Shown here: positions 1-64,000 of the stretch, one piece after another
Numbering within the stretch: the first letter of the stretch is position 1
Layout: each line of letters opens with the position of its first letter
Translations under genes and position numbers: made by a program
The notes under the pieces: generated by a model
Seen by the model: the letters and a program-made list of their open reading frames with translations, nothing else
Told to the model about the DNA's origin: nothing
The model's database searches: none
NCBI GenBank assembly: GCA_021324855.1
Contig: JAJPIG010000024.1
Span: forward strand, 1 to 64,000
DNA: 64,000 nucleotides
From: Pseudomonadota bacterium
Lineage (GTDB): Bacteria > Desulfobacterota > Binatia > Binatales > Binataceae
Direction of reading: 5' to 3'

Positions 1-145
1 CGAGAAAATAGCTTGATGCGCCCGGAACGGTCAGCAAGGCGGCCGAGACCAGGCCGCCGGTGGAGGATTCTGCGACGGCGACAGTGTGATTGCGTTGCTT
101 CATCAAACCAGCGACGTGGTTGGCAAGCGGCAGGAGTTCTTTCAT
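1..145 (-). CDS. CinA C-terminal domain protein (nicotinamide-nucleotide amidohydrolase family), 3' part outside window
   Basis: Only the first 48 codons are in the window; the gene runs off the left edge. The translation has an N-terminal helix followed by [13 protein letters not shown] and a VPGASSYF segment. This matches the opening of the stand-alone CinA C-terminal (PncC/YgaD) fold, whose usual motif is AES(C/S)TGG. Family members deamidate nicotinamide mononucleotide to recycle NAD, and the Ser-Thr-Gly-Gly stretch forms part of the active site. The start is set at the ATG at 145 because GGAGGA at 156-151 lies five bases upstream; an ATG at 151 would be inside that ribosome binding site. 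The gene follows the class II aldolase by 54 bases on the same strand, so the two are probably co-transcribed. The family call is firm, but the exact activity cannot be checked from the fragment. Confidence 0.8.
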
Positions 146-199
146 CACCATCCTCCAGAAACTGTGGCGGGCCGGAAACGAAGAAGAAAGCTGGAGCGA

Positions 200-760
200 T
201 TACTTAAAACTTTTGAGGATGCAGTCGATTTTGCAGACCTCCTCGAGCAACACCATCCTGTACACCGCCTCATCGATATCGCCGCCGATTGAGAATGCAC
301 CATGGCCGCGGATCACGACCGCGGGCCATCGGCTCAACTGCGCCGCGATGGGGTCGATTGCTTCTCCGATATCTTCACCCGCTACAGACGTGTCAATCAC
401 CGGCACCCACTTGAGTCCAACGATCGCTTCGTTATGGATCGGCTTTATTCCCTTTTCGCCCGCAACCTCGGCCGTGGCGATCGCGTGCGGAGGATGAGCA
501 TGAACAATCGCGTGAGCGCAGCTCGCGTTGTAAATGCCGCGATGAACCCGGGTTTCAACCGAGGCGGCGCTCGGAATCATCGCCCGATCATCAACCTCGA
601 CCTCGACGAACTGGGACTCCACCAGCCGCCCGAGATTGGTTCCGCTTCGTGTAATCCAGAAGACGTTGCCCTCGCGCGCGCTGATGTTGCCGCTGCGGGT
701 GGTTTGCAGTCCGCGCTCGTAGAGTTGCCGTCCCGCCGAAATCAACTCCTCGATCAGCAT
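200..760 (-). CDS. Class II aldolase/adducin family protein
   Basis: This 186-residue protein has the length and motif order of the zinc-dependent class II aldolase family (fuculose-phosphate aldolase, ribulose-phosphate 4-epimerase, methylthioribulose-phosphate dehydratase). Visible motifs are TRSGNISAR near residue 25 (phosphate-binding loop), a VHAHPPHAIA block near residue 90 that supplies two zinc-ligand histidines, and RGHGAFSIGG near residue 150 with the third histidine. Members cleave or epimerise phosphorylated sugars by stabilising an enediolate on zinc. Nothing nearby fixes the substrate. The CinA-domain gene lies immediately downstream on the same strand. The 288 bases between this start and the beta-propeller gene at 1049 hold no gene I can support and probably carry divergent promoters. 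Confidence 0.85.
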   Translation of the reverse strand: MLIEELISAGRQLYERGLQTTRSGNISAREGNVFWITRSGTNLGRLVESQFVEVEVDDRAMIPSAASVETRVHRGIYNASCAHAIVHAHPPHAIATAEVAGEKGIKPIHNEAIVGLKWVPVIDTSVAGEDIGEAIDPIAAQLSRWPAVVIRGHGAFSIGGDIDEAVYRMVLLEEVCKIDCILKSFK

Positions 761-1048
761 TGCACCAACGATCCTTCCTCCCGATAACGCGCGCGTTCGC
801 CTCGACTAATCATCATATGACAGTTCCGAGCGCTTTTCGGCCCCTGGACCTGCCCACCTCGCTCCGGGTCGATCTCACTGCCGGTCCATATAACAGGCTT
901 GAAATCGAACTTCGATGCACTCGTCAAGACCCGTAGACCTTGATTTCGACCAGGATTCTTCGGCAGATTCCCGTCAATCGGCGATTGTTGTAAAGCTGTG
1001 CATCCAATGAGATTCTGGCGGCGGTCCGTTCGGAGGAAGAGAGCGACG

Positions 1049-3289
1049 ATGATGAGGAATTCGAGACTGAAGCTCGTCACCTTGATCGCAATTCTTGCGG
1101 CCGGAGCGGTAATCTTGGCCGCGAATGACCGTTCGAGGATTCGGGAGAGCGGCCTGTCGGCAATTGCTTTCGACGCTCGGCCGGCGGACGCAGCCGAGCC
1201 CGCCGGCAAGCTGGCGAAAGAAGAAGAGGAGAATGCGACTTCGCGCGATCTCGCGTCGCCGGCCAACGCCAAGGTCAACAGCCTTGAGACGTCCGACGAA
1301 TTCCGCCGCATCCTCGACAAGATTCCGGGCGGCGATGTCTCGCCTTGCGCGGCCGTTCAGGATCCCTATCCGGAGTTCAACGGTATCGCGATCGATCCGC
1401 AAAACGGCATCGCGGTGCTCAGCGACACCAACTTAAAGAGCGCGCTGATTTACGATCTGAAGGCCGGTGCGCCACCCGACCAGTCCGGCATCACGGCGCC
1501 CAAAGGTTGGATCATCGGGCCCGCGACGTTTCTCTCGTTCGCAGCGGGGGTGGCGGTCGACCCGGTCCGGCATGAGCTTTACACGACTGAGAACGACATC
1601 GGCGACGACATCGCGGCGTTTCCGTACAATGCCAACGGCAACTACAAGGCGCGCGCGCTGGCGGTGCCGCACGGGTCCTACGGCATCGCGATCAGTCAGA
1701 AGTATCATCAGATGGCGACCGCTATTCAGCACGATGCAGAGATCATTTTTTATCGGCTGCAAGCGCAGGGCGCGGAGCCGCCGGTGCGTTCGATTCGTGG
1801 GATGAAGACCAAGCTTGCCGATCCGCACGGCGTCGCCTGGGACGAGAAGCACGGCGAAATTTTCGTGACCAACTATGGGAACTGGTCGCGCGGCTACTGG
1901 GATCCCGATTACACCGGCGGCGGCCATTACTATCCGCCATCAATCGAGGTCTTCAAGGATGACGCGAAAGGCGACGTCGCACCGATGCGCGTGATTCAAG
2001 GGCCGAAGACGCAGCTCGACTGGCCGACCGGCATCTCCGTCGATGTACTGCATGACGAGATCGCGATTGCCAACGAGCCCGCCAACGAGGTCCTGATTTT
2101 CCGCCGCAGCGATAATGGCGACGTCGCGCCGATTCGCGTGCTCGGCGGACCCCAGACACACATCATCCATCCGATGGGTGTGGCATTCGATCCGATCAAC
2201 AACGAACTCTGGGTCGCGAATTTCGGGCACGAGGCTGAAATCTTCACGCGCGATGCGTCTGGCAACGTTGCGCCCAAACGCATCGTGCGCAACGCGCCCG
2301 CCGGAGTGCCGGCCGCCGGGTTCGGCAATCCGACCGCAATGGCTTACGATTCGAAACGCGACGAATTGCTGGTGCCCAACTGAGTAAGCGATCCGCGTAT
2401 TGCGGCATTTGCCAGGATGGCAAGTGGAGACGCCGAACCAACCAGGATCATTGAAGGTCAAAAGACCAAGCTGACGCGGGTCGCGCATGGCATTGTGTAC
2501 GATCCAAAGCATGACGAGATAATCGCGACCGAGCCGCTCGCAAGCTCGATTGCGTTCTTTCGCGGCGATGCCGCCGGCGAGGCGGTGCCCGAGCGGATCA
2601 TTCAGGGGCCGAAGACGCAGCTTCATCAGCCGTTTCAGGTGACCGTCGACAACGAGCACAACGAACTTTGGGTGGCGGATTTCAGAACCGACATGCTGCT
2701 TGCCTATCCGCTCGACGCCAGGGGCGACGTCGCGCCGATTCGCGCGATCGGCGGCAGCAAGACCGGGATGTGGATGCCGATCGGCATCGCGGTCGATCCG
2801 CAGCGCAACCTGGTCGTGGCGGCGAGCTTCATGGGCACGCACACCTGGCATCACAACGGCGGGCTTTTCATCTTCGATCGGACGGCGAACGGCAACGTGC
2901 CGCCAAAGGCGGTGATCGCCGGGCCGAGCACCGGAATCATCGGGCTCTGGCACGCGCAGGTGTATGACGGGAAAATTTTCACAACCGCAATCAATATCAA
3001 GTATCTGCCGCCCTATGATCAGGGTGGTTATGCGCCGAAGCGTGGATGCGAAGGGCCGCCGCTGCCATGGGTCGGCCCGCTGGGATTTGTCGGCGTCTGG
3101 AACATCACGGACAACGGCGACGTGCCGCCGCGTGAGATCATCCGCGGTCCCGGCACCGACCTGATCCATCCGGGCGGCCTCGTGCTCGATCCCGCACACG
3201 GCGAGATATTCGCCAGCGACAGCGTTCACAACGGCTATTTCGGGTTCCTGCTGCCGACGCTTTTCCCGGCCGGCGGGGCGGCTCAATAG
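1049..3289 (+). CDS. Exported NHL-type beta-propeller protein with in-frame TGA at codon 445 (candidate selenoprotein)
   Basis: Read through a single TGA at 2381-2383, this is one 746-residue protein. It has a basic N-terminus and hydrophobic segment (signal peptide, about residues 3-26) followed by a long array of about 50-residue blades. Each blade carries a core like 'GVAFDPINNELWVANF' and a linker like 'GDVAPIRVLGG'. The array continues in the same frame on both sides of the TGA: the interrupted blade reads ELLVPN-TGA-VSDPRIAAFAR and keeps its normal length. No frameshift is needed. A hairpin with SECIS-like geometry starts 23 bases after the TGA. The family is usually extracytoplasmic and binds ligands or partners; its function here is unknown. 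The start at 1049 is chosen for GGAGGA at 1032-1037. An ordinary reading would give two genes (to 2383, and from ATG 2417), but the second has no usable ribosome binding site. Alternatives are a nonsense mutation or a base-call error. Confidence 0.75.
2406..2426 (+). promoter_or_regulatory. SECIS-like hairpin downstream of the beta-propeller TGA
   Basis: CATTTGCC (2406-2413) pairs with GGCAAGTG (2419-2426) over eight base pairs including one U-G wobble. The loop is AGGAU, with G in its second position. The loop begins 30 bases after the TGA. Bacterial SECIS elements are short stems with a small loop carrying a G in the first two positions, usually about 16-37 bases after the UGA, so the geometry fits. 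A second, smaller hairpin (CCGC/GCGG, 2393-2405, loop GUAUU) is closer to the TGA, at 13 bases. Neither has been folded computationally. Confidence 0.5.
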
Positions 3290-3299
3290 CGGGTGACAA

Positions 3300-4172
3300 A
3301 TGAGTCTCAATTACAAGGGGCGCACGATCCGCGGGATCGACATCCATACCCACATTCCACATCCCGGTGGTCCCAAAAGCGATCCGCGCGCCGAGCAGAA
3401 GGAGCGATACTTCCGCAACACGCTGCAGGGCCTGACGATCGAGCAGATGGCCGAGCTGTATCGGAAGCTAGAGATGGTCGCCGTAGTCTTTGACGTTGAC
3501 ATGGAGACCATTACCGACGATCCGTTCGTCGGCAATGATTATATCGCAGAGGTCCAGCGGCGCTTTCCCGATGTCTTCATCGGATGGGCGAGCGTCGATC
3601 CGCACAAGGGCCGCGCCGCGGTCCGCGAACTTGAGCGCGCGGTTACCAAGCTTGGCCTGAGCGGTCTCAAGACGCATCCGACCTGCCAGGCATTTTACCC
3701 GAACGACGAGATTTACTATCCGCTCTGGGAAAAGGCGCAGGAACTTGGCATCCCGGTGCTGTTTCACTCCGGCCATACCGGAATCGGCGCCGGGATGCCC
3801 GGCGGCACCGGACTAAAGCTCAAGTACAGCCGGCCGATTCCCTACCTCGACGATGTCGCAGCCGATTTTCCGAATCTGACCATCATCGGGGCGCATCCAT
3901 CGTGGCCGTGGCAGGAAGAGATGTTGTCGGTCGCGATGCACAAAGGTAACGTTTTCATCGATCTCTCCGGCTGGTCGCCCAAATACTTCGCGCCATCGCT
4001 CATCCAGTACTCGAACACGCTGCTGCAGGACAAGGTGATGTACGGCTCCGACTTTCCGGTGATCAGTCCTGAACGATGGTTGAAGGACTTCGAGGCCGCG
4101 CCGTTTCGCGATGAGGTGCGCCAGAAAATCTTGCTCGACAACGCCGCGCGCCTGCTCAAACTGGCCACGTAG
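3300..4172 (+). CDS. Amidohydrolase family protein (amidohydrolase-2 / ACMSD-like TIM barrel)
   Basis: This 290-residue protein has the metal-ligand order of the amidohydrolase-2 family: GIDIHTHI (HxH) at the N-terminus, a central LFHSGHTG histidine, IIGAHPSWPW with another histidine, and MYGSDFPV with the aspartate after the last strand. Such enzymes are decarboxylases or hydrolases of aromatic or lactone-like acids using one metal ion. The gene starts 10 bases after the beta-propeller stop and is followed 64 bases later by a flavin monooxygenase, so the three are likely one operon. The luciferase-like neighbour suggests a role in breaking down a ring or side chain after oxygenation, but the substrate cannot be read from sequence. 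Confidence 0.9.
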   Translation: MSLNYKGRTIRGIDIHTHIPHPGGPKSDPRAEQKERYFRNTLQGLTIEQMAELYRKLEMVAVVFDVDMETITDDPFVGNDYIAEVQRRFPDVFIGWASVDPHKGRAAVRELERAVTKLGLSGLKTHPTCQAFYPNDEIYYPLWEKAQELGIPVLFHSGHTGIGAGMPGGTGLKLKYSRPIPYLDDVAADFPNLTIIGAHPSWPWQEEMLSVAMHKGNVFIDLSGWSPKYFAPSLIQYSNTLLQDKVMYGSDFPVISPERWLKDFEAAPFRDEVRQKILLDNAARLLKLAT

Positions 4173-4236
4173 CACGAGGGTTTCTGGACAAAATTAAATT
4201 GACACTCGAAGATTTGCCTGCGCCGGAGAATCGACC

Positions 4237-5499
4237 ATGCTTAAAGTAATTCTTCAACTCTACCCGGTGATTCCCGCCGCCAGCGAGGCCGAGCGCGAAG
4301 CGCTCCGTCCGATCGGACGCAATCGCGAACGCTACCAGGAAACCCTCAGCGGATGGCACGACATCATCCGCGCCGCCGACGAACTCGGCTTGTGGGGCGT
4401 CGCCACCATCGAGCATCATTTTTGGTCTGAGGGTTACGAATGCGGCCCGAATCCGGGCGTGCTCAACGCGTACTGGGCTGCGATCACGCGCAACGTCCGG
4501 GTGGGACAGCTCGGCTACGTGATGAGCACGCAGAATCCGATCCGCGTCGCCGAGGAGACTGCGATTCTCGACCATCTGACGAAGGGGCGATGCTTCGTTG
4601 GGTTCGCGCGTGGTTACCAGTCGCGATGGACCAATGTGGTCGGGCAGCACCTGGGGACGCGTGCGACCACCTCGCCGTCGGCCGGCCGGCTGGATTCGAC
4701 GCACATGTTCGGCGATCCCACCGGCAAGCCCGAGCGTACCGCAGATGATGACCTCAACCGGCGGATTTTCGAGGAAGAGGTCGAGATCGTTCTCAAGGCC
4801 TGGACGCAGGAGAGCTTTTCGCATAACGGGTCGGCCTGGCAGATTCCGTATCCCTATGATCGCGGCGTTGATGATTGGCCGCTCGCGAAATTCGGCACCA
4901 CCGGACGCTTCGGCGCGCCCGGCGAAGTGGACGAGGAAGGCAATACGCGTCGCGTGAGTGTGGTGCCCGCGCCGTACACCAAGCCGCACCCGCCCGTGCT
5001 GGTCGCGACCAGCGGCTCGCCGGAGAGCGCCGAGTACTGCGCGCGCCAGGGCTTCATCCCGCTCTACTTCAACTCGCTCGCGACGGCGCTCAAGCTCAGC
5101 GCGGCGCACGATCGAGCGCTGGCCGCGTCAGGCCGTGAGGTCAAACCAGGACGGAACCAGGCGATCGTGCGGATTCCGCATATCGGCAAAACACGCGCCG
5201 AGGCGGAGGATTCCGTGATGCGCTACGACTCCGATATCTTCCGCAACTTTTACGCTGCGATGGGACAGCATCACGTGCCCGCCGAGAATGTGGTCGAAGC
5301 CGTCACGCGCAACGGGATGTGGACCGTCGGTACCGTCGACGATGTGCGCAAGCATCTGGTCGAGGAGTGGAAGCAGTTGCCTTGCGAGTACCTCACCATC
5401 ATCTATCATTACGCGCAGATGCCGAAGGATCGCGTGCTCGATAATCTCGCCAGGTTCATGCGCGAGGTGAAGCCGGCGCTCGATGAGCTCGTGGCGTAA
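4237..5499 (+). CDS. LLM class flavin-dependent oxidoreductase (luciferase-like monooxygenase)
   Basis: The 420-residue product has the bacterial luciferase-like TIM barrel. It shows an N-terminal strand with an ATIEHHFW segment, the VGQLGYVMSTQNPIRVAEE region, LDHLTKGRCFVGFARGYQ (the usual '(L/S)xGRxxxGxGxG' stretch), and a C-terminal GTVDDVRKHL motif typical of the family. Members use reduced FMN or F420 to insert oxygen into, or oxidise, organic substrates, with flavin reduction supplied elsewhere. No flavin reductase is adjacent. It sits between the amidohydrolase and the DsrE-like gene, whose GTG start is only 16 bases beyond its stop, which points to a shared transcript. The cofactor (FMN or F420) is undetermined. 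Confidence 0.9.
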   Translation: MLKVILQLYPVIPAASEAEREALRPIGRNRERYQETLSGWHDIIRAADELGLWGVATIEHHFWSEGYECGPNPGVLNAYWAAITRNVRVGQLGYVMSTQNPIRVAEETAILDHLTKGRCFVGFARGYQSRWTNVVGQHLGTRATTSPSAGRLDSTHMFGDPTGKPERTADDDLNRRIFEEEVEIVLKAWTQESFSHNGSAWQIPYPYDRGVDDWPLAKFGTTGRFGAPGEVDEEGNTRRVSVVPAPYTKPHPPVLVATSGSPESAEYCARQGFIPLYFNSLATALKLSAAHDRALAASGREVKPGRNQAIVRIPHIGKTRAEAEDSVMRYDSDIFRNFYAAMGQHHVPAENVVEAVTRNGMWTVGTVDDVRKHLVEEWKQLPCEYLTIIYHYAQMPKDRVLDNLARFMREVKPALDELVA

Positions 5500-5515
5500 A
5501 TGTGCAGGCCGTCCG

Positions 5516-5878
5516 GTGAGTAAAATACTGATCAAGAGCGTGTGGGGATCCGACGATCCTACCAAGGCCGGTTTCGCTTTTGTTCACGCCAATGCCTTTG
5601 TCGAGGCCGGCCACGAGGTGCAGATTTTCCTGCTCGGCGAGGCGGTTTCGCTGATGCGTACGGTCGTTGCAGAGTCGGTCGTGCCGGTGGGATGGCCGCC
5701 GCTCGCGCAAACGATGACGCAGACCATCGGGCACGGCATCCCGATTCACCTCTGAGCCACCTGCTCAAGGGCCCGTGGGCTCTCCGAAAGCGATTTGGAA
5801 GGGAAGAACGCAGCGTTCGGGACGGTTGAGACGCTGGTCAAGCTCGTGGAATGGGCTGATAAGGTTTTGAGCGAATAG
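5516..5878 (+). CDS. DsrE-like family selenoprotein: in-frame TGA at codon 80 (U-x-x-C motif)
   Basis: A 120-residue DsrE/DsrF/YchN-like protein is obtained by reading the TGA at 5753-5755 as an amino acid. Before it the frame gives KILIKSVWGSDDPTKAG (typical strand 1 and loop), then AGHEVQIFLLGEAVSLM. After it the same frame gives ATCSRARGLSESDLEG and the family's C-terminal helix LVKLVEWADKVLSE, ending at TAG. In this family the loop after the fourth strand normally reads C-x-x-C-x-x-A-R-G. The TGA replaces the first Cys, making U80-A-T-C83. No frameshift is needed and the full length is normal for the family. A SECIS-like stem-loop follows at 5768. Start: GTG at 5516, giving the usual short N-terminus; ATG 5483 would overlap the monooxygenase gene. 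DsrE-type proteins carry sulfur or act in thiol redox chemistry, and selenocysteine would make it a redox enzyme. Sequencing error is the main alternative. Confidence 0.85.
5768..5783 (+). promoter_or_regulatory. SECIS-like hairpin in the DsrE-like gene
   Basis: AGGGCC (5768-5773) pairs with GGCTCT (5778-5783): six pairs with one G-U. The loop is CGUG, with G in the second position. The loop begins after an 18-base spacer from the TGA at 5753-5755, inside the 16-37 base range expected for bacterial SECIS elements. The hairpin lies within coding sequence, as bacterial SECIS elements must. Confidence 0.6.
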
Positions 5879-5902
5879 CGGCCGCGCTAAGCATCGTGCC
5901 GA

Positions 5903-5947
5903 AAACCATCGAGCCCGAAGAGCGTTGCCCTTCGGGCTCAATGGTTT
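5903..5947. terminator. Bidirectional terminator between convergent genes
   Basis: GAGCCCGAAG (5911-5920) is perfectly complementary to CTTCGGGCTC (5930-5939), and the flanks AAACCAT/ATGGTTT extend the stem by seven more pairs after one mismatch. T-rich ends lie on both strands. It sits between the stops of the DsrE-like gene (plus) and the exported protein at 5995-6468 (minus), so it would terminate both. Confidence 0.75.
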
Positions 5948-5994
5948 CCTGGCGATCGAGCCGAGTCGCCGTCTCGACAATGATCGCTTCTCAG

Positions 5995-6468
5995 CTATTC
6001 ATTGTCGCCGGCAGCCGGTACCTGCTGAGTCTTGGTCCAGCGTACGGTGGGATGCGCAGGGGCCTGGCTCGAAAGCGTCCAGTCGATATGCTTGCTGACC
6101 GTGGGGCCACGCAATTTGGTGCGCGTCATTCCGCCCATCAGGCCGCCGGTCTTCGGCGCCTGCACCTTAACGATGTAGGTGCCCGGCGGCAGGCTGGCGA
6201 TCTTGATATTGTAAGCGCCGGTGGCATCGGTTTGCCCCGAAGTCACCGCATCCCCCATCGTTCCATCGTCCTTCATGTGGTAGACGACGATGGAAATACC
6301 CTTTACCGACGCATTCCCTGTCATGGTCTTCACTTTACCCCATAGGAAGCCCGCATGACGGGGAAGTTCGCCGGACGTGGTAACAGCCGGTTGCGCGTGG
6401 GCGAAAGCCGCCAATCCCAGAACGCAGCTAAGCATAAGACCGAGAGAAAGTGCCTGTAGTTTTCGCAT
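5995..6468 (-). CDS. Exported protein with carboxypeptidase-regulatory-like (Ig-like) domain
   Basis: This 157-residue protein starts at MRKLQALSL with a clear signal peptide ending near an AFAHA-Q cleavage site. The remainder contains GKVKTMTGNASVKGISIVVY and a TDATGAYNIKIASLPPGTYIVKV stretch. That is the pattern of the carboxypeptidase regulatory-like / CNA-B beta-sandwich ('G-x-Y-x-(V/I)-x-x-L-P-x-G-x-Y-x-(V/I)'). Such domains are structural or binding modules on exported proteins. The start at 6468 is preferred over the upstream ATG at 6513 because it places the charged N-region directly before the hydrophobic core. The gene is divergent from the methyltransferase at 6744; the 275 bases between hold no further gene I can support. 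Confidence 0.75.
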   Translation of the reverse strand: MRKLQALSLGLMLSCVLGLAAFAHAQPAVTTSGELPRHAGFLWGKVKTMTGNASVKGISIVVYHMKDDGTMGDAVTSGQTDATGAYNIKIASLPPGTYIVKVQAPKTGGLMGGMTRTKLRGPTVSKHIDWTLSSQAPAHPTVRWTKTQQVPAAGDNE

Positions 6469-6743
6469 GGCTTCTAGCCCCCAAAATGGATTTAAGGAAT
6501 AGAGCTCGCACAACGCGGCAAAAGTAAACCGCTCCCCCGCCGAAGTTCAGCCGCCACCATTGACGGCGCAGAGCATCCGACGGACTCCATCCACATCATC
6601 GGGCGAATCACTAGCGCATTTTGCGGTAGTGATGCAATCCATCGGGCCGATGTTTTCGGCTTGGCCGGCGAGTTTCCTGAAAATTTTCAAGCCGGCTAAA
6701 AGGGTCGTTTGTGCGTCCGCGGAAGGGCGCTTAGACTTTACGC

Positions 6744-7508
6744 GTGGCTCTGAACGACGATCTTGGGCGGGCCCGACGACTCGGACTCTCGGGCTATGTC
6801 AGCTATCGCCGGATGCGACTCGCCAACCGGCTCTTAAGAATCATCAACCTGGTCGGTCCCGAGCGCTATCAGTGTCCATGCTGCGGATGGCGGGGCACGC
6901 GATTTCTCGATCACGTGCGCGAGACCTACAGGATGAAGGCCGCGGTGTGCCCTCGATGCCGCAGCCATTCGCGTCATCGCGGTCTCGCGCTCTATCTGGC
7001 CGATTCTATCTCGCAAAATGGATCGCGGTTCCGGGTGCTGCATTTCGCGCCGGAACGATCGCTCAGGAAATTCTTCGCGGCGCGTCCCGCGCTCCGGTAT
7101 CTCGGCGTCGATCTCGGGCCGCGGGCTGCTGACGCGTGCGCCGACATCACGGCGATACCGTTTCGTTCCGCCTCCTTCGACCTCGTGATCGCGTCGCACG
7201 TGATCGAGCACGTCGGCGATGATCGCGCGGCGCTCGCCGAGCTTGGGCGCGTGACCGCGCCCGGCGGCCGCGCGCTCATCATGGCGCCGATGCTTTCACG
7301 ATGGCGCGAAACCGAGACGCGCGAATTCGGCTATCCGCATCCTGACTACGAGGGCCACTGGCGAATTTACGGGCACGATCTCGCCGCCCGGATCGAGGCC
7401 GCCGGCATGCGCTGTACAACGCTCACCTTTGCTGCGCTTATCGATCCCGAGCGTCGCCGCCGCTTCGGTATTATCGATGATGCACTGTTTGTCGGTCAGC
7501 CCGGCTGA
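6744..7508 (+). CDS. Class I SAM-dependent methyltransferase with N-terminal zinc ribbon
   Basis: The 254-residue product has a CxxC pair (QCPCCGWRG) and a second CxxC (VCPRCRSHSRHRG) in its first 80 residues, forming a likely zinc ribbon. The methyltransferase domain follows: VLHFAPE near motif I, YLGVDLG, then DLVIASHVIEHVGDD (the Methyltransf_11 post-motif) and LGRVTAPGGRALI. This architecture is common in uncharacterised bacterial methyltransferases. The start is a GTG at 6744; an ATG at 6813 would keep both CxxC pairs. The substrate is unknown. A possible small acidic ORF overlaps its 3' end. Confidence 0.8.
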   Translation: MALNDDLGRARRLGLSGYVSYRRMRLANRLLRIINLVGPERYQCPCCGWRGTRFLDHVRETYRMKAAVCPRCRSHSRHRGLALYLADSISQNGSRFRVLHFAPERSLRKFFAARPALRYLGVDLGPRAADACADITAIPFRSASFDLVIASHVIEHVGDDRAALAELGRVTAPGGRALIMAPMLSRWRETETREFGYPHPDYEGHWRIYGHDLAARIEAAGMRCTTLTFAALIDPERRRRFGIIDDALFVGQPG

Positions 7509-7695
7509 ATCGCAAATCAGTGATGAGGACGCTGGAACCCGGCGAATCGACTTCGATACGGCAGAGTCACCGCGGCAGGAGCCGGACGGATCGTGGTACA
7601 TGGACCTCGACGATTTCGATGAAATCGAAGAGGCGCCGCCGACGCCGGCGGAGGAACCGGCGGCGATCAACGATGGCGGCGCGGCGCGGCGCTGA
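7480..7695 (+). CDS. Possible small acidic protein, unknown function
   Basis: About 70 codons overlap the end of the methyltransferase in another frame. The C-terminal part is acidic with GC-rich third positions (SWYMDLDDFDEIEEAPPTPA). The opposite-strand and alternative-frame readings here are arginine-rich and look like shadows. The start is unclear: ATG at 7477/7480 or TTG at 7489, none with a good ribosome binding site. No family is recognised, and the ORF ends 9 bases before the convergent pntB gene. It could be a spurious open frame. Confidence 0.4.
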   Translation: MHCLSVSPAESQISDEDAGTRRIDFDTAESPRQEPDGSWYMDLDDFDEIEEAPPTPAEEPAAINDGGAARR

Positions 7696-7704
7696 GCTGC
7701 CGCA

Positions 7705-9105
7705 TCAGACGTTTTTCATCTCTGAGATCAGCTTGCCCAGCGAGTCCTTCGCATCGCCGAAGAGCATGAAGGTCTTGTCGCGATAGAAAAGCTCGTTTTC
7801 GATTCCGGCGAAGCCCGGATTCATGCTGCGTTTGAGCACGATTACGCTGCGGGCTTCCTCGACGTTAAGAATCGGCATCCCGTAGATCGGGCTGCCCGGT
7901 GAATCCTTTGCCGCCGGATTCACGACGTCGTTCGCGCCGATCACCAGCGCCACATCGGCCTGGTTAAACTCCGGATTGATATCTTCCATGCCATAAAGCC
8001 GCGCGTATGGGATGTCGACTTCGGCCAGCAACACGTTCATATGGCCGGGCATCCGGCCGGCCACGGGATGAATCGCGAACTTGACCTCGCCGCCGCGCCG
8101 CTCGATCAGGTCGGAAAGCTCGCGCACCTGATGCTGGCATTGCGCGACCGCCATCCCATAACCCGGCACGATGATGACTTCGCGCGCATATGCAAGCTGC
8201 ATCGCGGCATCCTCAACCGTGATCGGCTTCACGGTCAGACCCTCGGCCGAGCGCGCCTCGCCGGCTGCCGCGGCGCCGCTCCCGAACGCGCCGAACAGCA
8301 CGTTGGTAAACGAGCGGTTCATCGCCTTGCTCATCGCAACCGACAGGATGAAGCCGGAAGCACCGTCGAGCGCGCCGGTTATGATCAGCACGTAGTTGTT
8401 GAGCGCGAAGCCGGTCGCCGCGGCGGCGAGTCCTGTGTACGCATTGAAGAGCGAGAGCAGGACCGGCATGTCGGCGCCGCCAATCGGCAGCACCATCAGT
8501 ACGCCGAGCAGAGTCGCCAGAATGACCATCGCGTAAAAGACAAGCTGCGCTCCGGGCACCACGAGCAGGTAAAAGAACATCAGGACGGCGATGGCGAACA
8601 TCCCGATGTTGGTCTCGTTCTGGAACGGATAAATCACCGACTTTTCGGTGACGAAGCCCTGCAGTTTGCCGCACGCCATGAAGCTGCCGGTGACGGTGAG
8701 CGATCCGAACAGGACTTCCAGGCCGAGCGCGGCCATCTCGATGTGAGCGACCCCGTGGGCCGGCGCGAGATTATAGGCGTTGTAATATTCGGCGACCCCC
8801 ACCAGCGAAGCGGCGAGCGAGCCGAAGGTATGCGAGATAGCGATCCGCTCCGGCATCGCGGTCATTGGCACCCACATACCAAGCGGGTACCCGATGATCG
8901 AGCCGACGATTAGCCCAATAATGATCCAGCGAAAAGTCACGATCTCGTGCAGGAAGAGAGTGCCCACGATCGCGACCAGCATCCCGAGCGCCGCCATCTG
9001 CATCCCGCGCCGGGCGCTGTCGGGATGGGTCAGGCTTTTGACGCCGAGGATGAACAGAATCGACGAAATAAAATAAGCGCCGAGCACTACGGTGTCGCGA
9101 CCCAT
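7705..9105 (-). CDS. pntB: NAD(P) transhydrogenase subunit beta
   Basis: This 466-residue membrane protein is the proton-pumping beta subunit of transhydrogenase. It has about nine hydrophobic segments (residues 5-280), then the NADP(H)-binding dIII domain with VPGYGMAVAQCQHQV, IHPVAGRMPGHMNVLLAE, DINPEFNQADVALVIGANDVVNPAA and LKRSMNPGFAG, all diagnostic. The complex transfers hydride from NADH to NADP+ driven by the proton gradient. Its ATG overlaps the TGA of the preceding pntAB gene by one base (TGATG), so the two are translationally coupled. Full length, with no missing motif. Confidence 0.97.
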   Translation of the reverse strand: MGRDTVVLGAYFISSILFILGVKSLTHPDSARRGMQMAALGMLVAIVGTLFLHEIVTFRWIIIGLIVGSIIGYPLGMWVPMTAMPERIAISHTFGSLAASLVGVAEYYNAYNLAPAHGVAHIEMAALGLEVLFGSLTVTGSFMACGKLQGFVTEKSVIYPFQNETNIGMFAIAVLMFFYLLVVPGAQLVFYAMVILATLLGVLMVLPIGGADMPVLLSLFNAYTGLAAAATGFALNNYVLIITGALDGASGFILSVAMSKAMNRSFTNVLFGAFGSGAAAAGEARSAEGLTVKPITVEDAAMQLAYAREVIIVPGYGMAVAQCQHQVRELSDLIERRGGEVKFAIHPVAGRMPGHMNVLLAEVDIPYARLYGMEDINPEFNQADVALVIGANDVVNPAAKDSPGSPIYGMPILNVEEARSVIVLKRSMNPGFAGIENELFYRDKTFMLFGDAKDSLGKLISEMKNV

Positions 9106-9443
9106 CAGTGCATCCCCCGTCCGTTGCTGGCAGCAGCCTTGGCGGCGGCCGCCGCTCCGGAGTCGCGCCGGAACATCGCAAGCATCCGATCAGTGATAAG
9201 AAAGCCGCCGACCACGTTGCTCATTGCGGAGGCGACGGCGATCGTGCCGAGCACGGTTGCGAGCCATCCATGGCCGCGCCCGGCCAGCACCATCGCGCCC
9301 ACTACTGTGATCGCATCGATCGCGTTGGTCGCCGCCATCAGCGGCGTATGCAGCAGCGGCGGAACGCGCGCGATCATCTGGTAGCCGACGAAGCCCGCCA
9401 GCACCGCGATGTACAGTTGTGCAAACCAGATAACGGTGTTCAT
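9105..9443 (-). CDS. pntAB: NAD(P) transhydrogenase subunit alpha part 2 (membrane)
   Basis: This short subunit of 112 residues has three to four membrane helices (YIAVLAGFVGYQMI, the HTPLMAATNAIDAITVVGAM region, LATVLGTIAVASAMSNVVGGFLI). It matches the separate membrane part of the alpha subunit found in three-gene transhydrogenases. The HTPLMAATNAI motif is characteristic. The ATG at 9443 is chosen because the protein then begins at the first helix and GAGAGG lies just upstream; the open frame extends to 9554 without support. It sits between pntAA (41 bases upstream) and pntB (one-base overlap). Confidence 0.93.
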   Translation of the reverse strand: MNTVIWFAQLYIAVLAGFVGYQMIARVPPLLHTPLMAATNAIDAITVVGAMVLAGRGHGWLATVLGTIAVASAMSNVVGGFLITDRMLAMFRRDSGAAAAAKAAASNGRGMH

Positions 9444-9483
9444 GAGTGCCCTCTCCGCGCGATCGCCGCGGTGGAAACGATTT

Positions 9484-10593
9484 TCAATGGTAGCGGATTT
9501 CTCCCCGGTGGGTGACGACCATCGGACCGACAATCCGATCCGCGAGATCAACATTTAGCTGGCCGTTCTTGATCAGGATCTTGAGCAGAGCTTCGATATT
9601 GCGGCTGTACATCTGGCTGGCATGCGTGGGGATTGTGGCCGCCAGGTTGGCTGGGCCGTGAATCCGGACGCCGCCCGAATCGACAACCTCGCCGAGCCGC
9701 GTCAGCTCGCAGTTGCCGCCGGTCTCGGCCGCGAGGTCGACGATCACCGAGCCGGGTCGCATTGTGCCGACCATCGCGGCGGTAATCAGCCGCGGCGCCG
9801 GACGCCCGGGAATCTGCGCCGTCGTGATCACCAGATCCTGATCGTGAATATGACCGCCGATCGCCTCCAGCACGCGACGCGTCTCATCTTCCTTGAGTTC
9901 GCGGGCATAGCCGCCGGCCGCCTCGGCATCCTTGGTCGGCTCCGCCTTGGCGATGAACGTTGCGCCGAGGCTTTCGATCTCCTGGCGCGCGGCAGCCCGA
10001 ACGTCGAAGGCCGAAACCACCGCGCCGAGCCGGCGCGAGGTCGCGATCGCCTGCAGTCCTGCCACGCCGGCTCCGATGATAAAGACCTTGGCGGGGACCA
10101 GCGTGCCCGCCGCCGTGATCATCATCGGCATCATGCGCGCCATCGAGCCTGCGCCCATCAGCACAGCCTTGTAACCCGCGATGGTGGCCTGCGATGAGAG
10201 CACGTCGAGCGATTGCGCGGCCGAGATGCGCGGCACCAGTTCCATCGCCAGCGCCGTGATCTTCTGCGCTGCCATCAGACCGAACATTTCGCCGCTCGCT
10301 GCGGGCTGCATCATCCCGGCAATCACGCCGTCTGTTCTGATCAGCTTGATTTCATCGAATGAGGGACGCCGCACCTTGACGATCAGGTCGGACTCACCGA
10401 AGACCCGCTGCGGTCCTTCGACCATCGCGGCGCCGGCCTTGGCATAGGCGTCGTCGTTAAAGTAAGCGCGGGTTCCGGCGCCCGCCTGCACCGTCACCTC
10501 CAGCCCCGATTTCACCAGGCGAGCGACGCTGTCGGGCACCAGGGCGACCCGGTTTTCACCGGTAGCCGTCTCAGTCGGAACTCCTACACGCAT
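9484..10593 (-). CDS. pntAA: NAD(P) transhydrogenase subunit alpha part 1 (NAD-binding)
   Basis: The 369-residue soluble NAD(H)-binding subunit resembles alanine dehydrogenase. The N-terminus MRVGVPTETATGENRVALVP is the family signature, followed by a VKVRRP loop, VFIIGAGVAGLQAIATSRRLGAVVSAFDVR (Rossmann motif), and VIVDLAAETGGNCELT. The catalytic RQD-loop equivalent lies near QSLDVLSSQATIAGYKAV. It is the first gene of the pntAA-pntAB-pntB operon; an Rnf- or pyruvate-linked partner is not present nearby. CACCTCTCC just before the start gives a GGAGAGGTG ribosome binding site on the coding strand. Confidence 0.96.
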   Translation of the reverse strand: MRVGVPTETATGENRVALVPDSVARLVKSGLEVTVQAGAGTRAYFNDDAYAKAGAAMVEGPQRVFGESDLIVKVRRPSFDEIKLIRTDGVIAGMMQPAASGEMFGLMAAQKITALAMELVPRISAAQSLDVLSSQATIAGYKAVLMGAGSMARMMPMMITAAGTLVPAKVFIIGAGVAGLQAIATSRRLGAVVSAFDVRAAARQEIESLGATFIAKAEPTKDAEAAGGYARELKEDETRRVLEAIGGHIHDQDLVITTAQIPGRPAPRLITAAMVGTMRPGSVIVDLAAETGGNCELTRLGEVVDSGGVRIHGPANLAATIPTHASQMYSRNIEALLKILIKNGQLNVDLADRIVGPMVVTHRGEIRYH

Positions 10594-10828
10594 TCACCTC
10601 TCCTGGAGCGGGCGTCCATAATGCCGGCCTTGGCCCCGCAGTCTCTGGCGCAAACGTTGACCCCCGGGGCCGGCGCCGATGCTTTCTTGTGCCTTAACTG
10701 TCGTCCTGAAACAACGGGACTTTCGGGCCTATAATCTTACAGCCGCGCAGGAATAAATCAATTTATCGATGCCGATTCATGTCGCCGGCGATACTTCAGG
10801 CGACTGCGATGAACCAGGATTTCGAGTC

Positions 10829-11941
10829 TCAGGTGGCGCGGCGATTCGGATGATCATCGTCAGCCGACGACTTGTCGCTGTGCGAATGTCGATGATGCAC
10901 GTCGGAAACGTGGCGATGCGAATGGACGAGCCGCAGATGGCGATGCGGATGGGCGTGCGGTTCGCGGCCCTCGCCGCCGGCGTGCGGATGCTGATGATGT
11001 GCGTCGTGATAATGCAGATGATCGTGTACCAGCTCTTCGTGGATGTGCAGATGGCTATGGTCTTCGCGCAGCAGCGCGATCACGCCGATCGCCATCAGCG
11101 CCGCCGCGCACCAGTCCACGATCGTTGGCATCGTCCGGAAGATCGCAATTGAAATAATCGCGCCGATGAACGGCGCCGAGGCAAAGTAGGCTGCCTCGCG
11201 CGCCGCGCCCAGCAGCCGAAGTCCCCACGTCGCGAGATAGAGGCTAAGCCCGTAGCTGGTTGCGCCGAGCAGCAGCGCCGCCATGATCAACGGCACGGTC
11301 GGGATTCGAATTCCGAGGAACATCGCGATGATCAGCGTCACTGCGCCGGCGCCCAGCGACTTGAGCCGGCTGATCGCCGCTGGATCGCGTACCGAGAGCC
11401 GCTGGGTCAGGTTGTTGTCGGCCGCCCAACAGAGGCATGCGGCAGCGATTGCGCCCGCGCCGACCGGGTCGGCATGAAAGTCGCCGGGCGTCCAATCCAG
11501 CATCGCTGCGCCCACGATGATCGCCGCAGCCGCGAGCGCCTCGCGCCTCCCGAGGTACTCGCCGAGCAGCGCCACCGCGATCAGCATCGTGAACGGCGTT
11601 TCGAGGTTCAGCATCAGCGATCCGGCCAGCGCCGAGATGCGTGTCAGCCCGTAGAGCATCAGGAAGGTGCCGGCGACGCCCATCAGCGTGATGATCGTGA
11701 GCGTGACGAAATCGAGCCCGCGCAGGCGCGCTTCGCGCGATGCCGCGGTGCGCCGCGAGACCAGCGTCAGGAGCGACAGGCCGGCGGCGGCGCCCAGGTA
11801 GAGCAGGGCGGATAGCATCAACGGGCCGACGTCGTTCAGGATGAGCTTCGAAAACGGCGCGCTCGCGCCGAACAGAGCCGCCGCGCCGATCGCGCATCCC
11901 GCGCCGAGCATCGCGCGGCTGCTCTCGTTCCGGCCCGCCAT
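10829..11941 (-). CDS. EamA/DMT family transporter with histidine-rich C-terminal tail
   Basis: A 370-residue drug/metabolite-type transporter with ten predicted membrane helices in two EamA repeats (residues about 12-290). It is followed by a hydrophilic tail of about 77 residues holding 24 histidines in H-x-H and HH patterns. EamA proteins export or import small metabolites, and His-rich tails usually bind Zn, Ni or Co. The tail makes a metal or metal-complex substrate, or metal-dependent gating, plausible but unproven. The N-terminus (MAGRNESSRAMLGAGCAIGAAALFG) runs straight into helix 1. An open frame on the opposite strand over the tail is rich in Met and is a shadow. Divergent from the small gene at 12058. 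Confidence 0.85.
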   Translation of the reverse strand: MAGRNESSRAMLGAGCAIGAAALFGASAPFSKLILNDVGPLMLSALLYLGAAAGLSLLTLVSRRTAASREARLRGLDFVTLTIITLMGVAGTFLMLYGLTRISALAGSLMLNLETPFTMLIAVALLGEYLGRREALAAAAIIVGAAMLDWTPGDFHADPVGAGAIAAACLCWAADNNLTQRLSVRDPAAISRLKSLGAGAVTLIIAMFLGIRIPTVPLIMAALLLGATSYGLSLYLATWGLRLLGAAREAAYFASAPFIGAIISIAIFRTMPTIVDWCAAALMAIGVIALLREDHSHLHIHEELVHDHLHYHDAHHQHPHAGGEGREPHAHPHRHLRLVHSHRHVSDVHHRHSHSDKSSADDDHPNRRAT

Positions 11942-11983
11942 ACCATCGAGCTTACTACAGCCGATGACGATCGCGAGGCCGGC

Positions 11984-12004
11984 GCCAGATGCCAGATGCC
12001 AGAT
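11984..12004. repeat. Three tandem copies of a 7-base unit
   Basis: GCCAGAT is repeated three times without a mismatch in the spacer between the divergent EamA gene and the small ORF at 12058. It could be a replication-slippage tract affecting promoter spacing; there is no other evidence of function. Confidence 0.7.
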
Positions 12005-12057
12005 TTGCGCGGCTCGGCTATCCTGTGCGGGTATTTCAAACCATGGAGAAAAGACTC

Positions 12058-12252
12058 ATGAATGGCGGTGATGAATTGAGTCCGCAGGCGATGGCGCTGA
12101 TGACGGAAGTTGTCGCCCGGCTCGCCGAGCTTCGCAACGTTTTGATTCTCGTCGGGCTCGCGACCAATCGAATCGACACGCCGCGCAGCAATGAGACCGC
12201 GGCGGCCGCGCTCGACAAGCTGCGCGAGCTATCAGACGCGTTTAATCTATAA
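12058..12252 (+). CDS. Small conserved-looking helical protein, unknown function
   Basis: A 64-residue ORF with a GGAGAAAAG ribosome binding site about nine bases before the ATG at 12058; ATG 12043 is an alternative. The product is predicted helical with an LSPQAMALMTEVVARLAEL segment and a hydrophobic LRNVLILVGLATN stretch too short for a confident membrane helix. It lies 14 bases before the quinone-reductase-like gene, whose AGGAGG begins two bases after this stop, so it is probably co-transcribed. I recognise no family. Confidence 0.6.
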   Translation: MNGGDELSPQAMALMTEVVARLAELRNVLILVGLATNRIDTPRSNETAAAALDKLRELSDAFNL

Positions 12253-12266
12253 GCAGGAGGATGACG

Positions 12267-13202
12267 ATGGATCAGGTTCGTGCCGTAGTCGTCGATCCGG
12301 CGGCCGCCGGCCGTCTCGCATTGAAGCAGGTGCCCGCGCCTGCGCCCGGCCGCTCGGAAGCGCTGATTCGGGTCCGCGCGATCTCACTCAACCTCGGCGA
12401 GATCCGACGCGCCCGCGCCGCCGATCCCGGATGGCGTCCGGGCTGGGATATCGCGGGGACCGTCGAGGCCGCCGCCGCCGATGGGTCGGGTCCGAAGCAG
12501 GGCGCGCGCGTAGTCGGCTTTCTGCCGGTCGCCGCATGGGCGGAGCTGGTGGCAGTTCCCACCAATTCCATCGCGGTCATACCCGAAAAACTCAGCTTCG
12601 AGCAGGCGGCGACGCTGCCGGTCGCCGGGATGACCGCGCTCTACGCGCTCGGCAAGAACGGCTCGGTGCTTGGCCGTCCGGTGCTGATTACGGGAGCATC
12701 CGGAGGCGTCGGGCAGTTCGCCGTTCAACTCGCCCATCTGTCGGGCGCGCGCGTGATCGCAGTGGTAAGCCGCGCCGAGCGTGCGAAGTATGCCGGCGAA
12801 TGCGGCGCGGACGAGGTGATCGTCGGCGATCTCTCCGCCGCCGGGCGCTTCGGTCCCTATCATCTCATTCTCGAATCGGTCGGCGGCAAGTCATTGACCT
12901 CGGCGCTCACGATGCTCCGCTCGGGCGGGATGTGCGTGTTGTTCGGGACCTCGGAGACGCCGGAGGTGACCTTCGATGCGCGCCAATTCTATTCGAGCGG
13001 CGGCATCCTCTACGGCTTCATCCTGTTCGATGAAGTCAAGCTGCAGCCGCCGGCGCAGGGGCTCGCGCGGCTGGTCGATCTGATGGCTGCGGGCCGGCTG
13101 CGATCGCCGATCGAAGTGCGCGCGTCATGGACCGAGATCGGGTCGATCGCGGAGCGTTACTGGAATCGCGAAATCGCCGGAAAAGCGGTGCTGACGCTGT
13201 AA
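12267..13202 (+). CDS. Zinc-binding-dehydrogenase-like NADPH:quinone reductase (MDR family)
   Basis: The 311-residue medium-chain dehydrogenase/reductase has a GroES-like N-terminus (ALIRVRAISLNLGEIRRA, GWDIAGTVE) and the nucleotide-binding motif VLITGASGGVGQFAVQLAHLSGARVIAV. The AATLPVAGMTALYAL segment is typical of quinone-oxidoreductase-type members. No structural or catalytic zinc cysteines are seen, so it is probably a zinc-independent NADPH-dependent reductase of quinones or enones. The start at 12267 is favoured over ATG 12261, because AGGAGG at 12255-12260 then has a six-base spacer. The substrate is not inferable from context. Confidence 0.88.
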   Translation: MDQVRAVVVDPAAAGRLALKQVPAPAPGRSEALIRVRAISLNLGEIRRARAADPGWRPGWDIAGTVEAAAADGSGPKQGARVVGFLPVAAWAELVAVPTNSIAVIPEKLSFEQAATLPVAGMTALYALGKNGSVLGRPVLITGASGGVGQFAVQLAHLSGARVIAVVSRAERAKYAGECGADEVIVGDLSAAGRFGPYHLILESVGGKSLTSALTMLRSGGMCVLFGTSETPEVTFDARQFYSSGGILYGFILFDEVKLQPPAQGLARLVDLMAAGRLRSPIEVRASWTEIGSIAERYWNREIAGKAVLTL

Positions 13203-13354
13203 TCTCGCGAGCAGCGGCCAAGTTTCGGATCGCGCGGCGTTTATGGTATTGCTCGGCTGAGTTTCGTGAACCTCAACAAATCTCTGAGCCTTGGATCATG
13301 GCGGGAAGCCGGCGACGGTCGGGTTCCGCGGCTCATCGCAAGGAGGATCCTCCA

Positions 13355-15172
13355 GTGGCAGTAAGAAAACGCGCCCATGAGACGCAGGCGAGCCCGACCA
13401 AGCTGGTCGCCACCGAGACCATCAAGGTTTCCAACACCGCGCAGGCCTACCTGAGTCTGCTCGGCGCGCGCGGGATCGATTATTTCTTCGCCAACGGTGG
13501 AACCGACTTCGCATCGATCATCGACGGCTTCGCGCGCCTGATGGCCGAGGGAAGGCGCGTGCCGAAGCCGCTGACCGTCCCGCACGAGATGGTCGCCGCC
13601 AGCATGGCGCATGGCTACTACCTCGCGACCGGCCGTCCGCAGGTCGTGATGGTCCACGTCACGGTCGGCACCGCGAATCTGCTGAACGCGATGATCAACT
13701 CATGGCGCGGCAAGGTGCCGATCATCTTCTCCGCCGGCCGCACGCCGATCACCGAAAAGGGCAGCCCCGCCTCGCGCAATATCTACATCCATTGGGCCCA
13801 GGAATCGTTCGACCAGGGCGGCATCGCGCGCGAATGGACCAAATGGGATTATGAGCTGCGCACCCAGAACCAGCTCGAGACGGTGGTCGATCGCGCGCTC
13901 TCGCTCGCGATGGCGGAGCCGCGCGGGCCGGTCTACCTGACCCTGCCGCGCGAAGTGCTCGCCGAGGAGTGCAAATCTTTCACCTTCTCAACCGCGCCGC
14001 GCGTCCGGCCGCCCGAGCTGGCGCATACGATGCCCGAGGGAATCGAGGAAGCGGCCGCGGCGCTGGCCGGCGCGCGCAATCCGCTGATCATCACCGGACA
14101 GAGCGGGATGTGGCACGGCGCGGTTCCGCAGCTCGCGCAGCTCGCCGAGTCGATGGGTATCGCGGTGGTCGAGACCTCGGGACGCTACTTCGTGAACCTG
14201 CCGACGAATCACCCGATGCACGTCGGTTTCAACCCGCATGAATGGATCCGCGACGCCGACGTGATACTCGCGATCGAGGCTGACGCGCCGTGGTATCCCG
14301 CGATGGCCGAGCCGAAGCCCAACGCGACGATCATCCAGATGGGCACCGATCCGTTGTACGCGAACTATCCGATCTGGGGCTTCCCGGCCGATATCGCGAT
14401 CAGCGCGAATCCCGAAGCCGGCCTCGCGGCGCTTAATCGCGCGCTCGAGCCGTATCGTCAGATGAAGCGCAAGGAGATCACCGACCGCGTGCAGCGCTGG
14501 ACCAAGGTGCACAACAAGCAGCGCGCCGACTGGCAATCGGTCGCCAACAACGCGCGCAACGACAAGCCGCTCGATCCCGCGTGGGTCTCGCGCTGCATCA
14601 ACGAGGTCAAGGACAAAGAGACCATCTGCGTCAACGAGTATGATCTTTCGCCGCTGCAGGCCGAGTTCACCGAGCCCGGCACCTATTTTCATTGCCCGCC
14701 GTCGGGCGGACTGGGATGGGGCCTCGGCGCAGCGCTGGGCGTGAAGCTCGGCTCAGGCGATCGCACCGTGATCTGCACGGTCGGCGACGGTGCGTATATC
14801 TTCGGTTCGCCCACCGCGGCCCATTTCTCATCGCGCGCACATAACATCCCGGTGCTGTTCGTGGTTTACAACAACCAGTGCTGGCGCTCCGTGATGGAGT
14901 CCTGCCTGTACGTGCATCCGGACGGCAACGCGCGCCGGCTCGGCAATTTCCCGATCAGCGATCTTTCGCCGTCGCCCGATTTCGACAAGATCGTGACCGC
15001 CTTCGGCGGCTACGGAGAACGCGTCGAGGAGCCGTCGGAGATGATCCCTGCGCTCAAGCGCGCGCTCAAGGTGGTCCGCACCGAGAAACGCCAGGCACTG
15101 CTCAACGTGATCTGCAAGCATCCCGAGGCCGCGCCGCCCGCCCGCGGCAAGGGCGCCGACTGGAGACCATAG
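13355..15172 (+). CDS. Thiamine-pyrophosphate-requiring enzyme (acetolactate synthase/benzoylformate decarboxylase superfamily)
   Basis: This 605-residue protein has the three-domain TPP fold. The N-terminal Pyr domain has FFANGGTDFASIIDG and the catalytic glutamate region LTVPHEMVAASMAHGY. The central domain has ARNPLIITGQSG. The C-terminal PP domain has the ThDP motif GDGAYIFGSPTAAHFSSRAHNIPVLFVVYNN (GDG...NN). Acetolactate synthase itself is unlikely: the protein lacks obvious FAD-site features and stands without a small subunit. A 2-keto-acid decarboxylase or ligase role is more likely. The GTG at 13355 is chosen because AGGAGG at 13341-13346 precedes it; ATG 13298 is possible. It follows the MDR gene by 152 bases. 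Confidence 0.85.
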   Translation: MAVRKRAHETQASPTKLVATETIKVSNTAQAYLSLLGARGIDYFFANGGTDFASIIDGFARLMAEGRRVPKPLTVPHEMVAASMAHGYYLATGRPQVVMVHVTVGTANLLNAMINSWRGKVPIIFSAGRTPITEKGSPASRNIYIHWAQESFDQGGIAREWTKWDYELRTQNQLETVVDRALSLAMAEPRGPVYLTLPREVLAEECKSFTFSTAPRVRPPELAHTMPEGIEEAAAALAGARNPLIITGQSGMWHGAVPQLAQLAESMGIAVVETSGRYFVNLPTNHPMHVGFNPHEWIRDADVILAIEADAPWYPAMAEPKPNATIIQMGTDPLYANYPIWGFPADIAISANPEAGLAALNRALEPYRQMKRKEITDRVQRWTKVHNKQRADWQSVANNARNDKPLDPAWVSRCINEVKDKETICVNEYDLSPLQAEFTEPGTYFHCPPSGGLGWGLGAALGVKLGSGDRTVICTVGDGAYIFGSPTAAHFSSRAHNIPVLFVVYNNQCWRSVMESCLYVHPDGNARRLGNFPISDLSPSPDFDKIVTAFGGYGERVEEPSEMIPALKRALKVVRTEKRQALLNVICKHPEAAPPARGKGADWRP

Positions 15173-15291
15173 GTCGAGGCGCTGGAAGCCGCCGCCCGCT
15201 GAGTGCCAAGGGAGTTCAGATCGTGCGCGGCGGCGTGCTAGCGTTAAGGGTTCGAGCGCTCGCCAGAGCGGCGCGCGCCGATTTTCTGAGG

Positions 15292-15367
15292 GGCGGCGTA
15301 CCCAAGTGGCTAAGGGAGAGGTCTGCAAAACCTCCATTCAGCGGTTCGAATCCGCTCGCCGCCTCCA
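15292..15367 (+). tRNA. tRNA-Cys (anticodon GCA)
   Basis: The acceptor stem GGCGGCG (15292-15298) pairs with CGCCGCC (15357-15363). The discriminator is T, as expected for tRNA-Cys, and CCA is encoded at 15365-15367. The anticodon stem GAGGT/ACCTC encloses the loop CTGCAAA with anticodon GCA. The T arm AGCGG-TTCGAAT-CCGCT and the D arm with CCC/GGG complete a 76-base cloverleaf. It is not the longer tRNA-Sec. The rest of the 15173-15511 spacer shows no gene. Confidence 0.97.
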
Positions 15368-15511
15368 CTTCCTAGCTTTCTGACGCCACGCATCGGAAAA
15401 ACCGACCGGGGAACGCCGAGGGGGAAACCTGTGTTCAAGGCAAAAGCCGCCACAGATGCGAATCGCAAAGGCCTTGGTGGCCATTCCCATCGCGGATAGA
15501 TTTCGTCGTCA

Positions 15512-16741
15512 TTGAGTCAGCCGGCGCATCCTGAGATCGACGACGCCGCGGTCGATGCGGCGCTCGCCGCATTCGATTCGTCGCGCGCGTGGGCGATGGT
15601 GCTGGCGGCGTTCGTCGGGATGTTCGCGGTCTACGCGGTCGCGTACAGCTTTGGCGCTTTCTTCAAGCCGATGGTCGCGGAGTTCGGCGCAAGTCTCGGC
15701 AGCACCTCCCTGGCCTTTTCGGTGACGGTCTTCCTGTGGTCGATGCTGGGGCCGTTCACGGGTCATTTGACGGATCGTTTCGGGCCGCGGCTGGTGCTGA
15801 GCGGCGGCGCGATAGTAATGGGCGCCGGGCTAATCCTTACCGCGCGGATTCATCATTTGTGGATCGGCTATTTCACCTATGGAATTGCGGTCGGCGTCGG
15901 GATCGCGTGCGCGTACGTCCCGATGGTCGCGGTGGTCGCGGGATGGTTCATGCGGCGGCGCAACACTGCGCTTGGCGTCGCAGTCTCGGGCGTTGGATGC
16001 GGCACGGTGTTCGGACCGCCGGTTGCGGCGGCGCTGATTCAATCGCTCGGCTGGCGCACGACCTATGAAATTTTCGGGGTTTGCTCCGCGATCGTGATGT
16101 TCGCGTGCGGGTTGCTGGTGGAACGTCCACCGGTTCATCTCGGTTCGACGTCGTCGTTGCGTTTCGGCGAAACGATCCGGAGCCCGGCGTTCGGCTTCCT
16201 GTATCTGTCGGTGGCGTTGCTCTCGCTCGCGCTGTTCATCCCGTTCGTCTACCTGCCGGCGTTTGCGCATGATCGTGGCGCGAGCGAAGTGGCCGCTGCG
16301 GCGCTGGTCAGCCTGATGGGCGGCGCCAGCGTCGTCGGGCGTCTCGGACTTGGTGCGCTCGGCGATCGCACAGGCGTCGTGCGGCTCTATCAAATCAGCT
16401 TTCTCGCGCTGGGTCTGAGCTACGGCATCTGGCTGTGCGCAGGATCGTATTCGACGCTGGTGATGTTCACGCTGGTGATGGGGACCGGGTACGGCGGGTA
16501 CGTCGCGCTCGCGCCGGCGGTGCTGGCGCACCTGTTCGGCACGCGCCGGCTCGGCACGATCATGGGGGTGTTGTGGACCAGCACGGGAATCGGGGCGTTC
16601 GCGGGGCCGCCGTTGGCCGGGGCGATCATCGACTACAGCGGGAGCTATCGGTGGGCGATAGCGTTTGCGTTTGTGGCCGCGATGGGTTCGTTTGCGGCGT
16701 TGCTGCCGCTTGGGCGATTTGAGCCGCGTCGGAGCGACTGA
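15512..16741 (+). CDS. MFS transporter (oxalate/formate or monocarboxylate-like)
   Basis: A 409-residue major facilitator with twelve predicted helices. The loop 2-3 motif TDRFGPRLVLSGGAIVMGAG is the MFS signature (G-x-x-x-D-R-x-G-x-R type), and the second half repeats it as LGALGDRTGVVRLYQ. The overall look (AYSFGAFFKPMVAEFG, SLGSTSLAFSV) resembles transporters of organic acids such as monocarboxylates or oxalate. The frame opens with a TTG at 15512; the first ATG, near 15596, is inside the first helix, so TTG or an unseen start is needed. The substrate is unassigned and no catabolic genes are attached. Confidence 0.85.
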   Translation: MSQPAHPEIDDAAVDAALAAFDSSRAWAMVLAAFVGMFAVYAVAYSFGAFFKPMVAEFGASLGSTSLAFSVTVFLWSMLGPFTGHLTDRFGPRLVLSGGAIVMGAGLILTARIHHLWIGYFTYGIAVGVGIACAYVPMVAVVAGWFMRRRNTALGVAVSGVGCGTVFGPPVAAALIQSLGWRTTYEIFGVCSAIVMFACGLLVERPPVHLGSTSSLRFGETIRSPAFGFLYLSVALLSLALFIPFVYLPAFAHDRGASEVAAAALVSLMGGASVVGRLGLGALGDRTGVVRLYQISFLALGLSYGIWLCAGSYSTLVMFTLVMGTGYGGYVALAPAVLAHLFGTRRLGTIMGVLWTSTGIGAFAGPPLAGAIIDYSGSYRWAIAFAFVAAMGSFAALLPLGRFEPRRSD

Positions 16742-16768
16742 AAATGGTTTACTGGCCTTGAATTAGCC

Positions 16769-16797
16769 TTGACATATCTTCTCAATACTCGTACATA
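16769..16797 (+). promoter_or_regulatory. Sigma-70-type promoter without a downstream plus-strand gene
   Basis: TTGACA (16769-16774), a 17-base spacer and TACATA (16792-16797) make a good promoter. Transcription would start near 16804, in a region with no plus-strand ORF: the next annotated feature is a decayed gene on the opposite strand. It is probably the promoter of a small RNA. Confidence 0.6.
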
Positions 16798-16915
16798 CAG
16801 AAACGCGAGCTGGGCCAAGGTTTTCCCCCTTTTTCCTTGGAACGGCCGGAGCGGGGCCGGGGCGGGATCCTCTCGCCCCGGTCTGCTCTTAAAGGGTTAG
16901 AATTGGTCAGCAACC
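16798..16915 (+). ncRNA. Candidate structured small RNA
   Basis: Downstream of the orphan promoter lie two strong hairpins. CCAAGG (16815-16820) pairs with CCTTGG (16835-16840) around a T/C-rich 14-base loop. CCGGGGCG (16857-16864) pairs perfectly with CGCCCCGG (16874-16881). There is no ORF. I match it to no known RNA family; a clear U-tract terminator is lacking, so the 3' end is a guess. It could instead be the terminator region of the MFS gene plus an unrelated promoter. Confidence 0.35.
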
Positions 16916-16919
16916 TCGG

Positions 16920-17355
16920 TTAGGAATCACCGCTGTCCTCTTTCCAAAGCTCCGGGTTTTTAGCGGCGAAGTCCGCCAGCATCCGAACGCATTCCGCGAC
17001 CTTCAGATCGATGACTTCGAGCCCATGCACGAGCATGAAATCAAGCGTCTCGGCGTAGGTCTCGGTATCGCCGATGACGATCTTGCGGATGCCGAATTGA
17101 AGCGCCGCGCCAGCGCACATGAAGCATGGCGTGAGCGTCGAGTAGAGAATCACGCCGCGATAGCCGCCTATCCGCCCAGCGTTGCGCAGGCAATCAATCT
17201 CGGCGTGCGCGACGGGATCGCGATCCTGCACGCGGCGATTACGTCCGCGCCCGACGATCCGGCCGTCCTTGACCAGCACCCGATCCGATAGGAAGGCCGC
17301 CCTCGGCGAGTCCGATGCGCGCCTGCTCGATCGCCGCCTGAATGAACTCGTCCGT
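16920..17355 (-). pseudogene. Nucleoside/cytidine deaminase-like gene, frameshifted and lacking a normal start
   Basis: The deaminase zinc motifs are intact: VAHAEIDCL (HAE) and TLTPCFMCAGAAL (PCxxC), in a domain like bacterial guanine/cytosine deaminases. The N-terminus (DEFIQAAIEQARIGLAEGGLPIGS) is in a different frame from the rest (VLVKDGRIVGRG); removing one base of the CCC at 17279-17281 joins them. At the N-terminus the start position, spaced six bases from GAGGAG (17367-17362), is ACG (17355-17353) instead of ATG. The 119-codon ORF from 17279 alone would lack the first strand and helix. Two lesions suggest real decay, although a base error at the C-run is possible. It overlaps no other gene and follows the exported protein at 17370. 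Confidence 0.7.
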
Positions 17356-17369
17356 CGACGACTCCTCGG

Positions 17370-17843
17370 CTAGTGACCGCTGGACGGCGCGGACTGCGGC
17401 ATTGCCGGCTTCACGATCAGCTTCACGGCGCAGTTTTCCGACTCCGCGCCGTAGCAGATGCTGGCGATTTCGGAGGGATTGTAGTTGTCGCTTCTTTGCG
17501 CGTATGCGGGGCAGATCCATTCGCCGCCTTCAAGGTATTGCGCAACCGCGAAGTAACGTCCCGCATTCAACTCGCCTGCGCCGCTCGTGTCCGCACTCCG
17601 CAGGTCGCGCGATTCGACGATCGTGTAGCCGTCGTGACCGCCCATCGGATCGAACGTCATCAGCATCAGCCGCCACGTTCGGCCGCTCTGTTTCACGGCT
17701 TCGAAACGCATCGGGTGATCGGAGGAGAAGACCGGTTTTATGCGGCATAACCACGGTCGCGCCATCGTGGCGCCGGCGGGGACCGTGGCGGCCAATCCGG
17801 AGACGAAAATTGAAATTGCAATAGCTGCTGATGCGGGCTTCAC
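17370..17843 (-). CDS. Exported protein, unknown function
   Basis: A 157-residue ORF starts with a signal peptide (MKPASAAIAISIFVSGLAATVPAGA). The mature part has four cysteines (WLCRIKP, EWICPAY, SICYGAES, ENCAVKL) that could form two disulfides, plus regions like NAGRYFAVAQYLEGGEW. I recognise no family. It follows the ArsA-like gene by 34 bases on the same strand and may be the tail of the fabF-fabH-ArsA operon. It is intact, unlike the deaminase behind it. Confidence 0.65.
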   Translation of the reverse strand: MKPASAAIAISIFVSGLAATVPAGATMARPWLCRIKPVFSSDHPMRFEAVKQSGRTWRLMLMTFDPMGGHDGYTIVESRDLRSADTSGAGELNAGRYFAVAQYLEGGEWICPAYAQRSDNYNPSEIASICYGAESENCAVKLIVKPAMPQSAPSSGH

Positions 17844-17877
17844 GTTATCACCTCTAATCTTCCTGGAACTGCCGCGC

Positions 17878-18837
17878 TCATGCGCGCGGCCTTTCGATCG
17901 TCTGCGATTCCGGCTGGGACATCAACTGTGCGAATTCCGCCGCCAGCACTTCGATCAGCGCGCGGCCGCGCGCCGCCGACTGATCTTCGACCTCGATCAG
18001 CGGGCCGCATTGGTCCCGAAGCGTCTTTCGCGCCCGATCGTTGCGCGCCGCGGCGTCTGCAAGTCGTCGCGCGCGCCGAATCAGCGGCGCTCTCTGAGCT
18101 CCGTTCCCGTCGCCAATCGAGCGCGCCAGGCGATCGATCGCGGCGCGCCCGAACGGCATCGTCAATTTGCGATTGAAAATCACCGCCGCCGGGCGCATCC
18201 CGATGTCTGCGAGTGCGCCGTAAAATTCGATCGTTTCGGAGACCGTGAGCGGGTCCCCGGTAGCGACCTGCACGGCGGCGCATCGGCTACGGTCGCGCAA
18301 AAAGTTCGCTACGTTGCGCGCCTCGCGCCCGACGATGCTGCCGCCGAAGATTTGATCGGCGGTGAGCGGCATCCGCAGCAGATCGAGCGCCTGTCCCGAC
18401 GCAGGGCCGTCGAAGATCACCAGGTCCCATGGCGGCAGATCGGCCGGACGTCGTTCGATCTCATGATAGAGCTTGCCAATCATGATTAGTTCGCGAAGCC
18501 CGGGCGCGGCGGGTACGAAATAGCTATAGAGCCGGCTCGAAAGGACTGTGCGCAGGATCGCCGGACTCGGCATCACGATGTGCAGGTATTCGGAAAGGGT
18601 GCGCGCGCCTTCGAGCGCAATCAGGCTCATCCCCGGGGCCGCCTCGACCGGTTCGTAGCTCGGCTCGATGCCGAGTACCGCAGCCAGCGGAGCACGGTTG
18701 TCATACTCGATCACGCAGACGCGCGCGCCGCCGCGGGAAGCGGCAAGCCCGAGTGCGGCACTGATAGTGGTGCGGCCGACGCCGCCCTTGCCGAGGATCA
18801 TAAGGACGCGGCGCTTGAGCAGTTCGTTCAGCATCAA
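17878..18837 (-). CDS. ArsA family ATPase (Arg in place of the second P-loop Lys)
   Basis: This 319-residue protein has the ArsA/Get3 deviant Walker A, here GKGGVGRTT: the signature first Lys is kept, but the usual second Lys is Arg. It also has a switch-I-like VCVIEYDNRAP, DLVIFDGPASGQALDLLRMP (the Walker-B-like region) and a FNRKL segment. ArsA/Get3 proteins are dimeric ATPases that power export or deliver membrane proteins; no arsenite pump or TRC partner is near. It begins 33 bases after fabH. Substitution of the P-loop lysine may alter catalysis. Single-domain paralogues of this type are common in delta-proteobacteria-like genomes, so it need not be arsenic-related. Confidence 0.8.
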   Translation of the reverse strand: MMLNELLKRRVLMILGKGGVGRTTISAALGLAASRGGARVCVIEYDNRAPLAAVLGIEPSYEPVEAAPGMSLIALEGARTLSEYLHIVMPSPAILRTVLSSRLYSYFVPAAPGLRELIMIGKLYHEIERRPADLPPWDLVIFDGPASGQALDLLRMPLTADQIFGGSIVGREARNVANFLRDRSRCAAVQVATGDPLTVSETIEFYGALADIGMRPAAVIFNRKLTMPFGRAAIDRLARSIGDGNGAQRAPLIRRARRLADAAARNDRARKTLRDQCGPLIEVEDQSAARGRALIEVLAAEFAQLMSQPESQTIERPRA

Positions 18838-18870
18838 AGAGCTGCCGGAAGAGCGGCTCGCCCGCGAACT

Positions 18871-19851
18871 TTACCAGCGGATCAGGTTAGCGCCCCAGGT
18901 CAATCCGCCGCCGCAGGCGTTAAGCAGGATCAAATCGTTATCACGGATGCGATGTGCTTCGAGCGCCTCATCGAGCGCGATCGGCACCGATGCGGCCGAG
19001 GTATTGCCGTAACGATCGACGTTAATGAAGACCTTGTCACCATTGAGGCCGAGCCGCTCGGCGACCGCGCTGATGATCCGTGCGTTGGCTTGATGCGGCA
19101 GAATCAGCGCGATGTCCTCGAGACGGACGCCAGCTTTATCGGCTACCCGTCGCGTCACGTCTTCCATCATCCGCACGGCAATCCGAAAGAGCTCCGGCCC
19201 CCGCATCTGAATGGCATTGTCAGCCGAGCGACGAATCTCAGCGTCGAACGTGCATCGCGTACCCGCGGCGTTGCGGACCGAAAGCAGGTTCCAGTGCTCT
19301 CCGGCCGAGCGCAGCACACTGCCAAGAACGCCGCGCGGTCCCGGCTCAGAGACCAGCACCGATGCTCCTGCGCCGTCGCCGAACAGCACAGCCGTGCGGC
19401 GGTCATTCCAATCGACCATCGTCGAGAGCGCGTCGGTGCCGACGACCAGCACGCGGCCCCATTCGCCAGCCCGCATCGTCGCGTCCGCCACCGAGAGCGC
19501 ATAGATGTAACCCGAGCAGGCTGCAGCGACATCGAAGCTCGGGATGTCCGTGATGCCCAGCCGATGCTGCAACTGGCATGCAAATGACGGAAAGCCGAAA
19601 TCGGATGAGACCGTGCCGACAATGATCGCTTCAAGTTCGCTCGGGGCGAGGCCGGCGCGATCGAGCGCGATATGGCTTGCTTCCGCCGCGATATCGACCA
19701 GCGACTCGCCGCTGACCAGCACGTACCGCTGCGCGATACCCGTGCGCGTCCGGATCCATTCGTCGGAAGTCTCGAGCCGACGTTCGAGGTCCTGGTTACT
19801 AAGTCGAGTGCGCGGCAGAGCGCGGCCGGTGCCAACGATTCTGGAGCCCAT
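18871..19851 (-). CDS. fabH: 3-oxoacyl-ACP synthase III
   Basis: A 326-residue KAS III with all active-site residues: Cys in VAAACSGYIYALSVAD, His in LILPHQANARII, and Asn in VDRYGNTSAASVPIALDE. The N-terminal RTRTGIAQRYV and C-terminal NACGGGLTWGANLIRW are typical. It condenses acyl-CoA with malonyl-ACP to start fatty-acid (or polyketide-like) chains. The start at 19851 lies 11 bases beyond the fabF stop, so they are one operon. No acyl-carrier protein gene is present in the window. FabH enzymes of lipid and of secondary-metabolite pathways look alike, so the primary role is not certain. Confidence 0.94.
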   Translation of the reverse strand: MGSRIVGTGRALPRTRLSNQDLERRLETSDEWIRTRTGIAQRYVLVSGESLVDIAAEASHIALDRAGLAPSELEAIIVGTVSSDFGFPSFACQLQHRLGITDIPSFDVAAACSGYIYALSVADATMRAGEWGRVLVVGTDALSTMVDWNDRRTAVLFGDGAGASVLVSEPGPRGVLGSVLRSAGEHWNLLSVRNAAGTRCTFDAEIRRSADNAIQMRGPELFRIAVRMMEDVTRRVADKAGVRLEDIALILPHQANARIISAVAERLGLNGDKVFINVDRYGNTSAASVPIALDEALEAHRIRDNDLILLNACGGGLTWGANLIRW

Positions 19852-19862
19852 CTAAGCACCCG

Positions 19863-21119
19863 TCAGTTGTCCGACGCCGCGCGAAACGCAATGGTGGTGT
19901 TAGTGCCGCCGAAACCAAACGAGTTGTTGAGCGCCAACGTGATTTTTGCCTCCCGCGCCCGGTTCGGCACGTAATCGAGATCGCATTCAGGATCAGGATG
20001 ATCGTAGTTGATAGTAGGCGGAATCACGCCACGTTGGATCGTCATTACGGTGTAGACCGACTCGATCGCGCCGGCAGCACCCAGCGTATGTCCCGTCATC
20101 GACTTGGTCGAGCTCACCGCGATGCGCGCAGCGTGTTCACCGAAAACGTGTTTGATCGCCTGGGTCTCGGCCAGGTCGCCTTGGGGCGTCGATGTACCAT
20201 GGGCATTTATGTAACCGACCTCGCCCAGATCGAGCTCTCCGTCCTCCAGGCACATCCGCATGCATCGCGCCGCGCCAGCTCCGTCAGGCGAGGGCGACGT
20301 GATGTGGTAGGCGTCGGCATTGCAAGCGTAGCCGACGACCTCGGCGAGAATTGTCGCGCCGCGAGCGAGCGCGCTCTCGCGCTCCTCGAGGATGAGCGCC
20401 GCAGCGCCTTCGGACATCACGAAGCCGTCGCGATCGCGGTCAAACGGGCGGCTCGCCGCCTCCGGCGAGTCATTACGCGTCGACAGCGCGCGCATCGCGA
20501 TGAATCCGCCCACGCCCAACGGAGTCAGCGCGGCTTCGGCGCCGCCAGTGATAGCAGCATCGAGGTAGCCGGCGCGGATCATGCGGTAGGCTTCGCCGGT
20601 CGCATGACTGCCCGACGCGCAGGCGCTGGTGGTGGTGAGATTGACGCCGCGCGCGCCGTAGCGAATGCCGATCTGGCCGGGCGCGAGATTACCGATGAGC
20701 TTGGGAATGAAGAACGGCGTGATGCGTTTGAGACGGCTGTCGAGAAACAGCAGATGGTTTTCTTCGATCGTGCAGAGACCGCCGATGCCGACGCCAATCA
20801 AAACGCCAACGCGGTCGGCGGTTTCGTCGCTGATCTTCAATTGCGACTGGCGCATCGCCTGCTCCGCCGCCGCAATTGCGTACTGAATGAAAAGGTCCAT
20901 TTTCTTGATGTCGCGCTTTTCAATCCAGTCGAGCGGATCGAAGTCACGCACCTCGCCGGCGATGCGCGAGGGGAAATCGGCAACATCGAAGCGGTCGATT
21001 GGCCCGATACCCGAGCGGCCCGCGATAAGCGCTTCCCAGTTTTTTTCGAGCCCGGTACCGAGTGGAGTGACCAAGCCGAGCCCGGTCACAACCACGCGCC
21101 GGTCGACACGTGATCTCAT
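19863..21119 (-). CDS. fabF: 3-oxoacyl-ACP synthase II
   Basis: A 418-residue KAS II/FabF. Active-site motifs are TTSACASGSHATGEAYR (Cys), INAHGTSTPQGDLAETQAIK (His) and KSMTGHTLGAAGAIE (second His). NSFGFGGTNTTIAF at the C-terminus is diagnostic. It elongates acyl-ACP with malonyl-ACP. The start at MRSRVDRRVVVTGLG (21119) is chosen over the longer frame to 21365, since FabF normally begins a few residues before RRVVVTG and a GGAGGCAG site lies upstream. The divergent tkt gene begins 221 bases away; the shared region contains an inverted repeat. Confidence 0.95.
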   Translation of the reverse strand: MRSRVDRRVVVTGLGLVTPLGTGLEKNWEALIAGRSGIGPIDRFDVADFPSRIAGEVRDFDPLDWIEKRDIKKMDLFIQYAIAAAEQAMRQSQLKISDETADRVGVLIGVGIGGLCTIEENHLLFLDSRLKRITPFFIPKLIGNLAPGQIGIRYGARGVNLTTTSACASGSHATGEAYRMIRAGYLDAAITGGAEAALTPLGVGGFIAMRALSTRNDSPEAASRPFDRDRDGFVMSEGAAALILEERESALARGATILAEVVGYACNADAYHITSPSPDGAGAARCMRMCLEDGELDLGEVGYINAHGTSTPQGDLAETQAIKHVFGEHAARIAVSSTKSMTGHTLGAAGAIESVYTVMTIQRGVIPPTINYDHPDPECDLDYVPNRAREAKITLALNNSFGFGGTNTTIAFRAASDN

Positions 21120-21149
21120 CTCAATTGCTGCCTCCGAAGACAGTGAGAG

Positions 21150-21166
21150 GATTTCTATCAGAAATC
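21150..21166. promoter_or_regulatory. Inverted repeat, possible operator, between fabF and tkt
   Basis: GATTTCT-ATC-AGAAATC has 7-base perfect arms and lies 31 bases upstream of the fabF start in the divergent fabF/tkt spacer. It is the size of a dimeric regulator site. No regulator gene is adjacent and the sequence matches no operator I know. Confidence 0.35.
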
Positions 21167-21340
21167 GCGGACCCGCCGAAACCTGGTCCGGTTGCGGGTC
21201 TTGCGCGGGCTCGTGTTTTTGAAAACCATTGGAGGCAATCGCGAGGAGTTTTCCGAATAGGAGCCAGCCAGAGCGCGGTGATACTTGCTCGCTCGATAAC
21301 TTAAGGAGGCGGCGCGGTCGCGCTGCCCGCAACGGACTGG

Positions 21341-23383
<2,043 letters not shown>

Positions 23384-23397
23384 AAAGATCGAAAAGT

Positions 23398-24144
23398 ATG
23401 AGTGACCGGCAGATCCTGGTGCTTGATGATGCGGCGGCGGTGCATGTGCGCGCGGCCGAGGAGATAACGCATTTCGCGGGCGAGGCGATCTGCACCCATG
23501 CCGAGTTCAATCTCTGTCTGGCCGGAGGATCGACGCCTGCGGCGACCTACGAGCTGCTGGCGACACGATTTCTGCTGAGCGTCGATTGGAAGGAAGTTCA
23601 GTTCTATTGGGGTGACGAACGCTGCGTGCCCCCCACCGATACGGCCAGCAATTTCGGAATGGCGAACCGCACGATGCTCCAGAAGCTCGGGCTTCGCCCC
23701 GAACAGATCCATCGGATGCGCGGCGAGGATCCGCCCACGCAGGCCGCCGACCAGTACCAGGACGAGCTGCGAAGGTGTTTTTCGATCGAAGAGGGTGACT
23801 TTCCCCGGTTCGATCTCGTGTTGCTCGGGCTCGGAGCTAACGCCCATATCGCGTCGCTGTTCCCGGGCCATCCAGCACTCCATGAACGCGAACGGCTGGC
23901 ATTGGCAGTTACCGTCGAGGCCGAACAGCCGCATCGAATCACGCTGACTGCGCCGGTGATCAATCACGCGGCGCGGGTGATGTTCATGGTGACCGGAGTC
24001 GAGAAGGCCGCCGCGGTAAAGTCGGTGCTCGAAGGTCCGCGCGATCCGGATCGTTATCCCGCGCAAATGGTCGCGCCCGAGGATGGTGAGATTTTGTGGC
24101 TGATGGACAAGGCGGCGGCCAGTCTGCTGGCCAATTCTCGCTAA
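23398..24144 (+). CDS. pgl: 6-phosphogluconolactonase
   Basis: A 248-residue Pgl/DevB-type protein of the oxidative pentose phosphate pathway. Motifs: FNLCLAGGSTPAATYELLA (sugar-phosphate loop), VQFYWGDERCVPPTDTASNFGMA, and a GLGANAHIASLFPGHP segment. Other members usually read G-x-G-x-D-G-H-x-A-S-L-F-P-G at the last motif; here Asp-Gly is replaced by Asn-Ala. The protein otherwise has normal length and ends with the EGP.DPDRYPAQMV region. It sits between tkt and a DUF2939 gene, in keeping with the pathway. The start at 23398 gives an MSDRQILVLDD N-terminus; the longer frame to 23248 lies inside tkt. Confidence 0.88.
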   Translation: MSDRQILVLDDAAAVHVRAAEEITHFAGEAICTHAEFNLCLAGGSTPAATYELLATRFLLSVDWKEVQFYWGDERCVPPTDTASNFGMANRTMLQKLGLRPEQIHRMRGEDPPTQAADQYQDELRRCFSIEEGDFPRFDLVLLGLGANAHIASLFPGHPALHERERLALAVTVEAEQPHRITLTAPVINHAARVMFMVTGVEKAAAVKSVLEGPRDPDRYPAQMVAPEDGEILWLMDKAAASLLANSR

Positions 24145-24167
24145 GCGCGAGCCAGGAGGCGCCACAA

Positions 24168-24740
24168 GTGGCTCGTTTTGCAATCCGGCATTTGACCGCA
24201 ATCGTCATTATCGTGGTAATTGCGGCGTGGGCTATTTTCCACCTTCCGACGACGCCATCGTGGGCGATCTATCAACTCAAGCGCGCGATAGATGCGCGCG
24301 ACGGCGCGATGGCCGGCACATACATCAACTTTCCGAGCGTGGTCCGGCACGCAGGTTATGAGATGGTTCAAGACAAGGCCGGCGCCGACAACATGCTTGG
24401 CCAGATTCTTGGTAAGGGCGCAGTCGACATGTTCAGCAAGCCGGTCGCAGCGATGGTGCAGACGTGGAGTGAACGGCAGGTTGATGACGGCGCACGAAAC
24501 GTGCAGATGCCCGGATGGGCGGTTGTCGCCGCGATAGTGATGCTTCATCGCAACGGAGACACTGCCTACACTCGCTTCACCGACGCGCGGGGGCGCGTCT
24601 GGGACATTGAGATGGCGCGCGATCCGGATAGCGGCCGCTGGCAGGTAGTCGAAATTAAGGACATCGGGCAACTCATCCAGCGGCTCCAGGGTCAGAACAC
24701 AACGAGCCCACCGCCAGCACCCGGTCCCTCGGGGCCGTAA
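24168..24740 (+). CDS. DUF2939 domain protein, membrane anchored
   Basis: The 190-residue product has an N-terminal hydrophobic helix (LTAIVIIVVIAAWAIFHL) followed by the DUF2939 pattern TTPSWAIYQLKRAIDARDGAMAGTYINFPSVVR. The start is a GTG at 24168 with AGGAGG seven to eight bases before it. DUF2939 proteins are uncharacterised, usually anchored in the inner membrane with a periplasmic helical domain. It follows pgl by 23 bases and precedes the typA promoter. The linkage to pentose phosphate genes is probably positional only. A Pro-rich C-terminus (SPPPAPGPSGP) ends the protein. Confidence 0.75.
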   Translation: MARFAIRHLTAIVIIVVIAAWAIFHLPTTPSWAIYQLKRAIDARDGAMAGTYINFPSVVRHAGYEMVQDKAGADNMLGQILGKGAVDMFSKPVAAMVQTWSERQVDDGARNVQMPGWAVVAAIVMLHRNGDTAYTRFTDARGRVWDIEMARDPDSGRWQVVEIKDIGQLIQRLQGQNTTSPPPAPGPSGP

Positions 24741-24786
24741 CTCGATGCGGTGACCGATCATCACTCCTGATTTGCGGGGGAGCACG

Positions 24787-24815
24787 TTTACACCCCGCTA
24801 AGGCGCAGGTAAAAT
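24787..24815 (+). promoter_or_regulatory. Sigma-70-type promoter for typA
   Basis: TTTACA (24787-24792), a 17-base spacer and TAAAAT (24810-24815), each one base from consensus, lie between the DUF2939 stop and typA. The start site would be near 24821, immediately before a terminator-like hairpin. Confidence 0.65.
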
Positions 24816-24824
24816 AATCGGAAT

Positions 24825-24857
24825 GCGGCCGTCCGGTCGGTGGAGCGGCCGTTTTTT
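24825..24857 (+). terminator. Intrinsic-terminator-like hairpin in the typA leader
   Basis: CGGCCG (24826-24831) pairs with CGGCCG (24846-24851) and is followed by six T (24852-24857). The hairpin is only a few bases after the predicted start site of the promoter at 24787 and nine bases before the ATG of typA. It may end transcripts arriving from the tkt-pgl-DUF2939 operon, act as an attenuator for typA, or protect the 5' end. Confidence 0.6.
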
Positions 24858-24866
24858 AGTATCCAG

Positions 24867-26720
24867 ATGCAGCGCAGCGATCTCCGAAATGTTGCTATCG
24901 TCGCTCATGTTGACCATGGGAAGACGACGCTCGTCGACGCACTCCTGCGCCAAGCCGGGGTCTTTCGCGCCAACGAACAAGTAGTAGAGCGCGTAATGGA
25001 CTCGTTCGCGCTCGAGCGTGAACGCGGGATCACCATTCTTGCCAAAAACACTTCGATCGTCTGGGGCGAGACACGAATCAACATCGTAGACACGCCCGGC
25101 CATTCCGATTTCGGCGGCGAGGTCGAGCGGACACTGACCCTCGTCGATGGCATCCTGCTGCTAGTCGATGCATGTGAGGGTCCGTTGCCGCAAACGCGAT
25201 TTGTGCTGCGCAAGGCGCTCGAGTCGCACCTGCCGGCGGTCGTCTGCATCAACAAAATCGACCGCTCGGATGCGCGCCCGACCGAAGTGCTCGACGAGAT
25301 CTACGACTTGTTCATCGACCTGGGCGCGAACGAGAGCCAGCTCGATTTCCCGGTGCTCTACACGAACGCTCGCGCCGGCACGGCCAGCGCGACGACGCGC
25401 GAGCCGGGGGTTGATCTGCGTCCGTTGTTCGAAGCGATCGTCGAGCACCTGCCGGGGCCCGAGGTGGATTCCGGCGCGCCAGTGCAACTCCAGGTCAACA
25501 ATCTCGACTATGACGACTACGTCGGCCGCCTCGCTATCGGACGCCTGCTGGCCGGAGAGCTGCGTGCGGGCGCGACTTACACACTCTGCCGCCTGGACGG
25601 CACGCGCGTTGATTGCAAGCTCGCGCGGCTTTACGGATGGCAGGGGCTGAAGCGCGTCGAGCTGGAGCGCGCAGCCGCCGGTGACATCGTGATGCTGGCG
25701 GGGTTTGAGGATGTCGCGATCGGCGAAACGATCGCCGACACCGCACAACCGCGCCCATTGCCGCCGATCCGCATCGATGAGCCGACCGTCGCGATGACCT
25801 TTGCGGTCAATACCTCGCCGTGGGCCGGACGTGAGGGCGATTACGTCACTTCGCGCAAGCTCGGCGAACGCATCGAGCAGGAAGCGCGCCGGAACGTCAG
25901 CGTCCGGGTCGAACAAACCAGTCCCGATGCGTGGCGAATTGCCGGGCGCGGTGAGCTCGCGCTCGCCGTAATTGTCGAGACGATGCGCCGCGAGGGCTAC
26001 GAACTCGCGGTCTCCAAGCCGATGGTCTTGACGCGCCAGTCTGAAGATGGAGCGTTGCTGGAACCGATGGAGTTGCTGGTTATCGACATCCCGGAGGAGG
26101 CGATCGGCGTGGTGACGCAGCTGCTTTCGGCGCGGCGCGGGCGGATGCAGACCATGACGACCTATGCCGGCGGGCGCGTGCGGCTCGAGTACGAAATACC
26201 GGCCCGCGGACTGATCGGGTTTCGCAGCCGCTTCCTCGCGGAAACGCGCGGCGCCGGTGTGATGCATTCGATTTTCAATGGCTACGCTCCGTGGTGCGGA
26301 CCGATTCGCGCCCGCCAGAACGGCGCCATGATCTCGGACCGTGAGGGGATCGCGACCGGCTACGCAATTTTTCATCTGCAGGAGCGGGGGCGCTTTTTCA
26401 TTGGGCCGCAAGAGCCGGTCTACGAGGGCATGATTGTCGGCGAATATTCGCGGGAGATTAATCTTGCGGTCAACGTCTGCCGCGAGAAGAAACTCACCAA
26501 CATCCGCGCCGCCGGCCATGATGAGGCGATTCGACTGACTGCGCCGCGCCGGATGACGCTCGATCTGGCGCTGGAGTGGATCGACGACGAAGAGCTGGTT
26601 GAGGTCACGCCGCATTCGGTGCGCCTGCGTAACCGCGTGCTCAAGACGGCGTTGCGCAACAAGCATCGCGGCGGTCTGTCCGAAAGCGCACCGGCCGCGG
26701 AGTTGAGCGAAGGCGACTAG
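24867..26720 (+). CDS. typA: Translational GTPase TypA/BipA
   Basis: A 617-residue ribosome-binding GTPase. G1 is [10 protein letters not shown]2 lies in the ERERGITI region, G3 is [10 protein letters not shown] and G4 is NKID. The translation factor barrel, domain III/V-like repeats and a BipA-type C-terminus follow, including [16 protein letters not shown] and [17 protein letters not shown]. BipA helps 50S assembly and translation under stress or low temperature. The ATG at 24867 is preferred; an in-frame GTG at 24840 lies inside the terminator-like hairpin. Its own promoter at 24787 suggests independent control of this gene. Confidence 0.95.
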
Positions 26721-26780
26721 GCTTCCTCTTGCATCCAGCGTAGGGCAGCGGACCCGCAGCCAGTTTCGCCCCGCACGATC

Positions 26781-29700
26781 GTGAAGCTGCTCCGAATCGC
26801 GCTGCTGACCGTTCTGACGCTTGTGATCATCGCGGGCGGATTCGCGGTTTTCCTGTATCGAAATCAGGACCAGCTCGTGAAGCTGATGCTCGCGCGGGTT
26901 GACGATGCGACCGGTCTGCACGTTTCGATCGCCGGCAGCAGTCTTGAGTTTCGCAGCCATCTGGTGCTGCTGCTCCAGGCTCCGGAAGTCTATCGCGACG
27001 GTATCGAGGTCGCCCGTTTCAATCGCGTCATTGCCTGGGTCAGCTATCACAATTTGATCCGACAGCAGGGCCTGCCGTTACGGCGTCTGCGACTAGAACA
27101 AGCCATGCTGACCGCGCCGGCCAACGCTCTGGCCGGCGGCGCCGCCGTGATTCCTCGCCTCGATGGCGAACTACGCCAATCCATAGCGGCTATATTTGCG
27201 GCGCTCGGCGGCGTGACTCAGCGGCTCGAAATTTCGGATGGGACGGTGAAGCAGGCAGGTGCGGGCGCGCTTGCTGAAGGAATCAATCTCACTGTCTATC
27301 ATCGCCGATCCCATGCAAACCGCTGGTACCTCCACTTCGAGGGTAGCTGGATGGCAGGTAAGCTGGCGGGCGTGCGGGTGGGCGGAGCGATCGCCTATGG
27401 TCGCGATCGACGGCTGCCTCAAGACATCATCCTGCACGGCGAGCTGCGCGGCGGCGATTCGGCGATGCGAAAGGTGCGAATCGCGACACTCACGCTTAAC
27501 GAGCACGCCACGGCCTGGCTTCGCTTCGCGCTTCGTCGGGACGGCCGGCTCTCCGGCAATGTTTCGGCGACTTTGCGAGACGTCGAGCTTCAAGGCGAGC
27601 GTTCCACCGCGCCCGTTGCGCTCGGCGATTTTGCTCTGCACTTTCCCTTCGAGGCGGGCAGCGCAAGTTTCGATATTCCCGCGCTGGTACTCGAACGCAA
27701 TCAGACCCGGATTCTGCAGGCGAAGTTGCGTCTCGATGATCCTTACGGCGAGAACTCGATCGTCACGATCGCCGCATACGGTTTGCGCGCCGATCTGCTT
27801 GCGCTGCGCAAGTTCGCAGGCCTGCTTGGGCGGCTTCCCAAAGCCTTCGCACCGGTCATCGATGCAATCCAAGCGGGTGAGATCGCGGTAAACCGGGCGG
27901 AGCTTTCCTCTCCGCTGCACGCAATCCTCGATTCGCCGGGCCAAGTGTTGCGTCAAAATCTTGCGGGGAACGGCGCGCTTGCAAACGTCGCGATCAAGCT
28001 GCCGTCGGACTGGGAGGGGCCGGAGCTTACTCATCTGGCGGGAAAGCTCACCTACAGCAACAGCACTTTTTCTTTTAGCGACGGATCGGTGGAGCTTGGC
28101 AAATCGAAGCTCGCGCCCGTCCGTATACGCGTCGAAATCGGTCCGCGGACCGATCGTCTCAAGTATTCCGTCGAATCCAGGGGCGAACTCGATGCCGCCG
28201 AAGTTTATGTGGCGGTCTTGAAACTCGAACCCACTCTGATGGCGACTGCGCTCCGACAGATTCGCTCAGTGCAGGGAAAGATGGCGCTCGACTTTCGGGG
28301 GAGCGGTGTGCTGGCCACGGCGAAGCCTCTCCCGCCCGCTGCGATGGCGCTGCGGCTCACGCCGGACCCGCTGCAAGTCGCGACGAATGGTTTGCCGGTG
28401 CCGTTGGAATTGACAGGCGGCGTGGTGACCGTCATACCGACGAGCGTCACGATTGACCGCGTGATGGTGCGGGTCGCGGGCGACGGACAGGGAGCGGCGG
28501 GCAACGGCAGCGTGCTCATCAACGGTCTTGTCGAGCGCGAAAAAAGCGGCCTGATCGCGCGTCATGTCTCGGCGGAGGTGCGCGATCTGAAGGCCCAGCG
28601 ATGGCTGCCCTTGGCGATCGATCCATCCGATCTGAAGCTCCAGGGAAGAATCAACGGCGTGCTGTTTGTCGAGGGTGCGCCCGCCGCAAAACCCGAGTAT
28701 CGGGTGAACGGACGGCTAACGGTCGGGCAGGGAGAGATGCAGTTCGGATTTCTGCGCTCGCCCATAATTCTCAGCTCCGCCACGCTCGCGCTCGATGGCC
28801 GCGGGATGAAGCTGCAAATTCCGTCCGCGTTGCTCGAGAAATCGCCGATCGACCTCAGCATGTCGATTCGCGACTTCTCGCATCCTGAGATGGAGCTCAA
28901 CGCCGTTGCGCAGCGGCTCGATCTCACGGTCATGAAGTTCATCCGACTGCCCTGGCAGCCGCCGACGCCGGTGATGCTCTTCAAGATTCCGGTGACGGGA
29001 TATATTGGCGCGCGCCGCGCCGATCTAATCCGCCTCGAAATGAACGAAGTCGGAGCGAATTACCGGTACGATGGCGGCAACTGGTGGGTGCGGGGTTTCA
29101 AGGCTGACGCGCTCGGTGGAAAAATCGCGCTCGATTTCTCGGGCCGTAAAAAGGATGACTGGGTCCATCTGCGCGGGCAACTGATGCAAATCGACGGCGC
29201 CGAGCTGATGCATCTTCTGCAGGGGCCCGGCGAGCCGAAGCTGACCGGCAAGATGGATATGAACGGCGATTTCTGGGCCGATACCAACAACGACTTTTTT
29301 CCCACACTTAGCGGCAAGTTCGCGATCAATGCGCAGCAGGGGACGCTCGCGAGGTTCCGTCTACTCTCGCGCATCCTCGGCATGATCGATCTGAAGAGCT
29401 GGCTCACGGCCAACGTTCCCGACCCGCGCGTCGCCGGCCTGCCGTTCGATACTCTGACCGCGACATTCAACGGAAACAATGGCGTGTTTCACACTGACGA
29501 TCTCACGCTCAAGGGACCGGTGATGGATCTGGGTGCGCAGGGCTCGATCAATGCGGACCAGGCGACGATGAACATGACCATCGCGATGGTGCCGTTCGAT
29601 ACCGTGAACTGGCTGGTGACCAAGATTCCGTTGCTTGGCGAACGGCTGGCCGCCGGAACTACGCTTTTCGCCGCCTACTTTCAGGTCCGCGGGCCGATCT

Positions 29701-29804
29701 CGGATCCGCGCGTAACGGTAAAACCCATCACCTCGGTCGCCGAGTTGGTGAAAAAGACTCTCGGCCTGCCGATCAACATTATCCGGCCCAACACGGTGCG
29801 ATGA
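26781..29804 (+). CDS. AsmA/TamB-like inner membrane protein
   Basis: A 1007-residue protein with an N-terminal signal-anchor (RIALLTVLTLVIIAGGFAVFL) and a long beta-rich body of AsmA-like repeats. The C-terminal DTVNWLVTKIPLLGERLAAG and ITSVAELVKKTLGLPINIIRP are typical of AsmA_2/DUF3971 proteins. These proteins bridge the periplasm and are implicated in phospholipid transport to the outer membrane, which implies a diderm cell. The start is a GTG at 26781. The ATG of the next frame, at 29801, overlaps its TGA, linking it to cutA, hisC and pth as one transcript. Confidence 0.8.
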   Translation: MKLLRIALLTVLTLVIIAGGFAVFLYRNQDQLVKLMLARVDDATGLHVSIAGSSLEFRSHLVLLLQAPEVYRDGIEVARFNRVIAWVSYHNLIRQQGLPLRRLRLEQAMLTAPANALAGGAAVIPRLDGELRQSIAAIFAALGGVTQRLEISDGTVKQAGAGALAEGINLTVYHRRSHANRWYLHFEGSWMAGKLAGVRVGGAIAYGRDRRLPQDIILHGELRGGDSAMRKVRIATLTLNEHATAWLRFALRRDGRLSGNVSATLRDVELQGERSTAPVALGDFALHFPFEAGSASFDIPALVLERNQTRILQAKLRLDDPYGENSIVTIAAYGLRADLLALRKFAGLLGRLPKAFAPVIDAIQAGEIAVNRAELSSPLHAILDSPGQVLRQNLAGNGALANVAIKLPSDWEGPELTHLAGKLTYSNSTFSFSDGSVELGKSKLAPVRIRVEIGPRTDRLKYSVESRGELDAAEVYVAVLKLEPTLMATALRQIRSVQGKMALDFRGSGVLATAKPLPPAAMALRLTPDPLQVATNGLPVPLELTGGVVTVIPTSVTIDRVMVRVAGDGQGAAGNGSVLINGLVEREKSGLIARHVSAEVRDLKAQRWLPLAIDPSDLKLQGRINGVLFVEGAPAAKPEYRVNGRLTVGQGEMQFGFLRSPIILSSATLALDGRGMKLQIPSALLEKSPIDLSMSIRDFSHPEMELNAVAQRLDLTVMKFIRLPWQPPTPVMLFKIPVTGYIGARRADLIRLEMNEVGANYRYDGGNWWVRGFKADALGGKIALDFSGRKKDDWVHLRGQLMQIDGAELMHLLQGPGEPKLTGKMDMNGDFWADTNNDFFPTLSGKFAINAQQGTLARFRLLSRILGMIDLKSWLTANVPDPRVAGLPFDTLTATFNGNNGVFHTDDLTLKGPVMDLGAQGSINADQATMNMTIAMVPFDTVNWLVTKIPLLGERLAAGTTLFAAYFQVRGPISDPRVTVKPITSVAELVKKTLGLPINIIRPNTVR

Positions 29805-30220
29805 GCGGCTTGGACGCCGCCGAGCCCGCCGCTAGAGTGACCTGCGCCATGGCCTCATCGAAAACGCTACAAAAAGCATCGGCGATGCGTCTGCTGCTGG
29901 TGACGGTCGGCAGTGAGGAGCAGGCGGTAAGCATCGCGCGTACGCTGGTGCAGGAACACCTCGCGGCATGCGTAAATCTGATTGCGCCGATCCGATCGAT
30001 CTACCGATGGCGCGATGCGCTCGAGGACGAACGCGAGATTCTACTCGTCATCAAGACGCGCAAAGCACTCTACTCCCGCGTCGAACAACGGGTGCGCGAG
30101 ATGCACAGTTACGAGGTTCCCGAAATTCTTTCGATCGCGCCCGATGCGGGCCACCGGCCGTACCTCGAATGGCTGTTCGATTCGACGGCCGCAGCTGTGC
30201 TGCGCGGAGCGCGGAGCTGA
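29801..30220 (+). CDS. cutA: CutA-type divalent cation tolerance protein
   Basis: A CutA1 trimeric protein: RLLLVTVGSEEQAVSIARTL, EHLAACVNLIAPIRSIYRW, LLVIKTRKALYSRVEQRV and HSYEVPEILSI are family motifs. CutA is linked to copper tolerance, though its function is unsettled. The ATG at 29801 overlaps the AsmA-like stop (ATGA) and gives 139 residues. The canonical length of about 110 would start at 29885, where the family homology begins; 29849 is another option. hisC begins three bases after the stop. Confidence 0.88.
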   Translation: MSGLDAAEPAARVTCAMASSKTLQKASAMRLLLVTVGSEEQAVSIARTLVQEHLAACVNLIAPIRSIYRWRDALEDEREILLVIKTRKALYSRVEQRVREMHSYEVPEILSIAPDAGHRPYLEWLFDSTAAAVLRGARS

Positions 30221-30223
30221 TTC

Positions 30224-31330
30224 GTGCCATCCCGCGAGAGGACGGTCGCGACATTCCGCGCGGCGATCAGGCGTATGTCGCCCTATGTCCCCGGTGAGCA
30301 GCCACGCGCCGGAACGCGCCTGATCAAGCTCAACACCAACGAAAATCCGTATCCGCCTTCGCCGCGAACCCGGCGCGCGCTTGCCGACGGAGCCGACCTG
30401 CTGCGACTCTATCCGGCGCCGCACGCCGATGATCTGGTTGCCGAGGCGGCGCGGCTCTATCGAGTACCGCGCGAGATGATTATCGCGGGGAACGGTTCCG
30501 ATGAGCTGCTCGCGATGATATTCCGCGCTGTGCTCGACCCTGGCGATCGAGTGGCGTATCCGACGCCGACCTATTCGTTGTACGACACTCTCGCGGAAAT
30601 TGAGGAAGCTCGCGTAGTACGCGTTCCGTGGTGCGAGGATTTCTCTTTGCCGCTCGATAAGCTGGCGCGAGCGCGGGCCCGGCTGACGATCGTGTGCAGC
30701 CCGAATTCGCCCTCAGGCACGTGGACGCCGTCACCGCGACTGGCTGCGCTAGCGAGTCGCATCGCGCCGCGGTTACTGGTGATCGATGAGGCGTACGTAG
30801 ATTTCGCCGCCGGCCACGCGTTGGATCTGGCGCGACGCCATCACAATGTCATCGTGTTACGCTCTCTCTCGAAATCCTTTTCGCTTGCCGGGATGCGCTT
30901 GGGACTCGGTTTTGCGCAACCGGAGATCATAGAGCAGCTCATAAAGGTGAAGGACTCCTACAACCTGAGCCGGATAGCGATCGCGGTTGGTGCGCAGGCG
31001 CTGCGCGATGCGGCTTGGATGCGACGCAATGTCGAACGGGTGGTGGCGACCCGCGCGCGCACCGAGGCCAATCTCCGCAAACTTGGCTTCGAGGTGCCGC
31101 CTTCGCAGGCAAATTTCGTGATGGCGCGGATGCCGGGGCGCGATCTGGCGCCGCTGGTAGGCGATCTTCGCAAACGCGGCATCCTGGTGCGCTACTTCGC
31201 GACTCCGGGGCTCAGAGACGCCATGCGTATCTCGATCGGCACGCCGACCGAGATGTCGGCGTTGATAGATGCGCTGCGTTCGCTGATGGCATCGCGCGAT
31301 TCAAAACGCGAACTCAAAAGGCGTCGATGA
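30224..31330 (+). CDS. hisC: Histidinol-phosphate aminotransferase
   Basis: A 368-residue fold-type I PLP enzyme. LIKLNTNENPYPPSP, IIAGNGSDELLAM, CSPNSPSG, LVIDEAYVDFA and LRSLSKSFSLAGMRLG (PLP Lys) match HisC. It converts imidazole-acetol phosphate to histidinol phosphate in histidine biosynthesis; paralogues act on aromatic amino acids or threonine phosphate. The start is a GTG at 30224. There are no other his genes in the window, so the histidine role is inferred from the family. Its TGA overlaps the ATG of pth. Confidence 0.88.
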   Translation: MPSRERTVATFRAAIRRMSPYVPGEQPRAGTRLIKLNTNENPYPPSPRTRRALADGADLLRLYPAPHADDLVAEAARLYRVPREMIIAGNGSDELLAMIFRAVLDPGDRVAYPTPTYSLYDTLAEIEEARVVRVPWCEDFSLPLDKLARARARLTIVCSPNSPSGTWTPSPRLAALASRIAPRLLVIDEAYVDFAAGHALDLARRHHNVIVLRSLSKSFSLAGMRLGLGFAQPEIIEQLIKVKDSYNLSRIAIAVGAQALRDAAWMRRNVERVVATRARTEANLRKLGFEVPPSQANFVMARMPGRDLAPLVGDLRKRGILVRYFATPGLRDAMRISIGTPTEMSALIDALRSLMASRDSKRELKRRR

Positions 31331-31974
31331 GTCCGATCACACGCCTGTTTCGGCGTTTTCGTCGCGGCGCAATTGCGGGCGAGCCCTCGAAGGGCCCGAG
31401 CGCGGTCGATTGGATGGTGGTAGGCCTCGGCAATCCCGGCGAGCAGTATCGTCGCTCGCGCCACAACCTTGGCTACATGGTGCTCGACCGGTTAGCCGCG
31501 CGGCATCACGTCGAGCTTTCGCGTCATCGCTTTAAGGCGGCATACGCGACGGCCGAAATCGGCGAGCACACCGGACTGCTGGTCAAACCCGAGGGCTTTT
31601 ATAATTTAAGCGGCGAAACTGTTTCCTCGATGCTCGGCTACTACAAGGTCCCGGTCGAGCGGCTGATAGTTCTCCACGACGATCTCGACCTCGAAGCCGG
31701 TCGACTCCGCATCAAGCGCGGCGGCGGCGATGCGGGTAATCGCGGGATACGCTCGATCGCCGCGAAAACGGGTGTCGATTTCATCCGTGTACGCATCGGG
31801 ATCGGACGTCCGCCCGACGAGGGCGAGAGCAAGGACTTCGTGCTCAGGCCCATGACCCGCTCTGAGCTGGCGTATTACGATCCGGTCATTGATCGTGCCG
31901 CCGACGCAGTGGAAACAGTGATGGCCGAAAATCTGGAACGCGCAATGGGCCGTTTCAACCAGTGGCCTGTCTGA
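31327..31974 (+). CDS. pth: Peptidyl-tRNA hydrolase
   Basis: A 215-residue protein with an extra N-terminal arm of about 35 residues before the Pth domain (VVGLGNPGEQYRRSRHNLGY). This supplies the substrate-binding Asn and the catalytic His. LLVKPEGFYNLSGE and IVLHDDLDLEAGRLRIKRGG carry the catalytic Asp region. It cleaves peptidyl-tRNA dropped from ribosomes. At the segment usually G-G-H-N-G the protein reads DAGNRGIRSI, a common type of substitution. ATG 31327 overlaps the hisC TGA (ATGA), indicating coupling. Confidence 0.94.
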   Translation: MSPITRLFRRFRRGAIAGEPSKGPSAVDWMVVGLGNPGEQYRRSRHNLGYMVLDRLAARHHVELSRHRFKAAYATAEIGEHTGLLVKPEGFYNLSGETVSSMLGYYKVPVERLIVLHDDLDLEAGRLRIKRGGGDAGNRGIRSIAAKTGVDFIRVRIGIGRPPDEGESKDFVLRPMTRSELAYYDPVIDRAADAVETVMAENLERAMGRFNQWPV

Positions 31975-32047
31975 GCGCAGGAAAACTTTTCCGACCAGAG
32001 CGCTTCGGATACGCTGACCAGGTCTTGCGGCTCGTAATTCAACGGGT

Positions 32048-33232
32048 ATGAACGAAGAACAGGCAGAGGCGCGCGCGCTCGAACTCAGCCGCAATGCGGT
32101 CGAGGTCATCTCGATCGGTGAGCTCGCGTCTAAGCTGGGCGAAGGGCGGCCGCTACGAATCAAACTCGGGATGGATCCGACGGCGCCCGACCTTCATCTC
32201 GGTCATACGGTCACGCTCAAGAAGCTTCGCGATTTCCAGCAAGCGGGGCATACCGTGGTCTTCCTGGTGGGCGACTTCACCGCCATGATCGGCGATCCGA
32301 CCGGCCGCTCCGAAACACGCAAGCCGCTCAGCACGGATGAGATCAAGCGCAACGCCGATACCTATCGTCGCCAGGTGTTCAAGCTGCTCGATCCGGAACG
32401 CACCGAGATTCGGTTCAACAGCGAATGGATGTCGCAGATGGGCGTTGCCGGGCTGATCGGAATCGCGGCGCATCTGAGCGTCGCGCGGATGCTCGAGCGC
32501 GACGATTTCGAGAAACGGCTTAAGTCGGGTGAGCCGCTGTTTCTGCACGAGCTGCTCTATCCGCTCATCCAGGGTTACGATTCCGTGGCGCTCAAGGCCG
32601 ATGTCGAACTCGGCGGCACCGACCAGAAATTCAACATGCTGGTGGGACGCGACCTGCAGCGCGCCTTCGGACAGCCGCCGCAGGTCGTGATGACGATGCC
32701 GCTGCTGGAAGGGCACGACGGCGTCCGCAAAATGTCGAAATCGTACGGCAATTACGTGGCGCTTGAGGATCGCCCTGAGGAAATGTTCGGCAAGCTGATG
32801 TCGATTTCAGACGTGCTGATGGCCCGCTACTTCGAGCTGCTTGCGGGCGGCGATGCGGCCGAGCTTGCTGCGGTCCGTTCCGGCGCGCTCCATCCGATGG
32901 AAGCGAAGAAGCGGCTTGCCGCCATGATCGTAGCGGAATATCACGGCTCAGACGCCGCCGAGCGGGCGCGCGAATATTTCGAGACCAAGTTCCAGCGGCG
33001 CGAGATTCCGGCTGATGCCAAGGTCTACAAGATCGACGGCGAAATCTGGATTTGCGAGCTGATGAAGCAAATCGGCTTCGTGCCCTCGACCAGCGAGGCG
33101 CGCCGGCTGGTAGGGCAGGGCGCCGTGCGGGTCGACGGCCGCACGGTGACCGACATCAATTTCCGGTTCATGCCCGGAACCAACCAGGTGATCGAGGTCG
33201 GCAAGCGGCGCGTGGCGCGAATCAAACGTTGA
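32048..33232 (+). CDS. tyrS: Tyrosyl-tRNA synthetase
   Basis: A 394-residue class I synthetase. [13 protein letters not shown] (HIGH box), [10 protein letters not shown] (KMSKS), [15 protein letters not shown] (tyrosine pocket and tRNA contacts) and a C-terminal S4 RNA-binding domain ([17 protein letters not shown]) are present. It charges tRNA-Tyr. It follows pth by 73 bases and is the last gene of the plus-strand block. It converges with the small gene at 33238, with only five bases between stops. Confidence 0.96.
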
Positions 33233-33237
33233 CCGGT

Positions 33238-33510
33238 TCAGGACTTGTCTTCCGAGCGCCGGCCCGATTCGGCTTCAACTACGGCGCGCAGCTTTTTCAT
33301 CGTGCGGTCGAGCGCTTTGACGTAGCGCTGCTTGGTCCAGGTCTCGCGGGTGTGCATCTTGAGCCATCCGAGCTTTACGGCGTCGGGCTTGTTGCCCATC
33401 TCGCCGGTGGAAACCTCGATGACCGCGCGCTCCTCGGGCGTCAGCGTTTGGAGCACCTCACGCTTGATGCTCTGGAGAAAGCCCGACTTCAGATCGATGT
33501 CTATTTTCAT
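33238..33510 (-). CDS. Small conserved-type protein, unknown function
   Basis: A 90-residue ORF, MKIDIDLKSGFLQSIKREVL and then TWTKQRYVKALDRTMKKLRAVVEAE, is highly charged and probably helical. No cysteines or hydrophobic helix. I recognise no family. It follows the gene at 33530-33904 by 19 bases, so they may be co-transcribed. The coding signal is good and codon use is like its neighbours. Confidence 0.6.
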   Translation of the reverse strand: MKIDIDLKSGFLQSIKREVLQTLTPEERAVIEVSTGEMGNKPDAVKLGWLKMHTRETWTKQRYVKALDRTMKKLRAVVEAESGRRSEDKS

Positions 33511-33529
33511 GGACGTCCCAGAAAGCCCG

Positions 33530-33904
33530 TCAGTGCGATGCCGTCGACGAGGTAGCCGGAGGCAGGTTGATCAGGACGCTTTGCGGTTGTTCGGGCGGAT
33601 TCGGTCCGGCGAACGGATGAAAGAAATTGTAGAAGCCGTGCGTCATTGCAAAGGCCCAGCCGCCGCTCGTCGAAAGCATTCCGGAGACCTCGTAGTAAAC
33701 CGTCCGATCGTTCACCAGCTTGCCGATGGTGCTCTGACCTGTGTTGATCCTGCGCAATATCTGGCTCAAATCGTACGACGATGAGCGCAGGATCGCCATC
33801 ACCTCGCGGCCATACGCCTCGTTCTCGACCAGCCGCGGAACCAAGTCGTGCGCCTGGTCGAGGCGTGTCGCAACCTCGCCGAGTTGTTCGGAAGTGTGAT
33901 GCAT
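33530..33904 (-). CDS. MlaD/MCE-tail-like protein, possibly with an upstream membrane helix
   Basis: From ATG 33904 the product is 124 residues: helical with heptad-like spacing, ending in a segment GQSTIGKLVNDRTVYYEVSGML. This resembles the 'T-(L/I)-G-K-L-(L/V)-N-D' helical tail of MlaD/MCE proteins. The MCE domain itself is absent. The same frame is open upstream to a TAG and would encode a hydrophobic helix (LLILAELVILASGIGATF) if translation began at the CTG at 33964, which has AGGG five bases before it. So the true protein may be a membrane-anchored coiled-coil. Uncertain. Confidence 0.55.
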   Translation of the reverse strand: MHHTSEQLGEVATRLDQAHDLVPRLVENEAYGREVMAILRSSSYDLSQILRRINTGQSTIGKLVNDRTVYYEVSGMLSTSGGWAFAMTHGFYNFFHPFAGPNPPEQPQSVLINLPPATSSTASH

Positions 33905-34171
33905 CGTATCGAAAGTCGCGCCGATGCCGGAGGCCAGGATGACAAGCTCCGCGAGGATTAACAGTTGGACCCTGATTGTCCGGGCATTCGACTAAGCCAC
34001 GATACCCCCCGGTGCTGCGCCTAAAGCGCGGTCTTGAGAAAATCCGGCATCAAGTCGTCGTGCGCACTGGAGATTCCAACGCGCACTTGCCGGTCGATGT
34101 TGGCACATGGATGTTGATAATGGGCGTGAACGAAAATGAAGCCGAAGGACCAGGGCGCGATCGACTGCGCC

Positions 34172-34489
34172 ATGCCGCTGTTCGTCTACGGCACCCTGCT
34201 CGATCCGGCGTGTCGAAATCGAGTGCTCGGCCATTCGGTGCGGACGCGTCGGGCCAGTCTCAACGGCTTTCGGGTCGTGCGTGGACGCCACGTCTATATC
34301 GTCCCGGAGCCGGACGCATCTATCGATGGCCTGCTGCTGCTCGACCTCGAGGCTGCTGATTTCGCCGCGCTCGATCGGTACGAAGAGGTGCCGCGGCTGT
34401 ATACACGCGAAACCGTCGAAGTGGTCGCGAGCATCGAGCGCCTGCGATGCTGGGTCTACATGCCGACACGCGCGTTGCTCAAGGCCTAA
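34172..34489 (+). CDS. Gamma-glutamylcyclotransferase (GGCT/AIG2-like) family protein
   Basis: A 105-residue small beta-barrel: PLFVYGTLLDPACRNRVLG is the GGCT signature (F-V-Y-G-T-L), and LDRYEEVPRLYTRETVEV supplies the acidic active-site region. Family members cyclise gamma-glutamyl peptides to 5-oxoproline or act on aminoacyl groups. ATG 34172 gives the typical N-terminus; an in-frame ATG at 34136 is possible. It sits convergent to the response regulator gene, ten bases apart. The reaction is inferred from the family. Confidence 0.82.
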   Translation: MPLFVYGTLLDPACRNRVLGHSVRTRRASLNGFRVVRGRHVYIVPEPDASIDGLLLLDLEAADFAALDRYEEVPRLYTRETVEVVASIERLRCWVYMPTRALLKA

Positions 34490-34498
34490 CTAGCGACG

Positions 34499-35908
<1,410 letters not shown>

Positions 35909-35913
35909 AGGTC

Positions 35914-37374
35914 TTAAGTTTTGCCGGTTTGGACCGGAAAGGTGAAGACCACCCGGGTGCCCCGGCGATCTTCGCGCGGTCCGATGGTTATGTTGCCGCC
36001 ATGTTTCTCGACGATTGCCTGCGAGAGGAACAATCCCAGCCCTATGCCTTCGCGCTTGGTGGTGAAGAATGGTTCGAAAATACGCTGCTGCGTCGCCGGA
36101 TCGATTCCGACCCCGGTGTCGTCGAAGCTCAGCCGCAGCTTGGAGTCGTCGCGCGCATAACCGATATCGAGCGTGCCGCCTTCGGGCATCGCCTGGATCG
36201 CGTTGGCGACCACGTTGATGAAGCAGGTGCGAAGCTTCTCGGCATCGACGTTGAGCACCGCGGGCACGTCGGGATTGCGCTCGTAAACCGTAATCCCCTG
36301 GCTTCTGACTTTCGATTCGGAAAGCTCGATCACGCTGTGGACGAGCGCCCGGACATCGGTGGGTGCAGGATGGATCTCAATCGGTTTGCCGTAATGCAGA
36401 AAGCTTTGGATGAGTTCCGTCAGACGCCGAATCTCATCCTTCATCATGCCGAGCTGGTTGAGGAAATGATCGCGATCGCTGCTCAACTGGCCGGCGTAGC
36501 GGATGCGCAGTTGATCGATCGCGAGCGAGATGAAATTGAGGGGATTCTTGATCTCGTGGGCCAGTCCGCCGGCGAGTTGGCCGAGCGCCGCGAAGCGTTC
36601 CAGCCGATTCAGCTCGATCTCGCGCTCGCGCGCGCGTCGTAGTTGCGCGACCATGTCGTTGAACGATCGCGTCAGGAGTCCGATCTCATCGCGACGATGA
36701 GTCTCGGGTACCGGCTCGAGGCCGCGGGCGGCGAGGTTCTGCGCTGCCGCCGCCACGGTGTGAATCGGTTGGACGTAACGCTGCGCAAGCACCCACGCGA
36801 AGACCAGTCCTAGCGCGAAGATCGCGAGCGCGACGGTCAGAAGTTGGTTTCGGTACTGCTGAAGAGGCTCGGCGAAGTCGCCGAAATTGGCGATTAGTTG
36901 GACGTAGCCGAGCAGATGGTCCTCGACCTCGACCGGAATCAGATAGACCGTGGTCTGCTGGCCGCCGGCGCCGAAGGCGAGAGGGATAACGTCGATGAGG
37001 TTGCTGCCGCCGCTATGCGCCACCGCGCTCGTGGCGCCGCCTTGGGTCAGCACCGCGCCGATGAGTTTGGGATTCGTGCTGTTGATGATCAAATTGCGGC
37101 TGGAAGCTATCGAGACTTGGAGGCCCTGAGTATGCAGGCTTTTGACATAGTTCGGCAGCCGATCAGGGTCGGAGGCGCTGACCGAGGTCAGTTCCTGCAC
37201 GCTGATCTGGATTGCGCGCGCGAGGTCCTTTACCCGGGCCTGCGTGCTCTCAACCACCGCCTCCTGCGTGCCGAGGCTGACCGCGACCTGAGCGCCAAGC
37301 GTGAGCGTCAGCAACAACACCATCAAGGCCAGCAGCTTGGCCGTCAATCCGAAAGCCGGCAATCTAATGTTCAT
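35914..37374 (-). CDS. Membrane sensor histidine kinase (NtrB-like partner)
   Basis: A 486-residue protein with two membrane helices (about 12-34 and 178-198) bounding a periplasmic sensor region, then HAMP (to about 250), HisKA with phospho-acceptor His273 in AHEIKNPLNF, and HATPase_c with an N-box (VVANAIQAMPEGG), DTGVGID and a G-box REGIGLGLFLSQAI. It would autophosphorylate and pass phosphate to the NtrC-type regulator encoded next. The ligand is unknown; the operon links it to DedA and a cysteine-rich PCYCGC protein, hinting at envelope or metal stress. Confidence 0.92.
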   Translation of the reverse strand: MNIRLPAFGLTAKLLALMVLLLTLTLGAQVAVSLGTQEAVVESTQARVKDLARAIQISVQELTSVSASDPDRLPNYVKSLHTQGLQVSIASSRNLIINSTNPKLIGAVLTQGGATSAVAHSGGSNLIDVIPLAFGAGGQQTTVYLIPVEVEDHLLGYVQLIANFGDFAEPLQQYRNQLLTVALAIFALGLVFAWVLAQRYVQPIHTVAAAAQNLAARGLEPVPETHRRDEIGLLTRSFNDMVAQLRRAREREIELNRLERFAALGQLAGGLAHEIKNPLNFISLAIDQLRIRYAGQLSSDRDHFLNQLGMMKDEIRRLTELIQSFLHYGKPIEIHPAPTDVRALVHSVIELSESKVRSQGITVYERNPDVPAVLNVDAEKLRTCFINVVANAIQAMPEGGTLDIGYARDDSKLRLSFDDTGVGIDPATQQRIFEPFFTTKREGIGLGLFLSQAIVEKHGGNITIGPREDRRGTRVVFTFPVQTGKT

Positions 37375-37428
37375 CTTTTTGCCTGTGATGATTCCGCTCC
37401 CGGCGGATCTTTCCGCGCGGGTGTTATT

Positions 37429-38040
37429 CTACTGCGGATGGTTGCCGTTGCCGGACCAGAGATAAAGGTAGCGGCTGATCCAGAATAATATCGAGAGTAT
37501 CGCGATCAGCAAAATCAGGTGCTCGAAGCCGCCCACGTACGCGGTCGCGTATTCGATCTGGCTGCCGAAGAGATAGCCGATCGAGACCATCACCGGCACC
37601 GAGATCAACGCACCCAGCAGATCGTAGAAAAAGAACCGTCCGGGACTGACGCCGAGCGAGCCGGCCGACAGGTAGATGATCGCGCGCAGACCGGCGAGAA
37701 AGCGCGCGTAAAAAATCGTCTTGCTGCCGTGGCGTTCCATGAAGCCCCGCAGCCATTCTATCCGATTGCGCGAACGGGGACGCTCGACGCCGAAATAGGC
37801 CAGCAATCCGCTTCCGAAGCGCCGTCCGATCAGGAACAGCGAGTTATCGCCGACGACGACCCCCAGCAGCGCGACCACCAAGGTCGGAGGGTAGGCGGTG
37901 ATCCCGCGATGGATCAGGAAGCCGCCCGTCAGTAGCGCCACGTCCTCGGGCACCGGCAGCCCCAAGCCGCATAGCATCAAAACCGCGAACAGACCGACGT
38001 AACTGAAGTGTTCGATGTAGGCTGAAACCGCGATGCCCAA
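37429..38040 (-). CDS. DedA family membrane protein
   Basis: A 203-residue protein with about five membrane segments and the DedA core: FLIHRGITAYPPTLVVALLGVVVGDN, RFGSGLLAYFGVER and FYARFLAGLRAIIYLSAGSLG with the conserved F-x-R-F-x-x-x-x-R pattern. DedA/SNARE-associated proteins are lipid scramblases or transporters needed for membrane homeostasis and resistance to envelope stress. Three bases separate it from the PCYCGC gene upstream, and 54 bases follow before the kinase gene, all on the minus strand. Confidence 0.9.
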   Translation of the reverse strand: MGIAVSAYIEHFSYVGLFAVLMLCGLGLPVPEDVALLTGGFLIHRGITAYPPTLVVALLGVVVGDNSLFLIGRRFGSGLLAYFGVERPRSRNRIEWLRGFMERHGSKTIFYARFLAGLRAIIYLSAGSLGVSPGRFFFYDLLGALISVPVMVSIGYLFGSQIEYATAYVGGFEHLILLIAILSILFWISRYLYLWSGNGNHPQ

Positions 38041-38043
38041 GCG

Positions 38044-38451
38044 TTAGCTCCCGTGGGCATGGGCGTAGCGGGCGTCGACTGCCTCGCGGATCTGATCGAT
38101 CGATTTGCCCTCGTCGGCCATCCTTCCTGCCATCAGCGCTTCGCCCAGACAAATCGGGCAGGTGGTTGCGTGGCGATCGCGATAGCAATCGAGGAGGCTG
38201 CGATGGCCGACCTCACGGTCGCATCCGCAGTAGCAGTGCAGTTGTATCAGAAGCGCGGGGTGGCGCTCGGCAATGACGTAGGCTTGGTGCACATCGCCCT
38301 GGAACAGCGCCGGATCGAGCGTCGTTCGCTCGCTTGCCGTAGTCGGGCAGCAGGCGCCGTTTTCAGAGCCGGCCGGGATTCGAGTCAACATTATGTAAGT
38401 CGCGAGCGTTACGACGACCGCGAGCGAAGCGACGATGATTACCTTGCGCAT
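38044..38451 (-). CDS. PCYCGC-type cysteine-rich membrane-anchored protein
   Basis: A 135-residue protein with an N-terminal helix (VIIVASLAVVVTLATYIML). The body has the family motif HCYCGCDREVGHRSLLDCY, then TTCPICLGEA. The Cys/His pattern of PCYCGC proteins is thought to bind a metal, perhaps copper or zinc, but this is unproven. A second CC pair (GACCPTTA) lies near the membrane. It is the first gene of the PCYCGC-DedA-kinase-regulator operon, so a periplasmic metal or redox signal to the kinase is a testable idea. Confidence 0.8.
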   Translation of the reverse strand: MRKVIIVASLAVVVTLATYIMLTRIPAGSENGACCPTTASERTTLDPALFQGDVHQAYVIAERHPALLIQLHCYCGCDREVGHRSLLDCYRDRHATTCPICLGEALMAGRMADEGKSIDQIREAVDARYAHAHGS

Positions 38452-38538
38452 ACCGCAGTCCGGCGTTCAGCCGGCCCCGTCCCGAAAAATGTTTCAACTG
38501 GCGAGCGCGATTCCATGCCGCCAGACCGTCCCGCCATC

Positions 38539-39096
38539 TTACTTGCCCTTGCCCGGAAGCGAAACAGACCCCGAAAAGAGGGTTAGCGGATGATTGATCG
38601 CTCGACGGAGATTGCAGGACGTGGCGATCGGCGCGATGCGGCTGAGGTCGCCGGCGATCGCGCTGAATTCCTCGAGCCCGGGTTCAGTACCGAAAATCCT
38701 ATCCCAGAGCGAAGTGGTAACGCCGAGGCATCGATCGGGAAACGCGAAGTGATGCGCAAGATGGCGGGTTCGCAGCCCGACCTCCCATCGCGTGGCCGGA
38801 GGCTTGAAATGCAGCCGATAATGAAGCGTCTCATACGCGGCAAAGCCCGCCATCAGTCCGCAGACCGAGTACATCGCAGGCGTCATTCCGTAAACCACCA
38901 GCAGCGTCCCGATGATCGCGGCGACGGGTATCCAGGCGCCGACTGCGAACACTGCGCTGGCGTCGCGATGATGCACCTGATGGAGCGGAGTTACGAAGGT
39001 AACGAACCGATGGCTCATCCAGCCGTGGACGGCGTACTCAACGAAGGTCCAGGCGAACGCCCCGGCCGCGAACAGAATTAACTTCACGACCATCAT
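38539..39096 (-). CDS. Fatty-acid hydroxylase / sterol desaturase superfamily protein
   Basis: A 185-residue membrane protein with the di-iron histidine motifs HGWMSH, HQVHHRD and HYRLHF plus RHLAHHFAF, and several hydrophobic segments. This superfamily hydroxylates lipids using O2 and a diiron site, including fatty-acid, carotene and sterol hydroxylases. The substrate is unknown. The start ATG at 39096 gives a clean first helix. It follows the MetE-like gene by about 50 bases, possibly on the same transcript. Confidence 0.87.
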   Translation of the reverse strand: MMVVKLILFAAGAFAWTFVEYAVHGWMSHRFVTFVTPLHQVHHRDASAVFAVGAWIPVAAIIGTLLVVYGMTPAMYSVCGLMAGFAAYETLHYRLHFKPPATRWEVGLRTRHLAHHFAFPDRCLGVTTSLWDRIFGTEPGLEEFSAIAGDLSRIAPIATSCNLRRAINHPLTLFSGSVSLPGKGK

Positions 39097-39147
39097 GCGA
39101 TCGTAGGCGGCAAATTGATGCCGGGCAATCGCTGCCGATGCGCCGAA

Positions 39148-40221
39148 TTATTTGACCACCTGATGCAGTATCTCGACAGCTTTCCGATGCTCCTGCAGCA
39201 GGGTCGGCACTTCGTTCGGCTGATGCCGTCCGAAGCCGCATGGCGCGGCTAATCCGAACTGCGGTAGGTACTGCCGCGTGATCTCGAGCCGCTTTCTGAA
39301 TCGGTTCAGATCGCCCATGGCGTGAATTGAGCCGAGGTAGACCCTGGAGCCGCCGACCTGCAGGTCTTTGAGCGGGGCGTAATAACTCTCGTCAAGTGTG
39401 TCGAGCGTCGGGATGTGGACGAAGTCGACTCTTCGTCCCGATCGCGCGACCAACTCGTTCGCGAACTTCACCGCCATGGATAGGTTCTTGGGACTGACCA
39501 TCGGCCAGCCGCCCAGCGTCCCGTAACAGAGGTGATATCCGACCATGACTTCCTTCGGGATGGACGGCGTGAGATGCGCCGCGGGAGCCGCGTTGCGATC
39601 CAGCATGTTAGTCTTCGGAGTCCAGGGCAAGTCCGCCTCGAGGTCCATCACTTCGACGCAACAGTCCCATGAGATCGCCAGGTCGGAAGGCGGAATCTTC
39701 TCGCACATCTTGGCAATCTCGGCGCTCATCGCCGCTTCGAAGCCGGGCTTGATGCGCGGGTAATCGGCGGGATCGTGAAAGAAGACATCGATCGCGCTAT
39801 TGGTCAGGGGCAGCGAGACCTGGAAGCGGACGTTGTGCGGAATCACGCCCTCCTTGCGCAGAGTCTTGAAGACGAAGTACGAGGTGATGGCATCTTTGGC
39901 ATAACCGAGGCGCCATCCGGGCTCGCCGAATTTAACCTCCTGGACGCCGGGCCTGACTTTGAATTCCCACAATTCTTCGCGCACGGCAGGCTTCCACTTC
40001 TCGACTCCGTTCGCATCGCGGGGCGGACGTTTCACGGTTTCGATGTCGGGATGCCCGTGGAAGACGCGATAGGCGAGCATGTTAATCCACCAGATGCGTT
40101 CGTCGGTTTCGCCATCGGGAATTGCCGGCAGGTATTCACCGATTGCCCGCCCGCAGCTTTCGAAGACCTCTTCGGGGGTTTCCAAAGGCACGCTTCCGAC
40201 CAACAGCAGATCCTGAGCCAT
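39148..40221 (-). CDS. MetE/epoxyalkane-CoM-transferase-like zinc protein
   Basis: A 357-residue barrel of the UROD/MetE superfamily. Zinc-site features are HLCYGTLGG (His-x-Cys) and a final PCGFGRHQ cysteine. The N-terminus MAQDLLLVGSVPLETPEEVF (G-S-x-P) is typical of cobalamin-independent methionine synthase relatives. It lacks the N-terminal half of MetE, so full methionine synthesis is unlikely. It may transfer a methyl or coenzyme thiol group. A good promoter lies just upstream. A distant paralogue is at 55225. Confidence 0.7.
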   Translation of the reverse strand: MAQDLLLVGSVPLETPEEVFESCGRAIGEYLPAIPDGETDERIWWINMLAYRVFHGHPDIETVKRPPRDANGVEKWKPAVREELWEFKVRPGVQEVKFGEPGWRLGYAKDAITSYFVFKTLRKEGVIPHNVRFQVSLPLTNSAIDVFFHDPADYPRIKPGFEAAMSAEIAKMCEKIPPSDLAISWDCCVEVMDLEADLPWTPKTNMLDRNAAPAAHLTPSIPKEVMVGYHLCYGTLGGWPMVSPKNLSMAVKFANELVARSGRRVDFVHIPTLDTLDESYYAPLKDLQVGGSRVYLGSIHAMGDLNRFRKRLEITRQYLPQFGLAAPCGFGRHQPNEVPTLLQEHRKAVEILHQVVK

Positions 40222-40256
40222 AACCTGCTCTCCTGACCGGTTGGGGTTATGGCGGA

Positions 40257-40284
40257 CTTATAGAACAGTGACCGATTTAATCAA
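40257..40284 (-). promoter_or_regulatory. Sigma-70-type promoter for the MetE-like gene
   Basis: On the minus strand TTGATT (40284-40279), a 16-base spacer and TATAAG (40262-40257) lie 36 bases before the ATG at 40221. The hexamers are close to consensus. Confidence 0.6.
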
Positions 40285-40562
40285 CCTTGATGAGCCGCAT
40301 CGCGAATCGAACGCGAACGTGTCCCACTCTCTTCCCCCGTCTTCGATGACAATCAACTGAAGTTCCGCGAGTCTGATATAGGCGCGTAGTGAAGTCAGCA
40401 CGGAGTGGCAAAAGACCGAAAGGGATTCTATGGCCCGGTGGTCTTGTCGCAAGTTTTCTGGTTAATTGGATCGCATAGCTCGGCAATCGACTCTCGGGTT
40501 GAGGCTTGGCGGTCGAATCCAGTAAATTTGCCTGGATCACAGAGATTCGCTTGAATTTCGGC

Positions 40563-40576
40563 GACGTTAAAACGTC
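40563..40576. promoter_or_regulatory. Palindrome upstream of the Do protease gene
   Basis: GACGTTAAAACGTC is a perfect 14-base inverted repeat (arms of six, AA centre), 74 bases before the htrA-type start. It is followed by TATTAT (40581-40586). It may be a stress-regulator site. The 429-base gap 40222-40650 holds this, the minus-strand promoter, and no gene I can support. Confidence 0.35.
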
Positions 40577-40650
40577 CGATTATTATAGGTTCTTGGATAC
40601 AGGGCCAGCTTTGGCATACGTCAAGTTCCGTATCGATTCCAGGAGGATCC

Positions 40651-42255
40651 ATGGCTAAGAAAATCGTCGCCGTGCTCGGCGGCGTGCTGCTCGGTATTGT
40701 AATCGCTTTTGCGCGAGCCGGCGCGTTCCCGTTCTGGGGGGCGTCTTCGTCGCCATCAGCCAACGGCAAGCCGGATACCTCGGCTGCCGCGCCGACTAAA
40801 CCTGCCGCTCCTGCCCCTGCGCCTGCCCCCGCCGGTCAGCCGGAGCCTCCGCCCCCCGCGGTTGTCGCCAAGGGTGGTATTCCGATTCCGTCGTTTGCGC
40901 CCCTGGTCAAGCGCGTGATGCCCACCGTAGTCAACGTCAGCGTCGTGCAGGAAGTGAAAACCAGCGGGATGCCGTTTCCGTTCGCGGGCCCTGAAGGTCC
41001 GGGCGGACCTGGCGAGGGCGGGAACGGTCCGGAGCAGGGTCCATTCGGTGGACCCGGCGATCCCTTTGAGCAGTTCCGCCATTTCTTTGGTGAGATTCCC
41101 CATAACTTCAAGCAGCACGGCCTCGGCTCGGGCGTGATCGTGTCGCCCGACGGCTACATCCTGACCAACAACCATGTGGTCGGCGATGCGACCGAAATCC
41201 GGGTGCGGCTCAGCGATCAACGCGAATTCAAAGCCAAGGTGATCGGCAAGGACGAAAAGACCGACCTCGCCTTGATCAAGATCGATGCGAAGGATCCGCT
41301 CCCTTATGCAACGCTCGGCAACTCCGATAGTACTGAGGTAGGCGACTGGGTAATCGCGATCGGCAATCCGTTCGGTTTCTCGCTGACGGTCACTTCCGGA
41401 ATTGTGAGCGCCAAGGGGCGCGCCCTCGGCGGCAACTACGATAACTACATCCAGACCGACGCCTCGATTAACCCCGGCAACTCCGGGGGCCCGCTGTTCA
41501 ACACCGAGGGCAAGGTAATCGGCATCAACACCGCCATCTACAGCAACACGGGAACCAATGCCGGCATCGGCTTCGCCATCCCGATCGACCTCGCCAAGGA
41601 CATCATGGACCAGCTCAAGGAGCATGGGCATGTGATCCGCGGCTGGCTCGGCGTTGAGATCCAGGAAGTGACTCCTGACCTTGCCCAGTCCTTCAGCCTC
41701 GCGAAGCCGGAGGGTGCGTTGGTTGCGAGCGTGGTCGAGGATGGACCGGCGGCGAAAGCCGGCGTGAAACGTGGCGACATCATTTTGAAGTTCAATGGCC
41801 GCCCCGTGCCCGATGAGCATCATCTGCCCGAAATGGTCGCGCAGACTCCAATTAACGGCACCGTTCCGCTGGAGATCCTGCGCGACGGCAAAAAGATGAC
41901 GCTTGACGTCAAGATCGGTGAGCTCAAGGAAACCAAGCTTGCCAGCGCCAAGAGCGAAGAGTCCAACAACAACTGGGGCTTGCAGGTGCAGGCGCTCACG
42001 CCCGAGATTGCGCAGCAGCTCAATCTGAAGTTGTCAAAGGGCGTAGTGGTTCGCGGTGTGACGCCCGATACGCCGGGCGCCGATGCCGGCATTCAGCCCG
42101 GCGACGTCGTGCTCGAAGTGAACCATCGCAAGATCGATTCGGTCGACGAGTTTTTGAGCGAGGCGAAATCGGCCAAGAGCTCGAACAAGCCGGCGCTGCT
42201 GCTGGTGCAACGCGGCGATGCGACGCTGTACACCGTGATCAAGCCCGAAAGCTGA
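40651..42255 (+). CDS. degP: Do/HtrA-type periplasmic serine protease
   Basis: A 534-residue exported protease. The N-terminal helix ([17 protein letters not shown]) is followed by a Pro/Ala-rich linker, the trypsin-like domain with His in NNHVVGD, Asp in [10 protein letters not shown] and Ser in GNSGGPL, and two PDZ domains ([20 protein letters not shown] and [19 protein letters not shown]). It degrades or refolds misfolded envelope proteins. AGGAGG precedes the ATG. A Gly/Pro-rich loop (residues about 107-135) in the protease domain is longer than usual. Terminator after the stop. DegP, DegQ and DegS-like paralogues cannot be told apart here. Confidence 0.93.
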
Positions 42256-42273
42256 TCCGAGGCTTGTGAACCC

Positions 42274-42307
42274 GGCGCGGAGGAAGCGAGGTTCGTTCCT
42301 CCGCGCC
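42274..42307 (+). terminator. Hairpin after the Do protease gene
   Basis: GGCGCGGAGGAA (42274-42285) and TTCCTCCGCGCC (42296-42307) form a perfect 12-base-pair stem with a ten-base loop. There is no long T-tract after it, so it may act with Rho or as a 3' stabiliser. Confidence 0.6.
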
Positions 42308-42344
42308 GCGCTTCAACGACCTTTCAGACACTGAATCCAGAGCG

Positions 42345-43568
42345 ATGACCCGGCTCACGGAGCGATGTGACGTGATCATCGCCGGGGCCGGACCCGCCGG
42401 TCTTGCCAGCGCGCTGTTCCTGCTCGATCGCAGACCCACGCTCGCTGGCCGAGTGATCGCGCTCGAAAAGGCGCATCATCCGCGGCCCAAGGTCTGCGCC
42501 GGCGGCCTGATTCCGAAAGCCATCGCGACGCTCGATGAACTCGGCATCGACGTCGATGTCCCGGCCGTGCGTGTGACGGCGGGCAGCGCGCGCACCGAGA
42601 TCGGTACGGTCGACATTCCACGCGGAGAGGTGCTCTGCACGATCGTCCGGCGCGATCAGTTCGATGCCTCGCTTGCGGCCGCCGCGCGTCGGGCTGGTCT
42701 CCGAATCGTCGAGGATTGCCGCGTCGACGAAGTAGACGAAGTAGAGGAGGGCGGGGGCGGCGTGCGGGTCATCGGGACGCGCGGGATATTCGAAGCGCCG
42801 CTGTTGATCGGCGCGGATGGTTCGGGCAGCCGGGTGAGGCGCGCGCTCTTCGACGAGCGCCGCGGGCAGCTCGGGCACGGCTTGATGATCGACATTCCGG
42901 TGGATGCGCAGACGAGCCCCGAGTTTCGCGATCATTGCTACCGCTTCGATTTCAATTGCGTGGCGGCGGGAGTGCGCGGCTACGCTTGGTCGTTCCCGTG
43001 CCTCGTCGACGGACGACCCCACCTCAACGTTGGTGTCTACGATCAGTTCACCGACGGACGCGCGCCGACTCGCCTGATGATCGAGGAGCTGCGCAACGCT
43101 TTCCCGCAAATCAAAATTCCGAGCGAGCCACGGCGCTTCAGATCGTTTCCGATTCGATGGTTCGATGGCGGCCAGCGGTTCTCCACCCGGCACGCGATGC
43201 TGGCCGGCGATGCGGCCGGGGTCGATCCGCTGATGGGCGAGGGAATCTCGTATGCCTTCGAGCACGGCCGGCTCGTCGCCGCCGCGGCGTTGCGTTATCT
43301 CGACGGCGACTGCGGCGCGCTTGCCGATTACGATCGCGTGCTCCATCGCGGTGCGCTCGGCCGCAAACTCTCACGTTTGGCCTTCGCGGCGCGCCGCTTT
43401 TATGGTCCGCGCCATCGGTTTTACTTCCGACTCGCTCATCTGAGCGCCAAGGCGCAGCAGATCGGCGTCGACTGGTATAACGGCGCGTACAACCTTGATG
43501 AGGTTCCAGCGCGACGCTTGATCGCGCGATGGGCGCGCGCGGTTCTGATGCGCGAGCCGGTAAGATAG
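42345..43568 (+). CDS. Geranylgeranyl-reductase-type FAD-dependent oxidoreductase
   Basis: A 407-residue flavoprotein. CDVIIAGAGPAGLASALFL is the Rossmann ADP-binding motif; KVCAGGLIPKA and GADGSGSRVRRALFD follow, and GDAAGVDPLMGEGISYAFEHGRL is the second FAD motif. The family reduces isoprenoid double bonds (chlorophyll, archaeal-type lipids, menaquinone chains) or acts as an epoxidase. A role on quinone or carotenoid chains is plausible, but no biosynthetic genes are adjacent. It follows the protease by 89 bases across a hairpin. Confidence 0.83.
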   Translation: MTRLTERCDVIIAGAGPAGLASALFLLDRRPTLAGRVIALEKAHHPRPKVCAGGLIPKAIATLDELGIDVDVPAVRVTAGSARTEIGTVDIPRGEVLCTIVRRDQFDASLAAAARRAGLRIVEDCRVDEVDEVEEGGGGVRVIGTRGIFEAPLLIGADGSGSRVRRALFDERRGQLGHGLMIDIPVDAQTSPEFRDHCYRFDFNCVAAGVRGYAWSFPCLVDGRPHLNVGVYDQFTDGRAPTRLMIEELRNAFPQIKIPSEPRRFRSFPIRWFDGGQRFSTRHAMLAGDAAGVDPLMGEGISYAFEHGRLVAAAALRYLDGDCGALADYDRVLHRGALGRKLSRLAFAARRFYGPRHRFYFRLAHLSAKAQQIGVDWYNGAYNLDEVPARRLIARWARAVLMREPVR

Positions 43569-43638
43569 GATCCAAAGCCCGAAGCGAGTAGATTGCCGGT
43601 TATCTGTGGGGAGGGGAGATGGCGGACGGCGTCCGCCG

Positions 43639-43926
43639 ATGGATGTCATTATGGCCAAGCGGCGTGGTCGCAAGCGGGGGCGAAGCCTCGGCGTGCGGCT
43701 CATCCTGATTATCGCGCTGATGCTGATGATCGCGGGCTTTCTCACGCGCCGGATGCTGATGCCGGTCGGTTATCGCGGTTTCCATCGTTCCGCTTCGAGC
43801 CGCTTAAGCGCCGATGATTCGAGCCCGTCTGCCGAACCGGCATCGGGCAATAACGCGACCGGCGAGCAGCTCGACGATGCGGAGCGCGCCGAACTCAACC
43901 GGATCATCCGCAAAAAGGCGCGCTAG
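43639..43926 (+). CDS. Small basic membrane protein, unknown
   Basis: A 95-residue ORF from ATG 43639 (43651 is an alternative): KRRGRKRGRSLGVRLILIIA leads into a single membrane helix, then a Ser-rich region and an acidic helix (DDAERAELNRIIRKKAR). I recognise no family. It sits six bases before the BtuF-like gene in the same direction and may be co-transcribed. Confidence 0.55.
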   Translation: MDVIMAKRRGRKRGRSLGVRLILIIALMLMIAGFLTRRMLMPVGYRGFHRSASSRLSADDSSPSAEPASGNNATGEQLDDAERAELNRIIRKKAR

Positions 43927-43932
43927 CGATCG

Positions 43933-44802
43933 ATGGCTGCGGGCGTCCAGGTCGTCGACGATCTCGGCCTGCGAGTGGGACTCGCTGCGCCGCCCGAGCG
44001 CATCGTCTCGCTGGTGCCGAGCTGGACCGAGACCCTGTTCGCGCTCGGGCTTGGTCCGCGCATCGTCGGCGTGACGCGGTTCTGTATCGAGCCGGCGCGC
44101 GAGGTCGAAGCGGTGCCGAGAATCGGCGGGACCAAGAATCCCGACATCAATGCGATCCTGAAGCTCGCGCCGGACCTGGTGATCGCCAATGCCGAAGAGA
44201 ATCGGCGCGAGGATATCGAGCGTCTGCGCGAGTCCGCAGTTAGAGTTTTCGTCACTTATCCGCGCACCGTGCCGGGCGCGGTCGAATCGATTCTGCGGCT
44301 CGGGGCCGCACTGGGCGCCGAAACCGCAGCCGCCGCACTCACGCGCAAGATCGTGATGACCGTAAGTGAGATCGAAGCCGGACTCGGCGTCTGGATGAAG
44401 CTTCGGCTGCGCGTCTTCTGTCCGGTCTGGAAGAATCCCTGGATGAGCTTCAATGCCGACACCTATGCCCACGACGTGCTGCGGATGCTCGGCTTCAACA
44501 ACATCTTCGCCGCCGCCGGCGAGCGTTACCCGCGCGTCACGCTGGAGCAGGCGCTCGAGTCGCGCCCCGATGTCGTGCTGCTACCCGATGAGCCGTACCT
44601 CTTCACCGACGACGATGTGCGCGAACTCAAAGAGACGCTGCCACCCGTGCTCGCACGGCGTGTGCTGCTGATCAGGGGCCGCGACCTGCATTGGTACGGC
44701 GTCCACATGGTGCGCGGACTGCGCGCCCTGAACCGCATCCTGTCGAAGGTACGCGCCACCTCGGGATTGAGCAGCGGTGGAGCGGTCGGCCACAAGCGAT
44801 GA
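43933..44802 (+). CDS. BtuF-like helical-backbone metal/cobalamin-binding protein
   Basis: A 289-residue class III solute-binding fold: PERIVSLVPSWTETLFALGL, then GVTRFCIEPAREVEAVPRIGGTKNPDINAILKLAPDLVIAN. These are BtuF/periplasmic-binding motifs. There is no signal peptide in this frame, so it may be cytosolic, or an upstream start has been missed. No ABC transporter genes are nearby. The 226 bases to the next gene hold nothing I can support; I looked for a B12 riboswitch and saw none. Confidence 0.75.
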   Translation: MAAGVQVVDDLGLRVGLAAPPERIVSLVPSWTETLFALGLGPRIVGVTRFCIEPAREVEAVPRIGGTKNPDINAILKLAPDLVIANAEENRREDIERLRESAVRVFVTYPRTVPGAVESILRLGAALGAETAAAALTRKIVMTVSEIEAGLGVWMKLRLRVFCPVWKNPWMSFNADTYAHDVLRMLGFNNIFAAAGERYPRVTLEQALESRPDVVLLPDEPYLFTDDDVRELKETLPPVLARRVLLIRGRDLHWYGVHMVRGLRALNRILSKVRATSGLSSGGAVGHKR

Positions 44803-45028
44803 GACATCACGCCATCGGAGTAGCACGGGTGGGCTGCTGATCCTCGCCGGTTATGGCTCAAACTTGTCGCCAAAGCCGCCTCTAGTCGCATCGCGCATCG
44901 AAGTCGCGCACAGGCGCACGTTTGTTGAACTAAGACAAGATCGTAGGGCGCCGCAATTTGCCTGCAGCGATCAAACTCTTTAGATTTCCCTTCGCGACAG
45001 CTTGCTGGTTTTTTGGCGGAGACCTTAG

Positions 45029-46231
45029 ATGGCTGCACCCCTCGATGGAATTAAGGTACTGGATCTGACACGGCTCGCGCCCGGACCGTTCTGCACGATG
45101 ATTCTGGGCGACCTTGGCGCCGAAGTTATCAAGGTCGAAGAGCCGGGACCGCCCGCTGGGCGTCGGGCGCAACAGGCCGGCACGGCAGGCGTGAAAACGC
45201 CGGCAGGTGGCTTCAGCGGCTCGCCCTTCAACGCGCTGAACCGCAATAAGAAATCGATCGGGCTGAATCTCAAGAGTCCTGCCGGCAAGCAGGTCTATCT
45301 GCGATTGGCACAGCGCGCAGACGTGATCGTCGAGGAGTTCCGCCCGGGTGTCGCCAAGCGCCTCGGAATCGATTACGAAGCGCTCGCGCCGCGCAATCGG
45401 CGGCTGATCTATTGCGCGATTACCGGCTACGGCCAGACCGGGCCATATCGCGAAATCGTTGGGCACGACCTCAATTACATCGGTACCTCGGGGCTACTGT
45501 CGTTCCTCGGACGCCGGAACGAGCCGCCGACCATCCCGCACAATCTCGTCGCCGACTATGCGGGCGGCGGGATGCACGGCGCTATCGGCATTCTGGCAGC
45601 GCTGGTGGCGCGCAATGCCACTGGTCAGGGACAGTACGTCGACATCTCGATGCTTGACGGCAGCATCGCACTGCTCGCGCAAACCTTCTCGACCTTCTTC
45701 GCCACCGGCAAGGCTCCCGTACGCGGCGAGACGATGTTCGATGGCGGCGTCCCGAACTACAACTTCTATCGCACAAAGGACGGCAAATACGTGACCATCG
45801 CGGCGCTTGAGCCGTGGTTTTTCGCCAACCTGTGCAAGGCGCTGGGACGCGAGGATCTGATCGAGCACGAGTTCAATCCTGCCATGCGCGACGAAGTCAA
45901 AAAATGCTTCGAGGCGGCGTTTCTGACCCGCACGCGCGATGAATGGTTCGACATCCTCTCCAAGAGCGACGTTTGCGTCGGCCGGCTGCTCGAACTCGAA
46001 GAAGTTCCGAACGATCCGCAGGTGCGGGCGCGCAACATGATTGTGGAGCTCCATACCCCCGCGGGGGAGAAAGTCCGCCAGGTTGGAGTCTCGATCAAAC
46101 TCTCGGAAACCCCCGGCGAGATTCGCTCGCTCGCCCCCGCGCTTGGACAGCATACCGATGAAATCCTCACCAGACTGGGCTATCCGCCCGAGACCATCAA
46201 GAAATGGCGCGAAGAAGGCGCGATCAAGTAG
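45029..46231 (+). CDS. CaiB/BaiF family CoA-transferase (class III)
   Basis: A 400-residue enzyme. IKVLDLTRLAPGPFCTMILGDLGAEVIKVE is the family N-terminus; KSIGLNLKSPAGKQVYL follows, and the active-site Asp lies in VADYAGGGMHGAIGILAAL. It moves CoA between acyl-CoA and free carboxylic acids (family III). The substrate is not predictable from sequence. It stands 33 bases upstream of the class-III aminotransferase and probably begins the run to the ClC transporter. Confidence 0.92.
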   Translation: MAAPLDGIKVLDLTRLAPGPFCTMILGDLGAEVIKVEEPGPPAGRRAQQAGTAGVKTPAGGFSGSPFNALNRNKKSIGLNLKSPAGKQVYLRLAQRADVIVEEFRPGVAKRLGIDYEALAPRNRRLIYCAITGYGQTGPYREIVGHDLNYIGTSGLLSFLGRRNEPPTIPHNLVADYAGGGMHGAIGILAALVARNATGQGQYVDISMLDGSIALLAQTFSTFFATGKAPVRGETMFDGGVPNYNFYRTKDGKYVTIAALEPWFFANLCKALGREDLIEHEFNPAMRDEVKKCFEAAFLTRTRDEWFDILSKSDVCVGRLLELEEVPNDPQVRARNMIVELHTPAGEKVRQVGVSIKLSETPGEIRSLAPALGQHTDEILTRLGYPPETIKKWREEGAIK

Positions 46232-46263
46232 CAGCGATGCGGGCAAACGCTTAGGATCGTCGG

Positions 46264-47586
46264 ATGCCTGACACAACTGAGCCGCTCTTTTTCAAGAGTC
46301 CGTTCGATCTGTTCATCGATCACGCCGAGGGGGCGTACCTCTATACGCGCGATGGACGCAAGATTCTTGATGCCGGCGGCGGCGCCGTGGTCGTGCATAT
46401 CGGCCAGGGTCGCGAGGAGATGGCCCGCGTCGCGGCCGATGTCGTGAGCCGCATCAATTACATTGTGCCGGTGTTCGATTCTGCCGAGCGCACCGCGCTC
46501 GTGGAACGGCTCAAGCGATGGACGCCGCCCGGGCTCACGCGCTTCTATTTCACGAGCGGCGGCTCGGAGGCGATCGAATCGGCGATTAAGTTTGCGCTTT
46601 TATGTCAGAAGACGCGCGGACGCGGCACGCGGACGAAGATCATCTCGCGCCAGTTTTCGTATCACGGCAACACGCTCGGCGCGCTTTCTGCGGGCCATAA
46701 TCTTCGGCGCAAGGATTACGAGGCGGTCCTTATTGATTGGCCGAAAATTCCGCCGAGCTTCTGTTACCGATGCCCGTGGGGAAAAACTTACCCCGGCTGC
46801 GATATCGATTGTGCGAACGCGCTCGAAGCCGAAATCCTCAAGCAGGGACCCGACACCGTGGCGGCGTTTCTCGCGGAGCCGATGATGGGATCCTCGGGCG
46901 GCTCGGTGGCGCCGGTGAAGGAGTACTGGCCGCGTATCGCCGAGATCTGCCGGCGCTACGATGTGCTGCTGATTGCCGACGAGGTGATGACCGGCTTCGG
47001 ACGCACCGGCCGCCGCTTCGGCGTCGATCATTGGGACATCAGGCCGGACATCCTTGTCGGCGGCAAGGGCCTGACCGGCGGTTACATGCCGATGGGGATG
47101 GTTGCGGCCGATGCGACGCTGGTAGAGCAATGCGAGCGGGCGGGCGCCGACTTCATGTTCTTCACCTACAGTAATCATCCGCTGGCCTGCGCACTGGCGA
47201 ACAAGGCGCTCGAAATCATGGAGCGCGAACGGCTGGTCGAGCGTGCGGCGACGGTGGGCGCGCGGATGGGAGCGCGGCTCAAAGAGGATCTGTCGGGTCA
47301 TCCGATGGTCGGCGACATCCGCGGCATCGGGATGTTCTGGTCGATCGAGATGGTGCGTGAGCGCGGTTCGAAGATCCCGTATCCGCCGGACCAGCGCGTC
47401 ACTATGCGGGTAATCGACGCGGCGCTCGAACAGGGGCTTTTTGTCTATCCATCGCGCGGGATGGCGGGGCCTGCCGGCGGCGACGCGGTCATGATCACGC
47501 CGCCGTTCGTCATCGGCGACGATGAAATCGCATTCATCACGCGGACCCTGCGAACGGCCTTCGATACGGTGATGGCGTCGCTGTAG
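46264..47586 (+). CDS. Class-III aminotransferase (PLP, omega-type)
   Basis: A 440-residue enzyme of the ornithine/beta-alanine-aminotransferase subgroup. YFTSGGSEAIESAIKFALL, ADEVMTGFGRTGRRFGVDHW, and the Lys in VGGKGLTGGYMPMGM (PLP attachment) are diagnostic. The amino acceptor and donor are not known; similar enzymes act on omega-amino acids or taurine. Its position after a CoA-transferase and before a hydrolase suggests catabolism of an amine or amide. Confidence 0.88.
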   Translation: MPDTTEPLFFKSPFDLFIDHAEGAYLYTRDGRKILDAGGGAVVVHIGQGREEMARVAADVVSRINYIVPVFDSAERTALVERLKRWTPPGLTRFYFTSGGSEAIESAIKFALLCQKTRGRGTRTKIISRQFSYHGNTLGALSAGHNLRRKDYEAVLIDWPKIPPSFCYRCPWGKTYPGCDIDCANALEAEILKQGPDTVAAFLAEPMMGSSGGSVAPVKEYWPRIAEICRRYDVLLIADEVMTGFGRTGRRFGVDHWDIRPDILVGGKGLTGGYMPMGMVAADATLVEQCERAGADFMFFTYSNHPLACALANKALEIMERERLVERAATVGARMGARLKEDLSGHPMVGDIRGIGMFWSIEMVRERGSKIPYPPDQRVTMRVIDAALEQGLFVYPSRGMAGPAGGDAVMITPPFVIGDDEIAFITRTLRTAFDTVMASL

Positions 47587-47648
47587 ACCGACGCCTGCCG
47601 GCGCCGTATCTGATAATCTCGGCCGGCGGCTGGCCCGCGAAGCAAGCG

Positions 47649-48524
47649 ATGGCTATGCAAATCATCGGACCGACCTCGCACTATTTTTACTCGCAGCGCC
47701 TCAAGCTCCATTATGTCGATTGGGGCAACGAGTCGTTGCCGCTCGCGATTCTGGTGCACGGCGGCCGCGACCACGCGCGCAACTGGGATTGGGTGGCGCT
47801 CGAACTGCGCAAGCATTTTCACGTCATCGCGCCCGACCTCCGCGGCCATGGCGATTCGGACTGGGCGATCGGCGGCAGCTACTCGATGATCGATTACGTG
47901 CTTGATCTTGCCCAGTTGATGAACGCCATCGGCTCCGGCCCGGCGACGTTTATCGGCCATTCGCTCGGCGGCGCGGTCGTCCTGCAGCACGCCGGCACGT
48001 TTCCCGAGCGCGTGCAAGCCGTCGTCGCGATCGAAGGACTCGGACCGCCGCCGTCGATGATCGTCGAGAGCCCGGCTCACACGCGGATGCGCAACTGGAT
48101 CGAGGTGATGCAGGCGCTTGCGCGCCGCAAGGTCCGCGAGTACGCGACGCTCGAAGACGCGCTTAAGCGGATGCGGGAGGCGAACCCTCATCTGAGTGTT
48201 GAACAAGCGCGTCATCTAACGATTCACGGCGTCCGCCGCAACGAGAACGGCACTTACTCGTGGAAGTTCGACAATTATGTCCACGCTACGTCGCCGTACT
48301 TGTTCAATCTGCAGGACGCGCGCGAAATCTGGGGTCAAATCACGAGCCGGTGCCTGCTGATTCGCGGCGATGAATCGCAATGGGCGGGCGAACCGGAGCG
48401 CGATGGACGGCTAGCCGCGTTTCACGATGCGCGTTCGGTCGTGATTCAGGGCGCCGGCCACTGGGTACATCACGATCGGCTCGCCGAGTTCCTTGGCGTG
48501 TTGCGCGATTTCCTCAAGTTTTAA
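47649..48524 (+). CDS. Alpha/beta-fold hydrolase
   Basis: A 291-residue hydrolase: oxyanion region HGGRDHARNWD, nucleophile Ser in FIGHSLGGAVVL, and His in GAGHWVHHDRLAE; Asp is likely in LIRGDESQW. It is of the haloalkane-dehalogenase/hydroxy-acid-ester-like group, but Trp-dehalogenase residues are not evident, so an esterase or C-C hydrolase is likelier. It sits six bases before the ClC gene. Start ATG 47649. Confidence 0.88.
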   Translation: MAMQIIGPTSHYFYSQRLKLHYVDWGNESLPLAILVHGGRDHARNWDWVALELRKHFHVIAPDLRGHGDSDWAIGGSYSMIDYVLDLAQLMNAIGSGPATFIGHSLGGAVVLQHAGTFPERVQAVVAIEGLGPPPSMIVESPAHTRMRNWIEVMQALARRKVREYATLEDALKRMREANPHLSVEQARHLTIHGVRRNENGTYSWKFDNYVHATSPYLFNLQDAREIWGQITSRCLLIRGDESQWAGEPERDGRLAAFHDARSVVIQGAGHWVHHDRLAEFLGVLRDFLKF

Positions 48525-48529
48525 GACCA

Positions 48530-50578
48530 ATGGCGGCTGCCCCCAAACAACTCCCCTCAAACTCGCGCATCGCGTCTTTTCTTGCGCTCCGCACTGACCA
48601 ATTCGAGTATGTCGAGCTAATCCTGCTTGCGGTGATCGTCGGCGTGCTGGGCGCGCTGGGCAATCTCGGCTTCCGCGCGCTTATCAATTTTTTTTCCTAC
48701 GTTTATCTGAATCTGGAATGGCACGCGCTCAGGATTCGCGAGCATACGATTACCGCCCTGGGGATTCCGATCGTTCTCCTCTCAGGAGGCGCGGCGCTGG
48801 TGGTCCTAAACTGGATTTTCCCCGAGGACGTGCTCGGCTACGGCTTTCCGCAGTTCCTCGAGATGGTGAATCTCGGCAACGCCCGCATCAAGCGCATCTG
48901 GATCGTGATCAAGGCGCTGGGCGCGGCGATTTCGCTCGGCGCGGGAGCGTCGGTGGGCCGCGAAGGCCCGATCGCGCAAATTGGCGGGGCGATCGGGTCG
49001 GCCATCGCCCAGTTGCGCCGGCTGTCTGCAGAACGCGTGAAGGTGCTGGTCGCGGCGGGCGCGGGCGCGGGAATCGCCACGACCTTCAACGCGCCGATCG
49101 GCGGTCTGATGTTCGCGCAGGAGATCGTCCTGCTGAACCAGACAGAGCTCTCGAATCTGTCGTTGTTGATTATCGCGACGATGAGCGCCGTCATCACCGA
49201 GCGCGCACTGATGGGCAATTCTGCTGTCTTTACGCCTGCGCCGTTTGTGGTGAAAAGCTACAGCCAGATGCTGACCTACGGGCTGATGGGGATCGCGCTC
49301 GGGGCGCTCGCCGCCGGCTATATTCACTTCATGCACCGAACTGCCGATTTCTTCCGCCGTCAGAAATGGCCGGCTTGGATGAAACTCGGCATCGGGCTGC
49401 TGGCCGTCGGACTCATTGCCATTCCACTGCCGCAGAATCTCTCCGATGGCTACCCGGTCATCAATCGCGCACTGCAAGGCAACTTCGACTTGTCGCGGAT
49501 GAGCGCGCTCGCGGCGGCAAAATTCTTCGCCAGCGCCGTCTCGCTCGGATGCGGCGCCCCGGGCGGCGTCTTCGGTCCGTTGTTTTTCATCGGCACGATG
49601 GCGGGCGGCGCGCTCGAACGGATCTTCGAGCGCCTCCTTCCGTCGGTCACCGGGCCCCGCGGCTCGTATGCGTTCATCGGCCTCGGCGCCTTCTTAAGCA
49701 GCACCACCCACGCGCCGATGACGGCTTTATTCCTGCTCTTCGAGATGACGCAGGACCTTCAAGTCGCGCTGCCGGCGATGATCACGGTCGTGCTGTCAAT
49801 GATCGTGGCGCGCGCGTTGGAGCCGGAATCGATCGATACCTACGTGCTGGCTCGTTCCGGCAAGAGCCTTGAGATCGGAAAGGAGCGGCTCTTGCTCAGC
49901 CAGATTCCGGTCAGTGCCGTGATGACCACGGAGGTCGACACAATCGCTGAAAACTCTTCGCTGACCGAGGTCTTGCGGATGGCCGGCGAGACCTCGCAGG
50001 CAATCCTCCCGGTGGTCACGAGCGAAGGCGAGCTTTCCGGAATCATCGTGACGCGTCATCTGCTGGCGGTGCTGGTCAGCGGTGACGATCTGGGGCCGCT
50101 GGTCAACGCGTTCGATCTCGCATGGCGGAATCCCCCGGTTGCGACCCCGGCGATGAGTCTGGATGCAGCGACGCAGATGATGGAATACGACGCCCTCGAA
50201 GAGCTGCCGGTCACTGACCGCGAGCATGGTGGCAAATTCCTCGGCCTCGTTACCCGGAGCGCCATTGCGCAGACCTTCAATCGGGTGAGCGTCTCACTCT
50301 CGACGCTCGCCACGCGCGATTCAAGCATCTACTGGGCGAGCGGATATCGTGTTTCACGCCTCGCGGTTCCCGAGCCTTCCGCCGGCAAAACGATCCGGCA
50401 ACTCGATCCGCGCGCGCGCTTCGACGTGAGCGTGCTGGCCATCCGCGAGCGCGACAATCCAACGTTAGGGTTTGTCCCGGTCGTGCCCGATCGGCCTCTT
50501 AAGGCGGGCGATGAGCTGATCGTCGCCGGCCGTCCGGCGAGCGTGCGTCACTTCGCGCGCGATCTGCAGAGCGTGTAG
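48530..50578 (+). CDS. ClC-type chloride channel/antiporter with CBS and TrkA-C domains
   Basis: A 682-residue protein starting at ATG 48530, six bases after the hydrolase stop. The ClC part (residues about 20-440) has the GREGP motif with the gating glutamate, GAGIATTFNAPIGGLMFAQE and GAPGGVFGPLFFIG, so it is exchanger-like. It is followed by a CBS pair (about 455-580, ISAVMTTEVDT-type region) and a TrkA-C domain (about 610-682) ending in GDELIVAGRPAS. Nucleotide or ion regulation by these domains is expected. Six bases after the hydrolase implies co-transcription, though a functional link is unclear. Confidence 0.9.
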   Translation: MAAAPKQLPSNSRIASFLALRTDQFEYVELILLAVIVGVLGALGNLGFRALINFFSYVYLNLEWHALRIREHTITALGIPIVLLSGGAALVVLNWIFPEDVLGYGFPQFLEMVNLGNARIKRIWIVIKALGAAISLGAGASVGREGPIAQIGGAIGSAIAQLRRLSAERVKVLVAAGAGAGIATTFNAPIGGLMFAQEIVLLNQTELSNLSLLIIATMSAVITERALMGNSAVFTPAPFVVKSYSQMLTYGLMGIALGALAAGYIHFMHRTADFFRRQKWPAWMKLGIGLLAVGLIAIPLPQNLSDGYPVINRALQGNFDLSRMSALAAAKFFASAVSLGCGAPGGVFGPLFFIGTMAGGALERIFERLLPSVTGPRGSYAFIGLGAFLSSTTHAPMTALFLLFEMTQDLQVALPAMITVVLSMIVARALEPESIDTYVLARSGKSLEIGKERLLLSQIPVSAVMTTEVDTIAENSSLTEVLRMAGETSQAILPVVTSEGELSGIIVTRHLLAVLVSGDDLGPLVNAFDLAWRNPPVATPAMSLDAATQMMEYDALEELPVTDREHGGKFLGLVTRSAIAQTFNRVSVSLSTLATRDSSIYWASGYRVSRLAVPEPSAGKTIRQLDPRARFDVSVLAIRERDNPTLGFVPVVPDRPLKAGDELIVAGRPASVRHFARDLQSV

Positions 50579-50593
50579 GGAAATTGCCGGCGC

Positions 50594-52117
50594 CTACCAG
50601 GTGTCGGTCACCTTGATGTGATCTTCGAGCGAGTAAATGTTGCCAACGGTGAAGATAATCGTCTGTACGACCATCCTGTCGGCCTCGGTCGGCACGTTGC
50701 CCCATAACACGATCGTGTCGCCCTCGATTTTGAATTGCACGTTCGAATAGCCCTCGAGGTCGAGCGCCCGGCGAATCGCGGCGGCGCGCTCACTCGGGGG
50801 GTTGAAAGGCTCGCCCGGTTCCGCGCCAAACTCAGGAGGCGGCGGTCCGATGCTGCTGCCGGGCGCCGATGCGCTCCCGTACGAATTGATGTACGCGATC
50901 AGGCGCGTGGCGACGAAACCCAGTGCGAAAATCGCGATCAGGATCAATACCGCGCGCTTCAGATGCCGCCGATGGTGCAGTCGGCGGGACGGCTCGCGAT
51001 GGAAAACCGGACGGAGGTCGGCGGTCTTGGCTTCCGGATTGCCGGCGACGTTCGCCGGACCAAGCACGTGACGCAGGTCGGTCGCGCAATAGGAACAGAA
51101 GCGCGAATCCGACGGAATACGCCGCCCGCATCCCGGACACGCAATCTCGTTCGGATCGATCAAAACCGTAGCGGCCTCGGCGATCGGATCGGACGGCGTT
51201 GCGGCGTGGTTGCCCGGCGTTCCGAGCGGAAGCTTCAACTGGGGCCGCGAGGCTTTCCGTCGCGGTTGCGAAACCGTCGCCGGCGCCGCGCCTGATGCGG
51301 TGTTCGGCGTCGCGAGCCCATCCTTGATTTCAATCAGACGCCGGCGGAATTCCTGCGCCGTGGCGACGCGCTTGTCGATGTCGTATTCGAGCGCCTGATC
51401 AACGACTGCGGCAAGCGCCGCCGGGATGTCGGGCGCGATCTGCTTGATGGGCGGGAAGCTGAACGGCGCCTCCTGCGAGGGATCGCGGCCCGTCAGGCAA
51501 TGATGCATCGTCGCGCCGAGCGCATAGAGGTCCGATCGCAGCTCGACCTTGCCGCGATATTGCTCGGGCGGCGCGTAACCCTGCGTGCCGATCATCGTGG
51601 CATTGCTGAGCGGCTGAAAGTGACGCGCGATGCCGAAGTCGATCAGCTTCGCCTGCCCGGTGCCCGAAAGCATCACGTTGCTGGGCTTGAGATCTCGATA
51701 GATGACCGGCGGACTCAGGCCGTGCAGATAGATCAAGGTGTCCAGCACCTGGATCGCGATGTCGATCGTGCGCGGCGCATCGAGCTTGCCGCCCGCGCGC
51801 TTGAGTTCCTCGTCGAGCGTCGCACCCTCGATATACTCCATCACGAGGTAGTGGCGGTTCTGTTCGCTGAAGTAGTCGTAGATGCGCGGAATGTGTTCGT
51901 TGCTGAGTTGCGCGAGCATGTCGGCCTCGCGCTGAAAGGCGGTTGCGGCCTGCCGCTGCATCTCCGCGTTGGTGAGGCTGTCAACCATCTCAGCGAGCGC
52001 GCAGCGCCGCGAAGCAAGGCGCAGGTCTTCCGCCAGATAGACCAGCTTCATTCCGCCGCCGCCGAGCGGTCTGACGACCTTGTAGCGGCCGCCGACGATG
52101 GTGTTGGGCGCGATCAT
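50594..52117 (-). CDS. Ser/Thr protein kinase with WNK-like lysine placement, zinc ribbon, TM helix and BON domain
   Basis: A 507-residue protein. Residues 10-270 form a eukaryotic-type kinase: glycine loop LGGGGMKLVYLAED (Lys24), beta-3 CALAEM with Ala42 where the catalytic lysine belongs, alpha-C Glu64, catalytic YRDLKPSNVML (Asp142) and DFG 160-162. The WNK kinases show the same rearrangement, with Lys in the glycine loop substituting for the beta-3 Lys. Then comes a zinc ribbon (CPGCG...CSYC, about 320-350), a membrane helix (near 390-410) and a C-terminal BON-like domain. It is the last gene of an FHA/zinc-ribbon/kinase operon. The kinase may be active and phosphorylate FHA ligands; no activity data. 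Confidence 0.85.
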   Translation of the reverse strand: MIAPNTIVGGRYKVVRPLGGGGMKLVYLAEDLRLASRRCALAEMVDSLTNAEMQRQAATAFQREADMLAQLSNEHIPRIYDYFSEQNRHYLVMEYIEGATLDEELKRAGGKLDAPRTIDIAIQVLDTLIYLHGLSPPVIYRDLKPSNVMLSGTGQAKLIDFGIARHFQPLSNATMIGTQGYAPPEQYRGKVELRSDLYALGATMHHCLTGRDPSQEAPFSFPPIKQIAPDIPAALAAVVDQALEYDIDKRVATAQEFRRRLIEIKDGLATPNTASGAAPATVSQPRRKASRPQLKLPLGTPGNHAATPSDPIAEAATVLIDPNEIACPGCGRRIPSDSRFCSYCATDLRHVLGPANVAGNPEAKTADLRPVFHREPSRRLHHRRHLKRAVLILIAIFALGFVATRLIAYINSYGSASAPGSSIGPPPPEFGAEPGEPFNPPSERAAAIRRALDLEGYSNVQFKIEGDTIVLWGNVPTEADRMVVQTIIFTVGNIYSLEDHIKVTDTW

Positions 52118-52169
52118 CCGCGGGTCGTTGCGGGCTCCGTTCCGATTATGCGCGGCATCGCGAGGCGTC

Positions 52170-52556
52170 TCACGCGGGCGGCGCCCACCGCGAGGAGGCG
52201 CGTCGATGCCGCAGGCGCGCGATTATCGCGTCCTCGCTGAAGGCTCCGGCGAGCGCCGCATTGCCTGCGCACACCAGATGCAGGACGAAGCCGAAGGGCT
52301 GCGCGATCGAATAGGCAAGCATCACGCCGATGAACCATGCGGCCGCCGCGAACGGGCGATGGCGGTAAAGATGGCCGAGGCCGGGCAACAGGCTCAAGCC
52401 GGCGGCGACCGCGGGCTGCCATGAGAGATCGCGCATCAGGATTGGGCTACCGGCCAGCGGCGCGCCGCATTCTTTGCAGAACCGCGCTTTCGCGACGACC
52501 ACCGGCCGTCCGCAATGCGAGCAGAAGCGTGCCGGCGTGATCGCCTCCTCAGGCAT
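52170..52556 (-). CDS. Zinc-ribbon small membrane protein
   Basis: A 128-residue protein: two CxxC pairs (FCSHCGRP and FCKECGAP) form a zinc ribbon, followed by two hydrophobic segments (PAVAAGLSLLPGLGHLY and FIGVMLAYSIAQPFGFVL). It is a DZR-type small membrane protein of unknown role, often seen with FHA/kinase clusters. The start at 52556 (MPEEAITPAR) is chosen; the longer frame lies in the FHA gene. The start overlaps the FHA stop by eight bases. Confidence 0.75.
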   Translation of the reverse strand: MPEEAITPARFCSHCGRPVVVAKARFCKECGAPLAGSPILMRDLSWQPAVAAGLSLLPGLGHLYRHRPFAAAAWFIGVMLAYSIAQPFGFVLHLVCAGNAALAGAFSEDAIIARLRHRRASSRWAPPA

Positions 52557-53826
52557 GGAACGTAAACGGCGCATCGCCAAGAGCGATCGTGTCGCCATCG
52601 TTGATGCGCGCCTCCGTCACCGGGCGGCCATCGAGAAAGGTCCCGTTCTGACTCTGCATGTCGCGCAAAACGTAGCTGCCGTCAGAGGCCGCGATTTCGG
52701 CGTGATGGCGCGATACCGAGGGATGACTCACGACGATGTCGTTGTCGAGCGCGCGTCCGAGCCGTGTCGGGGCGTCGCTGCGGAGCGCATACCGCTTTCC
52801 GCTGCTATCGATAAGATGCGGCTGTGGCAGCCCGGAAGAGACCGCGGTCTCCGGACGCGGACTGTGGATGAACGCGGGGCTATCAGGACGTCCGACGCGC
52901 GCGGCCGCCCCCTGGCGCACATGAAAGCGCAACACGTAGTCGCCAATTCCGATCTGATCGCCGTCGGCCAGCGGCGAGGTCTCGATGAGGTGGCCGTTGA
53001 CGGTCGTGCCGGCCTGCACCGCGAGGTTCTTGATCTCCCATCCGTCGCCGCGCCGCGTGATGATCGCATGGCGCGCCTGTACGCGCGGATCGCCGAACAA
53101 TCCGACGGTGTTTTCCTCGGCGCGCCCAAGCGTCACGGTCTGCCGTTCGAGACGAAACTGTCGGCCGGAGAGACGACCTGCTTCGACAACCAGCCATGCA
53201 TCCTTGGTCAGCTCCTGCACGAGTCCGATCGCAAGTCCGATCGCGAGACCGAGCAGAGAAAGCCCGATCAAGCGTGAAGTTGTGCCACCGCCGCCGCCGA
53301 GATTGATGAAATCGAACAGAAATCCGCCTAAAAAGCCGCCGACCCATCCGCCGATCGCGCCCTGGATCGTTTTGCGAATCGAAAAGCTCGACAGTCCGAC
53401 CGCAATGCCGAGCGTCAGCCCGGTAAGCGCCCATCCGATCGTGCGCGCCATCACCAGCCAGGCGAAGGCCCCGGTGTGACCGACACCCCATCCGCCTGCC
53501 ACCAGGATCGCGGTGAAAATTACATTGGCGTAGTAGACCGCGGGCAGTCCGATCACAAAGCAGATGATGAACCCGCGAAGAAAGTTGCGCGAGGTGCGGG
53601 GCGTGATCGCGAGTTCGTGCGACTCGGCGGCGAGAATCAGGCCGCCGATCAGCGCCCACATCAAGGCCATCGAGACGAGCCCGGCGAACTGACTCCAGCT
53701 CGATTGGACCTGGGTTAAGGAGTGACCGCTCGCGGCGAGCTCGACCGGAATCCAGCCGATGGCGCCACCGGCCAAGCCCGCGATCGCCATGAAAAACAGA
53801 TGACGCCGATCGATCGATCCACTCAT
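52549..53826 (-). CDS. Membrane protein with two FHA domains
   Basis: A 425-residue protein: about six hydrophobic segments (residues 8-205), then two forkhead-associated domains. FHA1 has VTLGRAEENTVGL...RHAII and FHA2 has TRLGRALDNDIVVSHPSVSRHHAEI...SQNGTFLDG. FHA domains bind phosphothreonine, so this is a likely docking partner for the kinase encoded downstream. Glycine-rich helices resemble small channel segments. Together with the zinc-ribbon and kinase genes it forms one signalling operon on the minus strand, divergent from the CoA-transferase at 53964. Confidence 0.88.
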   Translation of the reverse strand: MSGSIDRRHLFFMAIAGLAGGAIGWIPVELAASGHSLTQVQSSWSQFAGLVSMALMWALIGGLILAAESHELAITPRTSRNFLRGFIICFVIGLPAVYYANVIFTAILVAGGWGVGHTGAFAWLVMARTIGWALTGLTLGIAVGLSSFSIRKTIQGAIGGWVGGFLGGFLFDFINLGGGGGTTSRLIGLSLLGLAIGLAIGLVQELTKDAWLVVEAGRLSGRQFRLERQTVTLGRAEENTVGLFGDPRVQARHAIITRRGDGWEIKNLAVQAGTTVNGHLIETSPLADGDQIGIGDYVLRFHVRQGAAARVGRPDSPAFIHSPRPETAVSSGLPQPHLIDSSGKRYALRSDAPTRLGRALDNDIVVSHPSVSRHHAEIAASDGSYVLRDMQSQNGTFLDGRPVTEARINDGDTIALGDAPFTFHA

Positions 53827-53963
53827 TCAGACGGTCCCTCTCGGGTGGCCGCTCGCTGCGGCCCTGCGACGACATTCTAACATAGCCAGCCGCCACGGCG
53901 CGTGCGAGTTGGCGAATCGCGCCCAAAAAGTGCATCATTTGCGCCGGACGGGCTCATAGATCG

Positions 53964-55208
53964 ATGGCTGGTAACGCACTGATTCCCGAACCGTTCGGAC
54001 CGTTGCAGGGCGTAAGGATTCTCTCAACCGGCACGCTAATCGCGGAGCCGTTCGCGGCGGAACTGGCCGCCGAGATGGGCGCGGAGGTCATCCAGGTCGA
54101 GCGCGTCGGCACCGGCGATCGGGCATGGCGCGAATTCGGTCCGATGCTACCGCCGCGCCCCGGCCTGGCGCCGGTCAGCACGACCTGGGCGCAGGAGCGG
54201 CGCAATATGTTCTGTGTCACGCTCGATCCGACCACGCCGCGCGGCCGTGAAATCTTCCTCGAGCTCGCAGCGCGGGTTGAAATCTGGATGGAAAACTCAA
54301 AGGCGTGCACGTGGGACAAGTGGGGCCTTGATGATCGCACCGTGCTCGGCGTCAACCCGCGTCTCGTCATCACGCACATATCGGGCTTCGGCCAGGATGG
54401 CGCGCCGGAGTTCCGCAGCCGTCCGTCATATGACTACATCGGGCAGGCCCTCGGCGGCATCATGGATCAGACCGGCTTTCCCGATCCCAATCCCCCGACG
54501 CGCGCCGCGCCGTGGCTCGGCGATTACATCGCCGCGCTGTTCGCGCTCTGGTCGTCGCTTGCCGGTCTCACCTATGCGCGCGCGACCGGGCGGGGACAGG
54601 CGATCGATCTGGCGCAGTACGAGGCGCTTCATCGACTGCTAGGTGGCACGATGGTCGAATATTTCGAACTCGGCATGGTGCGCCATCGCAGCGGCAACAA
54701 GGCGCGCGACTTCCAACCCGGCGACACCTTCCGATGCCGGGATGGATGGATCGCGGTTGCGGCGCTTGCCGGCGAGCCATTTGACAACCTGCTGCACGCG
54801 GTCGGCCTGGATCCGGATGACGAGCGATGGCAGCGTGCGCGCACCGCGGTCGATTCTGCCGACGGCCTTGAATTCGATCGGCGGCTTCGCGAATGGATCG
54901 CCGGCTTCGAGATCAGCGAGGCGGTGCGGCGTCTCAATGAAATGAAAGTCGCGTGCGCGCCGGTGCTCGATGCGCGCGGCATGGCGGAGCATCCGCAATA
55001 CCGCGCACGCGGCGTTCATGTCGAATGGGAAGATCTCACTGCGGGCCGCATCCGCGGGATCGGCGTGGTGCCGCGCTTCTCGCTCACGCCCGGGCGTATC
55101 TTTCGTGGTGCGGTACCCGTCGGGTACGACAACCGCCGGGTATACGGTGACATTCTCGGACTGGATGACAACGAAATCGAGCGCCTCAGGCGCGACCGCG
55201 TGATCTAG
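53964..55208 (+). CDS. CaiB/BaiF family CoA-transferase (class III), second copy
   Basis: A 414-residue protein: LQGVRILSTGTLIAEPFAAELAAEMGAEVIQVE replaces the family N-terminus, and the active-site Asp lies in WLGDYIAALFALWSSLAGL. It resembles the copy at 45029 at fold level only. It acts on acyl-CoA and free acid pairs. Followed 16 bases later by a MetE-like gene; they are probably co-transcribed. The substrate is unknown. Confidence 0.9.
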   Translation: MAGNALIPEPFGPLQGVRILSTGTLIAEPFAAELAAEMGAEVIQVERVGTGDRAWREFGPMLPPRPGLAPVSTTWAQERRNMFCVTLDPTTPRGREIFLELAARVEIWMENSKACTWDKWGLDDRTVLGVNPRLVITHISGFGQDGAPEFRSRPSYDYIGQALGGIMDQTGFPDPNPPTRAAPWLGDYIAALFALWSSLAGLTYARATGRGQAIDLAQYEALHRLLGGTMVEYFELGMVRHRSGNKARDFQPGDTFRCRDGWIAVAALAGEPFDNLLHAVGLDPDDERWQRARTAVDSADGLEFDRRLREWIAGFEISEAVRRLNEMKVACAPVLDARGMAEHPQYRARGVHVEWEDLTAGRIRGIGVVPRFSLTPGRIFRGAVPVGYDNRRVYGDILGLDDNEIERLRRDRVI

Positions 55209-55224
55209 AAGGCAGGAGCATCCG

Positions 55225-56259
55225 ATGAGCAAGGCCGAACTGCTTCCGACCACCGTGGTTGGCAGCTATCCGCAGCCGGACTGGCTGATCGACCGCGAAA
55301 AACTGCTGGCGAATCTGCCGTTCCGAATCAGAGCGGAAGAGCTCTGGCGTGTTCCGCCGCCGCTCCTGGAGCAGGCGCAGGACGATGCCACGATCGTCGC
55401 GATCCACGAGATGGAACGCGCCGGCGTCGATATCATTTCGGACGGCGAGATGCGCCGCGAGAGCTACTCGAATCGCTTCGCCAACGCGCTCAGCGGCGTC
55501 GATCGCAACCGGATCGGCACCAACCTCGATCGTACCGGCAAGCCGCATGCGGTGCCGCTCGTCTCGGGCCCGATTCGTCGGCTCAGGCCAATCGAAGTGC
55601 GCGACCTGACTTTCCTGCGGCAGCATACCAATCGCCGGATCAAAATCACGCTGCCAGGGCCTTTCACGATGACGCAGCAGGCGGAGAACGGCTACTACCC
55701 GGACGAAGCTGCGATGGCGATGGATTACGCGGCGGCGGTGAATGCCGAGATCAAGGACCTGTTCGCAGCCGGCGCAGATGTCGTCCAGATCGATGAGCCA
55801 TACATGGAAGCGCGGCACGACAAGGCAAGGCAGTTCGGACTGAAAGCGCTCAATCGCGCGCTCGAAGGCGTGACCGGCACGGTCGCGGTCCATCTATGCA
55901 TGGGGTACGCATACGTCGTGAAACGGCCCAAGCCCAACAGCTATGAATTTCTCGCCGAGCTCGAGGATTCGGCCGCCAATCAGATTTCGATCGAGGCCGC
56001 GCAGCCGAAGCTCGATCTTTCGGTGCTGAAGAAGCTCCGAACCAAAACCGTGATGCTTGGCGTGCTCGACCTGAAGGATCAAAGCATCGAAACCCCGGAA
56101 ATCGTCGCCACGCGGATTCGCGCGGCGCTCGAATTCGTCGAGCCCAAACGGCTGGTGATCGCGCCGGACTGTGGGATGAAATATCTGGCTCGGGAGGTGG
56201 CATTCGGCAAACTTAAAGCGATGGTTGACGGAGCCGCGATGGTTCGCGCAGAGTTATGA
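55225..56259 (+). CDS. MetE-like cobalamin-independent methyltransferase-fold protein
   Basis: A 344-residue protein of the C-terminal MetE type: VVGSYPQPDWLI, DGEMRRESYSNRF, LPGPFTM, then zinc ligands HLCMGYAY (His-x-Cys) and APDCGMKYL (Cys). Without the MetE N-terminal half it may be a methyl- or CoM-transfer enzyme rather than methionine synthase. The motif set differs from that of 39148, so they are different subfamilies. Its gene follows the CoA-transferase and carries a hairpin (TCTGCT/AGCAGA, 56261-56279) after its stop. Confidence 0.82.
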   Translation: MSKAELLPTTVVGSYPQPDWLIDREKLLANLPFRIRAEELWRVPPPLLEQAQDDATIVAIHEMERAGVDIISDGEMRRESYSNRFANALSGVDRNRIGTNLDRTGKPHAVPLVSGPIRRLRPIEVRDLTFLRQHTNRRIKITLPGPFTMTQQAENGYYPDEAAMAMDYAAAVNAEIKDLFAAGADVVQIDEPYMEARHDKARQFGLKALNRALEGVTGTVAVHLCMGYAYVVKRPKPNSYEFLAELEDSAANQISIEAAQPKLDLSVLKKLRTKTVMLGVLDLKDQSIETPEIVATRIRAALEFVEPKRLVIAPDCGMKYLAREVAFGKLKAMVDGAAMVRAEL

Positions 56260-56438
56260 CTCTGCTTATCCGGAGCAGACCTCGGTTGATTATCGCGCTC
56301 TTTAAAAACTTCATCGTTCGACATGAATCTTTTGCTTCGAAACCTGATCTCCGCATAAGCCAATTTTCGCTTTTGTTGGGGCAAAACTTATGTTAACGAA
56401 GGGTTAAACCCGGCAACGAAGGACAAGGGGACAGAATC

Positions 56439-57728
56439 ATGGGCGGCAGATCATTCATAATTGGCGTTGCGATGTTGGTGCTGTTAACGGGCGGGCTTGC
56501 TGCGGCCCAGGAGGAAGCGATTAAGCCCGGCACCGTGATCGACATGCAGAACTGGCAGCAATACAAAGCGTACATGCCCCAGGGGCTGCAGATGCTCTTC
56601 AATGGTGATGCCCCGTGGAAGCTCGAACCGACCTACAGGATGGTCATCGGCCCGACCCACCACTATCGCTGGCCGACCTACGAGGCGAACACGGAAAAAT
56701 ATGCCGGCGGCGTGAAGGTCGTTGATCTTCCCGATGGCGGCCACATGATCAGTGGTTACGTGGCGGGACTGCCGTTCCCGAACCCTAGTGAACCACTTAA
56801 AGGGTGGAAGGTGCTGGTGAACGCGTGGTATCGGCCACTGCCATGGGAGGAATGCGCCCCGGGGTGGCATCTCTATCGCCGCGACCGGATGGGCAATGAA
56901 AACCTGACGGTTGGCAGTCAATCGTATCGCGAGTTCAGCCACATCAGTGACCCGGCGCGTCCGATAACCGATCCGCAGGCGCAAGGCATCTACTACAGCG
57001 AATTCCTCCAGGTCCAAGAGCCGGAGCAAGCCCGCTATACGGCGCAGCTCACTCTTTATTATGACGACGAGACCAAGTCCGAAGACGTTTTCGTCTTCAT
57101 TCCGGCGCTGCGGCGCAGCCTGCGGCTTTCCAGCGCGGCGCGTTGCTCGCCAGTGGTGGGTTCGGATTTTTCACAGGACGACGTCCACACCGGATGGAAC
57201 GGCGGCATTGTGCGATGGGACGTTCAGTTCCTGCGCACCGGCTGGGTTCCCAGCATCGTTGAGGTAGACCCCAAGGTCTCCGGCCAGCGTGCCAATTATG
57301 ACGACGCGCTGATGCCGGAGCCGTCGATTGGGAATTGGGAGATGCGGCCGGTCAACGTCATCAGCGTCAAGCGGATTGAGTCACAGCGCGCCGGTTATTG
57401 CTATGGCAATCGCATAATGTTTGTGGATTCCGAAACTTGGGCCAATCTTTGGAGCGACCTTTACGATATGAACGGCAAGTATTGGAAGCTCCAGATGATC
57501 GGACATCCTGCCGCTGACATCCCGCTGGTCGGCCACACGACCGACTCCGGACGGTTCATCGAGATGATTTGGGACTATCAGAGCGGACATGTAAGCGGCG
57601 TGACGTCGGCCGCCCCTAACGGTGATGATATCCGCGCCAATTCGCAGTGCGAGAACTACAATGGCGTAAACTACACGATCGCCAACAAATACAACACCGT
57701 GTCGGCGCTGGCTTCGATAATGCGCTGA
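56439..57728 (+). CDS. DUF1329 exported protein
   Basis: A 429-residue protein: signal peptide (FIIGVAMLVLLTGGLAAAQ), then the DUF1329 signature regions, e.g. NPSEPLKGWKVLVNAWYRP and FVFIPALRRSLRLSSAARC. DUF1329 proteins are outer-membrane-associated, lipoprotein-sorting-like folds found in degraders of hydrophobic compounds, often next to RND transporters; no RND gene is near here. The AT-rich 179-base spacer before it (56260-56438) probably contains the promoter. Full length. Confidence 0.85.
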   Translation: MGGRSFIIGVAMLVLLTGGLAAAQEEAIKPGTVIDMQNWQQYKAYMPQGLQMLFNGDAPWKLEPTYRMVIGPTHHYRWPTYEANTEKYAGGVKVVDLPDGGHMISGYVAGLPFPNPSEPLKGWKVLVNAWYRPLPWEECAPGWHLYRRDRMGNENLTVGSQSYREFSHISDPARPITDPQAQGIYYSEFLQVQEPEQARYTAQLTLYYDDETKSEDVFVFIPALRRSLRLSSAARCSPVVGSDFSQDDVHTGWNGGIVRWDVQFLRTGWVPSIVEVDPKVSGQRANYDDALMPEPSIGNWEMRPVNVISVKRIESQRAGYCYGNRIMFVDSETWANLWSDLYDMNGKYWKLQMIGHPAADIPLVGHTTDSGRFIEMIWDYQSGHVSGVTSAAPNGDDIRANSQCENYNGVNYTIANKYNTVSALASIMR

Positions 57729-57755
57729 GCGGAGCTCGATCGAATCTCGGGCGGG

Positions 57756-59453
57756 TTACTGCCTGAGCGTGCGCGCCGTGTGAACCACCTTGAGTTTGCG
57801 CGGCGCGCGCGTTTGATGGGCTGCCATGATGCGGGCCGCCTCGCCGAGCGCGCCGGCCCGATGCCAGCGGCTGTACTCCTCCAGCGTCAGCCCGCGCCCG
57901 ACTTCAAGCGCGACCGATAGCGCCGCCAACACGTAAACCTGGCCGAGCACACTGATGCGCGGCGCGAGCCCCAGCACGCCGCCATCCTCCTTCACCGGCG
58001 CATGGATGACGAGATCGGCGATTTGCGCGAGCTCCGAGCCACGGTTGCCGGTCACGGCAATTAGCTGCGCGCCATGCTCCTTGATGGCGGTCGCGGTGGC
58101 GAGCAGCTCACTGGTGTTGCCGCTGTTGGAAATTGCGATCACGACGTCGTTGCGATCGACCTGGCCGAGACTGCCGTGAAGAGTCTCAGTCGCATGGAGA
58201 AAGGTTGCGGGCGTTCCGACCGAGCAAAACAGACTCGCCGCATAGCGCGCTACATGCTCCGGTTTGCCCACGCCGGTCACGTGGACGCGTCCCTGGTTGG
58301 CCTCGGCCGTGCGGATCATCGCGACCGCCCGTGAGATGTCTTTCAGATCGATTCGATTCTTGAGCCGCCCGAGCTCCGAGAGCGACCGATCAAAAAAACG
58401 CTTCACCTCGATCACGGGATCGAGCACCGCGGCGGCTGCCGCAGCCGAGCGCGGTCGCCCCGGCCTGGTCGCGACGGGCAATCGCTCGCCGTAGAGGTTG
58501 ACGATCTCGCCGCGCAACTCGAAGCCCGATGGAAACGCGCCCAGGCGGCTGACGCAGACTGCGCCCGCCGCGTTGCCAAGCCGTCCGATGCGAGCCCATC
58601 CGAGTTTCCATCGCAACCCGGCGAGCATCGCACCCAGGAAGGCGTCGCCGGCTCCCGTCGTGTCCACCTGGCGGACGCGGAAGGCGGGCACGCGCAGGCT
58701 CGCGTCGCGGGCCGCGATTGCACAGCCGCGCTCGCCGTCGGTAATTACCACCGCGCGGCTCCCGTAGCGCGCGCGTATAACGTCGGCCATCTTGAGCGCA
58801 TCGCGCTCGAATTCGGCGAGTTCGCGGGCCGCCGACTTCGCCGGCTTGAGATAGGTCGCGAGCGCAAGGGCGCGATCGAGCTCGGCGCGAGTGCCGAGCA
58901 CCGGGCAGGCGTCAGACGGCGGCACATCAACATCGACCACGGTCGGAATCGAATGACGCCGCGCAAACTGCAGCAGCGCAATCACGGTGCGGAGCGGAAG
59001 CTGCGAAATTTCGGTCGAAACCAGGTGTGCGCGCCGGATGAAGCTGCCGTGGCGGCGTCCGATTTCCTGATGTTTCAGCTCGGCGGTGGCGCCGCGCACC
59101 ATGTAGATTGCGCGATTGCCGGTGCCGTCGACGAACACGGTGGAGAACGAGCTGGAACCGCCGTCGAGCGTGAGATGATGCCGGATGCCGAGACGATCCA
59201 TCCCATCACGCAGAAACTCGCCGTGACGATCGTCGCCCATCTTGCCGCAGATGCCCACCTCGAGGCCCAAAATGCGAGCCCAGCCGAGATGGTTCAACAC
59301 CACGCCGCCGACCGCCGCGCGTTCCATCCCAACCCCCGCGCGATGCGTATCGAGCACGATCTTTTCATCGGCGCTGACGATTCGCGGCGTACGATAAAAG
59401 AGGTCGACCACCATGCTTCCGCAGCCGACCACGTCGAGACGGGTATCAGCCAT
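57756..59453 (-). CDS. PfkB sugar kinase fused to a SIS (KpsF-like) isomerase domain
   Basis: A 565-residue bifunctional protein. Residues 1-300 are a ribokinase/PfkB kinase, with the catalytic-base signature DTTGAGDAFLGAMLAG. From about 340 onward lies a SIS sugar-isomerase domain: VTGVGKPEHVARYAASLFCSVGTPATF and ISNSGNTSELL, a KpsF/GutQ-type phosphosugar site without CBS repeats. Such a fusion could phosphorylate and isomerise one sugar. The start at 59453 follows a GGGGAG site and overlaps the aldolase-like gene by eight bases, so the two are coupled. Substrates unknown. Confidence 0.85.
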   Translation of the reverse strand: MADTRLDVVGCGSMVVDLFYRTPRIVSADEKIVLDTHRAGVGMERAAVGGVVLNHLGWARILGLEVGICGKMGDDRHGEFLRDGMDRLGIRHHLTLDGGSSSFSTVFVDGTGNRAIYMVRGATAELKHQEIGRRHGSFIRRAHLVSTEISQLPLRTVIALLQFARRHSIPTVVDVDVPPSDACPVLGTRAELDRALALATYLKPAKSAARELAEFERDALKMADVIRARYGSRAVVITDGERGCAIAARDASLRVPAFRVRQVDTTGAGDAFLGAMLAGLRWKLGWARIGRLGNAAGAVCVSRLGAFPSGFELRGEIVNLYGERLPVATRPGRPRSAAAAAAVLDPVIEVKRFFDRSLSELGRLKNRIDLKDISRAVAMIRTAEANQGRVHVTGVGKPEHVARYAASLFCSVGTPATFLHATETLHGSLGQVDRNDVVIAISNSGNTSELLATATAIKEHGAQLIAVTGNRGSELAQIADLVIHAPVKEDGGVLGLAPRISVLGQVYVLAALSVALEVGRGLTLEEYSRWHRAGALGEAARIMAAHQTRAPRKLKVVHTARTLRQ

Positions 59454-60558
59454 GTTGCCCGGCTCCCCGCCATCGATGCTCGAGAGGCGCGCTGATCCAT
59501 TCGGGCTCGAGGATCGCCGCGGCGCGCTCACGCAGCGCGGCGAAGCGCCGCCCGAATTCGCGCCGTTCGTCGGGATCGAAAGCGGGCGTGCCGCGCGCAA
59601 CCGCGTCGCTGGTGATCACGCCCATCTCGGCCATCGCGGCCTTCAGGCACGCGATCGATAACGAGACCTCGCCCGCGCCGCGCCGGAAGAAGCAGATGTC
59701 GGCATACCATTGCAGCACATCGCGATAGCGCTCCATCAGAGCGCGTTCGCCGGCGGCCGCCACTTCCCACGCGCGTTTCCATTCGCGCGGGGACATGTTG
59801 GCCGGACCACATACGATGCCGCGCAATGGCAACTCGCGATGGCGGTGTGACGGATCGTGGACACGGCCGAGGAGCCCGCTCATCGGGGCGAACAGGTCGA
59901 AAATCAGATGAGCGTTGCCGGCGTAGATCGGGAATGGATGCCTGCTGTTGAACGACGGCGCGGCGGCGATGAACGAATCGAGCAGCTCGCGCTCGGCGGT
60001 TACCTTGATACCGCGCACGTACTCAAGTCTGCTGAGTTCGGAGACCTCGCGGGTATCGAGATGGAACGGCTTGCCGGGCGCAGCGATATCCGCATTCTCA
60101 TAGAGGAAGACCGGGAGCGCGCGCGCGTGGCGCTCGAAAACTGCGCCCATATCGCGGGTCACGAACTCTGACACATTCGAAACATCGGTAATCGAGAGCG
60201 GCGCGACGACGAGCGCGTCGCCGCCGAGTTCGATGGCTCGCTCCAGGTTCTCCAAGGTTTCGGCGCGAGTATGGCCGGTGATGCCAAGCCAGGCTTCAAC
60301 GGGCGTCCCACTGGCCGTGATACGGCGGCATTCCTCGACCGCCAGCTCAAAAACCCTCTGGCGGCGTGGATTGTCGAGCCGGTTCCATTCGCCATTGGTG
60401 CCGGCGGCGAAAATGATGTCCGCGCCGCGTCCCTGCTGGACGGCGAAGTGAATTGCCGCGCGCTGCTCGTCGGCCAGCACGCGGCCCTCGCGGTCGAGCA
60501 CGGTGATGATCGGGATCGAAAGCCCCGTTCGCGGCGTATAGTCGTTCGGTGTATTCAC
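59446..60558 (-). CDS. DapA/dihydrodipicolinate-synthase family aldolase
   Basis: A 370-residue (beta/alpha)8 enzyme: GTNGEWNRL near residue 55 and the Schiff-base Lys in VRGIKVTAER, with YENADI upstream (Tyr of the family). Length and the C-terminal arm are greater than those of true DapA (about 290). Family members cleave or make 2-keto acids such as KDG or N-acetylneuraminate. Overlap with the kinase-isomerase fusion suggests a sugar-acid (ulosonate) pathway. Confidence 0.83.
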   Translation of the reverse strand: MNTPNDYTPRTGLSIPIITVLDREGRVLADEQRAAIHFAVQQGRGADIIFAAGTNGEWNRLDNPRRQRVFELAVEECRRITASGTPVEAWLGITGHTRAETLENLERAIELGGDALVVAPLSITDVSNVSEFVTRDMGAVFERHARALPVFLYENADIAAPGKPFHLDTREVSELSRLEYVRGIKVTAERELLDSFIAAAPSFNSRHPFPIYAGNAHLIFDLFAPMSGLLGRVHDPSHRHRELPLRGIVCGPANMSPREWKRAWEVAAAGERALMERYRDVLQWYADICFFRRGAGEVSLSIACLKAAMAEMGVITSDAVARGTPAFDPDERREFGRRFAALRERAAAILEPEWISAPLEHRWRGAGQHG

Positions 60559-60642
60559 AGCACCCTCGAAAAATCGGGTTGCCGGCCGGAGGGCCGGATT
60601 TAGCGATGAGTCATATCCCGAATCGCCTGTGCCTGCCAGCCG

Positions 60643-62187
60643 TCAATGCCCGCCCGGTCGGTCATCGAGCGCGAGCAATCGTGGCTTCGCGCTATTGTAG
60701 TCGTCAAGGAACGCGTCGAATAGCTCCTCACCCATGCGCCGTTCGTCGTCGCGCACCGCAGCGTTGTGCGCATCCGCGATGGCGTCGGCGACCGGCACCA
60801 GCACCTTCAGCATCGGGGAGTAGCTGAGTTCGGCACGCCATCGCGCGGTCAGCTCGGTCGAATCGACGCCGGATGAGTGCCAATCGAACGTTGCCTTCAT
60901 TCCGCCGTCGCCCTCGGCCATCGTTGACATGAACTGTTCGGCGAGCATCCGGATAACCTGCCGAACGACAGGTGGTGCGACGAGCGTCGGCGCCGCGGGC
61001 ATTCGCGTGACGAAACGGACGCCGTTGGGATCGCGTGTGTAGTCTGTGATGAAGGTGAGATCGTCGAGTCCGAAAGTGAGTTTGAAGCGCGTGTAATGAA
61101 GTTGCATCGTGACGCGGTAGCTGCCGCGGGTTAGGGCGTCGAGGGCAACTGGCGAGCCGGCAGGCCGGAAATGGGCATCGAAGGGCCGTAGCATCCCGTC
61201 GAAGTCCATGAAGACGAGCCGAAGGCGCCCGCGATTGAAGCGGATGTACGCCCATCGATGTCCGGCGCCATCGTCGATGGTAGTACGCACATCGACACGC
61301 GGGGCGATCCGGGAATAGAACGCGGCGAAATGAGGAAAGCGGGCGAAGGCTTCAGGATGAATCTGCGCATCGAGGTCGACGAGCACCAGCGGCACGCCGT
61401 CAGATGATGCGAATTCGTCGAGTAAGTTATTGAGATGAAGATACGGCCGGAGCCGTGCATATAGGGTGGGCATCTGGATGCGAAGCCGATCAAGCGCCGC
61501 GCGATCATGATGGTTAAATTCACCCGGAGCAATGTCCCAGGGTTCGCGGAGGTCGCCATAACACTCGCGGAGAAACGCGGCCGGAACATCCACGACGCTG
61601 TGCGAGTCGTAGCCATCCAGACGGAGGTCCGCATCGAGCGTCCCGATGACACTCAACGGCCAAGGCGTCGAGTCAAAGTTGTCGAGCGGGCGCAAAGTAA
61701 AGGCGCTGCGAAACTGGTTCGGCTCGATTTGAGCCGCCGGTCCCTTCGCGAGGGCGAAGAGGTAATGCGGACCGTCCGGCGTGCCGATTACGTGGATGCT
61801 ATGCGCGCCATCGACACCGTGCTGCCATGCGATGTCGTCGCGGGAATACAGTCTTGGCGCCATCAGGAGAGTAGCGCCCCGCGGTGGCATCTGATCGGTG
61901 ACCTTCTGCAGTTGGAGTGAAAACTCGGGATGGAAGATGAATCGGCGGTAGAAGCCGGTCTGATGGTCGAAGAGGCTGGTTGCTCGTGCAGCCCGGCTGG
62001 GGCCGGCCGGTACAAGCGCGAGCATCGGAGCGAACAGCGTCACCTTGGGTGGGGCGAAGCCACCTGCGGGCGGCTGCGCCGCTTTCGAGACCGTGGAAAC
62101 CGCAGCGGGTGCGCAGTAGGCCGCCGGTGGTGCGGTGTCCGGAGCGCCGAGCGCGCCGGACACCGCACCACCGAGAAGGATAACCAC
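60643..62187 (-). CDS. Exported protein of unknown function
   Basis: About 514 residues. From the GTG at 62187 the product begins with a hydrophobic VVILLGGAVSGALG stretch, a likely signal peptide. A long soluble region without a recognised domain follows, rich in Asp and Arg (DFDGMLRPFDAHFRPAG, YTRFKLTFGLDDLTF). Other starts are possible: the same frame is open to 62505, across rpmE. It lies 85 bases downstream of rpmE's start on the other strand, and its stop is 84 bases from the DapA-like gene. I recognise no family. Confidence 0.6.
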   Translation of the reverse strand: MVILLGGAVSGALGAPDTAPPAAYCAPAAVSTVSKAAQPPAGGFAPPKVTLFAPMLALVPAGPSRAARATSLFDHQTGFYRRFIFHPEFSLQLQKVTDQMPPRGATLLMAPRLYSRDDIAWQHGVDGAHSIHVIGTPDGPHYLFALAKGPAAQIEPNQFRSAFTLRPLDNFDSTPWPLSVIGTLDADLRLDGYDSHSVVDVPAAFLRECYGDLREPWDIAPGEFNHHDRAALDRLRIQMPTLYARLRPYLHLNNLLDEFASSDGVPLVLVDLDAQIHPEAFARFPHFAAFYSRIAPRVDVRTTIDDGAGHRWAYIRFNRGRLRLVFMDFDGMLRPFDAHFRPAGSPVALDALTRGSYRVTMQLHYTRFKLTFGLDDLTFITDYTRDPNGVRFVTRMPAAPTLVAPPVVRQVIRMLAEQFMSTMAEGDGGMKATFDWHSSGVDSTELTARWRAELSYSPMLKVLVPVADAIADAHNAAVRDDERRMGEELFDAFLDDYNSAKPRLLALDDRPGGH

Positions 62188-62222
62188 GCACCTGGACAGT
62201 GCGCGCGGCGGAAGGCGCTTAA

Positions 62223-62251
62223 TTGAATGAACCCGAATAGGTTGGTAGAAT
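62223..62251 (+). promoter_or_regulatory. Sigma-70-type promoter for rpmE
   Basis: TTGAAT (62223-62228), a 17-base spacer and TAGAAT (62246-62251); the ATG at 62275 is about 17 bases beyond the expected start site. A short leader results. Confidence 0.7.
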
Positions 62252-62274
62252 AAACTAAAATAAGCGGTCAACCA

Positions 62275-62475
62275 ATGAAACCTGGAATCCATCCGAACTA
62301 TCGCCGATGCGTCGTGACCTGCGCGTGCGGCAACACTTTCGAGACGCGCTCGACGCTCAAAGAACTGCACGTCGAAGTGTGCTCGCGATGCCATCCGTTT
62401 TACACTGGCACTCAACGCCTGGTCGACTCGGCTGGCCGGGTCGAGCGCTTCAAGCGCAAGTACGGCATGAAGTAG
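62275..62475 (+). CDS. rpmE: 50S ribosomal protein L31 (zinc-binding)
   Basis: A 66-residue L31: [12 protein letters not shown] with a CxC pair (TCACGN) and a CxxC pair ([10 protein letters not shown]), the zinc-coordinating (C+) form, and FKRKYGMK at the C-terminus. It has its own promoter and ends at a T-tract terminator, so it is a single-gene transcript. It precedes prfA in many bacteria, as here. Confidence 0.97.
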
Positions 62476-62540
62476 CATTGCAACTCCCGCCTCCCGCGGC
62501 GCCATTGCGCGTCCGGGTGGGCGGGGGAATGGTCCTTATG

Positions 62541-62576
62541 ATGCGGCAACGTAGTTAGGCGCTGCCGCGTTTTTTT
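62541..62576 (+). terminator. Rho-independent terminator after rpmE
   Basis: ATGCGGCA pairs with TGCCGCGT (eight positions, one G-U), followed by seven T (62570-62576). The best intrinsic terminator in the window. Confidence 0.85.
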
Positions 62577-62616
62577 ATTGAATCAGCCGGCCGCCGTACC
62601 ATGACGAGCGTGAGGT

Positions 62617-63678
62617 ATGCTCGACAAACTTAAAGGAATCGAGGAGCGGTTCGAGGTTCTCGAGCGCAAGCTCGCCGATCCCGCCGTGATCGCCAACAAC
62701 CGCGAGTATGCCCAGCTTGCCCGCGAGCGCGCGCAGCTCGAGGAGATGGTCGGCGCGATCCGCGCCTATCGTCGGCTCGCGGAGGAAATTGCCGACCATC
62801 GCGCACTGGTCGAAAGCGATCCCGAGTTACGCGATCTTGCCCGCGCCGAGCTTCCAGGCCTCGAAAAGCAGCAGGCCGCGCTCGAAGCGCGGCTGCGCGA
62901 TCTGATGACGCCTCGCGATCCGAACGACGAGCGCAACGTTATTCTTGAAATTCGGGCTGGCACCGGCGGCGAGGAAGCTTCGCTCTTCGCCGGCGAGCTG
63001 TTCAGGATGTACACACGCTATGCCGAGCGCCGCGGATGGAAGGTCGAGCCGCTGAGCCTCAGCACCACGGGCCTCGGCGGATTGAAGGAAGCCGTCGCCC
63101 AAATCACCGGGCGCGGCGCGTACAGCCGCCTCAAGTTCGAGGGCGGGGTTCATCGCGTGCAACGCGTGCCGGAAACCGAAGCCTCCGGGCGTATCCACAC
63201 CTCGGCCGTGACGGTCGCCGTTATGCCCGAGGCCGACGAGGTCGAGGTCAACATCAACGAGGAGAAGGACCTCCGGATTGATGTGATGCGCGCCTCGGGT
63301 CCCGGCGGGCAAAGCGTCAACACGACCGACTCCGCCGTCCGCATCACGCATCTCCCGACCGGCATTGTAATTGTATGCCGCGATGAGAAATCGCAGCACA
63401 AGAACAAAGCGCGGGCGCTGAAGATTCTCCGCGCGCGATTGCTTGACCAGGCGCGCGCCGAGCAGGAGGCGAAGATCGCTGCGACGCGTCGCTCGATGGT
63501 CGGTACGGGCGATCGCTCCGAACGCATCCGGACCTACAACTTTCCTCAGTCGCGGGTGACCGACCATCGCGTGAACCTGACCCTCCATCAGCTCGACCAG
63601 GTGCTCGACGGCGCGCTCGATCCGATTATCGACGCACTCGCGGCTCGAGAGCAGGCCGAAGCCCTCGGCGCAGCGTGA
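62617..63678 (+). CDS. prfA: Peptide chain release factor 1
   Basis: A 353-residue RF1: GGQ motif in [16 protein letters not shown] (hydrolysis), [15 protein letters not shown] (the PxT anticodon-like tripeptide is PET), and the C-terminal [21 protein letters not shown]. It reads UAA and UAG but not UGA, so its presence is compatible with UGA recoding. The last bases of prfA are followed by prmC, 27 bases on. Confidence 0.96.
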
Positions 63679-63705
63679 GCCCAACGTCGAGGGACTCGTT
63701 CCGCT

Positions 63706-64000
63706 ATGTGCAACGCAATACAGCTCGAGTCAGCGGCGCAGAGGCTCGACGCGGCCGGAATCGAGACGGCGCGACTCGATGCGGAAGTCCTGATGGCCGC
63801 GGCGTGCGGTGTGAGCCGCTCGGAAGTCATTACCGGGTTGCGCTTGCCGGCTCCTGAAGCGCTCGAGCGTTTCCGGCGATTCATCTCACGGCGCGAGCTG
63901 CGCGAACCGCTCCCATATATCGTCGGTTATCGCGAATTCTACTCGCTCAATCTAATCGTCAGTCCCGCCGTGCTGATTCCGCGTCCTGAGACCGAAGCGA
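63706..64000 (+). CDS. prmC: Release factor glutamine methyltransferase, 3' part outside window
   Basis: 98 codons up to the window edge: an N-terminal helical domain with LDAEVLMAAACGVSRSEVI and SRRELREPLPYIVGYREFYSL, followed by VLIPRPETEA, the start of the SAM-binding region of the PrmC/HemK family. It methylates the GGQ glutamine of release factors. It follows prfA, the usual pairing. The NPPY catalytic motif would lie beyond the edge. The start ATG at 63706 is preferred. Confidence 0.93.
   Translation, partial: MCNAIQLESAAQRLDAAGIETARLDAEVLMAAACGVSRSEVITGLRLPAPEALERFRRFISRRELREPLPYIVGYREFYSLNLIVSPAVLIPRPETEA

Follow-up and report, generated by a model that had tools for sequence, protein, structure and literature searches.

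On its forward strand, the window (the whole 64,000-nucleotide stretch analyzed here) carries a 746-codon reading frame with a single in-frame TGA at codon 445 and a terminal TAG (Table 1). The initial annotation had described this frame, with one TGA and a normal end, as a candidate new selenoprotein gene, and both features are found. GC3 is 0.764 on either side of the TGA in the frame 1049-3289, and the codon-frequency correlation across the TGA is 0.85, compared with 0.24 and 0.07 in the two other frames, in line with the earlier statement that codon use does not change past the TGA. A second gene starting after the TGA would lack a ribosome binding site, as was also claimed: the earliest ATG of the second half, at 2417, lies inside the loop of a hairpin and has no properly spaced Shine-Dalgarno sequence. 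Third downstream in the putative operon is a gene for a DsrE-like protein, whose first bases overlap the 3' end of the luciferase-like gene. DsrE-like proteins are a known selenoprotein family (Table 1 of PMC13188914).

Table 1. Features at the double-propeller locus (positions in the window)
Feature	Position	Strand	Basis or remark
Purine-rich stretch GGAGGAAGAGAG before ATG 1049, likely ribosome binding site	1032..1043	+	Sequence; putative function
CDS, predicted double-propeller selenoprotein	1049..3289	+	TGA codon 445 read as Sec; stop TAG 3287-3289
Hydrophobic N-terminal helix (residues 6-26), putative signal peptide or anchor	1064..1126	+	Helix in model; export suggested by sequence
Strand, residues 96-104, seems to close propeller B	1334..1360	+	Aligned ranges
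Propeller A, residues 107-417, six blades (predicted)	1367..2299	+	Model, structure alignment; blade limits read by eye
Propeller B, residues 418-734, six blades (predicted)	2300..3250	+	Model, structure alignment; blade limits read by eye
Predicted Sec codon TGA (codon 445), motif LVPN-U-V..PRI..FAR	2381..2383	+	TGA in 79/79 members
Lower small hairpin CCGCG..TGCGG, 5 pairs	2393..2405	+	Two-sided changes in 3/5 pairs; 89.7% of cells paired
SECIS-like hairpin, 8 pairs, loop AGGAT 2414-2418	2406..2426	+	Covariation, RNAalifold, resampling
Amidohydro_2 family gene, putative operon partner	3300..4172	+	10 bases downstream; spacing suggests operon
Luciferase-like monooxygenase gene, putative operon partner	4237..5499	+	Pfam
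DsrE-like gene, TGA 5753-5755 in UxxC (HLUATC), likely selenoprotein	5483..5878	+	In-frame TGA

The codon aligned with codon 445 was read by tblastn over all loci, with a minimum of 33% identity and 300 columns, thresholds that remote Cys forms would escape. This gave 80 distinct sequence windows, 77 with TGA and three that were dropped as repeat-shifted matches (L018, L156 at 2078, and L007 at 910); two members added later, both with TGA, bring the count to 79. One locus that was read by hand (L043) and two missed by the motif pattern (L129 and L140) all have TGA, and one copy that stops short of codon 445 (L103, in genome G336) was left out of the count. TGA is present at codon 445 in all 79 distinct members, comprising the window gene and 78 relatives, from 28 genomes, and the genomes that bear the family are titled Deltaproteobacteria or Acidobacteria where they are named. 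The initial annotation had looked for Cys or TGA at this codon in orthologues, and all 78 relatives read have TGA. No Cys, no other residue, and no other stop codon (TAA or TAG) occurs at the site among the 79 members; the random amino acid that would have spoken against the proposal did not appear, and the earlier remark that no family Cys is known at the site still holds within this set.

The protein sequence around the codon is strongly conserved. The longest invariant run in a 15-row alignment, in which identity to the window protein falls to 37%, is V442 P443 N444 U445 V446; over a set of 38 members, N444 and U445 never vary, with one or two exceptions at 442, 443, and 446, and propeller sequence flanks the TGA on both sides in the members. 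A lone TGA in a long frame resembles, at first sight, a pseudogene or a sequencing error. This explanation is refuted because the homologues share the TGA: the identical codon stands in 79 distinct sequences from 28 genomes, the protein is conserved on both sides of it, and an error, which the initial annotation had considered, would not recur in 79 sequences. The probability that either accounts for the frame is negligible.

A Cys form was not found in overlapping draws of 396 and 299 genomes on the Acidobacteria side and of 395, 148, and 96 genomes on the side of the window genome, in a search that scored few candidates per genome; other phyla were covered solely by a scan for close relatives. 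The Sec-only state would hold for the genomes sampled, which come mainly from two phyla. In 44 alignments with distant NHL proteins, the site falls on a gap (12), A (9), S (7), T (5), G (4), L (2), C (2), or H, R, or K (one each). The two C were considered as Cys forms and rejected, as these proteins are 22-35% identical and their registers shift by repeats. The nearest relative without the TGA (in G066, E 1e-76) lacks the N.[VI]..P motif in the examined part, L180. At the 3' end of some members (the L009 copies, and L140 at 2738), a terminal TGA after FPEIF or a similar sequence seems to be a real stop, and both meanings of TGA thus occur within one gene there.

The eight-pair hairpin with an AGGAU loop and a 30-base spacer, on which the initial annotation relied, is present at 2406-2426: bases 2406-2413 pair with 2419-2426, and the loop lies 30 bases from the TGA. 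The bacterial SECIS rules set out in PMC13188914 describe a stem of 4-16 bp, a loop of 3-9 bases with G in the first two loop positions, a distance of 16-37 bases between UGA and loop, and an energy of at most -7.5 kcal/mol. The loop, stem, and spacing of the hairpin agree with these rules, and its energy in the window is -9.6 kcal/mol, within the -7.5 limit. The bare 21-base hairpin with its five-base loop reaches -7.5 kcal/mol in 53 of the 79 members, and all 79 reach it when the optimal fold of the surrounding 29-base segment is taken. Every one of the 79 members has G at loop position 2 and G or U after it, and the closing N1-N2 pair of the published bacterial SECIS model is found in 67 of 77.

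Pairing was compared with shuffles on 37 members. The two hairpins together have 93.3% of their cells paired against 87.5% in shuffles and a covariation score of 0.280 against 0.190, a value that none of 500 shuffles reaches, and sliding the hairpin partners as a control brings pairing down to at most 53%. Further pair types are not above the shuffles (232 of 500 as high), and pair 27-45 is broken in 11 of the 37 members. The RNAalifold consensus recovers the main hairpin unaided, and the small hairpin at 2393-2405 is absent from it. The main hairpin has 301 of its 320 cells paired in another 40 members, and 599 of 632 over all 79. The clearest single signal is a compensating change that is synonymous on both sides: at the third positions of codons 454 and 458, the bases form T-A in 32 members and C-G in 47, matched in 79 of 79, and these codons encode Phe with Ala throughout, save one Tyr with Ala. 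On a 77-row tree this pairing state switches four times, each time on both sides, and a sign test on these four independent double switches yields p 0.125, its minimum for so few events and still above 0.05. When all 351 pairings of invariant codons are compared over 38 members, 454/458 ranks first with a normalized mutual information of 1.0, the next pair having 0.57. The codons between them are nearly fixed as well, Ala455 being GCC in 36 of 38 members and Arg456 being AGG in 33 of 38.

The initial annotation also proposed folding the sequence after the TGA, and the outcome is divided between the family and the window. In 65 of 79 members, at least five of the eight pairs are contained in the optimal fold of the 54 bases that follow the TGA. 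For the window itself the fold is unexceptional, in that 30.5% of 200 synonymous resamples are as stable as its hairpin and 83% are as stable as its 54 bases after the TGA. Over the family, 73 of 77 members have a hairpin segment stabler than the resampled mean (mean z -1.5), with 21 of 77 below 5% singly. The support for the hairpin comes from the family and not from the single fold of the window, and these comparisons argue that the hairpin is under selection at the RNA level. An Rfam scan of 1000-3400 matched no Rfam family. Two adjacent members with diverged hairpins were observed at one locus (L155, G897:C22:28500-33500); in one of them, the lower hairpin is changed, Tyr replaces Phe454, and the upper stem is kept.

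The TGA might be a true stop, leaving either two genes or propeller A as the sole product. Under translation table 11 the reading frame stops at 2383, with an ATG available at 2417, propeller A seems complete ahead of the TGA, and possible starts occupy that place in 43 of 79 members (ATG in 9, TTG in 31, and GTG in 3). However, CTG, TCG, or GAG replaces the ATG in 36 of 79, so neither the ATG nor any other start is conserved, and the stop with a separate downstream start foreseen in the initial annotation as a contrary outcome is not what the family has. The second half retains its repeat pattern and frame in the members read, the TGA never became a sense codon, TAA, or TAG in 79 sequences, and the selection on the hairpin also stands against termination. 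Judging from the fit ranges given below, propeller B seems to need the N-terminal strand at residues 96-104. Termination at codon 445 is extremely unlikely on this evidence.

The window genome (G000) has a tRNA-Sec with anticodon TCA (71.7 bits), selA (579 bits), and selB (370 bits). In a panel of 15 genome handles, which correspond to 14 genomes (G096 is the same as G001) and include 10 that bear the family, 14 pass the selB cut-off (G102 fails) and 14 pass the selA cut-off (G099 has no match). Outside this panel, selA is over the cut-off in 14 of 18 family-bearing genomes and in 16 of the 20 named family-free genomes of the 299-genome draw, showing no enrichment with the family. Four family-bearing genomes are under the cut-off, one with a partial match (G903) and three with none or a weak one (G928, G990, and G328); the genomes without a selA match are drafts and may be incomplete. 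Because selA is as common without the family as with it, its presence is permissive, not diagnostic. One genome (G012) has two tRNA-Sec genes about 4 kb apart (L172 on contig C298, 1045-1140 and 5229-5324) and also two selB matches over the cut-off, on separate contigs.

A suppressor tRNA that inserts Cys, Trp, or some other residue at the UGA would also give a full-length product. The members are found in just the deltaproteobacteria and Acidobacteria, and Mukai et al. reportedly proposed in 2017 that deltaproteobacteria have an opal suppressor tRNA-Cys and that Acidobacteria have odd tRNAs. We nevertheless consider suppression very unlikely: the genome has a canonical tRNA-Sec (TCA) with selA and selB, TGA also terminates several members (e.g., L009, L036, L040, and L044), and the loop agrees in 79 of 79 members with the SECIS rules of PMC13188914, a feature that a suppressor does not need. 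With TGA in 79 of 79 members, a covarying SECIS-like hairpin, and tRNA-Sec, selA, and selB in the genome, the candidate selenoprotein of the initial annotation has gained considerably, and we are highly confident, from sequence comparison, that the UGA at codon 445 is decoded as Sec and that the gene encodes a selenoprotein. Decoding would be carried out by tRNA-Sec and SelB and directed by the hairpin located 23-43 bases past the UGA.

The window genome contains a paralogue at 73% identity that also has the TGA. Among 96 related genomes searched, the window genome included, 27 give a match of some kind at E 0.001, and near full-length relatives occur in four (G000, G001, G002, and G012), with 16 copies and a TGA in each. 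A scan of a species-genome collection for close relatives gave seven loci, six titled Acidobacteria and the seventh, titled Deltaproteobacteria, the same as a G001 copy. In the 396-genome draw, taken from the phylum of one scan locus, the family is found in seven genomes, with 10 copies that reach the site and have one TGA, and the remaining copy (G336) stops before the site. The 299-genome draw, from one class of that phylum, has the family in 18 genomes, with one TGA in every listed row except an N-terminal piece. Nine of 148 genomes of the window's class match, five with the family (13 rows, all with TGA) and four with shorter NHL proteins without a TGA, and in the 395-genome draw from the window's phylum G000 alone matches at E 1e-40. 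Since 2, 3, or 7 candidates were scored per genome depending on the search, copy numbers are lower bounds. None of 19 stretches that matched the pattern in an IMG/VR scan encodes a relative, and a plasmid scan gave two records with remote partial matches.

The family has multiplied in some genomes, and a 3.9-Mb draft (G002) holds at least 12 copies (L036, L038-L046, L051, and L190), two of them adjacent on contig C35. The 16 copies from the window's own taxonomic family (f1) form one branch within a 27-row branch that also contains gp2-type Acidobacteria copies (support 100*, midpoint-rooted quick tree). Because the f1 copies nest in this branch, the tree fits a transfer between phyla followed by duplication. 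A copy from another family of the window's class (L179, G1162:C219) has a motif like the Acidobacteria type, and a second, separate transfer is a possible origin for it.

The AlphaFold2 model of the protein has a mean pLDDT of 84.3, and twelve blades can be read from its strand list. VIA-align superimposes the model on six-bladed NHL domains with Z about 29-32 over about 265 residues, one fit having Z 31.8 and rmsd 2.3 over 265 residues. Some fits cover residues 107-417 and others run from near 96 to near 733, and the limits of propeller A (107-417) and propeller B (418-734) are assigned because of these ranges. The model suggests two tandem six-bladed NHL propellers, with B closed by the N-terminal strand 96-104. 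Pfam NHL (PF01436) scores 51 bits on the window protein against a cut-off of 20 and matches 15 of 15 members at E up to 0.1. The exported NHL-type beta-propeller of the initial annotation stands as to the NHL fold, extended to two six-bladed propellers in the model, and its export is likely, because the N-terminus (residues 6-26) forms a hydrophobic helix. The full product would be two six-bladed NHL propellers in tandem, probably exported.

In the model, Asn444 is the last residue of strand 2 in the first blade of propeller B and is directly followed by Sec445. Several other blades, though not all, also have Asn or Asp at this strand end (D126, N275, N342, N391, and D724, each in 14 or 15 of 15 members). 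Sec would follow the invariant Asn444 on a face where loops lining the central pocket are expected, and the invariant polar residues N427, R437, N444, R477, and H480 are close to it in sequence. No Cys column extends over the family in the 15-row alignment, the best being columns 100 and 667 with Cys in 6 of 15 each; this makes it unlikely that the family relies on a thioredoxin-like redox pair or shares a selenenyl-sulfide partner. The likeliest role for Sec, proposed with low confidence, would be that of a pocket metal ligand or catalytic nucleophile, with the invariant Arg477 and His480 as possible helpers. One can also speculate, at some risk, that Sec is obligatory for a pocket chemistry of propeller B beyond that of a thiol and, since propeller A seems complete just before the UGA, that selenium supply sets the ratio of one- to two-propeller product.

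Thirty hand-picked neighbors of other copies were classified by Pfam, nine of them without any family. They include a LigXa-like Rieske oxygenase, a LigB-type protein, UbiD, amidohydrolases, and methyltransferases; carriers of the sodium:sulfate symporter, amino-acid permease, and MFS types; a TonB-type outer membrane protein and DUF1302/DUF1329; and housekeeping proteins (valyl-tRNA synthetase, quinolinate phosphoribosyltransferase, aconitase, a DNA polymerase IV type, CutA, and MoeA). No neighbor is constant across the family copies examined. On account of these neighbor genes, we tentatively suggest an envelope enzyme that acts on aromatic or lipophilic compounds and whose paralogues would serve different substrates.

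The 2026 list of prokaryotic selenoproteins comprises 119 families or subfamilies (PMC13188914), and Table 1 of that paper, judged by names and domain identifiers, contains no propeller or NHL family, in agreement with the initial annotation, which knew of no NHL propeller among selenoprotein families. By the names in this inventory, the family would be the first beta-propeller selenoprotein family. The open-licence literature without preprints yielded no bacterial selenoprotein of propeller or NHL type, with a groundwater survey (ref. 66 of PMC13188914) that may mention one. No selenoprotein model is present among 13 NCBIfam families matched by 15 members at E up to 1, and the window protein is far below the cut-offs of its own three NCBIfam matches. 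As far as the sources searched show, the sequences would represent an undescribed selenoprotein family with a fold new to selenoproteins. Annotation with the standard bacterial code would be expected to cut each such gene at the UGA.

Selenium or sulfur chemistry is not foreign to the fold: selenium-binding protein, or methanethiol oxidase (MtoX), is a beta-propeller tied to it, and MtoX is not known to be a Sec-encoding family. The MtoX NCBIfam model touches one of 15 members (E 0.2), with no significant match. To propeller enzymes of the PAL, SMP-30, and paraoxonase types, the similarity observed is one of fold. PAL (peptidyl-alpha-hydroxyglycine alpha-amidating lyase, 3fvz) shares the six-bladed propeller (Z 28.7, rmsd 2.9, 279 residues), whereas its sequence gives no match above threshold (E 0.82), and SGL scores 18.9 bits on the window protein against a cut-off of 26.3, with higher scores in some other members. 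The likely DsrE-like selenoprotein encoded third downstream in the window belongs to a known family of different fold.

The family resembles the bacterial SECIS-dependent selenoproteins of PMC13188914 in its in-frame UGA, loop G, spacing of 16-37 bases, and accompanying selA, selB, and tRNA-Sec. It also departs from them. Most characterized selenoproteins are thioredoxin-like with a redox motif, according to the same paper, whereas this is a propeller family without a family-wide Cys column. According to PMC12013277, Cys homologues now seem to exist for every known selenoprotein, and finders may filter out candidates that have none, whereas no Cys homologue was found for the propeller family; because of this filtering, further Sec families without Cys counterparts may be overlooked by present finders. 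In fold, the closest counterparts are the NHL propellers of TRIM2/3/71, Brat, and Thin, which share the six-bladed architecture at Z about 29-32 over about 265 residues. These eukaryotic NHL domains bind RNA or protein in the cell, whereas the family reported here would combine two propellers and Sec in one, probably exported, bacterial protein.
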